Under the pieces are notes generated by a model. It saw nothing but the letters and a program-made list of their open reading frames with translations, was not told where the DNA came from and did not search any database. 64,000 nucleotides of DNA from Desulfonatronum lacustre DSM 10312 (GTDB lineage Bacteria > Desulfobacterota > Desulfovibrionia > Desulfovibrionales > Desulfonatronaceae), in contig NZ_KI912608.1 of assembly GCF_000519265.1 (NCBI RefSeq), forward strand, positions 137,665-201,664. Reading direction: 5' to 3'. Made by a program: the position numbers and the translations under genes. Positions 1 to 64,000 of the stretch are shown in pieces. Position 1 is the first letter of the stretch. Every line of letters starts with the position of its first letter.

Positions 1-414
1 GAGGCCGCGGCGCAAAGCACGGCGGCTGAACGGCTGCGCGCCCTTGGGGCACGTGTCTGGGGAGCCGGAACCGGCGACCGTGTTGATCTGGAGTCCTGTC
101 TGATCCGGCTGCGCTCCGAGTTGGGCGTGATGGACGTGCTGTGCGAGGGCGGGGGGGGCTTGGCTCAGCATTTGATCACCGCCGGTCTCGTGGGAGAATG
201 GTGGTTGTTTCTGGCACCCAAGACCCTGGGCGACGCCCGGGCCGTGCCTGTGCTGTCCGGGGCCGAGGTTCCGCGAATGGCCGATGCGTGGTCCTGGCGG
301 ACCAGCCGGGTTCAAGAGCTTGACGGAGATTTTCGGCTGGTGCTGCGTCCGGAACCGACACTGGATCATGGTCAAGACGCTTCATGTGAGGAGGGCGGAT
401 GTTCACCGGCCTGA
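1..414 (+). CDS. ribD: RibD C-terminal part (riboflavin deaminase/reductase), 5' truncated by window edge
   Basis: The reading frame is open from base 1 to a TGA at 412-414, giving 137 residues of a protein that begins outside the window. The visible part matches the end of the RibD reductase domain, which reduces the ribosylamino-pyrimidinone in riboflavin synthesis. It shows the glycine-rich LCEGGGGLAQHLI stretch followed by EWWLFLAPKTLGD, both typical of that domain. Its stop overlaps the start of ribE by 16 bases, so the two are translationally coupled. The order ribD-ribE-ribBA-ribH makes this the first visible gene of a riboflavin operon. The deaminase half and the operon promoter lie upstream of the window. 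Confidence 0.9.
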   Translation, partial: EAAAQSTAAERLRALGARVWGAGTGDRVDLESCLIRLRSELGVMDVLCEGGGGLAQHLITAGLVGEWWLFLAPKTLGDARAVPVLSGAEVPRMADAWSWRTSRVQELDGDFRLVLRPEPTLDHGQDASCEEGGCSPA

Positions 415-1091
415 TTCAAGGACCGGGCAAGGTTCTGGGCGTCACGGGCCGCCAGGGCGAGGGAAGCGGCAATCGGGAAACCCGCCTGGAGATTGGCCCG
501 GAGTCTCCGATCCGAGACTACGTTCGCGGAGAGAGCATCGCTATCAACGGCGTCTGTCTGACCGTGGAGACGTTCGCCCCGGACCGGTTTTCCGTGTTCG
601 CCTCGGCCGAGACCTTGCGGCTGACGAACTTGGGCGGCCTGCGGACCGGGATGCGGGTCAACCTGGAACGGGCCCTGGCAATGGGCGACCGGCTGGGCGG
701 GCACCTGGTCAGCGGCCACGTGGACTGTCTGGCCCGGGTCGGAGAAACGCGCCAAGTGGGCCAGTCCCGCTGGTTTCGGTTGCTTTATCCCGAGGAGTTT
801 TCTCCTTTGGTGGTGATCAAGGGCTCGGTAACCCTGGACGGGATCAGCCTGACGGTCAATCAGTGCGGCGAAGGATTTCTGGAAGTGAACATCATCCCGG
901 AGACCTGGCAAAACACGACCATTTCCGAATGGCGGCCGGGCCGGGACGTGAATATGGAAACCGACCTGATCGGTAAATACGTGCAGCGCATGCTGGGCCC
1001 TTGGGCCGGAACGTCGTCGCGTCCCTCGGGGACGACCATGACCGGAGGCGGCGGGATCAGCGAGGCGTTTTTGCGCGAACACGGCTTTTAA
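399..1091 (+). CDS. ribE: Riboflavin synthase, alpha subunit
   Basis: Catalyses the dismutation of two 6,7-dimethyl-8-ribityllumazine molecules to riboflavin and the pyrimidinedione, the last step of riboflavin synthesis. The protein has 230 residues and starts with MFTGLIQ, the signature N-terminus of the family. Two homologous lumazine-binding barrels follow (about residues 1-100 and 101-205); the second carries the GSVTLDGISLTV segment. A roughly 20-residue Gly/Thr-rich tail makes it slightly longer than usual. It lies inside the rib operon, overlapping ribD and 28 bases before ribBA, which is preceded by GAAAGAGGAAC. Confidence 0.95.
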   Translation: MFTGLIQGPGKVLGVTGRQGEGSGNRETRLEIGPESPIRDYVRGESIAINGVCLTVETFAPDRFSVFASAETLRLTNLGGLRTGMRVNLERALAMGDRLGGHLVSGHVDCLARVGETRQVGQSRWFRLLYPEEFSPLVVIKGSVTLDGISLTVNQCGEGFLEVNIIPETWQNTTISEWRPGRDVNMETDLIGKYVQRMLGPWAGTSSRPSGTTMTGGGGISEAFLREHGF

Positions 1092-1119
1092 CGACCGGCG
1101 AAGGAAAGAGGAACTGAAT

Positions 1120-2358
1120 ATGGCACTGTGCAGCATCGAAGAGGCCATCGAGGACATCCGCCAGGGGCGGATGATCATTCTGGTGGACGACGAGAACAGG
1201 GAGAACGAGGGCGATCTGACCATCGCGGCTCAGAGCGTGACCCCGGAGATCATCAATTTCATGGCCATTCACGGCCGGGGATTGATTTGTCTGGCCATGG
1301 AGCCGGAGTTGGTGGAAAAGCTGGATCTGCCTATGATGGCTTCCCGAAACGAATCGCGGTTCGGCACGGCCTTCACCGTGTCCATAGAGGCCCGTGCCGG
1401 AGTGTCAACGGGGATTTCGGCCTATGACCGGGCCACCACGATTCTGACCGCCGTGGCCGACGACGCCAAGGCCGAGGACATCGTCTCCCCGGGACACGTT
1501 TTTCCGTTACGGGCCAAGAAGGGCGGGGTGCTTGTCCGGGCCGGGCAGACCGAGGGCAGCGTGGACTTGGCCCGTCTGGCCGGCATGAAATCCGCGGCGG
1601 TGATCTGCGAGATCATGCGCGACGACGGCAACATGGCCCGGATGCCCGATCTGGAGGAATTCGCGGCCAAGCACGACATGAAGATCGCGTCCATCGCCGA
1701 TCTGATCCGCTACCGGATGAAGCACGACTCCCTGTCCGTGCGCCGGGTAGGCGAGGCCAATCTGCCCACCTGCAACGGAGGAGACTTTCGGGTTTTTGCC
1801 TATGAAAGCGACTTGGACAACAGTGTCCACTTGGCCTTGGTCAAGGGCGAAATTAATCCGGAAGAACCGGTCCTGGTCCGGGTGCACAGCCAGTGTCTGA
1901 CCGGGGACGTCTTCGGCTCCCTGCGCTGCGATTGCGGCCCCCAGCTTCAGGCGGCCATGCGGATCATCGCCGAGGAAGGCAACGGAGTGATTCTGTACAT
2001 GCGCCAGGAAGGCCGCGGCATCGGTCTGGCCAATAAGATCAAGGCCTACTGCCTCCAGGACAGCGGTCGGGACACCGTGGAAGCCAACGTGGACCTGGGC
2101 TTTGCCCCGGACCTGCGGGACTACGGGGTCGGCGCGCAGATTCTCGTGGACCTGGGCGTGAGCAAGATGCGGTTGATGACCAACAATCCCAAAAAGATCG
2201 TCGGCCTGGAGGGCTACGGTTTGGAAGTTGCCGGACGGGTTCCGGTGGAAGTCCAGGCCTGCGAGCAGAACTTGCAGTATCTGCTGACGAAGAAGGAAAA
2301 AATGGGACACATGCTGGATTTCAAAGCTGACAAGGAGAAGGCCCATGCATCATCTTGA
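1120..2358 (+). CDS. ribBA: Bifunctional DHBP synthase / GTP cyclohydrolase II
   Basis: A fusion of the two entry enzymes of riboflavin synthesis, 412 residues. The N-terminal half (about 1-200) is 3,4-dihydroxy-2-butanone-4-phosphate synthase, with the acidic [11 protein letters not shown] motif and HGRGLICLA. The C-terminal half (about 205-400) is GTP cyclohydrolase II; C259, C270 and C272 in [18 protein letters not shown] form the zinc site, and RQEGRGIGL lines the GTP site. Both active sites look intact, so both activities are expected. The stop overlaps the ribH start by 14 bases, which indicates coupling and coordinated supply of the two lumazine precursors. Confidence 0.95.
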
Positions 2359-2815
2359 AACCATTGAAGGCCGTCTGGACGCCACCGGGCTGCGTTTCGC
2401 GATTCTGGCCAGCCGGTTCAACGACTTCATCGTGGACCGCCTCGTGGGAGGAGCCGTTGACTACCTGGTTCGGCACGGCGCGGCCAAGAGCGACATCACG
2501 CTGGTCCGGATTCCCGGGGCCTATGAAATGCCCCTGGCAGCCAAGCGGCTGGCGGAGACGAAACGCTTTCACGGCGTCGTCTGCCTGGGCGCGGTGATTC
2601 GCGGAGCCACCCCGCATTTCGACTATGTCTCGGCCGAGGTTTCCAAGGGCTTGGCCCAGGTGATGCTGGACACCGGGGTCCCCGTGGGCTTCGGCGTCCT
2701 GACCACGGACACCCTGGAGCAGGCCGTGGAACGGGCCGGCAGCAAGGCCGGCAACAAGGGCGTGGACGCCGCGGCCGCGGCCCTGGAAATGATTCGCGTC
2801 CTGGAACAGGTCTGA
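2345..2815 (+). CDS. ribH: 6,7-dimethyl-8-ribityllumazine synthase
   Basis: Condenses the pyrimidinedione with dihydroxybutanone phosphate to give lumazine, the substrate of RibE. The protein is 156 residues, the normal size for the family. Visible signatures are the [14 protein letters not shown]-terminal substrate loop, [13 protein letters not shown], and [14 protein letters not shown] with the catalytic histidine. It is the last gene of the rib operon. The following 377 bases hold no gene but carry a cloverleaf-like palindrome and a MITE-like element before nusB. Confidence 0.95.
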
Positions 2816-2858
2816 TTTATCTGGCCTGATAAGGGATATGGCTATTACTGAATTTTCG

Positions 2859-2907
2859 TGGTGCAGGCATCCTGCCTGCACTGACAGGCAAGATGCCTGT
2901 CCCACCA
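2859..2907. repeat. Cloverleaf-like double-hairpin palindrome
   Basis: A compact structure just downstream of ribH. Hairpin one is GCAGGCA-tcc-TGCCTGC (2863-2879) and hairpin two is GACAGGCA-aga-TGCCTGTC (2883-2901). They are enclosed by an outer TGGTG/CACCA stem (2859-2863 with 2903-2907). No T-run follows, so it is more likely a dispersed REP-type palindrome than a terminator. Only one copy is present here. Confidence 0.7.
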
Positions 2908-3007
2908 TTTTGACATGCCTCCTGCCCACTCTCGCGGAGCAAAAAATGCGGGCGAGGTAAAAAACGGTAAATTGAGACCCGCCAACTCCCTAAGAGGATC
3001 AACGAGA

Positions 3008-3180
3008 GTAACTACTCAGCACCGAGTAGTGCCGTTGCCGGTGTCGGTATCGGAATCGGGATCGGGATCGAAAACGCTTGGAAACGTTCAAAATTTTTTC
3101 TGTTCCGATTCTGATTCCGATAGCGACCCCGACTCCGATTGCCGGAGCAAGGGCGGATACAAAATGTGCTGAGTAGATAC
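3008..3180 (+). mobile_element. MITE-like element 1, 173 bp, with 8-bp target duplication
   Basis: The left end is GTAACTACTCAGCAC (3008-3022) and the right end GTGCTGAGTAGATAC (3166-3180), a 15-bp terminal inverted repeat with one mismatch. The element is flanked by the perfect direct repeat CAACGAGA (3000-3007 and 3181-3188), a likely target-site duplication. The interior has no credible gene. It is a long imperfect hairpin with arms of ATCGGN-type hexamers (about 3042-3071 and 3105-3145). Ends starting GTAA plus an 8-bp duplication are traits of IS66-family elements; that family assignment is inference. The right boundary lies 12 bases before the nusB start codon. Confidence 0.8.
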
Positions 3181-3192
3181 CAACGAGAAACC

Positions 3193-3729
3193 ATGGAAAC
3201 CCCGAAAGTACACCGACGAGCGGCCCGCAGGCGGGCCTTGCAGTGCGTCTTTGCCCTGAGTTTTCAGAAATTTGAAAATGCGGAGCAGATTCGGCGGGCG
3301 TTTTGGGCCCTGCCCGTGGACGACGACGAGTCGGACGAAGGAAGCGGACCGGGTGAGGTCGGAAAGGCCGGGGCCGGATCGTCCAAAGAGACGATATCAC
3401 AGACGCCGCTTCCAGAGGATCAGGAATTCGGCCTAGGCTTGGTGACCGGCGTTTTTGGTCGGCTGGACGAGATTGACGCGTTGATTCGGCGTTTTTCCAA
3501 GCACTGGAAGATCGAGCGGATCGCCAAGGCCGAACTGAGCATTCTCCGGCTGGGCGTTTACGAATTGCTGTACGAACCGGAGATCCCATTGCGGGTGAGC
3601 ATCAACGAAGCCGTGGAGTTGAGCAAGGAGTTCGCGGACGACCAGTCCTTTCCTTTCGTGAACGGCATTCTCGACGCCGTGGCCAAGGCGGTGAGCCATG
3701 GTGAGTTTGGGATTCGTAAGCAGTTCTGA
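3193..3729 (+). CDS. nusB: Transcription antitermination factor NusB
   Basis: NusB binds boxA RNA with S10 and supports antitermination, mainly on rRNA operons. ATG 3193 is chosen because it starts the conserved helix METPKVHRRAARRRALQCVF; an upstream in-frame extension would run through the MITE-like element. The C-terminal half is standard, with IERIAKAELSILRLGVYEL, SINEAVELSKEF and FVNGILDAV. At 178 residues it is longer than usual (about 140) because of an acidic, Gly/Ser-rich insert at about residues 43-80. The nearest purine-rich sequence before the start, GAGAAA, lies in the element's right-hand target duplication. It overlaps the next gene by 32 bases. Confidence 0.92.
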   Translation: METPKVHRRAARRRALQCVFALSFQKFENAEQIRRAFWALPVDDDESDEGSGPGEVGKAGAGSSKETISQTPLPEDQEFGLGLVTGVFGRLDEIDALIRRFSKHWKIERIAKAELSILRLGVYELLYEPEIPLRVSINEAVELSKEFADDQSFPFVNGILDAVAKAVSHGEFGIRKQF

Positions 3730-4183
3730 CCGCTGTCCCGACCATGCTCGCCATGTCCGCGTCCTGCCCGGCGATGCATCCTCTGTCTCGTTCATGCCGG
3801 CCGACGTCGAAATCGCCCCCGATCCGCTTGGGCGGACGCGCTGGCTCCTGTCCTGGTACGCTCCGGACCTTGTAAACGTCGAAAACTGGGCCAGGGGCAT
3901 GGCGTCGCAATTGGTGGTTCTGGCCTGGAACCCCTGGTGTCTGGATGTGGAATCCTTGGCACGGACCTTGGACCTGTCGACGGATCGAGCCTTGCTGCGC
4001 TGGGGGGAACCGTTCTGGAGCACCTACCACGGTGATTTGCAGGCGGACGTTGTGGTCTATCTGGCCGTGGGTGAGCATCGCCGGTTGGTCTATCAAGCGG
4101 TTCGCCACTGGGAGTCCCGGTTCACGCATCTCCGGTTCGCCACAGAGCACGATCTGGACGGGGGCAAGTCTGATGGGCGGTAA
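3698..4183 (+). CDS. Unknown protein between nusB and leuS
   Basis: 161 residues, overlapping the end of nusB in another frame, which suggests coupled translation. I do not recognise a family. The product is soluble-looking and rich in tryptophan and acidic residues, with segments such as RTRWLLSWYAPDLVNVENW and LVVLAWNPWCLDVESLA and no signal peptide or membrane helix. A later start at ATG 3794 (MPADVEIAPDP) is possible and would shorten it to 129 residues and remove the overlap. The continuous frame between two housekeeping genes on the same strand supports it being real; the function is unknown. Confidence 0.6.
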   Translation: MVSLGFVSSSDRCPDHARHVRVLPGDASSVSFMPADVEIAPDPLGRTRWLLSWYAPDLVNVENWARGMASQLVVLAWNPWCLDVESLARTLDLSTDRALLRWGEPFWSTYHGDLQADVVVYLAVGEHRRLVYQAVRHWESRFTHLRFATEHDLDGGKSDGR

Positions 4184-4235
4184 GGTTTTGGGCGACTGGC
4201 AGGACAAATTACTCTCTTGCTCACATTCTGCGGGA

Positions 4236-4332
4236 CCAGATCAAAATCGAAATCGGTATCGAAATCGATGATGAAAAAGTCACTCTAGTATATTTTGATC
4301 AAAGGCTTTTTTCGATTTCGATTTGAGATCCA
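4236..4332. repeat. Period-6 ATCGAA hairpin upstream of leuS (copy A)
   Basis: The left arm AGATCAAAATCGAAATCG (about 4238-4255) pairs with the right arm CGATTTCGATTTGAGATC (about 4313-4330), with an AT-rich middle. The arms are built of ATCGAA-like hexamers as in the hairpins near 20.4, 41.4 and 50.1 kb. This copy is the most divergent and lacks the shared core seen in the other three. It occupies most of the 208-base gap before leuS. Confidence 0.65.
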
Positions 4333-4391
4333 TAGATTTCTTACGCATTATTTCGAGAACTAAATTGCCCCGGGGGCGACGGGAGATGGAT

Positions 4392-6923
<2,532 letters not shown>

Positions 6924-6991
6924 TTGACGGCTCAGTTTTCGCGACTCTGTAGGCTCGTCAGAGCCTCCTGATCGTCTTGGTGACCCACGCC

Positions 6992-7975
6992 ATGTCCCGC
7001 CCTCCATTTTTTTTCTGCGTCTGTCCGGACCCCTGGATGATCCAGCGGGAGATTCATGCCAGGGTTCAGGCCGCCGGGTGTGGGGAGTGGAGCCGGACGA
7101 CGCATTGGGCTGACGAGCCGTTGGAATCGGGCTTCTGGACCACCCTGTCCATGCCCGGTCTGCTCAGCTTGCTGGGTCAGGGGCGGGTTTTGGTTTTGCG
7201 GCGGGCCAACGTCCTGACGGTCAAGGTCTGGTCCGATTTGGAGCCGCTTTTGCGTAAGGGCAAGCCGGACTTGTGGGTCTTTTTCTGCCTGGAAGGGGAG
7301 TGGAAGGGCAGGGAGTCGGCTGTGCCGGCAGTTCTGGCCAAGCAGCCCTATTTCAAGGCGGCCCGGAAAAGGCAATGGGTCTGGGAGTCGCCGGGCATGA
7401 CGCCCCAGACCCTGCGCAACGAATTGAAGGCCTGGGCCAAGCGGCGCGGGGTCGGGTTCGCGCCGTCCGTGGAAGAGACCCTGGCCGGGTTGTTGCCGCT
7501 GGACGGGGCCCGGTTCGGCAACGAGCTGCAAAAACTGGAGCTGGCCCTGGGCGAGCGGCGGCGTGTGGAAGCCTCGGACCTGGGGCTGTTCGGCGAACCG
7601 ACCTCCCTGGACAACTTCGCCTTTCTCCGGGGGATGCTTCAATCCTCGGCCAACCTGGACGTTTGGCAAACCGTGCTGCTGGACCGGGAAATCAGCAACT
7701 CTGGAATGCTGATGCCCGTGCTGGGGCTGCTGCAACGGGAGATGCGCATTCTCTGGCTGCTCAACGCCGGCGAGGACAGCGCCGTCAACCTGCCCCCCTA
7801 CATCAAGGGCGAAAAGAAACGTTTGGCCGCACAGTTGGGCGAGCAAGGCATCGCCCGGGTCATCGACCTGGTCTTTCAAGCCGAATCCGATCTGAAATCC
7901 GGCCGCAAACAAGCCGACCAAATCCTAGAATACCTCGTCTCCAGCCTCTCCCAGCGCCCCGGCTCACACCCTTGA
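6992..7975 (+). CDS. holA: DNA polymerase III delta subunit
   Basis: The delta subunit of the clamp loader, which opens the beta clamp. The 327-residue protein fits HolA in length and in the C-terminal collar region (SLDNFAFLRGML, LLQREMRILWLL, QADQILEYL). Sequence conservation in this family is low, so the call rests on overall pattern and position after leuS, where lipoprotein/holA genes are common. ATG 6992 is chosen over TTG 6977 and GTG 6980 in the same frame. The 249 bases downstream hold nothing I can identify. Confidence 0.8.
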   Translation: MSRPPFFFCVCPDPWMIQREIHARVQAAGCGEWSRTTHWADEPLESGFWTTLSMPGLLSLLGQGRVLVLRRANVLTVKVWSDLEPLLRKGKPDLWVFFCLEGEWKGRESAVPAVLAKQPYFKAARKRQWVWESPGMTPQTLRNELKAWAKRRGVGFAPSVEETLAGLLPLDGARFGNELQKLELALGERRRVEASDLGLFGEPTSLDNFAFLRGMLQSSANLDVWQTVLLDREISNSGMLMPVLGLLQREMRILWLLNAGEDSAVNLPPYIKGEKKRLAAQLGEQGIARVIDLVFQAESDLKSGRKQADQILEYLVSSLSQRPGSHP

Positions 7976-8224
7976 GTCGGACCCTCGATCCTTTTGCTCC
8001 GCCTCATAACCGCCTCCTTCACAAGCACGAGCACGGTGACGGTCAGATTCTATCCCGTTGGGAATTTCATCAATCAACCGTGAAGCCCGCCCCGAGTCCA
8101 GTTTGCTTTCTCGGGCTTTGCTGATACGAGACGGTTTGTTGTTGCTTTTTTTGCATTTATAGGGCGTTTTCCGGTTCAACGAGGCCTTTTTTGTTGCCAC
8201 ACCCTCCATTCATGCCTATATGCC

Positions 8225-8896
8225 ATGGATAAACACTACATTGGACACCGAAAACGACTGAAAGATCGCCTTGCCAGGAGTTCCCAGGGCTTGGCGGACT
8301 ATGAAGTCCTGGAGTTGCTGCTTGGTTACGCCTTGCCCCGGAGGGACACCAAGGAGCTGGCCAAGGCGTTGCTGGCCCGGTGCGGATCGCTGCGCGGACT
8401 GTTTCATGCCGCTCCAGAGGACTTGGCGGACGTTCAGGGGATGAGCCCCAGCGTGAACGTGTTGCTGAGCGTCTGGCGCGAGTTTTGGAGTCGGGTCCAG
8501 GAAGGCTTGATCCAGGACCGGGAAGTGTTCAGCCATCCCCGCATCGTGGCGGACTTCGCCATCGCCCGGCTTGGCCGGGAGCGGACCGAGCAGTTCTGGG
8601 TGGCCCTGGTGGACAACAAGAACCGGCTGGTTCACTGGCAACGGGTCAGCCAGGGTACCGTGGATCAGACTCCGGTCTATCCCCGGGAAATCCTGCGCTT
8701 GGTTCTGCAGCACCAGGCCAGTGGGCTGATCCTGGTTCACAATCATCCCGGCGGAGATCCGAAGCCTTCGGTCCAGGACCAGGAGTTGACCAAAAAGATG
8801 CAACGCGCGGCTCAGGAGATGGACATTCGCGTTTTAGACCATATAGTGGTCACGGACCACGACTATTTCAGCTTTCAAGCCCAGGGGCTGCTGTGA
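8225..8896 (+). CDS. radC: RadC family JAB-domain protein
   Basis: 223 residues. A short helix-hairpin-helix-like N-terminal region (LADYEVLELLLGYALPRRDTK) precedes a C-terminal JAMM/MPN+ metalloprotease-like domain. The metal motif HNHPGGDPKPSVQD is complete. The family was named for a DNA repair phenotype later attributed to recG in E. coli, so the biochemical role is unsettled. It is followed 22 bases later by acyP. No strong Shine-Dalgarno sequence is seen before ATG 8225. Confidence 0.9.
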   Translation: MDKHYIGHRKRLKDRLARSSQGLADYEVLELLLGYALPRRDTKELAKALLARCGSLRGLFHAAPEDLADVQGMSPSVNVLLSVWREFWSRVQEGLIQDREVFSHPRIVADFAIARLGRERTEQFWVALVDNKNRLVHWQRVSQGTVDQTPVYPREILRLVLQHQASGLILVHNHPGGDPKPSVQDQELTKKMQRAAQEMDIRVLDHIVVTDHDYFSFQAQGLL

Positions 8897-8918
8897 GCCG
8901 CTCGGCGAGGACGAACCG

Positions 8919-9200
8919 GTGAACATCTTGCATGCCCATGTACGTGGACGGGTCCAGGGGGTGTATTTTCGAGGCTGGACCCGGAGCCAAGCCCAGCGTT
9001 TGGAACTCAGCGGCTGGGTGCGCAATCTCCGGGACGGACGGGTGGAGGTTCTGGCCCGGGGCGATGAAGCGGCGTTGCGGGAGCTGGAGAAACTGCTCTG
9101 GCAAGGACCTTCCTTCAGCCGGGTGGACGACGTCGCGGTCTCGGCCGTCACGGAGGAAGAGCTAACCCCGGAGGGCTTTCATATCGCCCCGACGGTGTAA
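8919..9200 (+). CDS. acyP: Acylphosphatase
   Basis: Hydrolyses acyl phosphates such as acetyl phosphate or carbamoyl phosphate. The 93-residue protein has the full family signature: GRVQGVYFRGWTRSQA with the phosphate-binding arginine, then LSGWVRNLRDGRVEVLA with the catalytic asparagine. The start is GTG at 8919, only 22 bases after radC. Acetyl phosphate is also the Pta/AckA intermediate encoded at 47-50 kb, but no direct link is shown. Confidence 0.93.
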   Translation: MNILHAHVRGRVQGVYFRGWTRSQAQRLELSGWVRNLRDGRVEVLARGDEAALRELEKLLWQGPSFSRVDDVAVSAVTEEELTPEGFHIAPTV

Positions 9201-9319
9201 CGAGCACGGCGGTCCGAAGATTGACTTGAAGATTGACGTGGTGATGGCCGTGGCTATGGCCGTGACGCTACGCTGGATTGATGTAACGATACGATTTTCA
9301 TAAGGAGTATGTTGCGAAT

Positions 9320-11776
9320 ATGAGTACGAAAAACGAAAAACACCAATTGGACGTCGTCGGCGATTCCGAAGAGCAGGAAGCGCATGTGAAGCACGGGTCC
9401 GAAGTGGAGCCCGTTTCCGAATCCGAGGATCGAGACGGAGGCAGTGTGGGGCAGGAGATGCCCAAGCACGTTCCGCTATTGCCGGTGCGGGACGTGGTCG
9501 TTTTTAATTACATGATCCTGCCGCTGTTTGTGGGCCGGGAGCGATCCATCAACGCAGTGGACGCGGCCCTGAACAGCAACCGGCATATTTTGATTTCCAC
9601 CCAGAAAGAGGAGAAGACCGACGACCCCGGGCCGGAGGAAGTTCACTCCGTGGGCACCCTGGCCACGATCATGCGCATGCTCAAGATGCCCGACGGTCGC
9701 TTGAAGGTGCTGGTTCAGGGCGTGACCCGGGCCCGGATCACCGGTTACGTGCAGAACGATCCGTTCCACATGGTGGAGATCGAGCCCATTGAGGAGGGTG
9801 AGGTCCGCGAGCCATCGCCGCAACTGGAGGCCATGGTCCGCACGGCCAGGGAGCAGAGCGAGAAGATTCTCTCCCTGCGCGGCATCGCCTCTCCGGACGT
9901 GTTGGCCGTGTTGAACAGCGTGGAGGAACCGGGCCGACTGGCGGACCTGATTGCCTCCAATCTGCGAATGAAGATCGAAGACGCCCAGGAAATCCTGGCC
10001 TGCGAGGACCCGGTTCAACGCCTGGCCCTGGTCAACAAGCAGTTGATCAAGGAGGCCGAGGTCGCGGAGATGCAGGCCAAGATCCAGAGCATGGCCAAGG
10101 AGGGCATGGACAAAGCCCAGCGGGAATTTTTCCTGCGCGAGCAGCTCAAGGCCATTCGCAAGGAGTTGGGCGACTCCGCGGAAGGGGAAGAGGATATTGA
10201 GGAACTGCGCACGGCCCTGAAAAAGGCCGGATTGCCCAAGGAGGTGCGCAAGGAGGCGGACAAGCAGCTCAAGCGGCTGGAGTCCATGCATCCGGAGTCC
10301 TCGGAAGCCACGGTGATCCGGACGTATCTGGACTGGCTCGTGGAATTGCCCTGGAAAAAGCTGTCCAAGGACCAGTTGATCATTCAAAAGGCCAAGACCG
10401 TCCTGGACGACGACCACTACGGCCTGGACAAGGTCAAGGACCGCATTTTGGAATACCTGAGCGTACGCAAGCTCAACCCGGACATGAAGGGGCCGATTTT
10501 GTGCTTTGTCGGCCCTCCCGGCGTGGGCAAGACCTCCCTGGGGCGATCCATCGCCAGTTCCCTGGGCCGTAAGTTCGTGCGGATGTCCCTGGGCGGCATT
10601 CGGGACGAGGCCGAAATCCGCGGCCACCGCCGGACCTACATCGGCTCCATGCCCGGACGGATCATCCAGAGCATCAAGCAGGCCGGGACCCGCAATCCGG
10701 TGATCATGCTGGACGAGGTGGACAAAGTGGGCACGGACTTTCGCGGCGACCCGTCATCGGCCTTGCTGGAAGTCCTGGACCCGGAGCAGAACTCCACCTT
10801 CAGCGACCACTACCTGAACGTACCGTTCGATTTGTCCAAGGTCATGTTCATCTGCACGGCCAACGTCCTGGACACCATCCCCTCGGCCCTGCTGGACCGG
10901 ATGGAGGTGATCCGCATCCCCGGATACACCGAGGCCGAGAAGATCAAGATCGCCAGGCGCTACCTGCTTCCCAGGCAGATCAAGGAAAACGGCCTCAAAC
11001 CCGAAGACGTGGTCATCTCCGACCAGATCCTCAGCAAGATGATCCGCGAATACACCCGGGAGGCCGGATTGCGGAACCTGGAGCGGGAGCTGGGCTCGGT
11101 CTGCCGCAAGCTGGCCCGCAAGGTGGCCGAGGGCGAATCCGGATCGTTCACGGTCACGGCCAGGATGCTGAACAAGCTCTTGGGAGTCGCCCGGTTTCTG
11201 GAGAATGAAAAGGACAAGGAACTCTATCCCGGCGTGGCCCTGGGCTTAGCCTGGACCCCGGTGGGCGGCGAGGTGCTGCACGTGGAGGTTTCCACCATGC
11301 CCGGAAAGGGCAAACTGATTCTGACCGGACAGCTGGGCGACGTGATGAAGGAAAGCGCCCAGGCCGCCCTGAGCATTGCCCGCAACCGGGCCGGAACCCT
11401 GGGATTGGAGCCGGATTTCGCTGAAAAGAACGACATCCATATCCATGTCCCGGCCGGGGCTACGCCCAAGGACGGCCCGTCCGCCGGCGTCACCCTGGTC
11501 ACGGCCCTGTTCTCGGCCCTGACCAACACACCGGCCAGGAACGATCTGGCCATGACCGGAGAGATCACCCTGCGCGGGCGGGTGATGCCCGTGGGCGGGA
11601 TCAAGGAAAAGATCCTCGCCGCCGTGGCCCACGGTCTGAAAGTCGTGCTGATTCCGGCTCAGAACAAGAAAGACCTGCAGGAAGTCCCCGCCGACCTGCT
11701 GCGCAAGATCAAGGTCCGGTACGTGGAGCACGTGGACGAAATCTGGCCCCTGGTCGTTTCGAAAGAGAAAACGTAG
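9320..11776 (+). CDS. lon: ATP-dependent protease Lon
   Basis: A cytoplasmic AAA+ serine protease that degrades misfolded and regulatory proteins, 818 residues. The N-terminal substrate-binding domain (about 45-250, HVPLLPVRDVVVFNYMILPLFVGR) is preceded by about 45 acidic residues. The AAA+ module has the Walker A motif GPPGVGKT at 398-405. The proteolytic domain has the Ser/Lys dyad: S721 in PKDGPSAG and K764 in GGIKEKILAA. ATAAGGAG at about 9300-9307 is the ribosome-binding site. I see no clear heat-shock promoter in the 119-base gap upstream. A terminator follows. Confidence 0.97.
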   Translation: MSTKNEKHQLDVVGDSEEQEAHVKHGSEVEPVSESEDRDGGSVGQEMPKHVPLLPVRDVVVFNYMILPLFVGRERSINAVDAALNSNRHILISTQKEEKTDDPGPEEVHSVGTLATIMRMLKMPDGRLKVLVQGVTRARITGYVQNDPFHMVEIEPIEEGEVREPSPQLEAMVRTAREQSEKILSLRGIASPDVLAVLNSVEEPGRLADLIASNLRMKIEDAQEILACEDPVQRLALVNKQLIKEAEVAEMQAKIQSMAKEGMDKAQREFFLREQLKAIRKELGDSAEGEEDIEELRTALKKAGLPKEVRKEADKQLKRLESMHPESSEATVIRTYLDWLVELPWKKLSKDQLIIQKAKTVLDDDHYGLDKVKDRILEYLSVRKLNPDMKGPILCFVGPPGVGKTSLGRSIASSLGRKFVRMSLGGIRDEAEIRGHRRTYIGSMPGRIIQSIKQAGTRNPVIMLDEVDKVGTDFRGDPSSALLEVLDPEQNSTFSDHYLNVPFDLSKVMFICTANVLDTIPSALLDRMEVIRIPGYTEAEKIKIARRYLLPRQIKENGLKPEDVVISDQILSKMIREYTREAGLRNLERELGSVCRKLARKVAEGESGSFTVTARMLNKLLGVARFLENEKDKELYPGVALGLAWTPVGGEVLHVEVSTMPGKGKLILTGQLGDVMKESAQAALSIARNRAGTLGLEPDFAEKNDIHIHVPAGATPKDGPSAGVTLVTALFSALTNTPARNDLAMTGEITLRGRVMPVGGIKEKILAAVAHGLKVVLIPAQNKKDLQEVPADLLRKIKVRYVEHVDEIWPLVVSKEKT

Positions 11777-11801
11777 CCCGAAAAAACGGTGCTCCAAACA
11801 T

Positions 11802-11829
11802 AAAAAAGGCCGCCTCTGGGCGGCCTTTT
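11802..11829. terminator. Bidirectional terminator between lon and the histidine kinase gene
   Basis: The stem is AAAAGGCCGCC / GGCGGCCTTTT with a TCTG loop and an A-run on one side and T-run on the other. It lies 25 bases after lon and 44 bases after the convergent kinase gene, so it can serve both. Confidence 0.9.
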
Positions 11830-11872
11830 GACGTGGATGTTTGACCCCGCCGGACAATTTCGTCGACGGCAA

Positions 11873-12985
11873 TCAATCCAGTTCGCTGGGTGATGCACGC
11901 TCCGCGAGGTTCTCGCGGCGGATCAGGCGTCGGCGTTCAAGGGGGAGGAACAGGTCGAAGCGCGTACCTTTATCAACGTTCGAGAAAACTTCAACCTTGC
12001 CTTGATGGCTGTCCACGATGCGCTTGAGAATGGCCAAGTCGATGCCGGCGCTGTGGGTTTTGGTGCTGAAAAAAGGTTGGAAGATCGAGGCGATATCCGC
12101 TTCCGGAATGCCGGGGCCGGTGTCCTGAACGCTGAACACGTACCACGGTTCACGGGTTGCTCCCGTAACCCGGATTTCTCCTCCGTCATGGAGCGCGTCC
12201 GCGGCGTTTTCCATGAGGATGGACAGGGTTCTGGAGATCAGGTTCTGGTCCATGAGCAGGTTAGCGGGTTCCACTTCGATCAGGCAGCGCACCCCGGAGG
12301 CCTCCAATTTTTCGGAAAAGATCGAGACGCCCATCTCCACCACCAGTTCCGCCGGCGCGGAAAAGAAGGCCGGTTTGGGCGGGTTGGTGAAGAAATCGAT
12401 CTTGCGAACGATGTTTTCGATCTTCTTCAGGTTGTCCAGGATGCAGTGGTAGGAGGTGTCGTCTTCGTCCGTGGTCTTGCAGGAGGTATACATCTTGCGC
12501 AGATAGCCGCCGATGATCAGCAAGGGGTTGCGGATTTCATGGCCCACTCCGTTGGCCACCCGGAGCAGATCTTGGTAGCCGATCTCCTGAAGGAGCTTTT
12601 CCATTTGCTTTTCGTGGTCAATGTCCAGGATATGGGCCAGAAGCAGACGGCCCCGTGGATGCTCGTATCCACGCAAATGGAGCATGGCCATGAATCGGGT
12701 TCCGCTGCGGCGAAGCAGCATGGCCTGTTCGTCCACGGCCCCTTTTTCCTCGACCAGGTGCAACAGGTTCGGATACAGAATGTCCTGATCCTCGGGAGTG
12801 AAGAGCATGCTCAGCCGCTTGCCGGTCATGCTTTGCGCCCCGTGGCCGAACATGGTCTCCGTCCCGGGATTGGCGACGAGGATGACGCCGTCGGGTTCGC
12901 AGACGAATAGGGCCTGGGGCGAGGACGTCAGCAGGTCGCGCAGGAAGTGCGGACAGTCGATCCGGTCCGTGGGAAACCACGTCAT
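11873..12985 (-). CDS. PAS-domain sensor histidine kinase
   Basis: A 370-residue soluble two-component sensor. AGGAGG five bases before ATG (complement of 12985) fixes the start; an upstream in-frame ATG at 13021 is less likely. A PAS domain (about 8-125; LFVCEPDGVILVANPGTETMFG) is followed by a HisKA-type dimerisation helix with the phospho-acceptor H149 in GVGHEIRNP. The ATPase domain has N box MENAADAL and G1 box DTGPGIP. The G2 box is unusual: THSAGIDLAI replaces the normal GTGLGLAI. No membrane segment is seen, and no response regulator gene is adjacent, so it is an orphan kinase here. Confidence 0.85.
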   Translation of the reverse strand: MTWFPTDRIDCPHFLRDLLTSSPQALFVCEPDGVILVANPGTETMFGHGAQSMTGKRLSMLFTPEDQDILYPNLLHLVEEKGAVDEQAMLLRRSGTRFMAMLHLRGYEHPRGRLLLAHILDIDHEKQMEKLLQEIGYQDLLRVANGVGHEIRNPLLIIGGYLRKMYTSCKTTDEDDTSYHCILDNLKKIENIVRKIDFFTNPPKPAFFSAPAELVVEMGVSIFSEKLEASGVRCLIEVEPANLLMDQNLISRTLSILMENAADALHDGGEIRVTGATREPWYVFSVQDTGPGIPEADIASIFQPFFSTKTHSAGIDLAILKRIVDSHQGKVEVFSNVDKGTRFDLFLPLERRRLIRRENLAERASPSELD

Positions 12986-13160
12986 GAAGCCTCCTGATGA
13001 GAAACAAGTCGAGAGAGGCATCCGCGAGATCCATCCCGTCCGGGATCAGTGGTGAGGATCAGATTGAGGGCGGATGCCGTATTGATCACACTAACAGGAA
13101 AACCGGCTGGTTCCAAGGGTGTTGCCCTGAAGAGACGATTGTTGCTATGTCATGAAACGG

Positions 13161-13327
13161 AGTATCTACTCAGCACATTTTGTGTCCGTTTTTGCTCCGG
13201 CAATCGGGGTCGGAATCGGTATCGGTATCGAAACAGGAAGAGTTGAGAACGCATCCCAGCTTTTTCGATCCCGATCCCGATTCCGATTCCGACCCCGGCA
13301 ACAGAATTATTTTGTGCTGAGTAGTTA
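13161..13327 (-). mobile_element. MITE-like element 2, 167 bp, with 8-bp target duplication
   Basis: The ends are GTATCTACTCAGCAC (13161-13175) and GTGCTGAGTAGTTAC (13313-13327). They are flanked by the perfect direct repeat GAAACGGA (13153-13160 and 13328-13335). The element is the reverse-orientation relative of the one at 3008-3180: both share TACTCAGCACATTTTGT and GCTCCGGCAATCGG next to the TATC-bearing end. The interior is a hairpin of ATCGGN hexamers (about 13195-13231 and 13265-13300). It fills the middle of the 393-base gap between the kinase and dehydrogenase genes; nothing else is recognised there. Confidence 0.82.
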
Positions 13328-13378
13328 CGAAACGGATTCGTAAAACCAAATCAAACTCATAATTGCAAGGAGGACGTC

Positions 13379-14389
13379 ATGAAGGAAATACACGCGAAAG
13401 CGCGTGCGCTGATGAAGGGATACTGCCGGGTCTGTCCGGTGTGCGACGGCCGGGTGTGCGCGGGCGAGGTGCCGGGCATGGGCGGCCTGGGTACGGGATC
13501 GTCCTTTCAGGACAATATCCGGGCCCTGGCGGAAATTCATTTCAACATGCGTTGTCTGCACGACGTGGTCACGCCGGATTTGTCCGTTTCGCTGCTGGGC
13601 TTTGATTTGTCTCTGCCCGTCCTGGCCGCGCCCATCGGCGGGGTCTCCTTCAATATGGGCGGCGGGGTGCCGGAGGATGCGTATATCCTGGCCAAGCTGA
13701 CGGCCTGCGTGGAGGCCGGGACCGTGGGTTGCACAGGCGACGGCGTGCCGGACTTCATCCATGAAAGCGGTTTTGCCGCGGTCAAGGCCCTGGACGGGAA
13801 AGGCATCCCGTTCATCAAGCCCTGGGAGGACCAGGAATTGTTCACCAAGCTGGACAAGGCCCTGGACGCCGGGGCCGAGGTGGTGGGGGTGGACGTGGAC
13901 GCCGCCGGGTTGGTCACGCTGCGCAAGATGGGCCGACCCGTGGCCCCCAAGCCGGTGTCCGAACTGGCGGCGGTGATCCGGCGGACCAAGGCCAGGTTCG
14001 TGGTCAAGGGGGTGATGACGCCGGACGAGGCCAAGCTGTGCGTGGATGCCGGGGCCGCCGGAATCGTGGTCTCCAACCATGGCGGACGGGTCCTGGACGG
14101 AACGCCGGGCACGGCCAGGGTGCTGCGCGAAGTGGCCGACGCCGTTCGCGGCCAGATCGCCGTACTGGCCGACGGCGGAGTACGCTCCGGCGCGGATGTC
14201 CTGCGGATGCTGGCCCTGGGGGCGGATGCGGTGATGATCGGGCGGCCCTTTTCCGTGGCCGTGCTCGGCGGCGGCAAGGAAGGGGCGGCGCAATACCTGG
14301 AAAAAATCCGCCAGGAACTGACCCAGTGCATGGTCCTGACCGGCACGGCTTCGGTTCGCGCCGTGGATTCTCGGATTATCCGCCGATAG
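13379..14389 (+). CDS. FMN-dependent alpha-hydroxy-acid dehydrogenase
   Basis: A TIM-barrel flavoenzyme of the LldD/glycolate-oxidase family, 336 residues, expected to oxidise a 2-hydroxy acid such as L-lactate to the keto acid. The catalytic base is H234 in SNHGGR. The FMN phosphate site is DGGVRSGADVLRMLALGADA followed by IGRP. The N-terminus carries a cysteine cluster (CRVCPVCDGRVC), seen in anaerobe members and absent from classical LldD. AAGGAGG precedes the start. It is monocistronic and 44 bases downstream of MITE-like element 2. The true substrate is not predictable; isopentenyl-diphosphate isomerase type 2 is a related alternative but fits less well. Confidence 0.85.
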   Translation: MKEIHAKARALMKGYCRVCPVCDGRVCAGEVPGMGGLGTGSSFQDNIRALAEIHFNMRCLHDVVTPDLSVSLLGFDLSLPVLAAPIGGVSFNMGGGVPEDAYILAKLTACVEAGTVGCTGDGVPDFIHESGFAAVKALDGKGIPFIKPWEDQELFTKLDKALDAGAEVVGVDVDAAGLVTLRKMGRPVAPKPVSELAAVIRRTKARFVVKGVMTPDEAKLCVDAGAAGIVVSNHGGRVLDGTPGTARVLREVADAVRGQIAVLADGGVRSGADVLRMLALGADAVMIGRPFSVAVLGGGKEGAAQYLEKIRQELTQCMVLTGTASVRAVDSRIIRR

Positions 14390-14391
14390 GT

Positions 14392-14419
14392 GTAGGGGCA
14401 CGGCGCGCCCTGCCCCTAC
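14392..14419. repeat. Short hairpin after the hydroxy-acid dehydrogenase gene
   Basis: GTAGGGGCA (14392-14400) and TGCCCCTAC (14411-14419) form a perfect 9-bp stem around a GC-rich loop. It lacks a T-run and lies two bases after the stop codon. A dispersed palindrome or mRNA 3' stabiliser is possible. Confidence 0.55.
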
Positions 14420-14458
14420 TGTGCCCGCCCTGCATGCTGAAGGGCCCGTTCACCAAAA

Positions 14459-14508
14459 CAAAACAGCCGGGATTCCCAGATGTCGTTTGGGAATTCCGCC
14501 TGTTTTTA
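14459..14508. terminator. Bidirectional terminator between the hydroxy-acid dehydrogenase and cheW-like genes
   Basis: AAAACAGCCGGGATTCCCA pairs with TGGGAATTCCGCCTGTTTTT around a short loop, with an A-run and a T-run on opposite sides. It separates two convergent genes and can serve both. Confidence 0.85.
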
Positions 14509-14529
14509 TGCTTTTATAGCGGATGCTCG

Positions 14530-15021
14530 TCAGGCAGCTTCTTCCATGTCCTTGACGATGGCCAGTTCATCGGCGGAGAAAATTTTGTCGATGTTCAAAA
14601 TGATGATGAATTGTTCTCCGTTCTTGCCCATGCCCTCGATGAATTCGGTCTTGATCCGCGTGCCCAGGCGCGGGGCCGGTTCGATCTGATCCGGCTCCAG
14701 GTTGAACACCTCCTGGACCGAGTCGGCCAGGGCTCCCAGGATGGTCGATTCACCATCCACGTCCACTTCCACGATGATGATGCAGGTATTCACGGTCTGT
14801 TCGGTCTTGGTCATCCCGAACTTCAGCCGCATGTCCACCACGGGCACGGCCCGTCCCCGAACATTAATCACCCCCCGCAAAAAAACCGGCGTGCGCGGCA
14901 CCCGGGTGATGTCCGTATACTCCAACACCTCCCGGACCTTGGCAATGTCCATGGCGTAGAGTTCCTTGTCCAGGGTGAAGGTCAGATATTGGTTCAGCGT
15001 GGCGCTCTGTTTTTCGGTCAT
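14530..15021 (-). CDS. cheW: CheW-like chemotaxis coupling protein
   Basis: A 163-residue adaptor that links chemoreceptors to the CheA kinase. It is a single CheW domain: QYLTFTLDKELYAMDIAKV, REVLEYTDITRVPRTP and FLRGVINVRGRAVPVVDMR are conserved family blocks. GGAGG seven bases before ATG (complement of 15021) sets the start; an in-frame upstream ATG at 15060 is less likely. It is downstream of, and on the same strand as, a chemoreceptor gene 105 bases away, so the two probably act together. No cheA or cheY is present in the window. Confidence 0.92.
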   Translation of the reverse strand: MTEKQSATLNQYLTFTLDKELYAMDIAKVREVLEYTDITRVPRTPVFLRGVINVRGRAVPVVDMRLKFGMTKTEQTVNTCIIIVEVDVDGESTILGALADSVQEVFNLEPDQIEPAPRLGTRIKTEFIEGMGKNGEQFIIILNIDKIFSADELAIVKDMEEAA

Positions 15022-15126
15022 GCTGGGTTCCTCCGAAGAGATGGGAACGGGGTTCAGCAATTCACCGGTTCAGCGGCTTGCATGAGGCAACCATGAACCG
15101 TTGAACCGTGAACCCCGAACCACGAT

Positions 15127-17178
15127 CTAAAACTTTTCAAACTCGTCGTCATCCTTGCCCATGTCCAGGGCGAAACCCTGGCCTTTGGGCGCCTGCTTGC
15201 CCGCCGGAATGGGCGCGGCGGCTCTGGCTCCGCCGCCGAGCAGATTGCCCGCGGGCTTACGGGGGTGGGGGACGCGTCGCATGGAGCCGGACTCGCTGTT
15301 CATTTTAAAGAAGGCCATGGTGGCTTGGAGTTCCTCGGCCTGGCTGGAGAGTTCCTCGGCGGTGGAGGCCATCTCCTCGGCCGCCGATGCGTTCTGTTGG
15401 ATGACCTGGTCCAGTTGTTGAATGGCCTTGTTGATCTGTTCCACGCCGATGCTCTGTTCCCGGCTGGCCGCGTTGATCTCTTGGATTAGTTCCGCGGTGC
15501 GCTGGATGTCCGGGACGATCTTGACCAGCATTTCCCCGGCCTGCTCAGCCACCTGCACGCTGGACCTGGACAGTTCGCTGATCTCCGTGGCAGCGGAGCC
15601 GCTGCGTTCGGCCAGCTTGCGCACTTCGGCGGCCACTACCGCGAAGCCCTTGCCCGCGTCTCCGGCCCGGGCCGCTTCGATGGCCGCGTTCAGGGCCAGC
15701 AAATTGGTCTGTCGGGCGATTTCCTCAATGATGGAAATTTTCTCCGCGATTTGCTTCATGGCCGTCACGGTCTGAGACACGGCCTGCCCGCCTTCCTGGG
15801 CGTCCTTGGCCGCCTGCAAGGCGATCTTCTCGGTCTGCGCCGCGTTGTCCGCGTTCTGCTTGATGTTCGCGGTCATCTCTTCCATGCTGGAAGAGACTTC
15901 TTCCACCGAGGCCGCTTGTTCCGTGGCGCCCTGGGACATTTGTTCCGCTGAAGCGGAAAGTTGCTCGCTGCCCGAAGCCACGTTCTCCGAGGCCGACTTG
16001 ACCCCGCCCACGATTTCCCGGAGCTTGGTCTGCATATCCTGCATGGCCTTGCCCAGCACGCCGATTTCGTCCTTCTGGTCCACGTCCAGGCGGGCATCCA
16101 GGTCGCCCTCGGACAGGTCCTCGGAGAAGCGCACGCCCTGGCTGACCGGGCCGGTGACGGCCCTGGTCAGGATGATACCCAGAGCCATGGCCAGGATCAC
16201 GCCGATGACGACCCCGGCGATGGCCACGGTCTGGGCCATCGCGGCGTCGGCTTCGGCTTCGGCAACGGCTGTATCCGTATAACGCTGGTTCAACTCAAGA
16301 TTTTGGTCGAGCAATCTGATTGCTTCGACCTGGCGCTCGCGGACTTCAACCATGGCGGTTTGGGTCATATTGTTGAACATGGCCTCAGCTTCCTGGGCCA
16401 CGGCCAGCAGTTCTTCGAACCGGGCAAAGGTTTCGTTGGCCATCGGGATGGTTTCACGTGCCAAAATTTGGTTTGCCGCTGCGGTGTCGCCGGTGTTCAC
16501 CAGTCGCTTGATGTTGGCGATGGAAGTGTGAAACGGGTTGTGCGAGGCAGGCATCCGGCGAAGGATTTCCTGCAAGCGCGGGTTCTCAGTGCGGAAGGTG
16601 GAGAGCCAGCGTCCGAAGTTGCAGCCTGTGGGATCCTCGCCGCCCTCAAAAGTCTGGTCGCGGGTGATCAAGGCATAAACCTGACCGACCAATGCGTGAT
16701 GGTCTCCGCGAAACTGCTGCAGGTTCGCACGCAGGACTGCGGGATCGTTGATGCCGGTACGTTGCAGTTCGCGGCCCATCTCAATGAACTGGTCGTTTAC
16801 AGCCCGCCAGGCGTCCAGGGCCGTAATCGTCTGCCGCCACAGGGCGGCTCCGTCGGCCGTGGCCGGCATCGCCTCGAATTCCTCGCGCAGTTTGGCGATG
16901 GCCGCGCGTTGGCGGGTCAGGTTGTCGAATTGGCGTTGCGTATCCTCCTGGCTCAGGCCCGGGATGAGCAGGGTGCGCTGGGCCACGCGCAGGGATTCGT
17001 ATTCCTTTTCAATGTTCTGCAGGGCCTGAATGCTCGGCAGGCGAACAGCTCCGACCTCTTCGATGTGCCCGGTCAGGTTGCGGGCTTCCCACCACCCGAA
17101 CGCCCCCACGATGAAGACGATCAACGCTACGACGGCAAACCCACCGATGAGCTTCACACCAAGACGAATGTTTTTCAT
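15127..17178 (-). CDS. Methyl-accepting chemotaxis protein with CZB-like sensor region
   Basis: A 683-residue transmembrane chemoreceptor. TM1 is at about 8-30, a long extracytoplasmic sensor at 31-315, TM2 at about 317-338, then HAMP and the signalling domain with its conserved hairpin tip ([20 protein letters not shown]). The sensor contains H160, C186 in CNFGRWL, H213 and H217. This matches the zinc-ligand layout of the CZB domain, which is usually cytoplasmic. The C-terminal tail is Pro/Gly/Ala-rich and ends in acidic residues, without a clear CheR-tethering pentapeptide. AGGAGAAGGGCT precedes ATG (complement of 17178). It probably forms a unit with the downstream cheW. Confidence 0.93.
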
Positions 17179-17450
17179 AGCCCTTCTCCTCACTTGCGAT
17201 TGGCGACCTAAAGTTGCTGCCCCGGACACACCGGTTCACGTTATCCGTTATCGGCGGTAATGAAAAAAACTTTACCCTTTATTGTCCGTCGATACGGCGT
17301 TTTGTATTTTTGCGCGTGAATATCTTGCCTGATGGCTTCGCGCAAGCAATTTTTTTAGTCGGGATCCGAATTTTGGAGATTTGCTGACATTGATGCGGAG
17401 TTGAGATACATGCCGAGTGCTGGCCATGAAACGGTCTGAGGTGGTTTGCG

Positions 17451-18884
17451 ATGTTGTTTTGGTTGTCCCTCACATTGGATATCAGCGGCTGGGTCGTGCG
17501 TTTGACCATGATTCCGGTTGTGGCCATGCGTCAGCGCAACCCCGCGACGTGCCTGGCCTGGCTGGCGGTGATCTTCGTGATGCCCTGGCTTGGATTGATC
17601 GCCTACGTGTTGTTGGGCGAGCAGAGCCTGGGCTTTTTGCGGGTCCGCGAGCGCATGAAGCGGCACAAATCTTTTGATGCCATCCACCGCCATCATGCCG
17701 TCCTTCCTGAAGTTGACGACGTTCGGGTCCGGCGGGATCATGAGATTTTGGTCCAACTGGCCGAGCGTCACGGCGGGCTGCCGCTTCTGGGAGAAAACCG
17801 GGTAGACCTGCTGGCGGACATCGACGATGTGGTCCGGCGTTTGGTCGCGGATATCGATCAGGCCCGGGAGCATGTTCACCTGCTGTTTTACATTTTTCGC
17901 GACGATGCCATGGGCCGAAAGGTCGGAGATGCGCTGATCCGAGCGGCCAAGCGCGGTGTCCGCTGTCGTTTGTTGGCGGATATGGTCGGGTCCAGGGGGA
18001 TGTTCAGCGGCTTGGGAACGAAGCTCCAGGAAAACGGGGTCCAGGTGGTGGAGGGCTTGACCGCGAATCCGCTCCGGATGCGCCTGGCCCGGCTGGACAT
18101 CCGCAACCATCGCAAGCTGGCGGTGATCGACGGCAGCGTCGCGTATACCGGGTCCCAGAATATCGTGGAGCCGGTTTTCGGCCATCGCAAGGCCGGAGCC
18201 TGGCACGACGTGATGGTCCGGATCGTCGGTCCCAGCACGCGCCAATTGCAGTCCGTGTTCGTGGAGGATTGGTACCAGGAGACCGGCGACGCCCTGGACT
18301 GCGCGTCACTTTATCCGCCGGTCCTGGAAGAAGGGGAAGTGGCGCTGCAAATCGTGCCCACCGGCCCGGATCTGCCCACCGAGGGATTCCAGGATTTGCT
18401 GATCCAGGCTATCCATTCGGCCCAGCGCAAAGTGGTCATCACGTCCCCGTACTTCATCCCCAACGAGGGCATGCTTACCGCGCTCCGTCTGGCCGTGGGG
18501 CGCGGAGTGGTGGTGGACCTGATCCTGCCCCGACGCAGCGACCATCCCATGGTGGACCTGGCCAGTTACCATTATTGCGGCGTCTTGTTGGAGCACGGCG
18601 CGAACATTTTTTTGTTCGACGACGGGATGCTGCATGCCAAACTGCTGCGCGTGGACGACGCCATGGCCATGATCGGTTCGGCCAATTTCGACATCCGCTC
18701 GTTTTACCTGAACCTGGAAGTGGTCCTTTTTCTTTTTGATCAGGAATTTCTGTACACGGTCCGTCAACTGCAAAGCCAATACCGGTCCCGATCCGAAAAA
18801 GTCGACCCCCAAGCCTGGAACCGCCGTCCCCTCCCCCGCCGCCTCCTGGAATCCATCGCCAAGGTGTTCAGTCCGTTGTTGTAA
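17451..18884 (+). CDS. cls: Cardiolipin synthase (phospholipase D family)
   Basis: A membrane-bound transphosphatidylase expected to join phosphatidylglycerol molecules into cardiolipin. It has 477 residues with two N-terminal membrane helices (about 3-20 and 32-55). Two complete HKD motifs follow: H220-K222-D227 in NHRKLAVIDGSVAYTGSQN, and H395-K397-D402 in HAKLLRVDDAMAMIGSANFD. Length and layout match bacterial ClsA. The 221 bases upstream hold no identifiable element. It converges with the toxin-antitoxin pair 19 bases downstream. Confidence 0.92.
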   Translation: MLFWLSLTLDISGWVVRLTMIPVVAMRQRNPATCLAWLAVIFVMPWLGLIAYVLLGEQSLGFLRVRERMKRHKSFDAIHRHHAVLPEVDDVRVRRDHEILVQLAERHGGLPLLGENRVDLLADIDDVVRRLVADIDQAREHVHLLFYIFRDDAMGRKVGDALIRAAKRGVRCRLLADMVGSRGMFSGLGTKLQENGVQVVEGLTANPLRMRLARLDIRNHRKLAVIDGSVAYTGSQNIVEPVFGHRKAGAWHDVMVRIVGPSTRQLQSVFVEDWYQETGDALDCASLYPPVLEEGEVALQIVPTGPDLPTEGFQDLLIQAIHSAQRKVVITSPYFIPNEGMLTALRLAVGRGVVVDLILPRRSDHPMVDLASYHYCGVLLEHGANIFLFDDGMLHAKLLRVDDAMAMIGSANFDIRSFYLNLEVVLFLFDQEFLYTVRQLQSQYRSRSEKVDPQAWNRRPLPRRLLESIAKVFSPLL

Positions 18885-18903
18885 AACTTGCTGTCGCGGT
18901 GAT

Positions 18904-19341
18904 TCACTCGGTCGTGATGCAGTGCAGGTGTGCGGAGGTCGCGCCTGTGACGAATCGATAGGATATTCGCCTGTCAAGTGTTACGAAGCGTCCATTCTGG
19001 TGGACAGCCAATGCCAGCAGGTAGGCGTCCGTAACTTGTCGATGTCCAAGAATTTTGGGCCATTCAAGGATATTCTCATCCAACAGACTGATATCCGCGG
19101 TCCAAAACCTGTGTGATGGATGTCGTGCGGCCTCGGCAAGCCGTTGAGCTACTGCTTGTGCAGGCAAATTCCCAGGGTATGCGGGCTGGGACATGATGCG
19201 TATACAGCCGTTCTGAGTGATGGGACAGGATGCCCATCCGGAATGGATTTCCTTTTTGAGCCACTCAGAAACCGGGATGTGGTGGATATGGCCGGCATCC
19301 AATACGGCGATCAGTACGTTGACGTCCAGGAGAGCCCGCAT
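18904..19341 (-). CDS. vapC: PIN-domain toxin, VapC type
   Basis: A 145-residue predicted ribonuclease. The PIN fold is indicated by the N-terminal MRALLDVNVLIAVLDAGH with the first catalytic aspartate, an internal acidic residue, and the C-terminal TDAYLLALAV and FVTLDRRI segments carrying the other metal-binding aspartates. Its ATG overlaps the antitoxin stop by one base (TGATG), the usual coupled arrangement. VapC proteins cleave tRNA or rRNA when free of antitoxin; this one's target is unknown. Confidence 0.85.
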   Translation of the reverse strand: MRALLDVNVLIAVLDAGHIHHIPVSEWLKKEIHSGWASCPITQNGCIRIMSQPAYPGNLPAQAVAQRLAEAARHPSHRFWTADISLLDENILEWPKILGHRQVTDAYLLALAVHQNGRFVTLDRRISYRFVTGATSAHLHCITTE

Positions 19342-19589
19342 CAGACACCCTCTTGATCCCGCAAGGCATTGACTTGATCATTCCCCACGACATGACCTCG
19401 TGGAGGGAAGGGGCGAAAACCATAAAGGGAAGAGGAAGAAGGGGCTTCTGGTCGGTTATGATCCAGTGAATTCGAGAGGGCTTGTCGGGCCAGTCCTGAG
19501 AGAACTCGACCGACGGAAACCTTTTGGACCCGTGCAAGCTCTTTGGCCACGCTTAAAACATCTTCTTCAATATCCAAAGTTGTCCGCAT
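19341..19589 (-). CDS. Ribbon-helix-helix antitoxin
   Basis: An 82-residue partner of the PIN toxin. The N-terminal MRTTLDIEEDVLSVAKELA is a ribbon-helix-helix DNA-binding motif. It probably autoregulates the pair, and its C-terminal half, rich in Ser/Pro/Gly, would wrap the toxin. GCAGGAG precedes the chosen ATG (complement of 19589); an upstream in-frame ATG at 19616 is less likely. The gene is first in the two-gene unit. Confidence 0.82.
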   Translation of the reverse strand: MRTTLDIEEDVLSVAKELARVQKVSVGRVLSGLARQALSNSLDHNRPEAPSSSSLYGFRPFPPRGHVVGNDQVNALRDQEGV

Positions 19590-19788
19590 AAAAAACTCCT
19601 GCTTTGGTGGTGCCAACGTATCATGATGCTATTGCATCAATGGCTGCTCGTCAATCCGACTGATGGCTTTTACATGTCGTATTTCGCTTGACGGGCAAGC
19701 GTTTTTGGCTTTGTAGTACTTGGGTTCCACATGCAACCAAATATACGCGCCATGCCGGTCGGGCATGGGCAAGAGGGGAAGGGCCGTC

Positions 19789-20400
19789 GTGAATATTGTG
19801 CGTCGATTGTATGACTGGGTGTTGAGTTGGGCCGCGACTCCGTATGGGGCAGCGGCTCTTTTCGTGTTGGCGTTTTTCGAATCCTCGTTCTTTCCAATTC
19901 CGCCGGACCCGTTGCTGATCGCCCTGATTCTCGGAGCCCGGGCCAAGGCGTTCCGGTTCGCCGCGGTCTGTTCCGTCGCTTCGGTCAGCGGGGCGATGCT
20001 GGGATATGCCATCGGCCACTATTCCTGGTGGACCCTCAGCGGAGAATTCACCGCTCTGGCTCAGTTCTTCTTCAATACTGTTCCGGGGTTCACAGTGGAG
20101 AAGTTCGCCATGGTTCAGGGGCTGTTCGAGACCTGGAATTTCTGGATCATTTTCACCGCCGGGTTCACGCCTTTGCCCTACAAGGTGTTCACCATCGCCG
20201 GCGGAGCTTTCGACATCTCCCTGGTTCCGTTCATTCTGGCCTCCCTGGTGGGCCGCTCAGCCCGGTTCTTTCTTGTGGCCTGGCTGATCTGGCGCTTTGG
20301 CGCACAGATCACCACGTTCATCGACAAGTATTTTAATCTTTTGGCCGTGCTGTTCACGGTTTTGCTGGTCGGTGGGTTCATGGTGCTGAAGATGGTGTAG
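19789..20400 (+). CDS. DedA/YqaA-family (SNARE-associated) membrane protein
   Basis: 203 residues with about four or five membrane helices. The family blocks FVLAFFESSFFPIPPDPLL and FTAGFTPLPYKVFTIAGGAF are conserved; the second includes the half-helix motif shared with DedA transporters. Members flip or transport lipid carriers or affect membrane homeostasis. GTG 19789 is chosen because AGAGGGGAAGGG lies just upstream; ATG 19765 in the same frame is an alternative. It is transcribed away from the toxin-antitoxin pair. Confidence 0.85.
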   Translation: MNIVRRLYDWVLSWAATPYGAAALFVLAFFESSFFPIPPDPLLIALILGARAKAFRFAAVCSVASVSGAMLGYAIGHYSWWTLSGEFTALAQFFFNTVPGFTVEKFAMVQGLFETWNFWIIFTAGFTPLPYKVFTIAGGAFDISLVPFILASLVGRSARFFLVAWLIWRFGAQITTFIDKYFNLLAVLFTVLLVGGFMVLKMV

Positions 20401-20436
20401 GGGAAGAGCGGAAGGAAGAAGAGGGACGGGCTGGCA

Positions 20437-20526
20437 CGCATCGAAATCGTGATCGAAATCGATTTCTGGCAACCTTCCGATTTCGATAGCGATTTCGATC
20501 ACGATTTCGATCACGATTTCGATGCG
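20437..20526. repeat. Period-6 ATCGAA hairpin with perfect 25-bp inverted repeat (copy B)
   Basis: The left arm (20437-20461, beginning CGCATCGAAATCG) and right arm (20502-20526, ending CGATTTCGATGCG) are perfect reverse complements over 25 bases. They enclose a 40-base middle with further TTTCGAT units. Read on the minus strand it contains the GGAA-N-CAGAAATCGATTTCGAT core shared with the hairpins near 41.4 and 50.1 kb. It lies between the DedA-like and PaaI-like genes. Confidence 0.85.
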
Positions 20527-20569
20527 AAGAGTTCCTGAGGATCAAGAACAAATTTGCCCTGGGGGGATT

Positions 20570-20971
20570 GTGGAGAAGGTCAAAGGGTATCTCAATGCCA
20601 ATGATCGGCTGGCCCGGTTTTTGGGGATCGAGATCGTGGACATCGGGCCGGGGACGGCCACGGCCCGGATGACCCTGGCCGAGGAGCATACCAACAGTCT
20701 GGGCATGGCCCATGGCGGAACCCTGTTTACCCTGGCGGATCTGGCCTTTGCCGCGGCCTGCAACTCCCACGGCAACGTGGCCCTGGGGGTGCAGGTGAGC
20801 ATTCATTATCACCGGCCCGTTTCCTCGGGCGTCCTGACCGCCGAGGCCAGGGAGCTGACCCAGGGCGGAAGGATGGCCAGTTATCTGGTGGAAGTTCGCG
20901 ATGAGTCCGCCAACCTGGTGGCCTCGTTTCAGGGGCTGGCCTACCGGAAGAAGGAACCGCTTCCTTGCTGA
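20570..20971 (+). CDS. paaI: PaaI-like hotdog thioesterase
   Basis: A 133-residue acyl-CoA thioesterase. The hotdog-fold catalytic region NSLGMAHGGTLFTLADLAFA is well conserved, followed by VSIHYHRPVSSGVLTAEA. GTG 20570 is preferred: it has a G-rich site just upstream and gives MEKVKGYLNANDRLARFLGI. An in-frame ATG at 20522 lies inside the repeat hairpin and would add 16 unconserved residues. PaaI acts in phenylacetate degradation in other bacteria; two PaaK-like ligases are 15-20 kb away but no other phenylacetate genes are seen. The stop overlaps the MATE gene by 7 bases. Confidence 0.85.
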   Translation: MEKVKGYLNANDRLARFLGIEIVDIGPGTATARMTLAEEHTNSLGMAHGGTLFTLADLAFAAACNSHGNVALGVQVSIHYHRPVSSGVLTAEARELTQGGRMASYLVEVRDESANLVASFQGLAYRKKEPLPC

Positions 20972-22377
20972 ACCATCCCAAGGGCGGAACGGTCCCGCCT
21001 CCTCCTCCGAAAAAGATCAACTTTGATCCCGCCGCCTCGCCCACCAAGGCCATCTGGCGGCTGGCCTGGCCTCAGGTGGTGATGATGCTGTTTCACTTCC
21101 TGATCGGCTTTGTCGACGTCTGGGTGGCCGGGCGGATCAGCCGGGACGTGCAGGCCAGCATGGGCATGGTCAGCCAATCCTTTTTCATCTTTCTGGTGGT
21201 GGCCATTGCCGTGAGCAACGGGACCGTTGCCGCCATCAGCCAGTCCTACGGCGCGGGGCTGATCCACCGGGTCCAGCGCTACGTGGGCCTCAGCCTGCAA
21301 ACCGCCGCGGTCTTCGGCGCGGCCTTCCTGGTCTTCGGCTACGCCTTTCAGGGGTCCCTGATCCGGATTCTTCAGACCCCGGAAAGCATGCTCCCGATCA
21401 TGACCTATCTGCTCAGCGTTTACCTGCTGATTCTGCCCGCCTACTATCTGTTCATCATCGGCAACGCCATCCTGCGGGCTCAGCAACTGGTCCTTTATCC
21501 GCTGTACTGCATGATGTTGGTGGCCGGGCTGAACACCTTCGGAGATTTCGCCCTGGGGCTGGGCATGTTCGGCTTTCCGGATCTGGGGTACAAGGGGCTG
21601 GCCTGGAGCACCTTCGGCTCGGTTCTGGCCGGCGGGCTGTTCAATGTCTGGGTTCTGCGCCGCAGAAGGCTTCTGGTGCGCAGAAGCTTCGCCCCCTGGA
21701 AATGGATTCGGTGCGCCTTTCCCTACTTGTTCCGGGTGGCCTGGCCCGCCGGGGTGATGCAGTTGGTCTGGCACTCCGCCTACATCACCTTGTTTTCCAT
21801 CACCGCCAGCCTGCCCGCGGGCAGCGTGGTGGCCTTGGCCGGGATGAGCGCCGGAATGCGGGTGGAATCGCTGATGTTCCTGCCTGGTTTCGCCTTCAAT
21901 TTCACGGCTGGAATCCTTGTGGGACACTACCTGGGGGCCAGAAAACCCGAGGAAGCCAAGCGGATGGGCTACCGCATCCTGGGCCAGGGCCTGCTGGTGA
22001 TCTGCCTGCTGACCGTGGTCCTCTGGCAATTCCTGGAACCCATCGCCGCCTTCGTCGCCCCGGACCCGGAGGTCCGGGACGAGGCGGTGAACTACCTGCG
22101 CTACAACCTCGCGGCCATGCCCTTTCTGCTGATCTCCATGATCCTGGGAGGGGCGCTCACCGGGGCCGGGGCGACCATCTACCAGTCCCTGATCATGGGC
22201 GGCTCGGCCTGGCTGGTGCGCATCCCCCTGGCCTTCGTCCTGGGCCATCTGATCTTTGCCCAGGCCACCGGAATCTGGCTGGCCATGTTTCTGTCCATGG
22301 CCGTCCAGGCCCTCTGCGTGGCCTACGTCTACCAGTTCTGGAACTGGCAGCGCTTCGCCATGCGCAAGCAGCGGTGA
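20965..22377 (+). CDS. MATE-family multidrug/cation exporter
   Basis: A 470-residue inner-membrane transporter with about 12 predicted helices in two similar halves. Family-typical segments include the first helix region LAWPQVVMMLFHFLIGFVDV and, in the second half, GMSAGMRVESLMFLPGFAF. It is expected to expel organic cations in exchange for H+ or Na+. The start is probably TTG 20965, with AAGGAA upstream and a 7-base overlap with the thioesterase gene; no ATG lies before the first membrane helix. The substrate is unknown. Confidence 0.85.
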   Translation: MLNHPKGGTVPPPPPKKINFDPAASPTKAIWRLAWPQVVMMLFHFLIGFVDVWVAGRISRDVQASMGMVSQSFFIFLVVAIAVSNGTVAAISQSYGAGLIHRVQRYVGLSLQTAAVFGAAFLVFGYAFQGSLIRILQTPESMLPIMTYLLSVYLLILPAYYLFIIGNAILRAQQLVLYPLYCMMLVAGLNTFGDFALGLGMFGFPDLGYKGLAWSTFGSVLAGGLFNVWVLRRRRLLVRRSFAPWKWIRCAFPYLFRVAWPAGVMQLVWHSAYITLFSITASLPAGSVVALAGMSAGMRVESLMFLPGFAFNFTAGILVGHYLGARKPEEAKRMGYRILGQGLLVICLLTVVLWQFLEPIAAFVAPDPEVRDEAVNYLRYNLAAMPFLLISMILGGALTGAGATIYQSLIMGGSAWLVRIPLAFVLGHLIFAQATGIWLAMFLSMAVQALCVAYVYQFWNWQRFAMRKQR

Positions 22378-22391
22378 GGGAGGCAAGAAGG

Positions 22392-24092
22392 TTACTGTAC
22401 CCGAACGTCCGCGGCGATGACCCCGAGGATGCGACCTTCGGCATCGCGGAAGGGCGTGGACACGGTGATGCAGGGTTCTCCAGAGGCTTGGGACGTGTAG
22501 ACATTGGAGATGTAAGGGATGGGGGTGCGCATGGCCTCGGTGAACCAGGGGCGGGCGCTCCAGTCTTTGCCGAAGGCATTCCGGTCCGAGGAGGATTCCA
22601 GGCTCGGTCTGGGGATGTTCGCCGTGAGCTGGATGCCTTGGGCGTCGGTGATGTAGAGCAGTTCGAGAAAATTATTGCGGCGGACGGTTTCGCGCATCGT
22701 TGTTTCCATCGCCTTACGGTCCAGGGAGAGGACCTCCTTGGAGCGGGCCAGGGAGTCGACCAGCTCTTGCACGGCCCCTTTGCCGATCAACTCGAAGACC
22801 CTGGTCAGGGTGATCAGGTCCCGAACTCGGCGGGAGAGGTTGTCAATTTCAGAAAGGGAACGGCTCATGTCGTCCTGGGTGGTGGTGGAGATGGAGCTGA
22901 CCTCGGTCAATGTCCTGGTAATCTCCTCGCTGGCCTTGGATTGCTGATGCACGGCCTCTGCGATGGATTGGGCTTGAAGGGCCGATTCCTGGGACAGATC
23001 GACGATTTCGGCCAAAGACGCTCCGGATTCGTTGGACAGAGCCACGGTCTTGTCCACCAGATCCATGGTTTCGCGGACCTCTTGAACCGCTTTTCGGACA
23101 CGGGTTTGGATTGCCTGCACTTCATGCCCCACATCCTTGGTGGCGTTCATGGTTTTTTCGGCCAGCTTGCGCACCTCGTCGGCCACCACGGCGAAACCAC
23201 GCCCGGCGTTCCCGGCCCGAGCCGCCTCGATGGCCGCGTTCAGGGCCAATAGGTTGGTCTGGTCCGCGATGTCCGAGATGACGTCCATGATCCCATCGAT
23301 GGTTTCGGCCTGACGCCCCAGTTCGGCGATGGAGCCGGACAACTCGCCGCCCTTGTCGGCCACGGCCGTGACCGCGTCCAGGGTTTCCCGAACGATTCGC
23401 GCTCCGGCCTCTGCCCTGCTTCGGGCCTGGGATGAACTGGTTGAGGCGTCCCCCGCGTGGCGGGCCGCTTCCAGAATGGAGGCGTTCATCTGCTCCATGG
23501 CCGCGGCGGCTTCGATGGTGTGCCGCTGTTGACGCTGGGCGCCCTGGTCCGCCTGGTCCACGGCTGCTTTCAGTTTCTCGGCCTCCCGGGTGATCCCGCC
23601 TACCGATTCCCGAAGCACGTCCACGGCGGACCGAATGGTCCCGCAGCGGGCCTGTTCAGCCCCGGACAAGGTTTGGGACAGGGCTGTGCTTGTGGATTGC
23701 AGTTGCCCGGAAAGGGAGTGGCGCTTTGCGGTTTCCTGATGGTTACGCCGGACCACGTCTTGATAGGCCGACACAAGCCCGGCCAGTTCCCGCTCCAGGC
23801 CATCCAGGTTTGGAAAATGAATTGTTTCCGGTGAGTTCGGGGCGGACCCGGGTAGGTCGGCCTGTTCAGGGCGACCGGAAGTGTCCGTCGCGAGGCGCAG
23901 CAGATGGATGGCGCGTTGGACATTTTTGTCTCGACGATGGCCAAGGCCGAGGACAGCCCCCAGGCTGAGCAGAGCCGCCGGAATCAGAGCCCATCGAAGC
24001 TCTGCGAGGGTGGTCCCGTGAAGCAAGGAAAGGACGAGCAGGGCCAGAAAAATGCCGGCCAGGATCAATGTGAGCGAAAGATGTGATTTCAT
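22392..24092 (-). CDS. Methyl-accepting chemotaxis protein with C-terminal Cache/PDC-like domain
   Basis: A 566-residue chemoreceptor-like protein. Two adjacent N-terminal membrane helices (about 5-25 and 33-51) have almost no loop between them, so there is no external sensor. The signalling domain has its conserved tip ([20 protein letters not shown]) in mid-protein. After it, about residues 460-566 resemble a PDC/Cache sensor fold: [30 protein letters not shown] and [18 protein letters not shown]. That places ligand sensing on the cytoplasmic side and C-terminal to the signalling domain, an inverted architecture. It converges with the MATE gene, 14 bases apart. Confidence 0.9.
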
Positions 24093-24395
24093 GGCTGTGT
24101 TTCAGTGACGACGCAGAGGTTTGATGGTGAACGACGCTCGTGACGCCAAGCACGAGAGAATCGTGCTTGGAGCGGAACATCGGAGGCGCGGAACACCCGG
24201 CTTGCTGGCACGAATACTGAGTGTTGCTTGAAATGTAAAACTGAGCATCGATAAGGCTTGATGGCATCGAATACATTTTGGAAAGCTGCTTTTCCTGGTT
24301 TTTGGTGGATTGGCTCGGTTTTTGGGGTGGTCTGTTTTGACGGAAATGGATTTTTCGCAGTTCTGTTGCCGTGAAGGCGAAGACAGGGGATGAGC

Positions 24396-25316
24396 ATGGA
24401 GTCGTCGATTTTTTTGTTTTCAGAAAATATACCCGAACTGTTCCACGGCTCGACACCCGAGGGCATGGCTTCGGTCCATCCGCTTTGGGACCGGGCAATG
24501 CGGCAGTGGGGGCCGTGGCGCGAGGGGAGGGCGGCCCTTGATGACCCTGACGGCGGCGTTCTGGGGATCACGGGATGGACCGCCGATCGAAACGGGACGG
24601 GTAATGTCTTTTTGTGTCGAGACTGCTCATCGGCCTTTGACCTGGCCTGGAGGTTGAACAACTGGGGCTTGCTGGCGGAATGGGACGCAGTGATCGCCGT
24701 GACCCAGTGGACCGGGCGGGGGCAGGTTCGGCGGCCGTGGCAATCGCTGCCGGGCAATCTGCATGTGGTCTGGCGAACGCCGTTGGTTCCGAGCGACTGG
24801 GACGGTCTGACGTCCCTGGTTCCGGCCTGGCTTACGGCCCGGGTTCTTGGAAGCCTTGGCTGGGAGGTTCGGCTGAAGTGGCCCAATGATCTGGTCTGGA
24901 ACGGGTGGAAGGTCGGCGGGATTCTGGCCGAGCAGCGCGGAGAAGCCGTGATGGTCGGACTGGGATTGAACCTGGCCGCGGCTCCGCCTCCGAACATGCT
25001 CCGGGATGGCGCGACGTTTCCGGCCGGGTCCATGGGCGGTCGAATCGGTCCGGCAACGTGCTGGGATCGGCTTGTTTCCCAGTACGAATCTTGGTACAGA
25101 TACAACTTGCCCGTACTCCGGCCCGAGCATTTCGCCGAGGCCTTTTCGGACGTTCTGCTGTGGAAAGGACGCTCCGTTGTCGTCGCGGACCACGACGAGG
25201 GCCATGCCGAACTCCGCGGGGTGGTGCTGGGATTGGCCGCTGACGGTGGCTTGCTGCTTTCCGTGGACGGTCAGGTGCGCCGAATCGCCTCCGGGGAGAT
25301 TCGGCCCCTTGCGTAA
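24396..25316 (+). CDS. birA: Biotin-protein ligase (BirA-type, no DNA-binding domain)
   Basis: Activates biotin with ATP and attaches it to a carboxylase lysine. The protein has 306 residues. The catalytic domain has WTGRGQVRRPWQSLPGN (biotinyl-adenylate loop) and KWPNDLVWNGWKVGGIL, and a small C-terminal SH3-like domain (RGVVLGLAADGGLLLSV). The N-terminal about 80 residues do not look like the helix-turn-helix of repressor-type BirA. AGGGGA five bases before ATG 24396 supports this start; ATG 24390 is also in frame. It lies directly upstream of pyc, its likely substrate. The 297 bases upstream show nothing identifiable. Confidence 0.9.
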   Translation: MESSIFLFSENIPELFHGSTPEGMASVHPLWDRAMRQWGPWREGRAALDDPDGGVLGITGWTADRNGTGNVFLCRDCSSAFDLAWRLNNWGLLAEWDAVIAVTQWTGRGQVRRPWQSLPGNLHVVWRTPLVPSDWDGLTSLVPAWLTARVLGSLGWEVRLKWPNDLVWNGWKVGGILAEQRGEAVMVGLGLNLAAAPPPNMLRDGATFPAGSMGGRIGPATCWDRLVSQYESWYRYNLPVLRPEHFAEAFSDVLLWKGRSVVVADHDEGHAELRGVVLGLAADGGLLLSVDGQVRRIASGEIRPLA

Positions 25317-25464
25317 GATTAAGGATGTGGGGGCTAGGAAAGTTGAACTGGAAAGTGGGGCGGGAGAGGGTAACGGCGAAACCGGTTTTTCTCACGCGAC
25401 CAGGTCCGCAGGTTGCGACACCAGGACTATAATGAAACCGCACAACCGAGGAAAGGGATGATTG

Positions 25465-28400
25465 ATGGCAACGAAGACATTTGAGCAAGTGGCCAGGGAA
25501 ATTGAAGGAAAGCCGATTCTCGTGGCGAACCGGGGCATTCCGGCCCGGCGGATCGTCCGCTCCATTCAGGAGGTTTTTCACGCCATACCGATCATGACGG
25601 CCACGGACGTGGACAAGACCGCGCCGTTCACCGCCGGGGCCCAGGAATTGTTGCTGCTGGGGGAGAATCCTCGGGCGTATCTGGACATCGATCTGATCAT
25701 CCGCAAGGCCAAGGCCCGCGGCGTGATCGCCATTCATCCCGGCTGGGGCTTCGCTTCCGAGGATCAATCCTTTCCGGAGAAATGCGCCGCCGCCGGGATC
25801 ACCTTCATCGGGCCTCCGCCGGAAGCCATGCACTTGCTCGGCAATAAGGTCGAGGTCCGGAAGCTGGCCAAAAGGCTGGGTGTCCCGGTGGTTCCCGGCT
25901 CCGACGGTGCGGTGAGCGTGGCTGAGGCCAGAGAGATCGCTTATTCCTTGGGGTTCCCGGTGATGCTCAAAGCCGAGGGTGGCGGCGGCGGGCGGGGCAT
26001 CTACGAGGTCTTCAAGCCCGAGCAGTTGGAACGGGCCTTTGCCAAAGCCTCGGCCCTGGCCGAGGCCTCCTTCGGCAACCCCCGGCTGTACGTGGAGAAG
26101 CTGCTGACCTCGGTGCGGCATATTGAAATTCAGATCGTGGCGGACCAGTACGGAAACTCCCACGCCCTGGACGAACGGGACTGCACGGTGCAACGCAACC
26201 ATCAGAAGCTGGTGGAAATAACTCCCTCGCCTTGGCCGAAGTTTACCCCGGAACTGCGGGAACGGTTGAAGAAATACGCCTGCGAGCTGTCCACCAGCGT
26301 GGGCTATTACTCGCTGGCCACCGTGGAATTCCTCCTGGATGAGAACGCGACCCCCTATTTGATTGAGGTGAACACCCGCTTGCAGGTGGAGCACGGCATC
26401 ACCGAGTGCCGCTACGGGATCGACCTGGTTGAGGAGCAGATCGCCATCGCCTTCGGGGCCAAGCTGCGCTTTTCCAAAAAGACCACCCTGCCGTCCAACC
26501 ATGCCATGCAGGTGCGCATCAACTGCGAAGACCCGCAGCAGAATTTTTCACCCAACTCCGGGACACTCACCCGGTATATCTCCCCGGGCAGTCAGGGCAT
26601 CCGCGTGGATTCCTGCGTTTCCGTGGGCTATGAGTTCCCGGCCCAGTACGATTCCGCGGCCTCGCTGCTCATCGCCTATGGCCGCGACTGGGAAAAGATT
26701 CTGGGTATCATGAGCCGGGCCCTGCGGGAATACATCGTCGGCGGGGTGAAGACGACCATCCCGTTTCACCGTCAGATCATGCTCCACCCTGAATTCCGGT
26801 CCGGCGACTACGACACCAATTTTATCGCCAAAACCCCGGAACTCCTGGAATACGTGGACAAGGAGCCCCAGGCCCTGCGCCTTTCCCGCCTGGTGGCCGA
26901 GATTTCCGCCCACGGCCACAACCCCTACGTCCAACTCGGCGAATACCGGGGCCGACATGACAAGCGCGTGGGCCGGTTCTCGCCGGTGCTGCCGCATATC
27001 GACTTCGAGGCCCATAAGCCCGCCTATCCTCGCGGAGACCGGTTGGCTCTTCTGGACTACATCCGGGATTCCGGGCTGGTCCACTTCGTGGACACCACCA
27101 CCCGCGACCTGACCCAGTCCAACAGCGGCAATCGTTTCCGGCTGGCCGAGGACCGGCTGATCGGGCCGTACCTGGACAACTGCGGCTTCTTCTCCCTGGA
27201 AAACGGCGGCGGGGCCCACTACCACGTGGCCATGCTGGCCAACATGACCTACCCCTTCACCGAGGCCATGGAGTGGAACCAGTTCGCGCCCAAGACCATG
27301 AAGCAGATCCTGATCCGCTCCACCAACGTTTTGGGGTATAAGCCGCAATCCAAAAACGTGATGCGCTTGACCGGGGAAATGGTCTGCGAGCACTACCACG
27401 TGATTCGCTGTTTCGACTTCCTGAACCACATCGAAAACATGCGTCCCTTCGCCGAAGTGGTGTTGAACTCCCGTGAGCATATCTTCGAACCGGCCATTTC
27501 GATGTCTTGGGCCCAGGGGTTCGACGTCCCGCATTATCTGGGCGTGGTGGAGGAAATCCTGGACATGGTTTCCGGGGTCACGGGCATGGACCGGACCAAG
27601 GCCACCCGGCATTTTGCCCTGGGCTTGAAGGACATGGCCGGGGTCTGCCCGCCGCGGTTCATGCGGGAGTTGGTGGGGGCGATTCGCGGCAAATATCCCG
27701 AGCTGGTGATCCATTATCACCGCCACTACACCGACGGCCTCTTCGTTCCCGCGGTGGGCGCGGCGGCCCAGGCCGGGGCGCATATCGTGGACGTGGGCAT
27801 CGGCGCGGCGGTGCGCTGGTACGGCCAGGGCGAGGTACTGTCCACGGCTGCCTACCTGGAAGACGAACTGGGACTGAAGACCAACCTGAACAAGGAGATG
27901 ATCCGGACCTGCGGCTTCGTGCTCAAGCAGATCATGCCTTACTACGACCGCTACACCGCGCCGTATTTCCAGGGTATCGACCACGACGTGGTGGAGCACG
28001 CCATGCCGGGCGGGGCGACGTCTTCTTCCCAGGAAGGGGCGATGAAGCAGGGCTACATTCACCTGCTGCCGTACATGCTCAAATTCCTGGCCGGGACGCG
28101 CAAGATCGTCCGGTACCACGACGTCACGCCCGGATCTCAGGTTACGTGGAATACGGCGTTTCTGGCCGTGACCGGGGCGTTCAAGCAGGGCGGCGAGCGG
28201 GCCGTGCGGCGGATGCTCCAGGTGTTGGAAGCCGTGACCACCATTCCGGAGGCTGAACTGTCTGACGATATTCGTCGGGCCCGCCTGGAGCTGTACGTGC
28301 ACAGCAATGACGCGTTTCGTAATCTACTGCTGGGCAAGTTCGGGCGGCTGCCCCTGGGTTTTCCGGCGGACTGGGTCTACGAGAGCGCCTTTGGTCCGGA

Positions 28401-29166
28401 CTATCGCAAGGCCCTGGCTCAGCGCGTGGAAGCCTCTCCGTTGGACAACATCGCCGACGTGGACCTGGAGACGGAACGTCAAACCCTATCCACGCACATC
28501 CAACGCGACCCCTCGCATGAAGAGTTCGTCAATTATCTGAACCACCCCGGCGACGCCCTGAAGACCATCGAATTCCGGCAGCGCTTCGGCGACCCGAACC
28601 AACTTCCCTTGGACGTCTGGTTCGAGGGGCTGGAACCCGGACAGGAGATGCAGTTCCTGGACAGCGACGGCAAGCCCCGTACCATGATGATTTTGGACAT
28701 TTCCCGCCCGGACGCCCAGGGTGTGAGCGTGATCCGTTATACCCTGGACTCGGAATTTCTCACGCACCAGGTCAAGGTCGCCGAGGCTTCGGGCAAGGTC
28801 CTGGAAGGATTGGAGATGGCCGTTCCAGGCAACCCTTACCATGTCGGATCACCCTGCAACGGCGACCTTTGGGTGATGCACGTCAAGCCCGGGGATGTGG
28901 TCCATCAAGGCGAGGAACTGTTTAACATTTCCGTCATGAAACAGGAGAAGTCGATCCTTTCCCCGGTTCACGGTCAGGTGAAGCGCATCCTGAAATTCGC
29001 CAACTACACCGAGGATCGCAAGATGGTTCCGGTCCGCGAGGGCGAGTTGCTGGTGGAGCTCAGCGACATGCCTCGTCTGTGCGGTGGATGTTCCTGCCCT
29101 CTGCCTCCTTTAGACGAGGTGAACTTTTGCCCGTCCTGCGGCCATCAACACGGTCAGGAAGGCTGA
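25465..29166 (+). CDS. pyc: Pyruvate carboxylase, divergent, with C-terminal Cys motif
   Basis: Carboxylates pyruvate to oxaloacetate using ATP and biotin. The 1233-residue single chain has a biotin carboxylase domain (about 1-450; ERDCTVQRNHQKLVEITP), then a carboxyltransferase barrel. There TTTRDLTQSN replaces the usual TTFRDAHQS, K722 (KDMAG) is the expected carboxylated lysine, and HYH replaces HTH. A biotinyl domain has K1159 in VMKQEKS, where MKM is usual. After it comes an extra tail with C1206/C1209 and C1222/C1225, a zinc-ribbon-like pattern. ATG 25465 follows GGAAAGGG; TTG 25462 is also in frame. Neighbours birA and pps fit an anaplerotic unit. Confidence 0.92.
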   Translation: MATKTFEQVAREIEGKPILVANRGIPARRIVRSIQEVFHAIPIMTATDVDKTAPFTAGAQELLLLGENPRAYLDIDLIIRKAKARGVIAIHPGWGFASEDQSFPEKCAAAGITFIGPPPEAMHLLGNKVEVRKLAKRLGVPVVPGSDGAVSVAEAREIAYSLGFPVMLKAEGGGGGRGIYEVFKPEQLERAFAKASALAEASFGNPRLYVEKLLTSVRHIEIQIVADQYGNSHALDERDCTVQRNHQKLVEITPSPWPKFTPELRERLKKYACELSTSVGYYSLATVEFLLDENATPYLIEVNTRLQVEHGITECRYGIDLVEEQIAIAFGAKLRFSKKTTLPSNHAMQVRINCEDPQQNFSPNSGTLTRYISPGSQGIRVDSCVSVGYEFPAQYDSAASLLIAYGRDWEKILGIMSRALREYIVGGVKTTIPFHRQIMLHPEFRSGDYDTNFIAKTPELLEYVDKEPQALRLSRLVAEISAHGHNPYVQLGEYRGRHDKRVGRFSPVLPHIDFEAHKPAYPRGDRLALLDYIRDSGLVHFVDTTTRDLTQSNSGNRFRLAEDRLIGPYLDNCGFFSLENGGGAHYHVAMLANMTYPFTEAMEWNQFAPKTMKQILIRSTNVLGYKPQSKNVMRLTGEMVCEHYHVIRCFDFLNHIENMRPFAEVVLNSREHIFEPAISMSWAQGFDVPHYLGVVEEILDMVSGVTGMDRTKATRHFALGLKDMAGVCPPRFMRELVGAIRGKYPELVIHYHRHYTDGLFVPAVGAAAQAGAHIVDVGIGAAVRWYGQGEVLSTAAYLEDELGLKTNLNKEMIRTCGFVLKQIMPYYDRYTAPYFQGIDHDVVEHAMPGGATSSSQEGAMKQGYIHLLPYMLKFLAGTRKIVRYHDVTPGSQVTWNTAFLAVTGAFKQGGERAVRRMLQVLEAVTTIPEAELSDDIRRARLELYVHSNDAFRNLLLGKFGRLPLGFPADWVYESAFGPDYRKALAQRVEASPLDNIADVDLETERQTLSTHIQRDPSHEEFVNYLNHPGDALKTIEFRQRFGDPNQLPLDVWFEGLEPGQEMQFLDSDGKPRTMMILDISRPDAQGVSVIRYTLDSEFLTHQVKVAEASGKVLEGLEMAVPGNPYHVGSPCNGDLWVMHVKPGDVVHQGEELFNISVMKQEKSILSPVHGQVKRILKFANYTEDRKMVPVREGELLVELSDMPRLCGGCSCPLPPLDEVNFCPSCGHQHGQEG

Positions 29167-29346
29167 CCGGCAAAGCATCACGCGGATTGACTTCGAGTTA
29201 TTTGAAACGCTAAGTGTACACCGGTATTTGCTTGTTGAGATCGTTCGGAGATTTTCACGACATGAATGCCATGGAAACCGACTGCCCTTTCCCCGGGATG
29301 AAGTTGCCGCCCGTAAAGCCGGACGTGCCGTCAAGGAGGAGTGAGA

Positions 29347-32300
29347 ATGGCCAAATCAGACAAGGATAAAGGTTCGCCCCCCAAGGAGAGCCACGTCGTC
29401 GCAGATGCCGAGGTCAAGCCCGTCAAGGGGGCGAAAAAGGCTGAAATCGCGGCGATTGAAAAAAAACTCGTCCTGAACGGCGAGGACATCGTCACGCTGG
29501 GCGAGCCCGCGGAACTGCTGGTGGGGGGAAAGAACTACAACACCGCCCTGATCAGTCAGGTCGAAAACATCCGGGCCCCTCAGTTCAGGGCCATATCATC
29601 CATTGTCTTTCATCGGCTGCTTGATGAGACCAAGGTCAACGCGGCGTTGATCCGGTCCACCGTGGACAAGGAATACGACCGGATCAGCTGGAGCGATTCC
29701 GACATCAACAAAGACCCGGAATTCATCAGGCACCTTGTGCGCCGCTTGGCAAAACAGATCAAGGATTCCGAAAAAGGGAAGGAAAGCCAGGTCAAGCTGC
29801 GGACCTTCATCAACAACATCGTTGAAGGCTTCGCCGTTTCTCCCGAGGGAATCGACCAGCTCCGCAAGCGTTCCGTGCTGGTCCAGGTGGCCATTTTGGC
29901 GGTTCAGATGCCCGCGGATCTGGAGGACGCCGTCAAGCAGTCCTACATTGATATCTGCAAGGAAGCCGGCTTGGAGAACATCCCCGTGGCCGTGCGCTCG
30001 TCAGCTGCCGGAGAGGACAGCCGCAAGAAGGCCTTCGCCGGGTTACAGGATACCTACCTGAACATCGTCGGCGAGCAGTCCGTGGTGGAAGCCTACCAGT
30101 GGGACTGCGCCTCGGCCTACAACCTGCGGAGCATGACCTATCGTCGGGAAGCCATTCTGGACATGGTCGCCCTGGCGGAGCGCACCGGCGACGAGTCCAT
30201 CGTGGAGAACGCCAAGAAGGAATGGGCCATCGAGAACACGTCCCTGTCCGTGTGCATCATGCGGATGATCAATCCGATGATCTCCGGAACGGCCTTCAGC
30301 GCGGACACCTCCACGGGTTGTCGGGGCACGGACCGTCACGACCTGGTCTCCATCGACGCCAGCTACGGCCTCGGTGAGGCTGTGGTCAGCGGGATGGTCA
30401 CCCCGGACAAGTTCTACGTTTTTCAGCGCGACGACGGAGTGGAAATCGTACTGCGCTATATGGGTTTCAAGACCAAGAAGATCATTTACGCGGAAAAAGG
30501 GGCCGGCACCGTCACTGCGGACGTCCCTATCGACGAGGTCTTCCGCTGGTCCCTCTCCCTGGCTCAGGCCGAGGAACTGGCCAGGGGCGTGCGCTGCATC
30601 AGCAAGAGCTACGGCGGAATGATCACGGATACCGAGTTCTGCATCGACAGTTCGGACCGGATCTGGTTCGTCCAGGCCCGACCGGAGACTCGTTGGAACG
30701 AGGAACTGGAGAAGCATCCGCATACGATTTTCATGCGTCGGCTGGAGGTCGATCCGTCGGCCATCCAGAAAGCCGAACTCATTCTGGAGGGTAACGGGGC
30801 GTCCCGCGGGGCGGGGCAAGGGATCGTTCGTTTTCTGCGCTCCGCTCTGGAGCTGAACAAGATCACCAAGGGCGACATTTTGGCCGCTGACCGAACCGAC
30901 CCGGACATGGTGCCCGGAATGCGGATCGCCTCGGCCATTCTCGCCGACGCCGGCGGAGACACCAGTCACGCGGCCATTACCTCCCGCGAGTTGGGAATCC
31001 CGGCGGTGATCGGCATCCAGCGCCTGGAGACGCTCCAGGGATTGGACGGCCAGGAAGTGACCGTGGACGGCTCCCGGGGGCGGGCCTATCGAGGTTTGCT
31101 GCCCCTGGTCGAGGTGGGTGGGGAGATCGACGTCAGCGCCCTGCCGAAGACCAAGACCAAGATCGGCCTGATTCTGGCCGACGTGGACCAGGCGCTCTTT
31201 TTGTCCCGGTTGCGGGAACTGCCGGATTTCGAAGTCGGTTTGCTCCGGGCCGAGTTCATGCTGGGCAGTGTCGGGGTTCATCCCCTGGCCCTTGAAGCCT
31301 ACGACAACGGTCAGCTTCAGGTTCTCGTGGACAAAAAGCTGACCGAGTTGAACAACGAGTTGACCAAACTGGTGCGGGAACAGTTGACCCAGGGGATCAT
31401 CACCTTTGATCTCAAGTTACGCCAGTACGTGGGCATCGTCACCGGCCTGAGCAAGGAGATCGAAACCCTCACCGAAAAAGGCGGGGACAAGGGCACGGAT
31501 CAGGTCCTGGCCATCCACCGGCAATTGCGGGATCTGGACGTCAAGCTGAACGAGCATTTGGAGTTGGCCTCCCACAAGCTGGAACAATTGAAAACCGCTC
31601 CGGATCTGCGCGAGCACGTGATTACGATCATGGGCTTTTCGGAATTGCTCGACAGCACCCACGGACTGGATGAAGGACGACTCAAGCATCGCCAGGAAAT
31701 CGAGGACAGGGTCCAGGGGATTATCCAGCGGATCAAGGACGAGCCGGTGGTCGTGGACATCATGAAGCGCATCGACGCCATGCGCACGGAAGTCGCGTTG
31801 CGTTCCGGTCTGGAACGGGAGCGGGAAGAAGTGCGCACCCTGCCGCAACGGATCAAGGACCTGATTCGCTCCAAGGGCTATCGGTCCGGCAAGGAACACT
31901 ACATCCAGACCCTGGCCCAGGGCCTTTCCCTGTTCGCCATGGCCTTTTACGGCAAGGAGATCATCTACCGGACCACGGATTATAAGACCAACGAGTACAG
32001 GAACTTGATGGGCGGTCTGCTTTTCGAGTCCATGGAAGACAATCCGATGCTCGGCTTTCGAGGCGTTTCCCGCAACATCCATGACTGGGAAATCGAGTCT
32101 TTCAAACAGGCCCGGGGGATTTTCGGCGGCAAGAATCTGAATCTGATGCTGCCCTTCGTGCGCACCCTGGAAGAGGCCCGCAGCATGCGCCGCTACCTGG
32201 AAGGTGTGCACAACCTCAAATCCGGGGACGACGGCCTGAAGATCATCCTGATGTCCGAAATTCCCAGCAACGCGATCTTGACCAAGCAATTCATCCAGGA

Positions 32301-32973
32301 GTTCGACGGTTTCTCCATCGGCTCCAACGACATGACCCAGTTGGTATTGGGCACGGACCGGGACAACCCTCGATTGCGGCATATCTATGACGAGGAAGAT
32401 CCAGCCGTGGTCTGGGCCATCCTGAGCACGATCTTCACCGGACAGAAGTTCGGCAAAAAGGTCGGGTTCTGCGGGCAGGGCGTTTCCAACAGCAAGATCA
32501 TTCGCGGTCTGGTCTGCATCGCCGGCATTGTGTCGGCCTCCGTGGTGCCGGACACCTATGCCCAGACCAAAAAAGACGTCGCCGAACTGGAAGCCGAGGA
32601 TATCCCCGTTGAAAAGCTGGGCGTGTGGCTCAAGGATCAGCACTTGGAACGGTTGAGAAAGGTCATGACTGAAAACAAGTATGACCACATCTTGAAGAAG
32701 AACCGCACGGCCAAGGACTTGATGGATTGGTTCGAGGGCGAGATGACCCGGCTGCACGAACAGCTTCAGGATCAAATCGGCAAGCCTCGAGAGGATTTCT
32801 TGCGTCAAGAGATCGACCAATTCCGGCGGCTTTTCCACAAGCCGGCGATCTATGCCAACTGGGATTGGGAGGAGACCGTCCTGGACGCCCTGCGCCATTC
32901 CGGGTTCCAGTCGTATGAAGAACAGGTCGCGGCCTTGCGCGAGCAGCGGGTCAAGTACAACCCCGCCGGTTAG
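29347..32973 (+). CDS. Phosphoenolpyruvate synthase-like protein, enlarged
   Basis: 1208 residues against about 790 for typical PpsA, which converts pyruvate, ATP and water to PEP, AMP and phosphate. It has an N-terminal extension (about 1-110), an ATP-binding domain (about 110-450; VAVRSSAAGEDSRKKAFAG), and a swivelling domain with phospho-histidine H541 (GGDTSHAAITSRE). The C-terminal PEP barrel has catalytic C1042 (GFCGQGVSN) and GSNDMTQLVLGTDRD. The barrel is interrupted: after GVHPLAL (about 643) roughly 190 mostly helical, charged residues replace the usual short link before the AFYGKEIIYR block. All key residues are intact. AGGAGG precedes ATG 29347. It is 180 bases downstream of pyc. 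Confidence 0.88.
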   Translation: MAKSDKDKGSPPKESHVVADAEVKPVKGAKKAEIAAIEKKLVLNGEDIVTLGEPAELLVGGKNYNTALISQVENIRAPQFRAISSIVFHRLLDETKVNAALIRSTVDKEYDRISWSDSDINKDPEFIRHLVRRLAKQIKDSEKGKESQVKLRTFINNIVEGFAVSPEGIDQLRKRSVLVQVAILAVQMPADLEDAVKQSYIDICKEAGLENIPVAVRSSAAGEDSRKKAFAGLQDTYLNIVGEQSVVEAYQWDCASAYNLRSMTYRREAILDMVALAERTGDESIVENAKKEWAIENTSLSVCIMRMINPMISGTAFSADTSTGCRGTDRHDLVSIDASYGLGEAVVSGMVTPDKFYVFQRDDGVEIVLRYMGFKTKKIIYAEKGAGTVTADVPIDEVFRWSLSLAQAEELARGVRCISKSYGGMITDTEFCIDSSDRIWFVQARPETRWNEELEKHPHTIFMRRLEVDPSAIQKAELILEGNGASRGAGQGIVRFLRSALELNKITKGDILAADRTDPDMVPGMRIASAILADAGGDTSHAAITSRELGIPAVIGIQRLETLQGLDGQEVTVDGSRGRAYRGLLPLVEVGGEIDVSALPKTKTKIGLILADVDQALFLSRLRELPDFEVGLLRAEFMLGSVGVHPLALEAYDNGQLQVLVDKKLTELNNELTKLVREQLTQGIITFDLKLRQYVGIVTGLSKEIETLTEKGGDKGTDQVLAIHRQLRDLDVKLNEHLELASHKLEQLKTAPDLREHVITIMGFSELLDSTHGLDEGRLKHRQEIEDRVQGIIQRIKDEPVVVDIMKRIDAMRTEVALRSGLEREREEVRTLPQRIKDLIRSKGYRSGKEHYIQTLAQGLSLFAMAFYGKEIIYRTTDYKTNEYRNLMGGLLFESMEDNPMLGFRGVSRNIHDWEIESFKQARGIFGGKNLNLMLPFVRTLEEARSMRRYLEGVHNLKSGDDGLKIILMSEIPSNAILTKQFIQEFDGFSIGSNDMTQLVLGTDRDNPRLRHIYDEEDPAVVWAILSTIFTGQKFGKKVGFCGQGVSNSKIIRGLVCIAGIVSASVVPDTYAQTKKDVAELEAEDIPVEKLGVWLKDQHLERLRKVMTENKYDHILKKNRTAKDLMDWFEGEMTRLHEQLQDQIGKPREDFLRQEIDQFRRLFHKPAIYANWDWEETVLDALRHSGFQSYEEQVAALREQRVKYNPAG

Positions 32974-33033
32974 ATTGTCGATTTTCCCTCATTGCCCTCT
33001 TACGACGTCACGTCGGTCTGAGCGGACGAAATG

Positions 33034-33063
33034 AGAAAGGCCCCGAAAACGGGGCCTTTCTTC
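33034..33063 (+). terminator. Terminator after the PEP synthase gene
   Basis: The stem GAAAGGCCCC / GGGGCCTTTC with a GAAAAC-type loop is followed by TTC. It lies 61 bases after the stop and ends the birA-pyc-pps region. Confidence 0.85.
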
Positions 33064-33117
33064 ATGGCATGAAGCCATCGCCGTGTCCGTTCACGTTCAA
33101 GAAAAGCTCATGGCTTC

Positions 33118-33341
33118 GTAACTACTCACTTGCGTTCCGGCTTGTCTCGATTTTTCAGCCTCGCAACTCCTTCCCCGGCTTCGTAACATCGAACCATTGC
33201 CCGAATATACAACAGTCGGCACTTCAGGCGTCCGGCAATGGTTCGATGAACGAATCCTGGCTCAGTCAGACAAGCGAGGCTGAAAAATCGAGACAAGCCG
33301 GAACACTCCATGTCTTGCGTGAAAAAGTGCTGAGTAGTTAC
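33118..33341 (+). mobile_element. MITE-like element 3, 224 bp, same ends but different core
   Basis: The right end GTGCTGAGTAGTTAC (33327-33341) is identical to element 2. The left end GTAACTACTCA (33118-33128) matches for 11 bases and then diverges. The interior has no ATCGGN hexamers. It is a nested palindrome: TTCCGGCTTGTCTCGATTTT (from 33135) pairs with AAAATCGAGACAAGCCGGAA (to 33303), and an inner CATCGAACCATTGCC / GGCAATGGTTCGATG pair lies at about 33187 and 33233. The flanking 8-mers ATGGCTTC and ACGGCCAC agree at only five of eight positions, so any target duplication has decayed. It sits in the 544-base gap before rpsF. Confidence 0.7.
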
Positions 33342-33422
33342 ACGGCCACGAGCTTACGTGTATGGTTGAGGACGGACTGAATGCAACGCAATTGATCCTT
33401 CGGGTGAGTGTCGCGGACTCGA

Positions 33423-33452
33423 TTGACAAGACGAGGGTGCTGGGTTTATATT
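33423..33452 (+). promoter_or_regulatory. Sigma-70-type promoter of the rpsF operon
   Basis: A consensus TTGACA (33423-33428) is followed 18 bases later by TATATT (33447-33452); the alternative TTATAT gives 17. The rpsF start is about 65 bases beyond. It is downstream of MITE-like element 3, so the operon keeps its own promoter. Confidence 0.65.
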
Positions 33453-33517
33453 TTCCTCTTTTCCTTGCTCTGGCCTTGGGGGCCAGGGCCGAATCAGACC
33501 GCAAGGAGGAGACGATT

Positions 33518-33829
33518 ATGCGGCACTATGAAACATTGATGCTCTTCAGCCCGGACATGCCGGGAGAGCGTCGTCAGGAGATTCTCGCCGGAATGTCCGC
33601 TATTGTGGAGCGGGACGGCGGCAAGATCCTGACAGAGGACGACTGGGGGATGCGAACCTTGGCTTATCCGGTGCGTAAGCAGACCCGCGGGCATTATTTC
33701 CGTCTGGAATACGCGGCCTCGGGAGCGGTTGTCGCGGAGATGGAGCGGAATCTGCGCATTACGGACGGGGTGTACAAGTTTCTTTCCGTGAAGCTGGCCG
33801 ATACCTACGAAGAACCCAAGGAGAGCTGA
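33518..33829 (+). CDS. rpsF: 30S ribosomal protein S6
   Basis: 103 residues beginning [15 protein letters not shown], the standard N-terminus of S6, with [18 protein letters not shown] as the second conserved block. S6 binds S18 and 16S rRNA on the platform of the small subunit. GCAAGGAGGAG directly upstream decides ATG 33518; the frame stays open further upstream but that part is not conserved. First gene of rpsF-rpsR-rplI-dnaB. Confidence 0.97.
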
Positions 33830-33831
33830 GC

Positions 33832-34092
33832 ATGGCATTCAGAAAGTTCACCCCCCGGAAAAAGTTTTGTCGCTTCTGCGCGGCCAAGGATCTGAAGATG
33901 GACTATAAACGTCCCGACCTGCTGCGGGATTTCGTCAACGAACGAGGCAAGATCATCGCCCGTCGCGTGACCGGAACCTGCGCCAAGCACCAGCGGGAGT
34001 TGACCACGGAAATCAAGCGCGCCCGGCAGATGGCTCTGTTGTTCTACACGGCCACGCACAGCGTTGAGGCCATGAAACGGACCACCGGCTAG
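33832..34092 (+). CDS. rpsR: 30S ribosomal protein S18
   Basis: 86 residues with the S18 pattern: a basic N-terminus with [15 protein letters not shown] (a cysteine pair seen in some S18 forms), then [40 protein letters not shown] and MALLFYT. It binds S6 and 16S rRNA. It starts two bases after the rpsF stop, so the two partner proteins are translationally coupled. Confidence 0.97.
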
Positions 34093-34105
34093 GAGGGAGT
34101 TGGTT

Positions 34106-34642
34106 ATGGAAGTCATTTTGCGTACGAATATGGACAATCTGGGCGCTCTCGGCCAAGTGGTCGACGTCAAGCCCGGGTATGGCCGCAACTACTTGATTCC
34201 TCAAGGGCTGGCCATGCTGGCCACTCCGGCCAATAAAAAGCGCTTCGAGTTGGAGCGTAAAAAACTTCAGGAAAAATTGGACGCCGTGCGCTTCGCGGCC
34301 CAGGAACTGGCCGACAAGATCAGCGCCGCGGCGTTGCGGATTCCCGTGCGCGTCGGTGAAGGCGACAGGCTCTACGGTTCGGTGACCTCCGCGAACATCG
34401 CCGATCTGTTGAATGCAGATTACGGTCTGGACGTGGACAAGAAAATCATCCTGCTCAACGACCCGTTGCGCGCTCTGGGCGAATACACCGTTGAAGTCCG
34501 GGTGTATCAGGACATTCGAGCCCAGCTTCAGGTTGCCGTGGTTCGTCACGATGCGGACCAGGCGGCCCAGGTCGAAGCTCTGGAAACGGCCGCGGTCGAG
34601 ACAACCGAGCCCGCTGTCGACGCGACGCAAACGGAGGAGTAG
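34106..34642 (+). CDS. rplI: 50S ribosomal protein L9
   Basis: 178 residues. The N-terminal rRNA-binding domain shows the family signature MEVILRTNMDNLGALGQVV and KPGYGRNYLIPQGLA, followed by the long connecting helix and the C-terminal domain (LYGSVTSANIADLL). The C-terminal tail is Ala/Glu/Thr-rich and longer than in E. coli L9. AGGAGGG before ATG 34106 supports this start over TTG 34100. Third gene of the operon. Confidence 0.96.
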   Translation: MEVILRTNMDNLGALGQVVDVKPGYGRNYLIPQGLAMLATPANKKRFELERKKLQEKLDAVRFAAQELADKISAAALRIPVRVGEGDRLYGSVTSANIADLLNADYGLDVDKKIILLNDPLRALGEYTVEVRVYQDIRAQLQVAVVRHDADQAAQVEALETAAVETTEPAVDATQTEE

Positions 34643-34666
34643 TCTCTCCCCCGTTGGGACCGGCTC

Positions 34667-36073
34667 GTGCCACGCTCACCTCAAAAAAACACCGTCGCCA
34701 CAAAGGCGACGACCATCACCGGCAAGACGCCCCCCCAGAACCTGGAAGCCGAACAGGCGGTTCTGGGGGGGATTTTTTTGCGCCCGGACCTGATCGACGC
34801 TTTACTCGAAATCGTCGGCGAGGATGATTTCTACTCACCGGCTCACCGGAGTATTTTTCAGTCCTGCATTCAGCTCTACCAGCGCCGGGTGCCCATTGAT
34901 CTGGTCACCCTGGTCGACCATCTTCAAAGTTCAGGTATCTTGGAAGAAGTGGGCGGTCCGGTGTATCTGGCCTCCCTGACCGAATCCCTGGTTGCCGCCT
35001 CCCATGCCGAATCCTATGCCCGGATCGTCCGGGACAAAGCCATTCTGCGGCGGCTGATCGGCGCCGCGTCCGATATCGTCGTCAATTGTCACGAGGGCGG
35101 ACAGGACGTGGACAAGGTTCTGGACGAATCAGAAGCGGCCATTTTCGCCATTTCCGAGAACAGAACCAAGAGCATTTTTTCCACCACCAAGGAACTGGTT
35201 AATCAGGTCTTCGAGCACCTGGAAAAACGGGTCGAACGCCAGGAGTTGGTTACCGGCGTGCCCACGGGCTACCATAAGCTGGACGAGATGACCGCCGGGC
35301 TGCAACCCTCGGACTTGATCATTATCGCGGCCCGGCCCAGCATGGGCAAGACTGCTTTTGCCCTGAACATCGCCATGCGGGCCGCTGTGCTCAAGGATGT
35401 CCCCACGGCCATCTACTCCCTGGAAATGTCCAAGGAGCAGTTGATGATGCGCATGCTCTGCGCCTGGGGCAAGGTAGATTTGGGCAGGTTTCGGCGCGGT
35501 TTCCTGAACGACGAGGACTGGACCCGCCTGTACCATGCCGCGGATGCCCTGTCTCAGGCCTCCATTTTCATTGACGACACCCCGGCCCTGGGAACCCTGG
35601 ACCTGCGGGCCAGATGCCGCAGGCTCAAATCCGAAAAGAATTTGGGGTTGGTGGTCGTGGATTATCTTCAGTTGATGCGGGCCAGCCGGCGAATCGATTC
35701 CCGCGAACAGGAGATTTCCGAAATTTCCCGGACCCTGAAGGGGCTGGCCAAGGAACTGGATCTGCCGATGATCGCCCTGGCCCAGCTTAACCGCAAGGTC
35801 GAGGAGCGCAGCAACCGGCGGCCGATGCTTTCGGACTTGCGTGAATCCGGCGCGATCGAACAGGATGCGGACGTGATTGCCTTCATCTATCGCGATGAGG
35901 TGTACAACAAGCAGGAAGGCAATCCCAAGAAGGGTATCGCGGAGATCATCATCGGCAAGCAGCGCAACGGGCCGGTGGGCGAAGTGGAGCTGGCCTACCT
36001 GGACTCGTACACCGCGTTTGAAAATCTGGTTGACGTCCCGCCGCCCTCGGAAAGTTTCCAATCCGCCACGTAA
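34667..36073 (+). CDS. dnaB: Replicative DNA helicase DnaB
   Basis: The hexameric helicase that unwinds the replication fork. The 468-residue protein has the N-terminal collar domain (PPQNLEAEQAVLGGIFL, the classic DnaB start) and a RecA-like C-terminal ATPase domain with Walker A (RPSMGKTAFALN, about residue 225) and GLVVVDYLQLM as Walker B. No intein interrupts it. The start is GTG 34667, 24 bases after rplI. The rpsF-rpsR-rplI-dnaB order is widely conserved. Confidence 0.96.
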   Translation: MPRSPQKNTVATKATTITGKTPPQNLEAEQAVLGGIFLRPDLIDALLEIVGEDDFYSPAHRSIFQSCIQLYQRRVPIDLVTLVDHLQSSGILEEVGGPVYLASLTESLVAASHAESYARIVRDKAILRRLIGAASDIVVNCHEGGQDVDKVLDESEAAIFAISENRTKSIFSTTKELVNQVFEHLEKRVERQELVTGVPTGYHKLDEMTAGLQPSDLIIIAARPSMGKTAFALNIAMRAAVLKDVPTAIYSLEMSKEQLMMRMLCAWGKVDLGRFRRGFLNDEDWTRLYHAADALSQASIFIDDTPALGTLDLRARCRRLKSEKNLGLVVVDYLQLMRASRRIDSREQEISEISRTLKGLAKELDLPMIALAQLNRKVEERSNRRPMLSDLRESGAIEQDADVIAFIYRDEVYNKQEGNPKKGIAEIIIGKQRNGPVGEVELAYLDSYTAFENLVDVPPPSESFQSAT

Positions 36074-36116
36074 GATCGTCTCTTGCGCGGCGACCCCCGT
36101 AAGACAAGGAGGCAAC

Positions 36117-37409
36117 GTGTTTTTCGATCCCTTGGAAGGCCTTGATCGCGAGGAACTGGATCGTTTACAGTCCGTCAGACTGCAAAGCGTGACGGAAGCG
36201 GCGGTGCGTTCTCCGCTGTATGCCGGATTGTTTCAGGAGCACGGCCTTCAGGCCGACCAAGTCCGTGGCCTGGGCGATTTGGCGCGGCTCCCCTTGACCG
36301 ACAAGGAACATCTGCGATCCTGTTACCCGGATGGGCTGCTCTGTCGTCCCAAGGAGGAAATGGTCCGCCTGCACGCCTCTTCCGGGACCACCGGCGCGGC
36401 GACGGTGATCTTCCATACGGCGGGAGACATTCAGACCTGGGCCGACCTGGTGGCCCGGTGCTTCCACATGGTCGGGGTCCGGCCCGGCGATGTCTTTCAG
36501 AATATGAGCGGATACGGTCTGTTCACCGGAGGCCTGGGCATCCATTACGGCGCGGAGCGCCTGGGGTGCCTGACCATCCCTGCGGGCGCGGGCAACAGCA
36601 AGCGGCAGATCAAGCTGCTTCAGGATTTTTGCGTCACGGTGATTCACATCATTCCCTCCTACGCCCTGCACTTGGCCACGGTGTTTCAGTCCTTGGGCGT
36701 GGAGCCCGGCGGGCTGCACCTGAAGACCGCCCTGATCGGCGCGGAACCGCACTCCGAGGAGATTCGCCGACGGATCGAAGAATTGTACGGAGTGAAGGCC
36801 TACAACTCCTACGGCTTGTCCGAGATGAACGGACCCGGCGTGGCCTTCGAATGCCCGGAACAAAACGGGATGCACATTTGGGAAGATGCGTTTCTGCCGG
36901 AAATTATCGACCCGGTCACGCTGCGACCGGTTCCGGAAGGAGAGGTGGGCGAGCTGGTCCTGACCACGCTGACCCGGGAGGGCATGCCGATCCTGCGCTA
37001 TCGCACCCGCGACCTGACCCGCTTTCTGCCCGGAGATTGCCCGTGCGGCCGGACGCATCGCCGCATTGACCGAATTGTCGGGCGCAGCGACGACATGATC
37101 ATCATCAAGGGCGTGAATATTTTCCCGATGCAGGTGGAGCGCGTGCTGATGGCCATTCCGGAAGTGGGGCAGAACTACCTGATCGTGCTGGAACGGCAAG
37201 GCTATCTGGATCAGTTCAAGGTCCAGGTGGAAGTGAAGAGCGAATTTTTCGTGGAAGACATGCGGGTGCTCAAAAAATTGCAGGACAGGATTACCGGGTT
37301 ACTGCGCGATGAACTGCTGATAACGCCTAAGGTGGAACTGGTGGAAGCCCGGAGCCTGCCTTGCTCCGAGGGCAAGGCTCAGCGGGTGTGCGATTTGCGG
37401 GGAGAATGA
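36117..37409 (+). CDS. Phenylacetate-CoA ligase family protein (PaaK-like 1)
   Basis: An adenylate-forming enzyme of 430 residues, expected to make an aryl- or acyl-CoA from the acid, ATP and CoA. The phosphate-binding loop HASSGTTGAATVIFHTAG is canonical. NSYGLSEMNGPGVAFEC, RTRDLTRFLPGDCPCGR and RIVGRSDDMIIIKGVNIFP are the other core motifs. GTG 36117 is chosen because AAGGAGG lies just upstream and the protein then has normal PaaK length; the same frame is open further upstream inside dnaB. In anaerobes such genes often accompany indolepyruvate oxidoreductase, which is not seen here, so the substrate is uncertain. Confidence 0.9.
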   Translation: MFFDPLEGLDREELDRLQSVRLQSVTEAAVRSPLYAGLFQEHGLQADQVRGLGDLARLPLTDKEHLRSCYPDGLLCRPKEEMVRLHASSGTTGAATVIFHTAGDIQTWADLVARCFHMVGVRPGDVFQNMSGYGLFTGGLGIHYGAERLGCLTIPAGAGNSKRQIKLLQDFCVTVIHIIPSYALHLATVFQSLGVEPGGLHLKTALIGAEPHSEEIRRRIEELYGVKAYNSYGLSEMNGPGVAFECPEQNGMHIWEDAFLPEIIDPVTLRPVPEGEVGELVLTTLTREGMPILRYRTRDLTRFLPGDCPCGRTHRRIDRIVGRSDDMIIIKGVNIFPMQVERVLMAIPEVGQNYLIVLERQGYLDQFKVQVEVKSEFFVEDMRVLKKLQDRITGLLRDELLITPKVELVEARSLPCSEGKAQRVCDLRGE

Positions 37410-37915
37410 TGTCGTTTGTCCTGGCCGGGCTGTTTCTGGGGTTTCTCGGCTTGCTGCTGATGCTGCATGTGTTCGGCCTGCCGGCAAATTGGCTGATTCT
37501 GGCCGCCGTGGCGACCTGGGGCTGGATGCACGCGGGGTTCGCGGGGGGGATCGGTTTTTTCGCTGTCCTGTTCGCGCTCTGCGTGCTGGGCGAGGTCGTG
37601 GAGTTCGCGGCCCAGATGTGGGGCGGGCGGCGATTCGGCGGAAGTCGGAAAGGCGCTTGGGCGGCCGTTGTCGGGGCAATTATCGGGGGCGTTTTGGGCG
37701 CGCCCTTTTTTTTCGGGCTGGGCGCGGTTCCCGGCTCTTTTCTGGGGGCCTACGCGGGCAGCCTGTTGGTCGAACTGGGTCAGGGCTACCCGATGGCGAC
37801 CGCGCGACGGGCCGCCTGGGGCGCGATGTGGAACAAGGTTTTCGGCACGGTGGTCAAGGTCTGCATCGGGGTCTGGATGATCGTCTTGAGCTTTGATCTG
37901 GTTTGGCCCGACTGA
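37406..37915 (+). CDS. DUF456-family membrane protein
   Basis: 169 residues with about four membrane helices (FVLAGLFLGFLGLLLML, IGFFAVLFALCVLGEVV, AAVVGAIIGGVLGAPFF and a C-terminal helix). A GGRRFGGSRKGAWAAVVGA loop and GAVPGSFLGAYAGSLLVE match the DUF456 family, whose function is unknown. ATG 37406 overlaps the PaaK-like stop by four bases (ATGA), with GGGGAG upstream; ATG 37409 is equally possible. The gene converges with mutM, 13 bases away. Confidence 0.8.
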   Translation: MMSFVLAGLFLGFLGLLLMLHVFGLPANWLILAAVATWGWMHAGFAGGIGFFAVLFALCVLGEVVEFAAQMWGGRRFGGSRKGAWAAVVGAIIGGVLGAPFFFGLGAVPGSFLGAYAGSLLVELGQGYPMATARRAAWGAMWNKVFGTVVKVCIGVWMIVLSFDLVWPD

Positions 37916-37928
37916 TCGCGGTCCTCTC

Positions 37929-38753
37929 TTAAATTGTCTGACAACTCGGGCAGAAGCAGGTGGTCCGACCGGCGATCTTGGCGGTCTGGATGGGCGTGCC
38001 GCACTGCTTGCAGGGTAGGCCTCCCCGCCCGTAGACTTGAAAGGTGTTCTGAAACGTCCCCACAAGCCCCGCTGCGGTGCGGTAGTCCCGGATGGAACTT
38101 CCTCCAGCGGCGATGGCCTCGGTCAAGACGCTCTGGAGGCTGTCCAGAAGGCGGGCCAGGCGTTCCGGGACGATCCGGTTCGTCGGCGTCGCCGGATGGA
38201 TGGCCGCTCGAAAGAGGCTTTCATCGGCATAGATGTTGCCGATTCCGGCAATGATCCGCTGATCCAGTAACAGTGCCTTAATCCGGGCCTTGTTCCGACC
38301 ATTCTTCCCACTGATCCGCCTCGCGAACGTTTCCAAATCCAACCCCAACGGTTCCGGCCCGAGGTCGCGATAAAAGGGCCATCGCTCCAACTCCTCGCTG
38401 GAAAACAGGCCGCAGGTCCCGAACTTGCGTTGGTCCTGAAAATAGAGCGCGGTCCCGTCGTCCAGGTTCAACAACAAATGCACGTGCAAGGCAGGAGGAA
38501 GGCCCGAGGGCATGAGGCCCAGCCTCCCGGTCATGCGCAGGTGAAAGGCCATCACGTCCTGGTCCGGAAAATTCAGAAACAACAGTTTGCCCCGGCGGGA
38601 GACCCCGCGGATGGTCCGCCCTATCACCTTTTGGGCCAAGTCGCCGCCCTTGACCAAATGTGCGGCGATGTGCGGCACTCCGGTGACGGTCCGGCCTGTG
38701 AGCAGAGGCCGGAGCCCCCGGGCAATGGTTTCCACTTCAGGCAGTTCAGGCAT
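37929..38753 (-). CDS. mutM: Formamidopyrimidine-DNA glycosylase
   Basis: Excises oxidised purines such as 8-oxoguanine and nicks the abasic site. In the 274-residue protein the N-terminal MPELPEVETIARGL provides the catalytic proline and glutamate after Met removal. GIGNIYADESLFRAAIHP is the helix-two-turn-helix. The C-terminal zinc finger has four cysteines (CKQC and CPSC). The LVGTFQ and VYGRGG blocks agree with Fpg. All catalytic features are present. Confidence 0.96.
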   Translation of the reverse strand: MPELPEVETIARGLRPLLTGRTVTGVPHIAAHLVKGGDLAQKVIGRTIRGVSRRGKLLFLNFPDQDVMAFHLRMTGRLGLMPSGLPPALHVHLLLNLDDGTALYFQDQRKFGTCGLFSSEELERWPFYRDLGPEPLGLDLETFARRISGKNGRNKARIKALLLDQRIIAGIGNIYADESLFRAAIHPATPTNRIVPERLARLLDSLQSVLTEAIAAGGSSIRDYRTAAGLVGTFQNTFQVYGRGGLPCKQCGTPIQTAKIAGRTTCFCPSCQTI

Positions 38754-38820
38754 GGTTGGCGGCAGGAGTCGTGATTCAGGATTCTGGAAGCGGAAGACGG
38801 AAGAGTTGGTGGTGAGGTCC

Positions 38821-39990
38821 TCAGGGGGAGGAGATGGGTATGGTTAAGTGGTCGCCGTCTCGGAGTACCTTCAGGCGCAAGGGGCGTTGTTCGCTTTTGG
38901 CCTGAACTCCTGCGCGGTGCAGGACTTCCAGGGTTGTGATGGGTAGGTCGTCGGCGGCGAGCAGGACGTCTCCGGGTTGCAATCCGGCTGCCTGGGCCAG
39001 GGAGTTTGGAATCACGCCGGTGACGATTACCTGGTCCTCGACCCAGGCGATGAGCAAGCCCAGACGTCTCGGCGGCTCCGGGCAGTAGAAAAAGAAATCT
39101 CCGGCCGTGGGGGCCGGGACCGGACCGCCGCGCCAGGGGATCAGGGACAGGCTCCGGGGGGCGTCGCCCAGCAGTCCGAGTCGATAGGCAATCCCGTGAC
39201 CGTCTTCCACATGGGCCGCTCCGGTCAGGATGACCATGGTTTCCTCCGCTCCGCGCCGCTGGATCGCGGCATGGGCCATCTGGGTATCCCAGAGGGACTG
39301 GATCATCATGAACCGCTCCAGATCGAACCCGGCTTCCATGGTCCGGTCCGGCATCAACTCCACATGCCGAAGGTACTCTTCTTCAATTATGGCCCGCTGC
39401 GGCGGGGGGGGCGGGATCAACGTTGCTGGGAGCAGGCCGCGTTCATCGGCGGGGATGGTCTCCAGGCCGTCGGCACGAATCCGGTGCAGCAGGTCCTTGG
39501 GCACGTTCAGACCGTAGACCGGAATGCCGGACTCTTTGGCTTGAGCCAGGATCGGACGATAGAAGGAAAAGTTGTAACCCCAGTATTCCTGCCAGCTCAA
39601 CTGATCTTCCAGTTCATCCAGGCCGACCTCGCCCCGATGAAACGCGTCCAGGACTTCCTGGGCGGACCAAGGAACCATCTCCAGCCCAACGGCGAGGGGC
39701 AGGTCTGATCGAGCCAGGGCGCTCAAGGCATCGGCCTGGAACTGCTGGTCGCAGGCGTTGGCGTGGGACTCGCCGATCAGGATGAAATCGTGGGACGCGA
39801 CCAGGGCCGTCAGTTCGGATGGTTCGACCTGACGCCCGTCGGCCAGGAAGAGCGTGCCCGGCCGCGGTGTCGTAACGGTTTCGGGGATGGGGGGGCTTGG
39901 AGGGAGAAGGCGGGCGCAGCCGACGTTCAGGTTCAGAAGGATCAGGAGAACCAGAACCGTCGGCAGCGCCCGAAGGGAGATCAATCCCAC
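38821..39990 (-). CDS. ChaN-like lipoprotein with C-terminal PDZ domain
   Basis: 389 residues. The N-terminus is a hydrophobic signal ending in LNVGC, so C25 is a probable lipidation site and the protein would be exported and membrane-anchored. Residues about 45-285 resemble the ChaN/DUF399 family (FILIGESHANACDQQFQ, VGLEMVPWSAQ, MVILTGAAHVEDGHG), which in one studied member binds haem. Residues about 295-389 form a PDZ domain (TGVIPNSLAQAAGLQPGDVL). The GTG start overlaps the upstream PaaK-like gene by 10 bases, implying coupling. Role unknown; iron or haem handling is a guess. Confidence 0.8.
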   Translation of the reverse strand: MGLISLRALPTVLVLLILLNLNVGCARLLPPSPPIPETVTTPRPGTLFLADGRQVEPSELTALVASHDFILIGESHANACDQQFQADALSALARSDLPLAVGLEMVPWSAQEVLDAFHRGEVGLDELEDQLSWQEYWGYNFSFYRPILAQAKESGIPVYGLNVPKDLLHRIRADGLETIPADERGLLPATLIPPPPPQRAIIEEEYLRHVELMPDRTMEAGFDLERFMMIQSLWDTQMAHAAIQRRGAEETMVILTGAAHVEDGHGIAYRLGLLGDAPRSLSLIPWRGGPVPAPTAGDFFFYCPEPPRRLGLLIAWVEDQVIVTGVIPNSLAQAAGLQPGDVLLAADDLPITTLEVLHRAGVQAKSEQRPLRLKVLRDGDHLTIPISSP

Positions 39991-41246
39991 TTGCGCTTGT
40001 CCTCGATGGGACGGATTTGAGCTGGAAGCGAACCCGGAGCCACGACTTTCAGGTCCGGTCGCAGGCCGATCTTCTCGCGAAAATGGTGGAAGAGCTCGTT
40101 CTCCCGCTTGAACTGGCTGGCCTCAATGTACAGCGTCAATTCGTCGATGCCGCCGGGGTTGGTCACCTCGATCTGCCAGCGTTTGATTTCCTCGAAAGAG
40201 GCCATGACCTGTTCGACCTGGTGGGGGTAGACGAACATCCCCTTGATCCGGGCTGTGGTGTCCACGCGGCCGACGATGTTGCCCAGGCGAGGCGAGGAGC
40301 GGCCGCAAGGGCAGGGCGCCCGGTCGATGTAGGACAGGTCTCCGGTGGAGAGCCGGATCAGCGGGTAGGTCTTGTTGAAAGCCGTGACCACGATTTCGCC
40401 GACCTCGCCGTCCTTAAGCGGAATGCCGGTGTCCGGATGGCAGATCTCCGCGAAAACGCGGTTGGAGACGTGCAATCCGTTCTTGTGGAAGCATTCATAG
40501 CCGATGGAGCCGACGTCCGCGGTGCCGTAGCCCTGGCGCATGATGATGTCGAACTTTTTTTCCAGGTTGTTGCGCAGCTTTTCCGGGAATTTCTCGCCGG
40601 TGACAAAGGCCACTTCCAGGTACAGGTCCTTGCGCAGGTTCAACCCGGCTTCCTCGCCCTTTTGGGCCAGGTGCATCAGGTAGCTGGGCGTGCCGATGTA
40701 CCCGGTGATCCGCAGCTTTTGCATGATATCCAGCTGGGTGTTGGTGTTTCCGGGTCCGGCGGGGACCACGGCGCAACCCAGGCTGCGCAGCGGCTCTTCG
40801 AACATCAGTCCGGCGGGGGCGAGGTGGTAGTTGAAGGTGATCATGTTTACGTCTCCGGGACGAAATCCGGCGGCGTAAAAGCCTTCGGTCCAGCCCCAGT
40901 AATCGTCGACGCGGTCCTCGGGGTCGAAAATGGGGCCGGGGGAGAGAAAAATCCGGCGCAGCTCGCCCAGATCCTTGGTCAGCAACCCACCCAGGCGCGG
41001 TCCCATGGTCTGCAAGAAAATCAGTTCCTTTTTCTTGATGATCGGGATGTGCTTCAGGTCGTTGAGCACCTTAAATTTGTCCGGGCTGAACTGGGCCCGG
41101 TCGAAGCGCTTCTTGACGTCTTCGGAGTACCTGTAGGCGTAGGTCAGCAGATCCTTGAGGTGGATCTGGTAATATTGCCTGCGTTCGCTTTCATCCAGTA
41201 CTTCCCGGCGACTATAGATGCCTTCGGTACGGTCTTTTCGGGTCAT
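39981..41246 (-). CDS. Phenylacetate-CoA ligase family protein (PaaK-like 2, divergent)
   Basis: A 421-residue adenylate-forming protein. The C-terminal part is clearly PaaK-like (RQGYGTADVGSIGYEC, RLSTGDLSYIDRAPCPCGR, NIVGRVDTTARIKGMFVYP). The phosphate loop is not: where the first PaaK-like protein has SSGTTG, this one has LSPGPIFDPEDR, lacking the Ser/Thr/Gly pattern. Either the substrate differs or adenylation is altered. It sits first in a coupled pair with the ChaN/PDZ gene. The substrate is unknown. Confidence 0.85.
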   Translation of the reverse strand: MTRKDRTEGIYSRREVLDESERRQYYQIHLKDLLTYAYRYSEDVKKRFDRAQFSPDKFKVLNDLKHIPIIKKKELIFLQTMGPRLGGLLTKDLGELRRIFLSPGPIFDPEDRVDDYWGWTEGFYAAGFRPGDVNMITFNYHLAPAGLMFEEPLRSLGCAVVPAGPGNTNTQLDIMQKLRITGYIGTPSYLMHLAQKGEEAGLNLRKDLYLEVAFVTGEKFPEKLRNNLEKKFDIIMRQGYGTADVGSIGYECFHKNGLHVSNRVFAEICHPDTGIPLKDGEVGEIVVTAFNKTYPLIRLSTGDLSYIDRAPCPCGRSSPRLGNIVGRVDTTARIKGMFVYPHQVEQVMASFEEIKRWQIEVTNPGGIDELTLYIEASQFKRENELFHHFREKIGLRPDLKVVAPGSLPAQIRPIEDKRKWD

Positions 41247-41439
41247 ATCCGGTTCCTCTTTTTCTGTTCACGATTATCCAGTCTTAAGCTATAAACAGTT
41301 ATAATTAACAACAGGCGACGAGAAAATCAAGTCCGGAGACGCGGGGCTCAGGGCGACTTTGCTCTCTGCAAAATTGCAATAATTCCAGTTTTATAGGCTG
41401 TAGGGCACTCAAGGGATACCATCCTGGGTGGGCTGGATA

Positions 41440-41520
41440 TCATCGAAATCGGGAAGTTCTCAGAAATCGATTTCGATCACGATCACGATTTAGATTTCGA
41501 TTCCGATTCCGATCCGGTAG
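41440..41520. repeat. Period-6 ATCGAA hairpin (copy C)
   Basis: It starts TCATCGAAATCGGGAAG and contains CAGAAATCGATTTCGATCAC, followed by further ATTTCGATTCCGAT units to about 41517. The core CAGAAATCGATTTCGATCACGAT is shared with copy D (50.2 kb) and, reversed, with copy B (20.5 kb). It lies in the 424-base gap between two minus-strand genes; the rest of that gap holds a terminator and otherwise nothing I recognise. Confidence 0.8.
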
Positions 41521-41592
41521 AGGATGAGAGCTGAGATCAAAAATGCCATGATACGGGTTTTTTAAGACGGTATTTTCGACGGACACGACAAG

Positions 41593-41632
41593 CAAAAAGG
41601 CCGGCTTTCCCTGGGGAAACCGGCCCTATTAT
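41593..41632 (-). terminator. Terminator after the FAD-dehydrogenase gene
   Basis: On the minus strand GGGCCGGTTTCCCC pairs with GGGAAAGCCGGCC (one bulged base) and is followed by TTTTTGCTTG. It lies about 40 bases past the stop of the minus-strand FAD-protein gene. Confidence 0.85.
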
Positions 41633-41670
41633 CGTGGGGCGCGAGGAGCCTATTAGTCGCCGCGTCGCGA

Positions 41671-43077
41671 TCAATTCAGGTCTTTGATGATCCCCTTGGC
41701 CGCCAGCAGTCCGGTGGCCGCGGCGGAGACGATGTTGCCGGCCACGCCGGGGCCGTCCCCAGCCACGAACATGCCGGGCAGGGAGGTGCGCAGGTCGGCG
41801 TCGGTCTCCATCTGGGTGGCGAAAAATTTGATCTCCGGAGCGTAGAGCAGGGTTTCGTCGTTGGCCACGCCAGGGACGACGCAGTTGAGCTTTTCCAGCC
41901 CTTCCACGAGGTTGGTCAGGATGCGTTCGGGCAGGGCCATGGCGATGTCGCCGCAGGTGACGTTGGAGAGGGTGGGGCGGATGAACCCCTTGGATATCCG
42001 GTTCCAGGTGCTGCGCCGCCCGCGCTTGAGGTCGCCGAAACGTTGCAGGATGGGCTTGCCGCCGCCGATCAGACTGGCCAGCTTGCCGATGGACTCGCCG
42101 TAGGCCTGGTTGTCCGTGACCGGTTCGGTGAGCACCACTTTGGAGAGAAAGGCGAAGTTGCTGTTTTCGGACTTCTTGTCCAGGTAGGCGTGGCCGTTGA
42201 CGCAGACGAAGTTCTGGTAGTTCTCCAAGGAAACGTATCCGCCGCGGTTGGTGCAGAAGGTCCGGGTTTGGTCGTCGTATTTCCGGGTCTGGATGAAGAA
42301 GGTCGGATCGTAGATCACGCTGGTCAGGTCGTAGAGGATGTCGTTGTGCACCTCCACGCGCACGCCGACCTCAATGCCGCGTTGGGTCAGGTTGATGCCG
42401 TGGGCCTGGGCGATTCGTCCGGCCCAATCAGCTCCGACCCGGCCGGGGGCCAGAACCACGTGCCGACACCGCAAGGTTGCCTTTTCGGTGACCACTCCGC
42501 CGACGCGGCCCTGGTCCACCAGGATTTCCCGAACATCCTCGTTGGTGCGGATGATTACGCCCTTGCGCTGGATGTGCTCGGCCATGGCCGCGATGTGGTC
42601 GGGCAGTTTGTCGCTGCCCAGGTGCTTCTGGCGGATCAGGAGCAGGTCGATTCCGGCTTTTTTGGCTTGTTTGCGGATCTCCCGTGCTTTTTCCATATCC
42701 GTGGGGTAGACCGGGCCGTCCATGCCGAATTGGGTGAAGACCGTTTCGGTTTCCCGGATCAGTTCCCTGGCTTGGTCCGGAGAGAGGAACTGGGTCAGGT
42801 CCGTCTTGCCGAGGATGTGGATGAAATTCAGCTTACCGTCGGAAAACAGACCGGCCCCGCCGATTCCGGAGAGAATGTTGCAGGGCTTGCAATGATGGCA
42901 GGTCGGACTTTGCTTTTGGCCGATGGGGCAGGATCGGCGCAAGGGGGATCGGCCCTTGTCCACAAGCATGATCTTCAGGTCCGTGTTCTCGGCCAGATGG
43001 TACGCGGCGAACAGACCGGCCGGTCCGCCGCCGATGATGATCACGTCGGCCGAGGTGGATGTGATGGAGGTGGTCAA
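41671..43077 (-). CDS. FAD-dependent dehydrogenase (FixC/geranylgeranyl-reductase-like superfamily)
   Basis: 468 residues. The N-terminal Rossmann motif IIIGGGPAGLFAAYHL binds FAD, and the C-terminal GMFVAGDGPGVAGNIVSAAA closes the FAD site. Between them is a cysteine cluster (CPIGQ then CHHCKPC) seen in the family of large NAD(FAD)-utilizing dehydrogenases of anaerobes. The substrate is unknown. The start is taken as TTG (complement of 43077), with GGAG six bases upstream; the frame continues upstream into the nitroreductase gene without a better start. The gap to the nitroreductase stop is 29 bases, so they are probably co-transcribed. Confidence 0.8.
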   Translation of the reverse strand: MTTSITSTSADVIIIGGGPAGLFAAYHLAENTDLKIMLVDKGRSPLRRSCPIGQKQSPTCHHCKPCNILSGIGGAGLFSDGKLNFIHILGKTDLTQFLSPDQARELIRETETVFTQFGMDGPVYPTDMEKAREIRKQAKKAGIDLLLIRQKHLGSDKLPDHIAAMAEHIQRKGVIIRTNEDVREILVDQGRVGGVVTEKATLRCRHVVLAPGRVGADWAGRIAQAHGINLTQRGIEVGVRVEVHNDILYDLTSVIYDPTFFIQTRKYDDQTRTFCTNRGGYVSLENYQNFVCVNGHAYLDKKSENSNFAFLSKVVLTEPVTDNQAYGESIGKLASLIGGGKPILQRFGDLKRGRRSTWNRISKGFIRPTLSNVTCGDIAMALPERILTNLVEGLEKLNCVVPGVANDETLLYAPEIKFFATQMETDADLRTSLPGMFVAGDGPGVAGNIVSAAATGLLAAKGIIKDLN

Positions 43078-43106
43078 AACGTCTCCGGTCAGGTGTGCGA
43101 AAAGGT

Positions 43107-43694
43107 TCAGTGATCGCCGAAGCGGCGCAGCAGGATGGAGTCCAGGTCGCGCTTGGGAACGTGGTGGACGCCTTTTTCGTCTCGCCAATACTTTATGTCG
43201 CCGGCCTCGCCGAGACGTTCCAGCACGATCTTTTCCTTGGGCCGACCCAGGGCGATGACCATCAGGATTTCAAAGCCCTCGGGCGTCTCCAGGGTCGCGG
43301 CCAGAGCGTCCTTTTTGAGGGAGCCGATCATACATCCGCCTAAGCCCAATTCCGTGGAACCCAGGAGGATGGTCTGGGCCGCGATGCCCAGATCCCAGGC
43401 CGAGGTTTTTGCGTAGCGCTGATCTCCAAGGACGATGATGTAACCCGTGGGGCGCTCTCCCTCCTCCGGCCCGTTCCAGTCCTTGAGATAGGCGGCCCAG
43501 GCCAAGTGAGGGAAAATTTGGGCGTTGACGTGGGCATCGACGCTGATCATGTACCGCAAGGGTTGCAGATTGGCCGCGGAGGCCGTCAGCCTCGCCGTGT
43601 CCACCAAATCCTCCAGGGTTGCCAGCGTGAGCGGGTGGTTTTCATAAAAACGCCGGAAACTGCGGGTCCTGGAAACAAGCTCACGCAGGGTCAT
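43107..43694 (-). CDS. Nitroreductase-family FMN protein
   Basis: 195 residues, a flavin-dependent NAD(P)H oxidoreductase fold. The FMN-binding N-terminal block RTRSFRRFYENHPLTLATLE and the ATLETPEGFEILMVIALGRP block fit the family, with LGIAAQTILLGSTELGLGGC between. AAGGAGTGAAGAGA precedes ATG (complement of 43694); longer in-frame starts are not conserved. It is the first gene of a unit with the FAD protein. Physiological substrate unknown. Confidence 0.85.
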   Translation of the reverse strand: MTLRELVSRTRSFRRFYENHPLTLATLEDLVDTARLTASAANLQPLRYMISVDAHVNAQIFPHLAWAAYLKDWNGPEEGERPTGYIIVLGDQRYAKTSAWDLGIAAQTILLGSTELGLGGCMIGSLKKDALAATLETPEGFEILMVIALGRPKEKIVLERLGEAGDIKYWRDEKGVHHVPKRDLDSILLRRFGDH

Positions 43695-43881
43695 TCTCTT
43701 CACTCCTTTTCGATCCATTTCGGGCCACGCCCGAGGCCTACATGCAATATGTCGTGGTGTTTCACTATTGTGGCGATTGGTACGTTCATCTCGACTCGCG
43801 AAGTGAACGAGAAACATATCACGGCTTGGCGCGTAGGAAAAGTGCCAAGTTTCGTGCCGATTTTTGCCATTGTGGGGGGAC

Positions 43882-43912
43882 AAAAAAACGGCCGGGATTG
43901 CTCCCGGCCGTT
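43882..43912 (-). terminator. Terminator of the pta-ackA-lutC-lutAB unit
   Basis: On the minus strand ACGGCCGGGA and TCCCGGCCGT form a 10-bp stem followed by seven T residues. It lies 12 bases after the lutAB-like gene. Confidence 0.93.
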
Positions 43913-43923
43913 GGAGGGGCGGT

Positions 43924-46083
43924 CTAGCGCAACCGTTCGGCCAGCAGTTCGGCCACGTGTTTGACTTCGATGTCCTTGCCCGCGGCCTTCATGCCGCCGC
44001 GGATGTGCATAACGCAGCCCGGGCAGTCCGTGGCCACGGCGGAGATGTCTCCGGCTTCCAGGTTGGCCATCTTCTTGGCCAGCAGGGTCTTGGAGATGGC
44101 CGGGAACTTCATGGAGTAGGAACCGCCGAAGCCGCAGCAGACTTCCTCTTCGGAGGTCGGCACGTAGTCGTGGGCCATGTTGATGGCCTCCCTCGGCGCT
44201 TCGCGGACTTCCAGGCCCCGGCACAGGTGACAGGGGGCGTGGTAGCCGATGCGTTTGCCGGAATGGTTGAACTTCATGGACGAGATTTGCAGGACATCGT
44301 GGATAAGGGAGCTGAAATCAATGATCTTGTCCGCGAATTGGGCCACCTTGGAGGCCAAAGCGGTCTCGTTCTCCAGCAGCTTGGGATAGCCGTGCTTGAG
44401 ATGCGAGGCGCAGGAGGCGCACATGGTCATGATGTAGTCGTACCGGCTCGGATCGAATGCCTGCACGTTCTGCCGGGCCACCTCGACGGCCGCCTGCTTT
44501 TCGCCCATCATGTTCACCGGCAGGCCGCAGCAGGACTGCTGCATGGGATAATCCAGCTCCACGGTTCCGGTGGAGGCGATGATTTTCACCGCGGCCTTCA
44601 TTTGTTCGGGATAGACGAAGTCCTGAACGCAGCCCGAGAACAGGGCTACCCGCAGCGTGGGGTTGACCACCTTGGGCTTGATGGACTTCCATTCGTCGCG
44701 AAAGGCCTTGTCCGCGATGGTCGGCAGTTTGCGGAAATCCTGGTCCTTTTCCTTCATGAACACGGTGGGCAGGTGACGGATGTACTGGCCGTCGCGCTCG
44801 GCAAAGGGCTTCTGGGCCCAGCGCATGTTTTTGAGCAGGGTGTGGAACAGGGTGCGGTTTTTGAGCACCATGCCCATCAGCTTGGACTGGGCCGGATGCC
44901 CGTCCTCGTCCTGGATCATGGCATGGATTTCCTTGATCAGCCGGGGCAGGTCGATGCCCGCTGCGCAGACCTCCTTGCAGGCTCCGCAGTTCACGCAGTT
45001 CTGAACCAGGAACTTGGCCTTGTCCTTGCCGTGAAAGAAGTAGGTCATGATCAGGCCGATGGCCCCGATGTAGACATGGCCGTACTTATGGCCGCCCACC
45101 AGACGATAGACCGGACAGACGTTGGCGCAGGCCCCGCAGCGAATGCAGCGCAGGATCTGGGCGAAATCCTTGTCCTTGGCCAGCTTTTTGCGGCCGTTGT
45201 CCAGGAAGACCACGTGCATGACCTTCTTGTTGTCCGGCGCACTCTTGCACTCGTTGGGACCGGTGATCCAGGTCACGTAGGAGGTGATCTGCTGGCCGGT
45301 GGCGTTGCGAGGCAGGGCGCGGAGGATGCGCAAGGCGTCGTGCAGGGTGGGGGTCAGCTTTTCCAGACCCACCAGAGCCACATGGACCCGGGGAAGGGTA
45401 GTGGCCAGGCGGGCGTTGCCCTCGTTGGTCACCAGGCCGATGGTCCCGGTTTCCACCACGGCGAAGTTGCTTCCGGAGATGCCCATGTCCGCTTCCACGT
45501 ATTCCTTGCGCAGCTCCCGACGGGCCACCTTGACCAGCTTCTGGATGTCCGGGTCCTGCTCCTTTTTGGTCACCCCGGCGAAGAGGTCGGCCACCTGGTA
45601 GCGGGAGAGATGGATGGCCGGCATGACCATGTGCGACGGGCCTTCGCCGCGCATTTGGATGATCCACTCGCCCAGGTCCGATTCCACGACCTTCAGACCC
45701 TCGGCTTCCAGGTGGTTGTTGAGGTGGGTTTCCTCCGCGGTCATGGACTTGGCCTTGATCACCTTTTTACAGTCGTTGTCCTTGGCGATGCGGGCGATGA
45801 TCCGGTTGGCCTCTTCCGCTGTCTCGGCCAGATGGACGTGGACGCCCATGGATTCGGCCTTTTGCTTGAACTGCCGGTACAGCTCGTCCATGCGCCGGAT
45901 GCCGTCGTCCTTGGCCTGGGCGATTTCCTCAATCAGGCCCTTGACGTCCATTCCTGTAAAGGCGTTGGCCCGACCGGTACGATAGGCCACGGCAAAGGTG
46001 TCCAGGGCCTTGCGCTGAAACTCGTTGCCCAGGGATTCTTCGACTTCCTGGAGATATTCTTCTATTTTGACGGCTGTTTGCAT
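43924..46083 (-). CDS. LutB-LutA fusion, iron-sulfur lactate dehydrogenase subunit
   Basis: 719 residues combining two proteins that are separate in Bacillus. The N-terminal LUD domain (about 60-290, LutB-like) is followed by two 4Fe-4S motifs (C313/316/319/323 in CIRCGACANVC and C363/366/369/373 in CVNCGACKEVC). Two cysteine-rich CCG domains (LutA-like) come last: SCCGLPVNMMGE, and HAPCHLCRGLEV with VCCGFGGSYSMKF. It is expected to oxidise lactate to pyruvate with the LutC-like partner and pass electrons to the membrane pool or other carriers. Its ATG overlaps the lutC-like stop by one base (TAATG). Confidence 0.92.
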   Translation of the reverse strand: MQTAVKIEEYLQEVEESLGNEFQRKALDTFAVAYRTGRANAFTGMDVKGLIEEIAQAKDDGIRRMDELYRQFKQKAESMGVHVHLAETAEEANRIIARIAKDNDCKKVIKAKSMTAEETHLNNHLEAEGLKVVESDLGEWIIQMRGEGPSHMVMPAIHLSRYQVADLFAGVTKKEQDPDIQKLVKVARRELRKEYVEADMGISGSNFAVVETGTIGLVTNEGNARLATTLPRVHVALVGLEKLTPTLHDALRILRALPRNATGQQITSYVTWITGPNECKSAPDNKKVMHVVFLDNGRKKLAKDKDFAQILRCIRCGACANVCPVYRLVGGHKYGHVYIGAIGLIMTYFFHGKDKAKFLVQNCVNCGACKEVCAAGIDLPRLIKEIHAMIQDEDGHPAQSKLMGMVLKNRTLFHTLLKNMRWAQKPFAERDGQYIRHLPTVFMKEKDQDFRKLPTIADKAFRDEWKSIKPKVVNPTLRVALFSGCVQDFVYPEQMKAAVKIIASTGTVELDYPMQQSCCGLPVNMMGEKQAAVEVARQNVQAFDPSRYDYIMTMCASCASHLKHGYPKLLENETALASKVAQFADKIIDFSSLIHDVLQISSMKFNHSGKRIGYHAPCHLCRGLEVREAPREAINMAHDYVPTSEEEVCCGFGGSYSMKFPAISKTLLAKKMANLEAGDISAVATDCPGCVMHIRGGMKAAGKDIEVKHVAELLAERLR

Positions 46084-46709
46084 TACGCGTCCTCCCAGAG
46101 CAGGATGTGCAGTTCCAATGGTCCGTGGACCCCGATGGCCAGCACCCGTTCAATGTCCGCGGTCCGGCTGGCCCCGGTGATGAAGGCCAGGTAGTTGGGG
46201 GCCTTTTGCATCATGGGCAGCAGCTCGGCCTCGGCCTCGTAGCTGGTGGCCCGCAGCTTGGACAGGGGCAGGACCACCACGTTGATCTCGCTGATCATGG
46301 TGGACAACCGCAGATCCTCGGAAGAGGAGTCCAGCACCAGGGAACCGGTTTCGGCCAGCCCCAGGTCGGCCACGGCGAATCCGATGTCGATCCCGGCCAG
46401 ATGGCCGCGCAGGCCGTCGGCGATGAGCTTCACTCCGGCCTTTTCCGCTGCCTTGGCCAGTTCCGCGTACTGGTCGTCGGTCAGCTTGGGCGCGGCCATG
46501 ACCTTGTCCGCCGCCTTGGCCACGCACAGGTCCGAGGCTTCGTCGGAAATGGCGTTTTCGCAGCCGGAGAGCAGCAGTTGACAGGCGTCCTTGTTCAGAC
46601 AGACGTCCACGGCGTAGGCGTAGGCCTCGTCCAGTTTGCCGATCCGCTTCACGACAGCGGAAACGGCTTCGGCTTTTTTGGTAAAGAGTTCAATGTGTTC
46701 CTGACTCAC
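46083..46709 (-). CDS. LutC-like LUD-domain protein
   Basis: 208 residues, third component of the Lut-type lactate dehydrogenase. The LUD domain is recognised by GIDIGFAVADLGLAETGSLV and the final GVHGPLELHILLWEDA. The start is GTG (complement of 46709) with TAAGGAGG upstream, located inside the 3' end of ackA (20-base overlap). Coupling on both sides ties acetate kinase and lactate dehydrogenase subunits into one transcript. Confidence 0.9.
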   Translation of the reverse strand: MSQEHIELFTKKAEAVSAVVKRIGKLDEAYAYAVDVCLNKDACQLLLSGCENAISDEASDLCVAKAADKVMAAPKLTDDQYAELAKAAEKAGVKLIADGLRGHLAGIDIGFAVADLGLAETGSLVLDSSSEDLRLSTMISEINVVVLPLSKLRATSYEAEAELLPMMQKAPNYLAFITGASRTADIERVLAIGVHGPLELHILLWEDA

Positions 46710-47931
46710 GCTCAGCCTCCTTATTTCCCAGGACTTCCATGGTCTGGGTGGCGATTTCCAACTCTTCGTTGGTGGGAATGATGAAGATTTTGATCAGGCT
46801 GTTGGCGGTGCTGATTTCCGCTGCCTGCCCCCGGGGGGTCTCGGCGTTACGATGAGTGTCCAGCACCGCGCCCAGCCCGCCAAGAGTCGCGCAGGACAGA
46901 CGGCGGACTGCGGAATCGTTTTCACCGATTCCTGCCGTGAAGCAGATGGCGTCGGCCCCGTCCAGCAAGGCCAGATACTGTCCGATGTATTGGGTCACCC
47001 GGCGGCAGAAGACCCGCAGGGCCAGTTGGGCGTCGGCATCGCCCTGGGAGATAAGATCGTGGATGTCGCGCATGTCGTTGCTTCCGCACATCCCCTTGAG
47101 GCCGCTGTCCTTGTTCAGCAGCGTGTCGATCTCGCGAATGCTCAGCCCCTTGTTGTCCGCCAGGAAGGCATGCAGGGCCGGGTCCACGTCGCCGGAGCGC
47201 GTGCCCATGACCAGTCCGGCCAACGGGGTCAGGCCCATGCTGGTGTCGATGCATTTGCCGTTCTTGATCGCGGCCATGGAGCAGCCGTTACCCAGATGCA
47301 CGGTCACGCAGGTGGTTTCCTGAAGCGGCTTGCCCAACATCTTTGCGCACTGCTTGGCCACGTAGAAATGGGACGTGCCGTGGAAGCCGTAGCGGCGGAT
47401 CTTCAGTTCGGTGTAAAGTTCCTTGGGAATGGCGTAGCGGTAGGCTTCCGGGGCCATGGTCTGGTGAAAGGCCGTGTCGAACACGGCCACGTTGGGCACG
47501 CCGGGCATCAGCCGCAGCGCGGTCTCGATGCCGGCCAGCCCTCCGGGGTTATGCAAGGGGGCCAGAGGAATCTGGGCCTTGATGCCCTCGATCACGGCCT
47601 CGTCCACCAGGGTCGGGGCGCTGAAGGCCTCGCCGCCGTGGACGATCCGGTGGCCGATGCCTTGGATTTCGGAAACCGCGGCGATCACTCCAGTGCTTTG
47701 CCCGGTGATCAGTTCCACCACCTTGGCCAGACCCGTGGCATGATCCGGAATGGACATGGCCTCGTTAAAGGCCTGTTCCTGGTCCGTGCCCGGGCGGCGG
47801 ACATGCTTGACCTTGCTGGTGGCCTCGCCGATGCGTTCCACCAGTCCCGAGGCCAGAACGATTTGTCCGGCCATGTCCAGAAGTTGATATTTGACGGAGG
47901 AACTGCCGGAGTTGAGGATGAGGATCTTCAT
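46690..47931 (-). CDS. ackA: Acetate kinase
   Basis: Transfers phosphate from acetyl phosphate to ADP, giving acetate and ATP: the substrate-level phosphorylation step of lactate oxidation. The 413-residue protein has the family signatures MKILILNSGSSSVKY, FDTAFHQTMAPEAYRYAIP, HLGNGCSMAAI and FTAGIGEND. GAAGGGAAGATTC precedes the ATG. It lies 46 bases downstream of pta and overlaps the lutC-like gene. Confidence 0.97.
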   Translation of the reverse strand: MKILILNSGSSSVKYQLLDMAGQIVLASGLVERIGEATSKVKHVRRPGTDQEQAFNEAMSIPDHATGLAKVVELITGQSTGVIAAVSEIQGIGHRIVHGGEAFSAPTLVDEAVIEGIKAQIPLAPLHNPGGLAGIETALRLMPGVPNVAVFDTAFHQTMAPEAYRYAIPKELYTELKIRRYGFHGTSHFYVAKQCAKMLGKPLQETTCVTVHLGNGCSMAAIKNGKCIDTSMGLTPLAGLVMGTRSGDVDPALHAFLADNKGLSIREIDTLLNKDSGLKGMCGSNDMRDIHDLISQGDADAQLALRVFCRRVTQYIGQYLALLDGADAICFTAGIGENDSAVRRLSCATLGGLGAVLDTHRNAETPRGQAAEISTANSLIKIFIIPTNEELEIATQTMEVLGNKEAERESGTH

Positions 47932-47977
47932 GAATCTTCCCTTCAGATATAGTTGACGTGGTGTTATTGTTAAATTT

Positions 47978-50086
47978 TTATTTAATATTTTCAGTGTGCT
48001 GGGCCTGGATGGCGGTGATGGCCACGGTGTTGACGATGTCCGGCACGGTGCAGCCGCGGGAGAGGTCGTTGACCGGTTTGTTCAGACCCTGGAGCACCGG
48101 GCCGATGGCGATGGCGTTGGCGGCCCGCTGCACGGCCTTGTAGGTGTTGTTGCCGGTGTTCAGGTCCGGAAAGATGAACACCGTGGCCCTTCCGGCCACC
48201 TGGGAATCGGGCATTTTGGTCATGGCCACGTCCGGGTCGTAGGCCGCGTCGTACTGGATCGGTCCTTCGATGAGCAGTTCCGGAGCCATCTCTTTGGCGA
48301 TGGTTGTAGCTTCCCGGACCTTTTCGACTTCCTGGCCCGAACCGGATTCGCCGGTGGAGTAGGAAAGCATGGCAATCCTGGGGTCAACGCCGAACTGAAC
48401 GGCGGTGTCCGCGGAAGCCACGGCGATTTCCGCCAACTGTCGGGCCGTGGGGTTGGGGTTCACGGCGCAGTCGCCGAAGACCAGGACCCGGTCGGACATG
48501 CACATGAAAAAGACCGAGGAGACCAGGGAGATGCCCGGCCTGGTCTTGATGAACTGCAAGGCCGGACGGATGGTCTGCTGGGTGGTGGTGATGGAGCCGG
48601 AGACCATCCCGTCGGCATGCCCTTTTTGAACCATCATGGTCCCGAAATAGGTGGCCTCGGCCATGGTGTCGTGGGCTACTTCCTCGGTCATGCCCTTGCT
48701 TTTGCGCAAATCGTAGTAGGTCTTCCAGTAGTCCTCGAAGTAGTCCGAGGCGGCCGGGTCGATGAACGTGGCCTTGTCCAGGGACAGCCCCATCTGAGCG
48801 GCCTTGGCCCGAATGGCGTCCGGCTGTCCGAGGATGGTCAGGTCCGCGATGCCGCGGCGCAGCAGGATGTCCGCGGCCTGGAGAATGCGGGTGGACGCGC
48901 CTTCGGGGAGCACGATGTGCCGGCGTTCGGCCTTGGCTTTTTCGATCAGGCTGTACTCGAACATCACCGGGGTGACCTTGGTGGATTTTTTCGTCTCCAG
49001 GCGCTGAAAAAGTTCCGCGGTGTCCACGTGCTCCTCAAAAGATCCCAGGGCCGTGGCGATCTTCTTCTGGTCCTCCGGCTCGATTCGTCCGTACATTTCC
49101 ATCAAGGTTCTGGTGGTCTTGTAGGTGTGCCCCTTGGCCGAGAGAATGGGCATGGGCACGCCGGTCCAGCCGTCCAAAAGCTTCATCACGGATTCCGGAG
49201 GCTTGATCCCGCCGGTGAGCACGATCCCCGCGACCTCGGGATAGGTCTGGGATTGCCGGGTGGCGATACAGCCCAGGAGGATGTCCGACCGGTCTCCAGG
49301 GGTAATGACCATGGAATTCTTGGAAACGTACTGCAGAAAATTGTTCACCTGCATGGCGGCCACCACGTAGTCGTCCACCTGGACGTCCAGCAGGTCTCCG
49401 CCGGCGATCACCTCGGCGTCCAGCCATTTGCGGATGTCGTTGATGGTCGGTTTGCCCAGGGAAGACACCTCGGGGATGGCGTAGGTCAGGCATTCCTCGT
49501 GCACCCGGTACTTGCAGCGCAGGCCTCCGATGATTTCGTCCTTGTCCAGGCTCTCGGCCCGATTGACGATGGTGGCCAGGACGTCCAGGCCTTTTTCGGA
49601 AAAGGTGTCGATGGCGATCTGGGTCTGGGCCACGATTTGTTTCGGGGTCTTGTTCTGGCCGTTGGCCACCAGGATCACCGGCGAGCCGAGGTTGGCGGCG
49701 ATTTCCGCGTTGATGTCGAACTCAAAGGCCGAATCTCCGCCGATAAAGTCCGAGCCCTCGCAGAGAATGAAGTCGTACCGGGTTTCCAGGGCCTTGTACT
49801 TGGCCAGGATGTTCTCCATCAGCAGGGCGTGTTCGCCTTGATTGATCAGGTCCCGGGCCTGTTCCAGGGTGTAGGCGTAGGCGTCCTGGTAGGTTTCGTT
49901 GAGGTGGAACTGGGTCAGGATCAGGTTGGTGTCGTGATCCCGCTTGCCGTTGCCCTGGGCGCTGATGATCGGTCGAAAAAATCCCACCCGCCGGATATGG
50001 CGCATGAGCATCTGCATCAGGCCGAGACAAATGGCCGATTTGCCGCTGCGGGATTCCGTGTTGATGACGTAGAGGTTCTTGGCCAT
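47978..50086 (-). CDS. pta: Phosphate acetyltransferase, long form
   Basis: Converts acetyl-CoA and phosphate to acetyl phosphate. 702 residues in three parts: an N-terminal P-loop-like domain (TESRSGKSAICLGLMQ), a DRTGG domain in the middle (about 215-330), and the catalytic PTA domain (about 370-700; HADGMVSGSITTTQQTIRP and MLSYSTGESGSGQEVEKV). This matches the E. coli long Pta, whose N-terminal region has a regulatory role. AAAGGA lies nine bases before ATG. Period-6 hairpin copy D lies in its 5' leader. Confidence 0.96.
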   Translation of the reverse strand: MAKNLYVINTESRSGKSAICLGLMQMLMRHIRRVGFFRPIISAQGNGKRDHDTNLILTQFHLNETYQDAYAYTLEQARDLINQGEHALLMENILAKYKALETRYDFILCEGSDFIGGDSAFEFDINAEIAANLGSPVILVANGQNKTPKQIVAQTQIAIDTFSEKGLDVLATIVNRAESLDKDEIIGGLRCKYRVHEECLTYAIPEVSSLGKPTINDIRKWLDAEVIAGGDLLDVQVDDYVVAAMQVNNFLQYVSKNSMVITPGDRSDILLGCIATRQSQTYPEVAGIVLTGGIKPPESVMKLLDGWTGVPMPILSAKGHTYKTTRTLMEMYGRIEPEDQKKIATALGSFEEHVDTAELFQRLETKKSTKVTPVMFEYSLIEKAKAERRHIVLPEGASTRILQAADILLRRGIADLTILGQPDAIRAKAAQMGLSLDKATFIDPAASDYFEDYWKTYYDLRKSKGMTEEVAHDTMAEATYFGTMMVQKGHADGMVSGSITTTQQTIRPALQFIKTRPGISLVSSVFFMCMSDRVLVFGDCAVNPNPTARQLAEIAVASADTAVQFGVDPRIAMLSYSTGESGSGQEVEKVREATTIAKEMAPELLIEGPIQYDAAYDPDVAMTKMPDSQVAGRATVFIFPDLNTGNNTYKAVQRAANAIAIGPVLQGLNKPVNDLSRGCTVPDIVNTVAITAIQAQHTENIK

Positions 50087-50134
50087 GGGCGAGGGTCCTT
50101 TGGTTTGAGGTGGTGCAGGGGCGAATCTGTTCTC

Positions 50135-50225
50135 TCATCGAAATCGAAATCGCAATCGCTATCGAAATCGGAAATGTATCAGAAATCGATTTCGATCACG
50201 ATTTCGATTTCGATACCGATCCGAA
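50135..50225. repeat. Period-6 ATCGAA hairpin (copy D) between the GlcF-like gene and pta
   Basis: It starts TCATCGAAATCGAAATCGCA and continues with ATCGCTATCGAAATCGGAAA. The shared core CAGAAATCGATTTCGATCAC (50180-50199) follows, then TTTCGATTTCGATACCGATC. Left and right arms are largely complementary, so a long hairpin can form in the RNA. It occupies the 177-base space between two genes of the lactate block. Confidence 0.82.
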
Positions 50226-50263
50226 TACCCACTAGGAAATGAGAACAAATTCGCCCTTACCCG

Positions 50264-51544
50264 TTACAACGTTTCCGCGTACAATTCCACCACGTGCTTT
50301 ACGGGAATCGAATGTCCGGACTTGGACAGCATGTCCGAAATCTGGAGCATGCAGGCCGGGCAACTGGTGGCCGCGATCTTGGCGCCGGTGGCGGCGATGC
50401 TTTCGGCCTTTTTGCGCCCGATGACGTCGGACAGCTTGTAGTGCTTGATGTTGAAGCTGCCGCCGGACCCGCAGCAGGAGGGGCCTCCGGGCAGCTCTGC
50501 AGCGGCGTATTTGCCTCCGGCGGCCAGGATTTGGCGCGGTTGGGCCGTGATCTTCAACGTGTTCCGCAGGTGACAGGGATCGTGGTAGGCCACCTTGGTC
50601 GGGGTTACGGCTTCTTTCGGAGCGACCTTCAGGACGTCGGTAAGAAACTGGCTGACGTCCATGACCTTGTCTGCGAGGTCCTTGACCCGGACCGCGTCCA
50701 TCTTGTCCCCGTAGTATTTGGGCCAAAGCTCATGAATGGTGGCCGTGCAGGTGGCGCAGGGGGTGATCAGGTAGTCCCATTTACCTTTGGCGAACAGGTC
50801 CAGGTTCTGGCGGACCAGGTTGTCGAAGACCTCGGTTTCGCCGCTGGACAGGGCCGGGATGCCGCAACAGGCCTGATTGGGCGGCATGAACACCCCGACC
50901 TGATGGTGCTCCATGACCTTCAGCACGGCCTGGCCCACCTGGGGAAAAACCTTGTCCGTGACGCAGCCTGGAAAAAAGGCCACACGCAGACCGGACTTTC
51001 CCGGAGGGGTGTCCTTGTGGGGAGTCTGGGAATGGAGTGACTTCGAAGCCAGCTTCTTGAAATGCCGGTCCGCGATCAACGGGGCGTTGAACCGGGCGCA
51101 GGACGTTCCGATGACGCTGTCCGCATCCTTGGTGAACAGGCCCTGCAAGGACGACCCCAGGGAGAGCAGGTTGTTCATCAGTTTCGGGTTGGTCAGCAAC
51201 CGACGGAAGATCAGGCGCTGAGTGGGCGGCAAGCCCAGGTAGCCGGTGAGAATCGCCCGGGCGCGCAGAAAGATGTCCGTGACCTTGACCCCGGAGGGAC
51301 AGTTGGCCTCGCAGGTGCCGCAGAGCAGGCAGCGCTGGAGCTTTTCATTGACCTCTTCCGGGTCCTTGAGGATTTCCTCGGACAAACCGGAGAGCAAAGC
51401 CAATTTGCCGCGGGTGACGTCGGTTTCCCGGCCGGTCTGGGCGAAGACCGGGCACTGGGCCTGGCACATGCCGCAGCGCATGCAGCCGGTGAGCAGGTCG
51501 TCCAGCTCCTTAAGCATGGATACGAGTTTTTTAATGTCGGCCAT
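50264..51544 (-). CDS. GlcF/LldE-like iron-sulfur subunit of lactate dehydrogenase
   Basis: 426 residues. Two N-terminal 4Fe-4S motifs (CMRCGMCQAQC at about 21, CLLCGTCEANC at about 72) precede two CCG domains (ACCGIPALSSGE, and YHDPCHLRNTLKI with SCCGSGGSFNIKH). It is the electron-transfer partner expected for the FAD subunit encoded 12 bases upstream, by analogy with GlcD-GlcF of glycolate oxidase. TCGGAGGACAT precedes the ATG. In Desulfovibrio this pair is regarded as a D-lactate dehydrogenase candidate. Confidence 0.92.
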   Translation of the reverse strand: MADIKKLVSMLKELDDLLTGCMRCGMCQAQCPVFAQTGRETDVTRGKLALLSGLSEEILKDPEEVNEKLQRCLLCGTCEANCPSGVKVTDIFLRARAILTGYLGLPPTQRLIFRRLLTNPKLMNNLLSLGSSLQGLFTKDADSVIGTSCARFNAPLIADRHFKKLASKSLHSQTPHKDTPPGKSGLRVAFFPGCVTDKVFPQVGQAVLKVMEHHQVGVFMPPNQACCGIPALSSGETEVFDNLVRQNLDLFAKGKWDYLITPCATCTATIHELWPKYYGDKMDAVRVKDLADKVMDVSQFLTDVLKVAPKEAVTPTKVAYHDPCHLRNTLKITAQPRQILAAGGKYAAAELPGGPSCCGSGGSFNIKHYKLSDVIGRKKAESIAATGAKIAATSCPACMLQISDMLSKSGHSIPVKHVVELYAETL

Positions 51545-51556
51545 AATGTCCTCCGA

Positions 51557-52948
51557 TTAGGCGAGCAAGGGGCCGAGGATTTTGCCCGGGTTGAGGATGT
51601 TGTTGGGGTCGAGCACGCTCTTCATCCTGCGGGAGTAGTTGATGGCCCCTACGCCGTATTCGTTTTTCAGGTATTTGGATTTGGCCAGACCGATGCCGTG
51701 CTCGCCGGACAAGGTGCCGCCCAGGGCCAGGGCTTCCTCGAAGATGGCGTCGATGGCCGCTTCAACTCTGTGCCATTCCTTCTGGTCGCGCTTGTCCGTG
51801 AGGATGGTCGGGTGCAGGTTGCCGTCCCCGGCGTGGCCGAAGGTGCCGATGGTCAGGTCGTACTTCTTGGCTATCTTGTCCAGGGCCTGCATCATGGCTG
51901 GAATTTTGGAGCGGGGTACGGTGGCGTCTTCTAGGACCGTGGTCGGTTTGACCCGGGCCAGAGCCGGAAGAGCGTCGCGGCGGGCTTGCCAGACCGCGTT
52001 ACGCTCGGCGTCATCCTTGGCCACGCGGACGCTGATGGCCTTGTTGTCCTTGCAGATGGATTCCACCTTGGCCGCGTCGTCCTCCACCTGGGCCGGGTGG
52101 CCGTCCACCTCGATGAGCAGCATGGCCGCGGCATCCACGGGCAGGCCGGCCTTGCGGAAGTTCTCCACGGTGCGGATGGTGAAGTTGTCCATGAATTCCA
52201 GGGTGGCCGGAACGATCTTGTTGGCAATAATTGCGGCCACGGCCCGGGACGCGTCCATCACGTCCGGGAATACGGCCATCATGGCCTTGTAGGCGGCAGG
52301 CGGCGGAACCAGCTTCAGAGTCAGCTTTTCGAATACGCCCAGAGTGCCTTCCGATGCAATCATCAGTCCGGCCAGATTATAACCGGTGACGCATTTCACG
52401 GTCTTTCCCCCGGAGCGAATCAGCTCGCCGTTGACGTCGAAAAAGTCCACGCCCATGACATAGTCCTTGGTCACGCCGTACTTCAGGGCGCGCAGGCCCC
52501 CGGCGTTCTCGGCCACGTTGCCGCCCAGGGTGGAGACGGCCTGGGAGCCGGGGTCCGGCGGGTAAAGCAGGCCCTTGGCGGCCACCTGGGCCGCGAACTT
52601 GGCCGTGACCACGCCGGGCTGGACCACGGCGTAGAGATCTTCCTCGTTGATCTCCAGGACTTTATCCAGCGCAGTGGTCAGGCAGACCACGCCGCCGGGG
52701 TGGGGGATGGTTCCGCCGGACAGGTTGGTCCCGGCTCCGCGCACAGTCAGCTTCAGGCCGTTCTCGTTGCACAGCCTGACCACCTGACCCAGGCTTTCGG
52801 AATTCTCCGGGCGGACCACGATGGCCGGTTGGGTCTGATCCAGGACCGCGGAATCGTAGGAATAGGCGTGCAATTCGGCAGGCTCGGTCATCACGTTGTC
52901 CTTGCCGACGATCCGCTGGAATTCATTCTTTAACGCATCTCTGATCAT
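51557..52948 (-). CDS. GlcD-like FAD-binding lactate dehydrogenase subunit
   Basis: 463 residues of the VAO/GlcD flavoprotein family. The FAD-binding block (KLTVRGAGTNLSGGTIPHPG, then LGGNVAENAGGLRALKYG) is intact. The C-terminal cap ends with SGEHGIGLAKSKYL, carrying the family histidine. It would oxidise lactate (or glycolate) and pass electrons to the adjacent iron-sulfur subunit. AAAGGAGATTTGCA before ATG (complement of 52948) sets the start; an ATG at 52975 is in frame but lacks a site. Confidence 0.92.
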   Translation of the reverse strand: MIRDALKNEFQRIVGKDNVMTEPAELHAYSYDSAVLDQTQPAIVVRPENSESLGQVVRLCNENGLKLTVRGAGTNLSGGTIPHPGGVVCLTTALDKVLEINEEDLYAVVQPGVVTAKFAAQVAAKGLLYPPDPGSQAVSTLGGNVAENAGGLRALKYGVTKDYVMGVDFFDVNGELIRSGGKTVKCVTGYNLAGLMIASEGTLGVFEKLTLKLVPPPAAYKAMMAVFPDVMDASRAVAAIIANKIVPATLEFMDNFTIRTVENFRKAGLPVDAAAMLLIEVDGHPAQVEDDAAKVESICKDNKAISVRVAKDDAERNAVWQARRDALPALARVKPTTVLEDATVPRSKIPAMMQALDKIAKKYDLTIGTFGHAGDGNLHPTILTDKRDQKEWHRVEAAIDAIFEEALALGGTLSGEHGIGLAKSKYLKNEYGVGAINYSRRMKSVLDPNNILNPGKILGPLLA

Positions 52949-53066
52949 TGCAAATCTCCTTTGCGTGGGGTTCAAGTTTCAATGGTCACTGCTCACGAAA
53001 AGTTTTGGGGCATGAGCCGTGCCCATCAAGCCTTGAAACGAGCCTTGAGCCAATCTGGCGGAGGTT

Positions 53067-53094
53067 CCCCGGGCGGACGTTGGTCCGCCCGGGG
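53067..53094 (-). promoter_or_regulatory. Strong hairpin between lldP and the GlcD-like gene
   Basis: CCCCGGGCGGAC and GTCCGCCCGGGG form a perfect 12-bp GC stem with a 4-base loop, just 13 bases after the lldP stop. No T-run follows on the minus strand, so it is not a standard terminator. It could stabilise the lldP mRNA or mark an RNA-processing site that sets different expression for permease and dehydrogenase. Confidence 0.7.
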
Positions 53095-53106
53095 AGGGAT
53101 GCAGGT

Positions 53107-54822
53107 TTAGAAGAGGTTGGCCGGCAGGATGTTCAGCAGCAGGATGACCATCAAGCCAACGACCACTCCGTAGAGCAGGAAGGGCCAGAAGGTTTTGCGC
53201 AGGATTGCGCCTTCCTGTCCGGACAGGCCGACCACGGCGCACACGGCCACGATGTTGTGGATGCAGACCATGTTGCCCATGCCGCCGCCCACGGCCTGGG
53301 CCGCGACGATGATCTGGCGGGGCAGATCAAGCTGAGTGGCCATGCCCCACTGGAACTCGGCAAAGAGCAGGTTGGACACCGTGTTCGAACCGGTGATGAA
53401 GGCTCCCAGGCCGCCGACGAAGGAGGCGAACATCGGCCAGCCTTGGCCCACCAATTCAGACAATGCACTGGCCATGGCCAGAGGCATGGAGGGGTAGGCG
53501 TTGGGGTTCAGGGCCAGATCGCCGATGCCGGACCCGCGGAAGATGGAGACCAGACCCACGGCGAAGAACAGGGCGATGGCCGGGTTTTTCATCTTCTTGA
53601 TGGAATCCACCCAGGCGGTCTTGACCTTGTCGCCGGGCATGCCGTGGATGAAGATGGTCAGGATGGCCACGAGCATGAACGGAATGGTGCCGGGCAGGTA
53701 GAGGTAGGCGATGGAACCGCTGACGGATTCATAGCCCAGGATGCCGGTCCAGGCGATGCTTTTGGAGGAGAGCCAGGCCTTGAGTCCCAGCTCGTTGATC
53801 CGGGTGAGCACCAGGATGATGCCGATGAGCACGTAGGGCATCCAGGCCTTGAACTGGCTCATCCGGGCTTCGAACTTGCAGCCTTCGGCAGCGGTGCTGA
53901 CCGTGCCGGTCCATTCCGGATCCCAGTTCTTCTGGGAACCGAAGGTCCAGGTGTCCTTGGGCACGGCGATGCCGCGCTTGGCGCCCCAGACCACCACGCC
54001 CAGGCCGACCAGACCGCCGATCAGGGATGGGAATTCCGGACCCAGGAACCAGGCGAAGATCAGGTAGGGGACGGTGAAGGCCACAGCGGCGAAGACGCAG
54101 AATTTCCAGGCGCCGAAGCCTTCGGACCAGGAGCGGTTCGGGCCGAAGAAGCGGGAGATGAAGCCGAGCATGAAGATGGGCAGGATGAAGATCATCGGCA
54201 GGTGCATCAGGGTGGCCCACTGGCCGATGAGCATGCCGAAGGACTCATAGCTGGTGAAGTTCACGCCCACGGCCCCGCTGGCCACGGCGTCGCCCACCAG
54301 GTCGCGCAGGAAGGTCAGGCCGATGATTACCGGCGTGCCCACCGCGCCGAAGGTGACGGGGAAGGAGTTGAAGACCAGGCAGATGACCGCCGCGGCCAGG
54401 GGCGGGAAGCCCAGGGCCAGGAGCAGCGGTGCGGCCAGGGCCGCGGGGGTGCCGAAGCCCGCCGCGCCTTCAATAAAGGCCGCGAACAGGTAGCCGATGA
54501 TGATGGCCTGTACGCGCATGTCCGGAGAAATGCTCTGCATTCCGCACTGGATGGTTTCCATGCCGCCGGAATCGCGCAGGGTATGCAGAATTAAAATTGC
54601 ACCGAAAACAATGATCAAAATGCCGATGGCCGTGATCACGCCTTGAATGGACAGTGCGGCGACGTAGCCGACCGGAAGGCTCCAGACGGCGACGCCGGCC
54701 ACGGCGGTGACCAACCAAGCCAGCGGCATGGCCTTGGTGGCCGGCCAGCGAAAGCCGACCATCAGCACCAGGGCCAGGGCAATGGGTAATGCGGCGATAA
54801 GTGCCAGGACTCCAATGGACAT
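53107..54822 (-). CDS. lldP: L-lactate permease
   Basis: 571 residues with about 12-14 membrane helices, the LctP/LldP family size. Conserved pieces include [20 protein letters not shown] and the C-terminal [18 protein letters not shown]. It imports lactate (possibly glycolate) with protons. AAGGAGGAGTTGAAAC precedes the ATG. It is the first gene of the unit lldP-glcD-glcF-like, and sigma-54-type promoter elements lie about 165-180 bases upstream. Confidence 0.95.
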
Positions 54823-54984
54823 GTTTCAACTCCTCCTTGAAATAAGTTAATCCAACAACCAGGGCTGCAAGCCTTCCACCATATACATCGGCCTTCAGCC
54901 CATCTCTTCGCCCGAACATGGTGACGGATCGGGGCGGGACCAGCCTCGGCCGAAGAAAACCGCGACATGTTCGCAGTCCTCTTA

Positions 54985-54999
54985 TCAAAAAACGTGCCT
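54985..54999 (-). promoter_or_regulatory. Sigma-54-like promoter of lldP
   Basis: Read on the minus strand: AGGCACG-TTTT-TTGA. GG and GA are separated by 10 bases, the spacing of sigma-54 -24/-12 elements (consensus TGGCACG-N4-TTGC). The -12 base is A rather than C, which weakens the match. The similar element before por supports it. Confidence 0.6.
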
Positions 55000-55260
55000 G
55001 AATTGTGTCGCTGGATGGCGACGGAAGAACGAGTAAAACCAGATGGTTCGCGAATAATATGTTCCTTCGCGGGCCGAGTTCGAGTCCGGAAAAAAAGACG
55101 CCTTGTCCCGACATGAGGCAGGAGACCTCGTTGGCCCCGTATGCCGTGCCCCTATCGTATTCTGAGTTCCCTCGTCGGATTTACTCCTGATCAGCGTTGT
55201 TACTCGAAAGCACTGCTTCGGACAAGTCGCCCGGCATGATTCGCAATCGGATGCGAGAAT

Positions 55261-55276
55261 GTCCGAAAAAGAGGAT
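55261..55276. promoter_or_regulatory. Putative activator site 1 upstream of lldP
   Basis: GTCCG-AAAAAG-AGGAT, an imperfect inverted repeat with a 6-base A-rich spacer. It lies about 260 bases upstream of the sigma-54-like element, a normal distance for an enhancer-binding protein. Confidence 0.5.
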
Positions 55277-55278
55277 GT

Positions 55279-55294
55279 GTCTGAAAAAACGGAA
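55279..55294. promoter_or_regulatory. Putative activator site 2 upstream of lldP
   Basis: GTCTG-AAAAAA-CGGAA, in the same orientation as site 1 and 18 bases from it. Tandem sites suggest cooperative binding on one DNA face. Confidence 0.5.
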
Positions 55295-55342
55295 AGGCCG
55301 ACTCGAATCGGGCGGAACATGCAGCCAGAAGACTGAGGACAA

Positions 55343-55383
55343 CAAGAACGCCGGGTCCATAAAAAATGGACCCGGCGTTCTTG
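55343..55383 (-). terminator. Terminator after por
   Basis: CAAGAACGCCGGGTCCA and TGGACCCGGCGTTCTTG form a perfect 17-bp stem with a TAAAAAA loop. On the minus strand it is followed by TTGTCC, only a short T-run. It lies 51 bases after the por stop and separates por from lldP. Confidence 0.8.
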
Positions 55384-55434
55384 TTTGTTGAAGAAGCGCC
55401 TCTAAGGCTCAGTGAGGCGATTGTTTGACGGGTG

Positions 55435-59172
<3,738 letters not shown>

Positions 59173-59232
59173 TCAGTTTGGAAAAAAAGACGCAGGCGAT
59201 TTCAGGTGAAAGGGGGAAAGGGCGAGGTGTAC

Positions 59233-59248
59233 GTCTGAAAAAGTGGAC
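59233..59248. promoter_or_regulatory. Putative activator site 1 upstream of por
   Basis: GTCTG-AAAAAG-TGGAC, about 90 bases upstream of the -24 element. It has the same architecture as the sites before lldP. Confidence 0.5.
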
Positions 59249-59334
59249 GTGACGGACTGCGTCCAAGAAGGAACAAAAGCAAGATTTCATCTTAGACGTC
59301 TCGTAATAAAAAATCCAGTCCGGAATATCGCATT

Positions 59335-59350
59335 GTCCGAAAAAACGGAC
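59335..59350. promoter_or_regulatory. Putative activator site 2 upstream of por, perfect inverted repeat
   Basis: GTCCG-AAAAAA-CGGAC, a perfect 5-bp inverted repeat with an A6 spacer and the best match of the four sites. It is about 190 bases upstream of the por -24 element and about 85 bases before the divergent polyprenyl synthase gene. Confidence 0.58.
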
Positions 59351-59432
59351 GACGGCGGGCCGCAACCGTCCAGCCCCGTGGCCGGGAGAAAAATCCTTGC
59401 CTTGGGCAAGGGAAGCGGATAACAGAAGCCGG

Positions 59433-60485
59433 ATGCACGTTCTTCAAGGCCTGCTTCAAGACGAATTACCGATCATCAACGATCATTTGGCCCGGGAGAC
59501 CCGGGAATTGCCGGAATTGGTCCGTGCCGTGGCCGAGCATGTGCTCATGGCCGGGGGAAAGCGGTTGCGGCCTTTGCTGACCATTCTTTTTTTCCGGTGC
59601 GTTGCTCGCGACACGGGTGAACGCATTTCGTCCGCGCCTTCTTCTTTTCCATATTCTCCTTCAGGCGGATCGGACATTTATCCTCTGGCCTGTTCCATGG
59701 AGTTTCTGCACTCGGCCACGTTGCTGCACGACGACATCCTGGACGCCAGCGACCTGCGCCGCGGCCGGACCACGGCCCATCTCGTCTACGGCAAGACCGA
59801 AACCATCCTGGCCGGGGACGTGCTGCTGGCCCTGGCCAACAGGCTCGTGGCCGAGTACGGCGACGCCCGGTTGAGCTGGAGAGTGGCCGAAGCCATCATG
59901 CGTACGGCTTCCGGAGAGATTCAGGAACTGGAGTGGATCAAGCGGCCCACCCTGTCCCAGGAGCACTACCTGGAGATCATCACCGGCAAGACGGCCTATC
60001 TGATTCAGGCGGCCTGTCATTGCGGGGCCTTGGCGGCCGGCGGGGACGAGCAAGCGGCCCAGACCGCTCTGGACTACGGCATCAACCTGGGTATCGCCTT
60101 CCAGCTCACGGACGACGCTCTGGATTACTCGACCACGGCCGAGGTGGCCGGGAAGCCCGTGGGCAATGATCTGCGGGAAGGCAAGCTGACTCTGCCCCTG
60201 ATTTGTTACCTGGAAACCTTGCCCGAGGCCGAGCGCCTAGAAATTCTGACTTGGGTGCGAGCCCTGGGCGCGGCGGCCGATCCCGGCGCTCTCTCCGTTC
60301 AGGACACGGCCCGCCACGGTCGGGTCGTTCAGGCGGTGCGCGACGCAGGCTGCGTGGAAGAGACCCGCGCCCGGGCAGCCCGGTACGTCGCTTTGGCCGA
60401 AAAGGCGCTTTCCTCCCTGCCGGAATGTCCGGAACGCATCGCTCTTCTGGAAGCGCTTCAGCACACTCTTCACCGCGAAAAATAA
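59433..60485 (+). CDS. ispB: Polyprenyl diphosphate synthase (octaprenyl type)
   Basis: 350 residues of the trans-prenyltransferase family, making the isoprenoid tail of menaquinone or a similar quinone. Both aspartate-rich motifs are complete: DDILD in LLHDDILDASDLRRGR and DDALD in FQLTDDALDYS, followed by GNDLREGKLTLPLI. AGGKRLRPLL is the N-terminal substrate block. A Ser/Pro-rich insert (about 83-94) is unusual. The start is ATG 59433; TTG 59397 is also in frame and ribosome-binding signals are weak for both. Chain length cannot be fixed from sequence alone. Confidence 0.88.
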   Translation: MHVLQGLLQDELPIINDHLARETRELPELVRAVAEHVLMAGGKRLRPLLTILFFRCVARDTGERISSAPSSFPYSPSGGSDIYPLACSMEFLHSATLLHDDILDASDLRRGRTTAHLVYGKTETILAGDVLLALANRLVAEYGDARLSWRVAEAIMRTASGEIQELEWIKRPTLSQEHYLEIITGKTAYLIQAACHCGALAAGGDEQAAQTALDYGINLGIAFQLTDDALDYSTTAEVAGKPVGNDLREGKLTLPLICYLETLPEAERLEILTWVRALGAAADPGALSVQDTARHGRVVQAVRDAGCVEETRARAARYVALAEKALSSLPECPERIALLEALQHTLHREK

Positions 60486-60705
60486 TCCCGGCTTTGCGGC
60501 TGGGAGCCAATCCGAAATGGTCGCCGCCCTATCCGACGCCGCTTTTTTTCAGCCCGAGCCGAATGCCTTAACTTGGCGCTTCGCAGTCTTTCCGCCTGGA
60601 AACCTATCCCAAACGTCCTTGCCTTCTTTCTTTTCTCACGTTCCACCGTGGGAGACAATGAACCGTGAACCCTGAACCGTGAACCCGAAGACTACAGGAG
60701 CGCCT

Positions 60706-63700
60706 ATGTTGTGGCGGGTGGAAGTGGGCCTGCGGCCCCATGTGACGGATACCCTCGGAAACCGGGTCAGCCGGAAGATTTCGCAGGAGTTGGGCTTGGC
60801 CGTGGGCGATGTACGGACCATCAAAGTCTTTACCGTGGCCGGACTGGACGAAGCCCAGGTCCGTCTGGTCTTGGAGCGCCATGTGCTCCATGACCCCATC
60901 TTGCATCAAGCTTCCCTGGAGCCCTTGCCTGTTCCGGAAACCGGATTCGCCTGGACCCTGGAAGTGGGGTTCCGGCCCGGGGTGACGGACAACGAAGGTC
61001 GGACCGCGGGCCAGAGCGTGGCCATGGTCCTGGGGTTGCCCACGCCCCGGCCTAAGGATTTCGCCGTGTACACCTCCACCCGGTATCTGCTTTCCGGAAG
61101 GCTCGACGAATCCGACGCCCGGCGCATCGCCACGGACTTGCTGGCCAACGAACTGATTCAACGCTTCGACCTGAAGAGTTTGGCTCAGTGGCAAGCTGAA
61201 CCCGGCTTCCCGGCCCGGGCCGCCCAGGTGATCGGTCGGCCCAGCGACGCGGTCCAATCCATTCCGCTTTCCGGCCTCAGCGACGCGGAATTGCTGGAGA
61301 TCAGCCGCAAGGGCGTCCTGGCCCTCAGTCTGGAGGAAATGCAGGCCATCCGCGGCTATTACGAGCGGTCGGATATCCGCGCGGCCCGCGCAGCCCAGGG
61401 GTTGCCGGAATCCCCTACTGACGTGGAACTGGAAGCCCTGGCCCAGACCTGGTCCGAGCACTGCAAGCACAAGATTTTCAACGCCCGAATCGACTACCGG
61501 ATCACGAATCCGGACGGTTCCCGGATGGCCGGGGGCGCTTCGAAAACCATCAATAGTCTGTACAAGACCTTTATCCAGAATCCCACGGCCTTGCTGCGTC
61601 GGCGCATGGGCGCGGACGACTTCTGCCTGTCCGTGTTCAAGGACAACGCCGGGGTGATCCGGTTCGACCAGGGTCACAACATCTGCGTGAAGGTGGAAAC
61701 CCACAACAGCCCTTCGGCCCTGGACCCCTACGGCGGGGCCCTGACCGGGATCGTTGGCGTGAACCGCGACCCCATGGGCACGGGCCTGGGCGCGAACCTG
61801 CTCTGCAATACCGATGTCTTCTGCCTGGGCTCGCCCTTTTACGATCAGCCCCTGCCCCCTCGGCTGCTCCATCCCCGCCGGGTGCTGGAGGGCGTGCGCG
61901 AGGGCGTGGAGCACGGCGGGAACAAGTCCGGCATTCCCACGGTCAACGGCTCCCTGGTCTTTCACGAGCGGTTCCTGGGCAAGCCGTTGATCTTCTGTGG
62001 GACCGTGGGGATCATGCCGTCCGTGGTCGCCGGGCGGCCCAGCCATGCCAAGGAGGCCCGTCCCGGAGACGTGATCGTGATGATCGGCGGGCGGATCGGC
62101 AAGGACGGCATCCACGGGGCCACCTTTTCCTCCGAGGAGCTGCACGAGGACTCCCCGGCCACCGCGGTGCAGATCGGCGACCCCATCACCCAGCGCAAGA
62201 TGTACGACTTTCTGATGACCGCCCGGGACCGGGGCCTGTACCGGGCCATCACGGACAACGGCGCCGGGGGCTTGAGTTCCTCGGTGGGGGAGATGGCCCA
62301 GGACAGCGGCGGTTGCGATCTGGACCTGAGCCTGGCCCCCCTGAAATACGACGGACTGACGCCCTGGGAAATCCTGCTCTCCGAGGCCCAGGAACGGATG
62401 ACCGCCGCCGTGGCCCCGGAGGAACTGGACGCCTTCCTGGCCCTGGCCCGGCGCATGGACGTGGAGGCAACGGCCCTGGGAACGTTCACCGACAGCGGGT
62501 TGTTCCACATCCGTTTCGGCGACCGGGTGGTGGGCAGCCTGGAGATGGATTTCCTGCACAACGGCACGCCCCAGATGCGCCTGGAAGCCGTTTGGACGCC
62601 GCCGGAGCAACATGACGTCCGGATCGAACCCGGCGGTGACATCGACCATGGCGGACTATTGGAACGCATTCTTGGGCGGCTCAACGTGTGCAGCAAGGAG
62701 TACGTCATCCGCCAGTACGACCACGAGGTCCAGGGCGGCAGCGTGATCAAGCCCTTGATGGGTATCCTGGCCGACGGTCCCACGGACGCGGCGGTGCTTC
62801 GTCCGCTGCTGGATTCCCACCAGGGTTTGGTGGTCTCTCACGGAATCTGCCCCAAGTTCAGCGACCTGGACACCTATTGGATGACCGCCAATGCCGTGGA
62901 CGAGGCCGTGCGCAACGCCGTGGCCGTGGGCGCGGACCCCGGGAGGATGGCCGGAGTGGACAACTTCTGCTGGTGCGACCCGGTCCAATCCGAAAAGACC
63001 CCGGACGGTCGCCACAAGCTGGCCCAACTGGTCCGGGCCAACCAGGCCCTGGCTCATTATTGCCTGGCTTACGGCGTGCCCTGCGTTTCGGGCAAGGATT
63101 CCATGAAGAACGACTACTCCGTGGGCGGGGTGAAAATTTCCGTCCCGCCCACCGTGCTTTTCAGCCTGGTGGGCGTGGTGGAGGATGTCCGGGCCTGCGT
63201 GTCTTCGGACTTCAAGCAGTCTGGAGATCTGATCTATCTGTTGGGCGTGACCCGCTCCGAACTGGGCGGTTCCGAGCTGGCCGACGAGCTGGCCGACAAG
63301 CTTGGAGTGGCTGGCGGACCAGCTACGGGATTGGTCCCCCAGGTGGACGCCCTGGCCAATCGCCGACGCTACCATACCCTGCACAAAGCCATCCGCTCCG
63401 GCCTGGTCCGGGCGGCCCACGATCTCTCCGACGGCGGCCTGGGGGCGGCCCTGGCGGAAATGGCCATCGGCGGACGCCTGGGTGCGCGGATCGATCTGGC
63501 CCCGGTTCCGACCTGCCCCCACGACCTGCCCGTGACAACCCTGCTCTACAGCGAATCTTCCGGTCGCTTGCTGGTCTGCGTGGCCCCGGATCAGGCATCG
63601 GAATTCGAAGCCCTGTTCACGGGCCAAACCCTGGCTCGCATCGGCCACGTGGACCAGAACCCGACACTGCGCATCACCAACGCCGAAGCCCCGGTGCTTG

Positions 63701-63753
63701 TCGCGTCCGTGGAACGTCTGGCCTTCGCGTGGAAAGCGACCATGGATTGGTGA
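60706..63753 (+). CDS. purL: Phosphoribosylformylglycinamidine synthase PurL with duplicated PurS-like N-terminus
   Basis: Converts FGAR to FGAM in purine synthesis. The 1015-residue protein has two PurS-like repeats first (about 1-75, WRVEVGLRPHVTDTLG; about 85-150, WTLEVGFRPGVTDNEG). The synthetase follows, with WSEHCKHKIF, VETHNSPSALDPYGGA and ITDNGAGGLSSSVGEMA in its two symmetrical halves. There is no glutaminase domain, so a separate PurQ is needed to deliver ammonia. AGGAGCGCCT precedes ATG 60706; an in-frame ATG at 60679 lacks a site. The gene is 220 bases after ispB; that gap shows only short GTGAACC repeats. Confidence 0.92.
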   Translation: MLWRVEVGLRPHVTDTLGNRVSRKISQELGLAVGDVRTIKVFTVAGLDEAQVRLVLERHVLHDPILHQASLEPLPVPETGFAWTLEVGFRPGVTDNEGRTAGQSVAMVLGLPTPRPKDFAVYTSTRYLLSGRLDESDARRIATDLLANELIQRFDLKSLAQWQAEPGFPARAAQVIGRPSDAVQSIPLSGLSDAELLEISRKGVLALSLEEMQAIRGYYERSDIRAARAAQGLPESPTDVELEALAQTWSEHCKHKIFNARIDYRITNPDGSRMAGGASKTINSLYKTFIQNPTALLRRRMGADDFCLSVFKDNAGVIRFDQGHNICVKVETHNSPSALDPYGGALTGIVGVNRDPMGTGLGANLLCNTDVFCLGSPFYDQPLPPRLLHPRRVLEGVREGVEHGGNKSGIPTVNGSLVFHERFLGKPLIFCGTVGIMPSVVAGRPSHAKEARPGDVIVMIGGRIGKDGIHGATFSSEELHEDSPATAVQIGDPITQRKMYDFLMTARDRGLYRAITDNGAGGLSSSVGEMAQDSGGCDLDLSLAPLKYDGLTPWEILLSEAQERMTAAVAPEELDAFLALARRMDVEATALGTFTDSGLFHIRFGDRVVGSLEMDFLHNGTPQMRLEAVWTPPEQHDVRIEPGGDIDHGGLLERILGRLNVCSKEYVIRQYDHEVQGGSVIKPLMGILADGPTDAAVLRPLLDSHQGLVVSHGICPKFSDLDTYWMTANAVDEAVRNAVAVGADPGRMAGVDNFCWCDPVQSEKTPDGRHKLAQLVRANQALAHYCLAYGVPCVSGKDSMKNDYSVGGVKISVPPTVLFSLVGVVEDVRACVSSDFKQSGDLIYLLGVTRSELGGSELADELADKLGVAGGPATGLVPQVDALANRRRYHTLHKAIRSGLVRAAHDLSDGGLGAALAEMAIGGRLGARIDLAPVPTCPHDLPVTTLLYSESSGRLLVCVAPDQASEFEALFTGQTLARIGHVDQNPTLRITNAEAPVLVASVERLAFAWKATMDW

Positions 63754-63805
63754 GTGGGGAAATTGCGGAAATCATCAGTAAATTCAAAGAAATGAGGAGC
63801 AACAA

Positions 63806-64000
63806 TTGACCGAAGCGAATAATAGCCAACAATCCCAGATAGCCGGGCCGAATCCTGAACTTCCCGAGGCCGAATTGGCCGGTTTGCCCGAGACGCTACG
63901 TGAGGGCTGTGCCCGGGCCGGGTGGTCCGACCTGACTTTGGTTCAGACCAAGGCCATTCCATACGTGCTGGCCGGACAGGACGTCATGGTTCAGGCCCGG
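63806..64000 (+). CDS. DEAD-box RNA helicase, N-terminal fragment (cut by window end)
   Basis: The frame is open from TTG 63806 to the window edge (65 residues). GAGGAGC lies eight bases upstream of the TTG. After an about 28-residue polar start, the sequence shows a Q-motif region typical of DEAD-box helicases (GWSDLTLVQTKAIPYVLAGQ, then DVMVQAR leading into the expected Walker A). The helicase core is outside the window, so the exact family member is unknown. Confidence 0.8.
   Translation, partial: MTEANNSQQSQIAGPNPELPEAELAGLPETLREGCARAGWSDLTLVQTKAIPYVLAGQDVMVQAR

Follow-up and report, generated by a model that had tools for sequence, protein, structure and literature searches.

The repeat at 13162-13328 of the window (the whole analysed stretch of 64,000 nucleotides from Desulfonatronum lacustre DSM 10312) is a miniature inverted-repeat transposable element (MITE) of exactly 167 bp, and very probably belongs to an orphan, non-autonomous group formerly mobilized in trans by an ISBst12-type transposase, i.e., a single-ORF member of the IS66 family, as judged from sequence comparison. 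The MITE is well supported but an ordinary kind of element. What is added to the preliminary description is (i) the assignment of the ends to the IS66 family (ISBst12 type), (ii) the lack of the transposase in the host, and (iii) the combination of constant ends with changing interiors. The element, referred to as copy 2, is composed as follows:

13154..13161 (no strand): left target-site duplication of copy 2, GAAACGGA, occurring only once at the empty site in G003
13162..13328 (plus strand): MITE copy 2, 167 bp, hexamer-hairpin subfamily (a)
13162..13177 (plus strand): terminal inverted repeat of copy 2, GTAT-type end GTATCTACTCAGCACA
13205..13297 (no strand): interior arms of copy 2 (13205-13248 and 13254-13297), rich in TCGGNA / CCGATN hexamers
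13313..13328 (minus strand): terminal inverted repeat of copy 2, GTAA-type end GTAACTACTCAGCACA
13329..13336 (no strand): right target-site duplication of copy 2, GAAACGGA

From 13154 to 13336 the order is GAAACGGA, GTATCTACTCAGCACA ... TGTGCTGAGTAGTTAC, GAAACGGA. The 8-bp duplication that the preliminary description had ascribed to this copy is present, but the span given there (13153-13335) lies one base too far to the left. The hexamer arms are 77 % complementary and form the interior of a full-length hairpin; copy 2 folds as one such hairpin with z-scores of -11.83 as RNA and -8.97 as DNA, none of 200 shuffles being equally stable in either case. Copy 2 is located between a PAS/histidine-kinase gene (11873-13021, minus strand) and a gene for an FMN-dependent dehydrogenase (13379-14389, plus strand), the ATG of the latter lying 50 bp downstream of the element. 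A consensus scan of 13022-13400 yielded neither promoter-like nor terminator-like sites.

The window contains two further copies with the same ends:

3000..3007 (no strand): left target-site duplication of copy 1, CAACGAGA
3008..3180 (minus strand): MITE copy 1, 173 bp, subfamily (a), in opposite orientation to copy 2
3181..3188 (no strand): right target-site duplication of copy 1, CAACGAGA
33118..33341 (no strand): third copy, 224 bp, subfamily (c), with the same ends and another interior

Copy 1, at 3008-3180 with CAACGAGA on both sides, is element 1 of the preliminary description, in which copy 2 had been placed 10 kb away in inverted orientation with a different perfect 8-mer. Aligned as inverted repeats, copies 1 and 2 share 82 % identity over 125 nt and 83 % over 81 nt; the shared inner sequence is thus present as described, but is not confined to the vicinity of one end, since the likeness spans nearly the whole length. 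The flanks of the third copy (ATGGCTTC / ACGGCCAC) agree at five of eight positions and form no clear duplication. With at most one mismatch, the end 11-mer occurs five times in the window versus a mean of 0.31 in shuffled sequence, the fifth match being part of the third copy (33118-33341).

The host genome (G000) is a single 3.76-Mb contig, of which the window represents positions 137665-201664. Allowing one mismatch, the 12-base end is found 85 times in forward and 78 times in reverse orientation, as opposed to 3 + 3 occurrences of the pattern read backwards. Among the listed matches, 101 end clusters were formed and the ends paired (up to three mismatches per end, no indels), and at least 85 elements were kept; these 85 paired copies are a lower bound, at least one weak place (near 830069) being left out. 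Five pairings were removed by hand: four long-range mis-pairings (285, 420, 536 and 584 bp) and a 187-bp copy (L107, 1453-1639) with flanks agreeing at 3/8, the counting of which would change the proportion of perfect duplications given below to 41/86. The length of 84 of the 85 listed copies is 149-239 bp, while in the one of 438 bp (L142) other sequence seems to interrupt the interior. A full-length neighbour exists for 81 of the 85 listed copies (median identity 93.9 %). Fourteen host stretches with unpaired ends revealed MITE-like copies and fragments only, and no autonomous element was seen in them. Taken as a group, the copies are short, possess inverted ends, occur many times with target-site duplications and carry no transposase gene, as expected of a MITE. 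Reading frames spanning 37 insertion sites (those of the 53 copies with duplications at 7-8/8 whose flanks were long enough) have a median of 269 codons versus 393 at 2,000 random window sites, and 249 at positions shifted by 450 bp within these flanks.

A perfect 8-bp duplication flanks 41 of the 85 listed copies, and all 41 8-mers differ from each other, also when either strand is considered. Twelve more listed copies agree at 7/8, giving 53/85 at 7-8/8. This level was reached by only 28 of 7,140 comparisons in a cross-copy control (left 8-mer versus the right one of another copy) and by none of the 85 pairs of outer 8-mers, one step further out. By length, 41 exact flanking repeats have eight bases and 0-2 each have 3-7 or 9-13 bases. 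The duplicated 8-mers (53 copies at 7-8/8) have a G+C content of 36 % versus 57 % in the 300-bp flanks, and reading the 41 perfect ones on both strands places an A at position 2 in 43 of 82 cases. The preliminary description had held copies lacking 8-bp duplications to speak against transposition; such copies do exist (32/85 match at six or fewer flanking positions, five of them at 6/8), but the remaining 53 agree at 7-8/8. Because the decay is graded (12 copies at 7/8, five at 6/8) and no other length is preferred, the poor duplications are most plausibly attributed to the age of the insertions, to rearrangement of copies and to mis-pairing of ends, and not to a different mechanism.

Related genomes provide a second line of evidence. 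The congener set comprises eight genomes, the host belonging to the same genus, which is the only one of its family in the classification of the collection. In G003 (Desulfonatronum sp. isolate CSSed162cmB_308, as identified by the exact occurrence of locus L115 within SKYX01000039.1), the flanks of copy 2 align to stretches overlapping by exactly eight bases (contig 265, 2125-2760 / 2753-3813), and the same overlap of exactly eight bases is found for the flank targets of copy 1 (contig 102, 101-773 / 1-108). Joined flanks aligned to G003 have one GAAACGGA and one CAACGAGA, respectively, at the join and are gapless there. These empty sites are direct evidence of insertion at both window sites. 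Copies 1 and 2 are also missing at the corresponding places of the congener G002, where the targets are more diverged. Since the two-sided 8-mers and the empty sites represent two independent tests, the transposition that the preliminary description had deduced from two copies is now supported by 41/85 different perfect 8-mers together with exact empty sites for both window copies.

Alternatively, the repeats could be palindromic units (REP/REPIN-like sequences, structural RNA or terminator hairpins) that were spread otherwise and are flanked by repeats due to chance. The very stable full-length hairpin fits this assumption, as do hexamer tracts devoid of the MITE ends in congener G005 (L355, L356), and it may describe the origin of the interior. 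For the whole element it is opposed by the exact empty sites, and it is hardly compatible with exact 8-bp duplications at 41/85 listed copies without any other preferred length, with three unrelated interiors having the same ends, or with the lack of any Rfam family at gathering score in the window. REP/REPIN palindromes moved by RAYT insert without target duplication, whereas the MITE displays 8-bp duplications. Altogether, this account is extremely improbable.

The MITE ends, GTA[A/T]CTACTCAGCACA, match those of single-ORF insertion sequences of the IS66 family. A scan of genome contigs for GTAACTACTCAGCACA retrieved 86 stretches, and 18 of the 80 listed hold an end pair with identical flanking 8-mers (one end with at most one mismatch, the other with at most five; counted without a chance control). 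The most complete counterpart is a 1,545-bp element of Paraglaciecola sp. MB-3u-78, present in five complete copies (L206, L243, L255, L263, L272) with five different perfect 8-bp duplications. Its single ORF encodes an IS66 transposase of 473 aa (PF03050, E 6.2e-44; NF033517, E 2.7e-84); the whole protein is found at five of eight loci, while the other three end at the edge of the stretch and are 100 % identical as far as present. The stop codon TAG of the transposase gene (L206, 111-1532) is located inside the end repeat, so that the repeat encodes the last residues. We know of no name for this element, which we assign to the ISBst12 group on the basis of its single ORF and its ends. Like the MITE, with which it shares 13 to 16 terminal bp, it has GTAACTACTCAGC ends and perfect 8-bp duplications; unlike the MITE it carries the transposase, and its host is a gammaproteobacterium. 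A comparison made with the protein revealed no likeness between the MITE interior and the insertion sequence beyond the ends.

The Paraglaciecola protein matched 136 plasmid records, and the surroundings of the gene were searched, free of any motif, for inverted ends and a duplication in 6 of the 25 listed matches. Ends starting with GTA[A/T]C and a perfect 8-bp duplication were found in five of these six elements, and in three of the six (Deinococcus, Geobacillus, Oceanisphaera) both ends deviate by at most one mismatch from GTA[A/T]CTACTCAGC. The element of Deinococcus wulumuqiensis ends with GTAACTGCTCAGC, close to the MITE; that of Geobacillus kaustophilus with GTAACTATTCAGC / GTATCTATTCAGC, i.e., one GTAA and one GTAT end as in MITE copy 2; and that of Oceanisphaera with GTAACTATTCAGC on both sides, without duplication. 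Ends are two mismatches from the motif in Planococcus lenghuensis (GTAACTACTTAGG) and two to four in Chlorohelix and Octadecabacter. In the record of the Geobacillus plasmid, ISGka4 denotes an IS66-like element, unlike the usage in the excerpt of PMC8024623, where ISGka4 is an ISLre2 element with 9-bp repeats; the present comparison is by sequence alone. For the IS66 elements ISPpa5a and ISPpa7, the excerpt of PMC3281130 gives 8 as the column value.

The closest characterized relative is ISDge4 of Deinococcus geothermalis (ISBst12 group, IS66 family), which according to the excerpt of PMC12898284 has the terminal inverted repeats GTGACTACTCAGCA / GTAACTGCTCAGCA, generates an 8-bp direct repeat, has been observed to transpose and is described as copy-and-paste. 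ISDge4 thus resembles the MITE in its nearly identical ends and in the 8-bp direct repeat upon insertion, but encodes a transposase of 449 aa, for which the MITE has no gene. With ends of the form GTA[A/T]CTACTCAGC and an 8-bp target duplication, the MITE displays the features of the ISBst12 type; lacking an IS66 transposase gene of its own, it is not an IS66 element itself.

Target duplications of about 8 bp are also generated by the IS1595, ISL3, IS256 and IS6 families. One may argue that a transposase of such a type moves the MITE and that the likeness to IS66 ends is convergent, the more so since the host has no IS66 transposase and the search of its genome covered IS66 only. Convergence would, however, have to account for 13 to 16 terminal bp in common with an intact IS66 element, for 12-13 of 13 positions shared with the Deinococcus, Geobacillus and Oceanisphaera elements, which belong to different phyla (the duplication, where seen, being of equal length), for the same GTAA/GTAT asymmetry in Geobacillus, for the nearly identical ends reported for ISDge4 in the excerpt cited above, and for an IS66 relic in a congener (G004) that ends in the same sequence. 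We consider this explanation very unlikely and favour mobilization by an ISBst12-type enzyme.

Transposases of DDE insertion sequences bind the end repeats and join them to target strands cut at a fixed distance, resulting in a duplication of fixed length. In case of the MITE, the enzyme provided in trans would be a transposase of the IS66 family (ISBst12 type) that recognises the paired ends GTA[A/T]CTACTCAGCACA and joins them to target strands cut eight bases apart, and repair would convert this stagger into the 8-bp duplication. The interior would represent cargo; in the main subfamily it is a hairpin whose hexamer arms vary in length.

The host genome contains no match to PF03050 or to the Paraglaciecola protein, nor did the transposase query match any of the host loci read. 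Because no such transposase was found, we infer that the present host genome cannot move its MITE copies by itself. An early case against an IS66 origin, built on this lack of an IS66 domain in the host, was overturned by the occurrence of the same ends on intact IS66 elements elsewhere. Within the genus, PF03050 is present at eight places in two of the eight genomes (G004 and G006). In G004 (Desulfovibrionales bacterium GEM2.Bin26, by a 300-base identical match), a broken copy (C27, L197) shares 53 % identity over residues 391-466 of the Paraglaciecola protein and ends with ...NAE-stop (up to 1741) inside GCTGAGTAGTTAC, the stop being placed within the end repeat as in Paraglaciecola. A second end of this relic was not found in the stretch read. 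Among the IS66 places of G004 and G006 only this relic has an end at the right place. The IS66 element of G006 read in L194 is of another kind, with GTAAGCGC ends and GTCCGTGG on both sides. A MITE is located near the IS66 place of L193. The G004 relic indicates that a gene of the ISBst12 type with the same end repeat was once present in the genus. Based on the end likeness, the duplication length and this relic, we infer that the enzyme acting in trans in Desulfonatronum would have been of the ISBst12 type. What speaks against this reading is that the intact counterpart resides in a gammaproteobacterium and not in the genus Desulfonatronum. The lack of such a transposase in the host, the 32/85 copies with poor duplications, the absence of a duplication in Oceanisphaera and the more distant ends in Chlorohelix, Octadecabacter and Planococcus also count against it. 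Across 149 genomes of the class, four protein matches were obtained at 1e-20 (a threshold which the G004 relic, being weaker, does not reach); three of the four have one end of the right type nearby, and none has a complete element within the stretch examined.

The family could still be mobile in the host by means of a transposase arriving on plasmids or phages, which would be compatible with former mobilization by an ISBst12-type enzyme. In its favour, 17 listed copies have a full-length neighbour with at least 97 % identity (maximum 100 %), and both window sites are empty in G003. Against this stand the lack of a transposase in the single 3.76-Mb contig and of any match of the element DNA in the plasmid collection. 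The 15-base end pattern occurs in 53 stretches of viral contigs, a number compatible with chance by judgement rather than calculation. Overall, continued mobility appears unlikely, albeit to a much lesser degree than the two alternatives above.

At least three interiors are associated with the same ends in the host, and perfect duplications were seen for each (e.g., L003; L154, L163, L339; L126): (a) arms of TCGGNA/CCGATN hexamers in 76 of 86 listed elements (k-mer rule), (b) a double hairpin CTGGATTCCCGC...GCGGGAATGAC, and (c) a long palindrome with TTGTCTCGATTTTTCGGC. The (b) interior is present in all eight genus genomes (1 to 74 matches each, some counted on both strands); most of 30 such loci read by eye have the ends, while L314, L320, L321 and L333 have none or no clear ones. 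Outside the census, 1 of 12 further host sites with the (b) interior has a perfect duplication and six have no end pair at four mismatches; of six sites in G007 with this interior, none has a perfect duplication and two match at 7/8.

In subfamily (a), the unit numbers of the two halves are uncorrelated (r 0.12, 76 copies), with no compensation in arm length, and 18 copies carry a motif of the GCGCTTCGC type in their left half, five have its inverted form in the right half, and no copy has it in both. Since the halves vary independently and this motif switches the half upon inversion, it is as if the arms exchange sequence. In one host copy (L107, 1453-1639), the two end regions are inverted copies of each other far past the 16-bp repeat, a structure which suggests an exchange between the arms or a template switch inside the palindrome. 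Short end-to-end derivatives are probably internal deletions (L121, 1013-1081, 69 bp, subfamily (a), in G003; L190, 4097-4147, 51 bp, subfamily (c), in the host).

Even smaller is a 50-bp element in a Thiotrichaceae MAG (JALVDG010000275.1, L252, 7630-7679), which consists of little beyond the two ends and has a perfect AATACTTT duplication. Since at least three interiors, each seen with perfect duplications, are framed by the same ends and this bare element exists, one may tentatively speculate, with limited confidence, that the mobile unit is only a pair of ISBst12-type ends of about 16-22 bp, which repeatedly captured unrelated, pre-existing hairpin repeats. The hairpin interiors may have been selected for helping the element to transpose or to survive.

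The MITE ends, together with 8-bp duplications, are also found on repeats in gammaproteobacterium JALSHZ (141-143 bp), Thiotrichaceae JALVDG (50 and 142 bp) and Paludibacter UBA5753 (221 bp), but their interiors, as judged by eye, differ from those of the host MITE. The excerpt of PMC4596501 describes BrickBuilt of Porphyromonas gingivalis as similarly multi-copy with small inverted-repeat ends and internal tandem units; these units are, however, of 23 nt, and no link to IS66 is named there. IS66 does not occur in a 2024 review of prokaryotic MITEs (PMC10969869). A literature search within open-licence PubMed Central yielded no IS66-derived MITE, and one may exist beyond that scope. The present assignment ties an abundant repeat of the genus to a specific transposase group and provides the little-studied ISBst12 group with natural small substrates (50-240 bp), of which the 50-bp element of L252 is a very small mobile unit with ISBst12-type ends. 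Filled versus empty sites offer a chance to test the effects of such insertions beside genes.

The window contains further repeats. A separate dispersed repeat (around GCAGGCATCCTGCCTGCACTGACAGGCAAGATGCCTGTCCCACC) is located at about 2830-2994, directly upstream of MITE copy 1; the congeners G002 to G007 also match it, with numerous places in G002, G003 and G006. At 20437-20526, ATCGAAATCGTGATCGAAATCG units form a hairpin with perfect arms of 25 nt and without MITE ends; similar hexamer tracts were found in G005 (L355). Finally, a 144-nt direct repeat with 76 % identity occupies 15607-15750 and 23157-23300, its two units being 7,550 bases apart.
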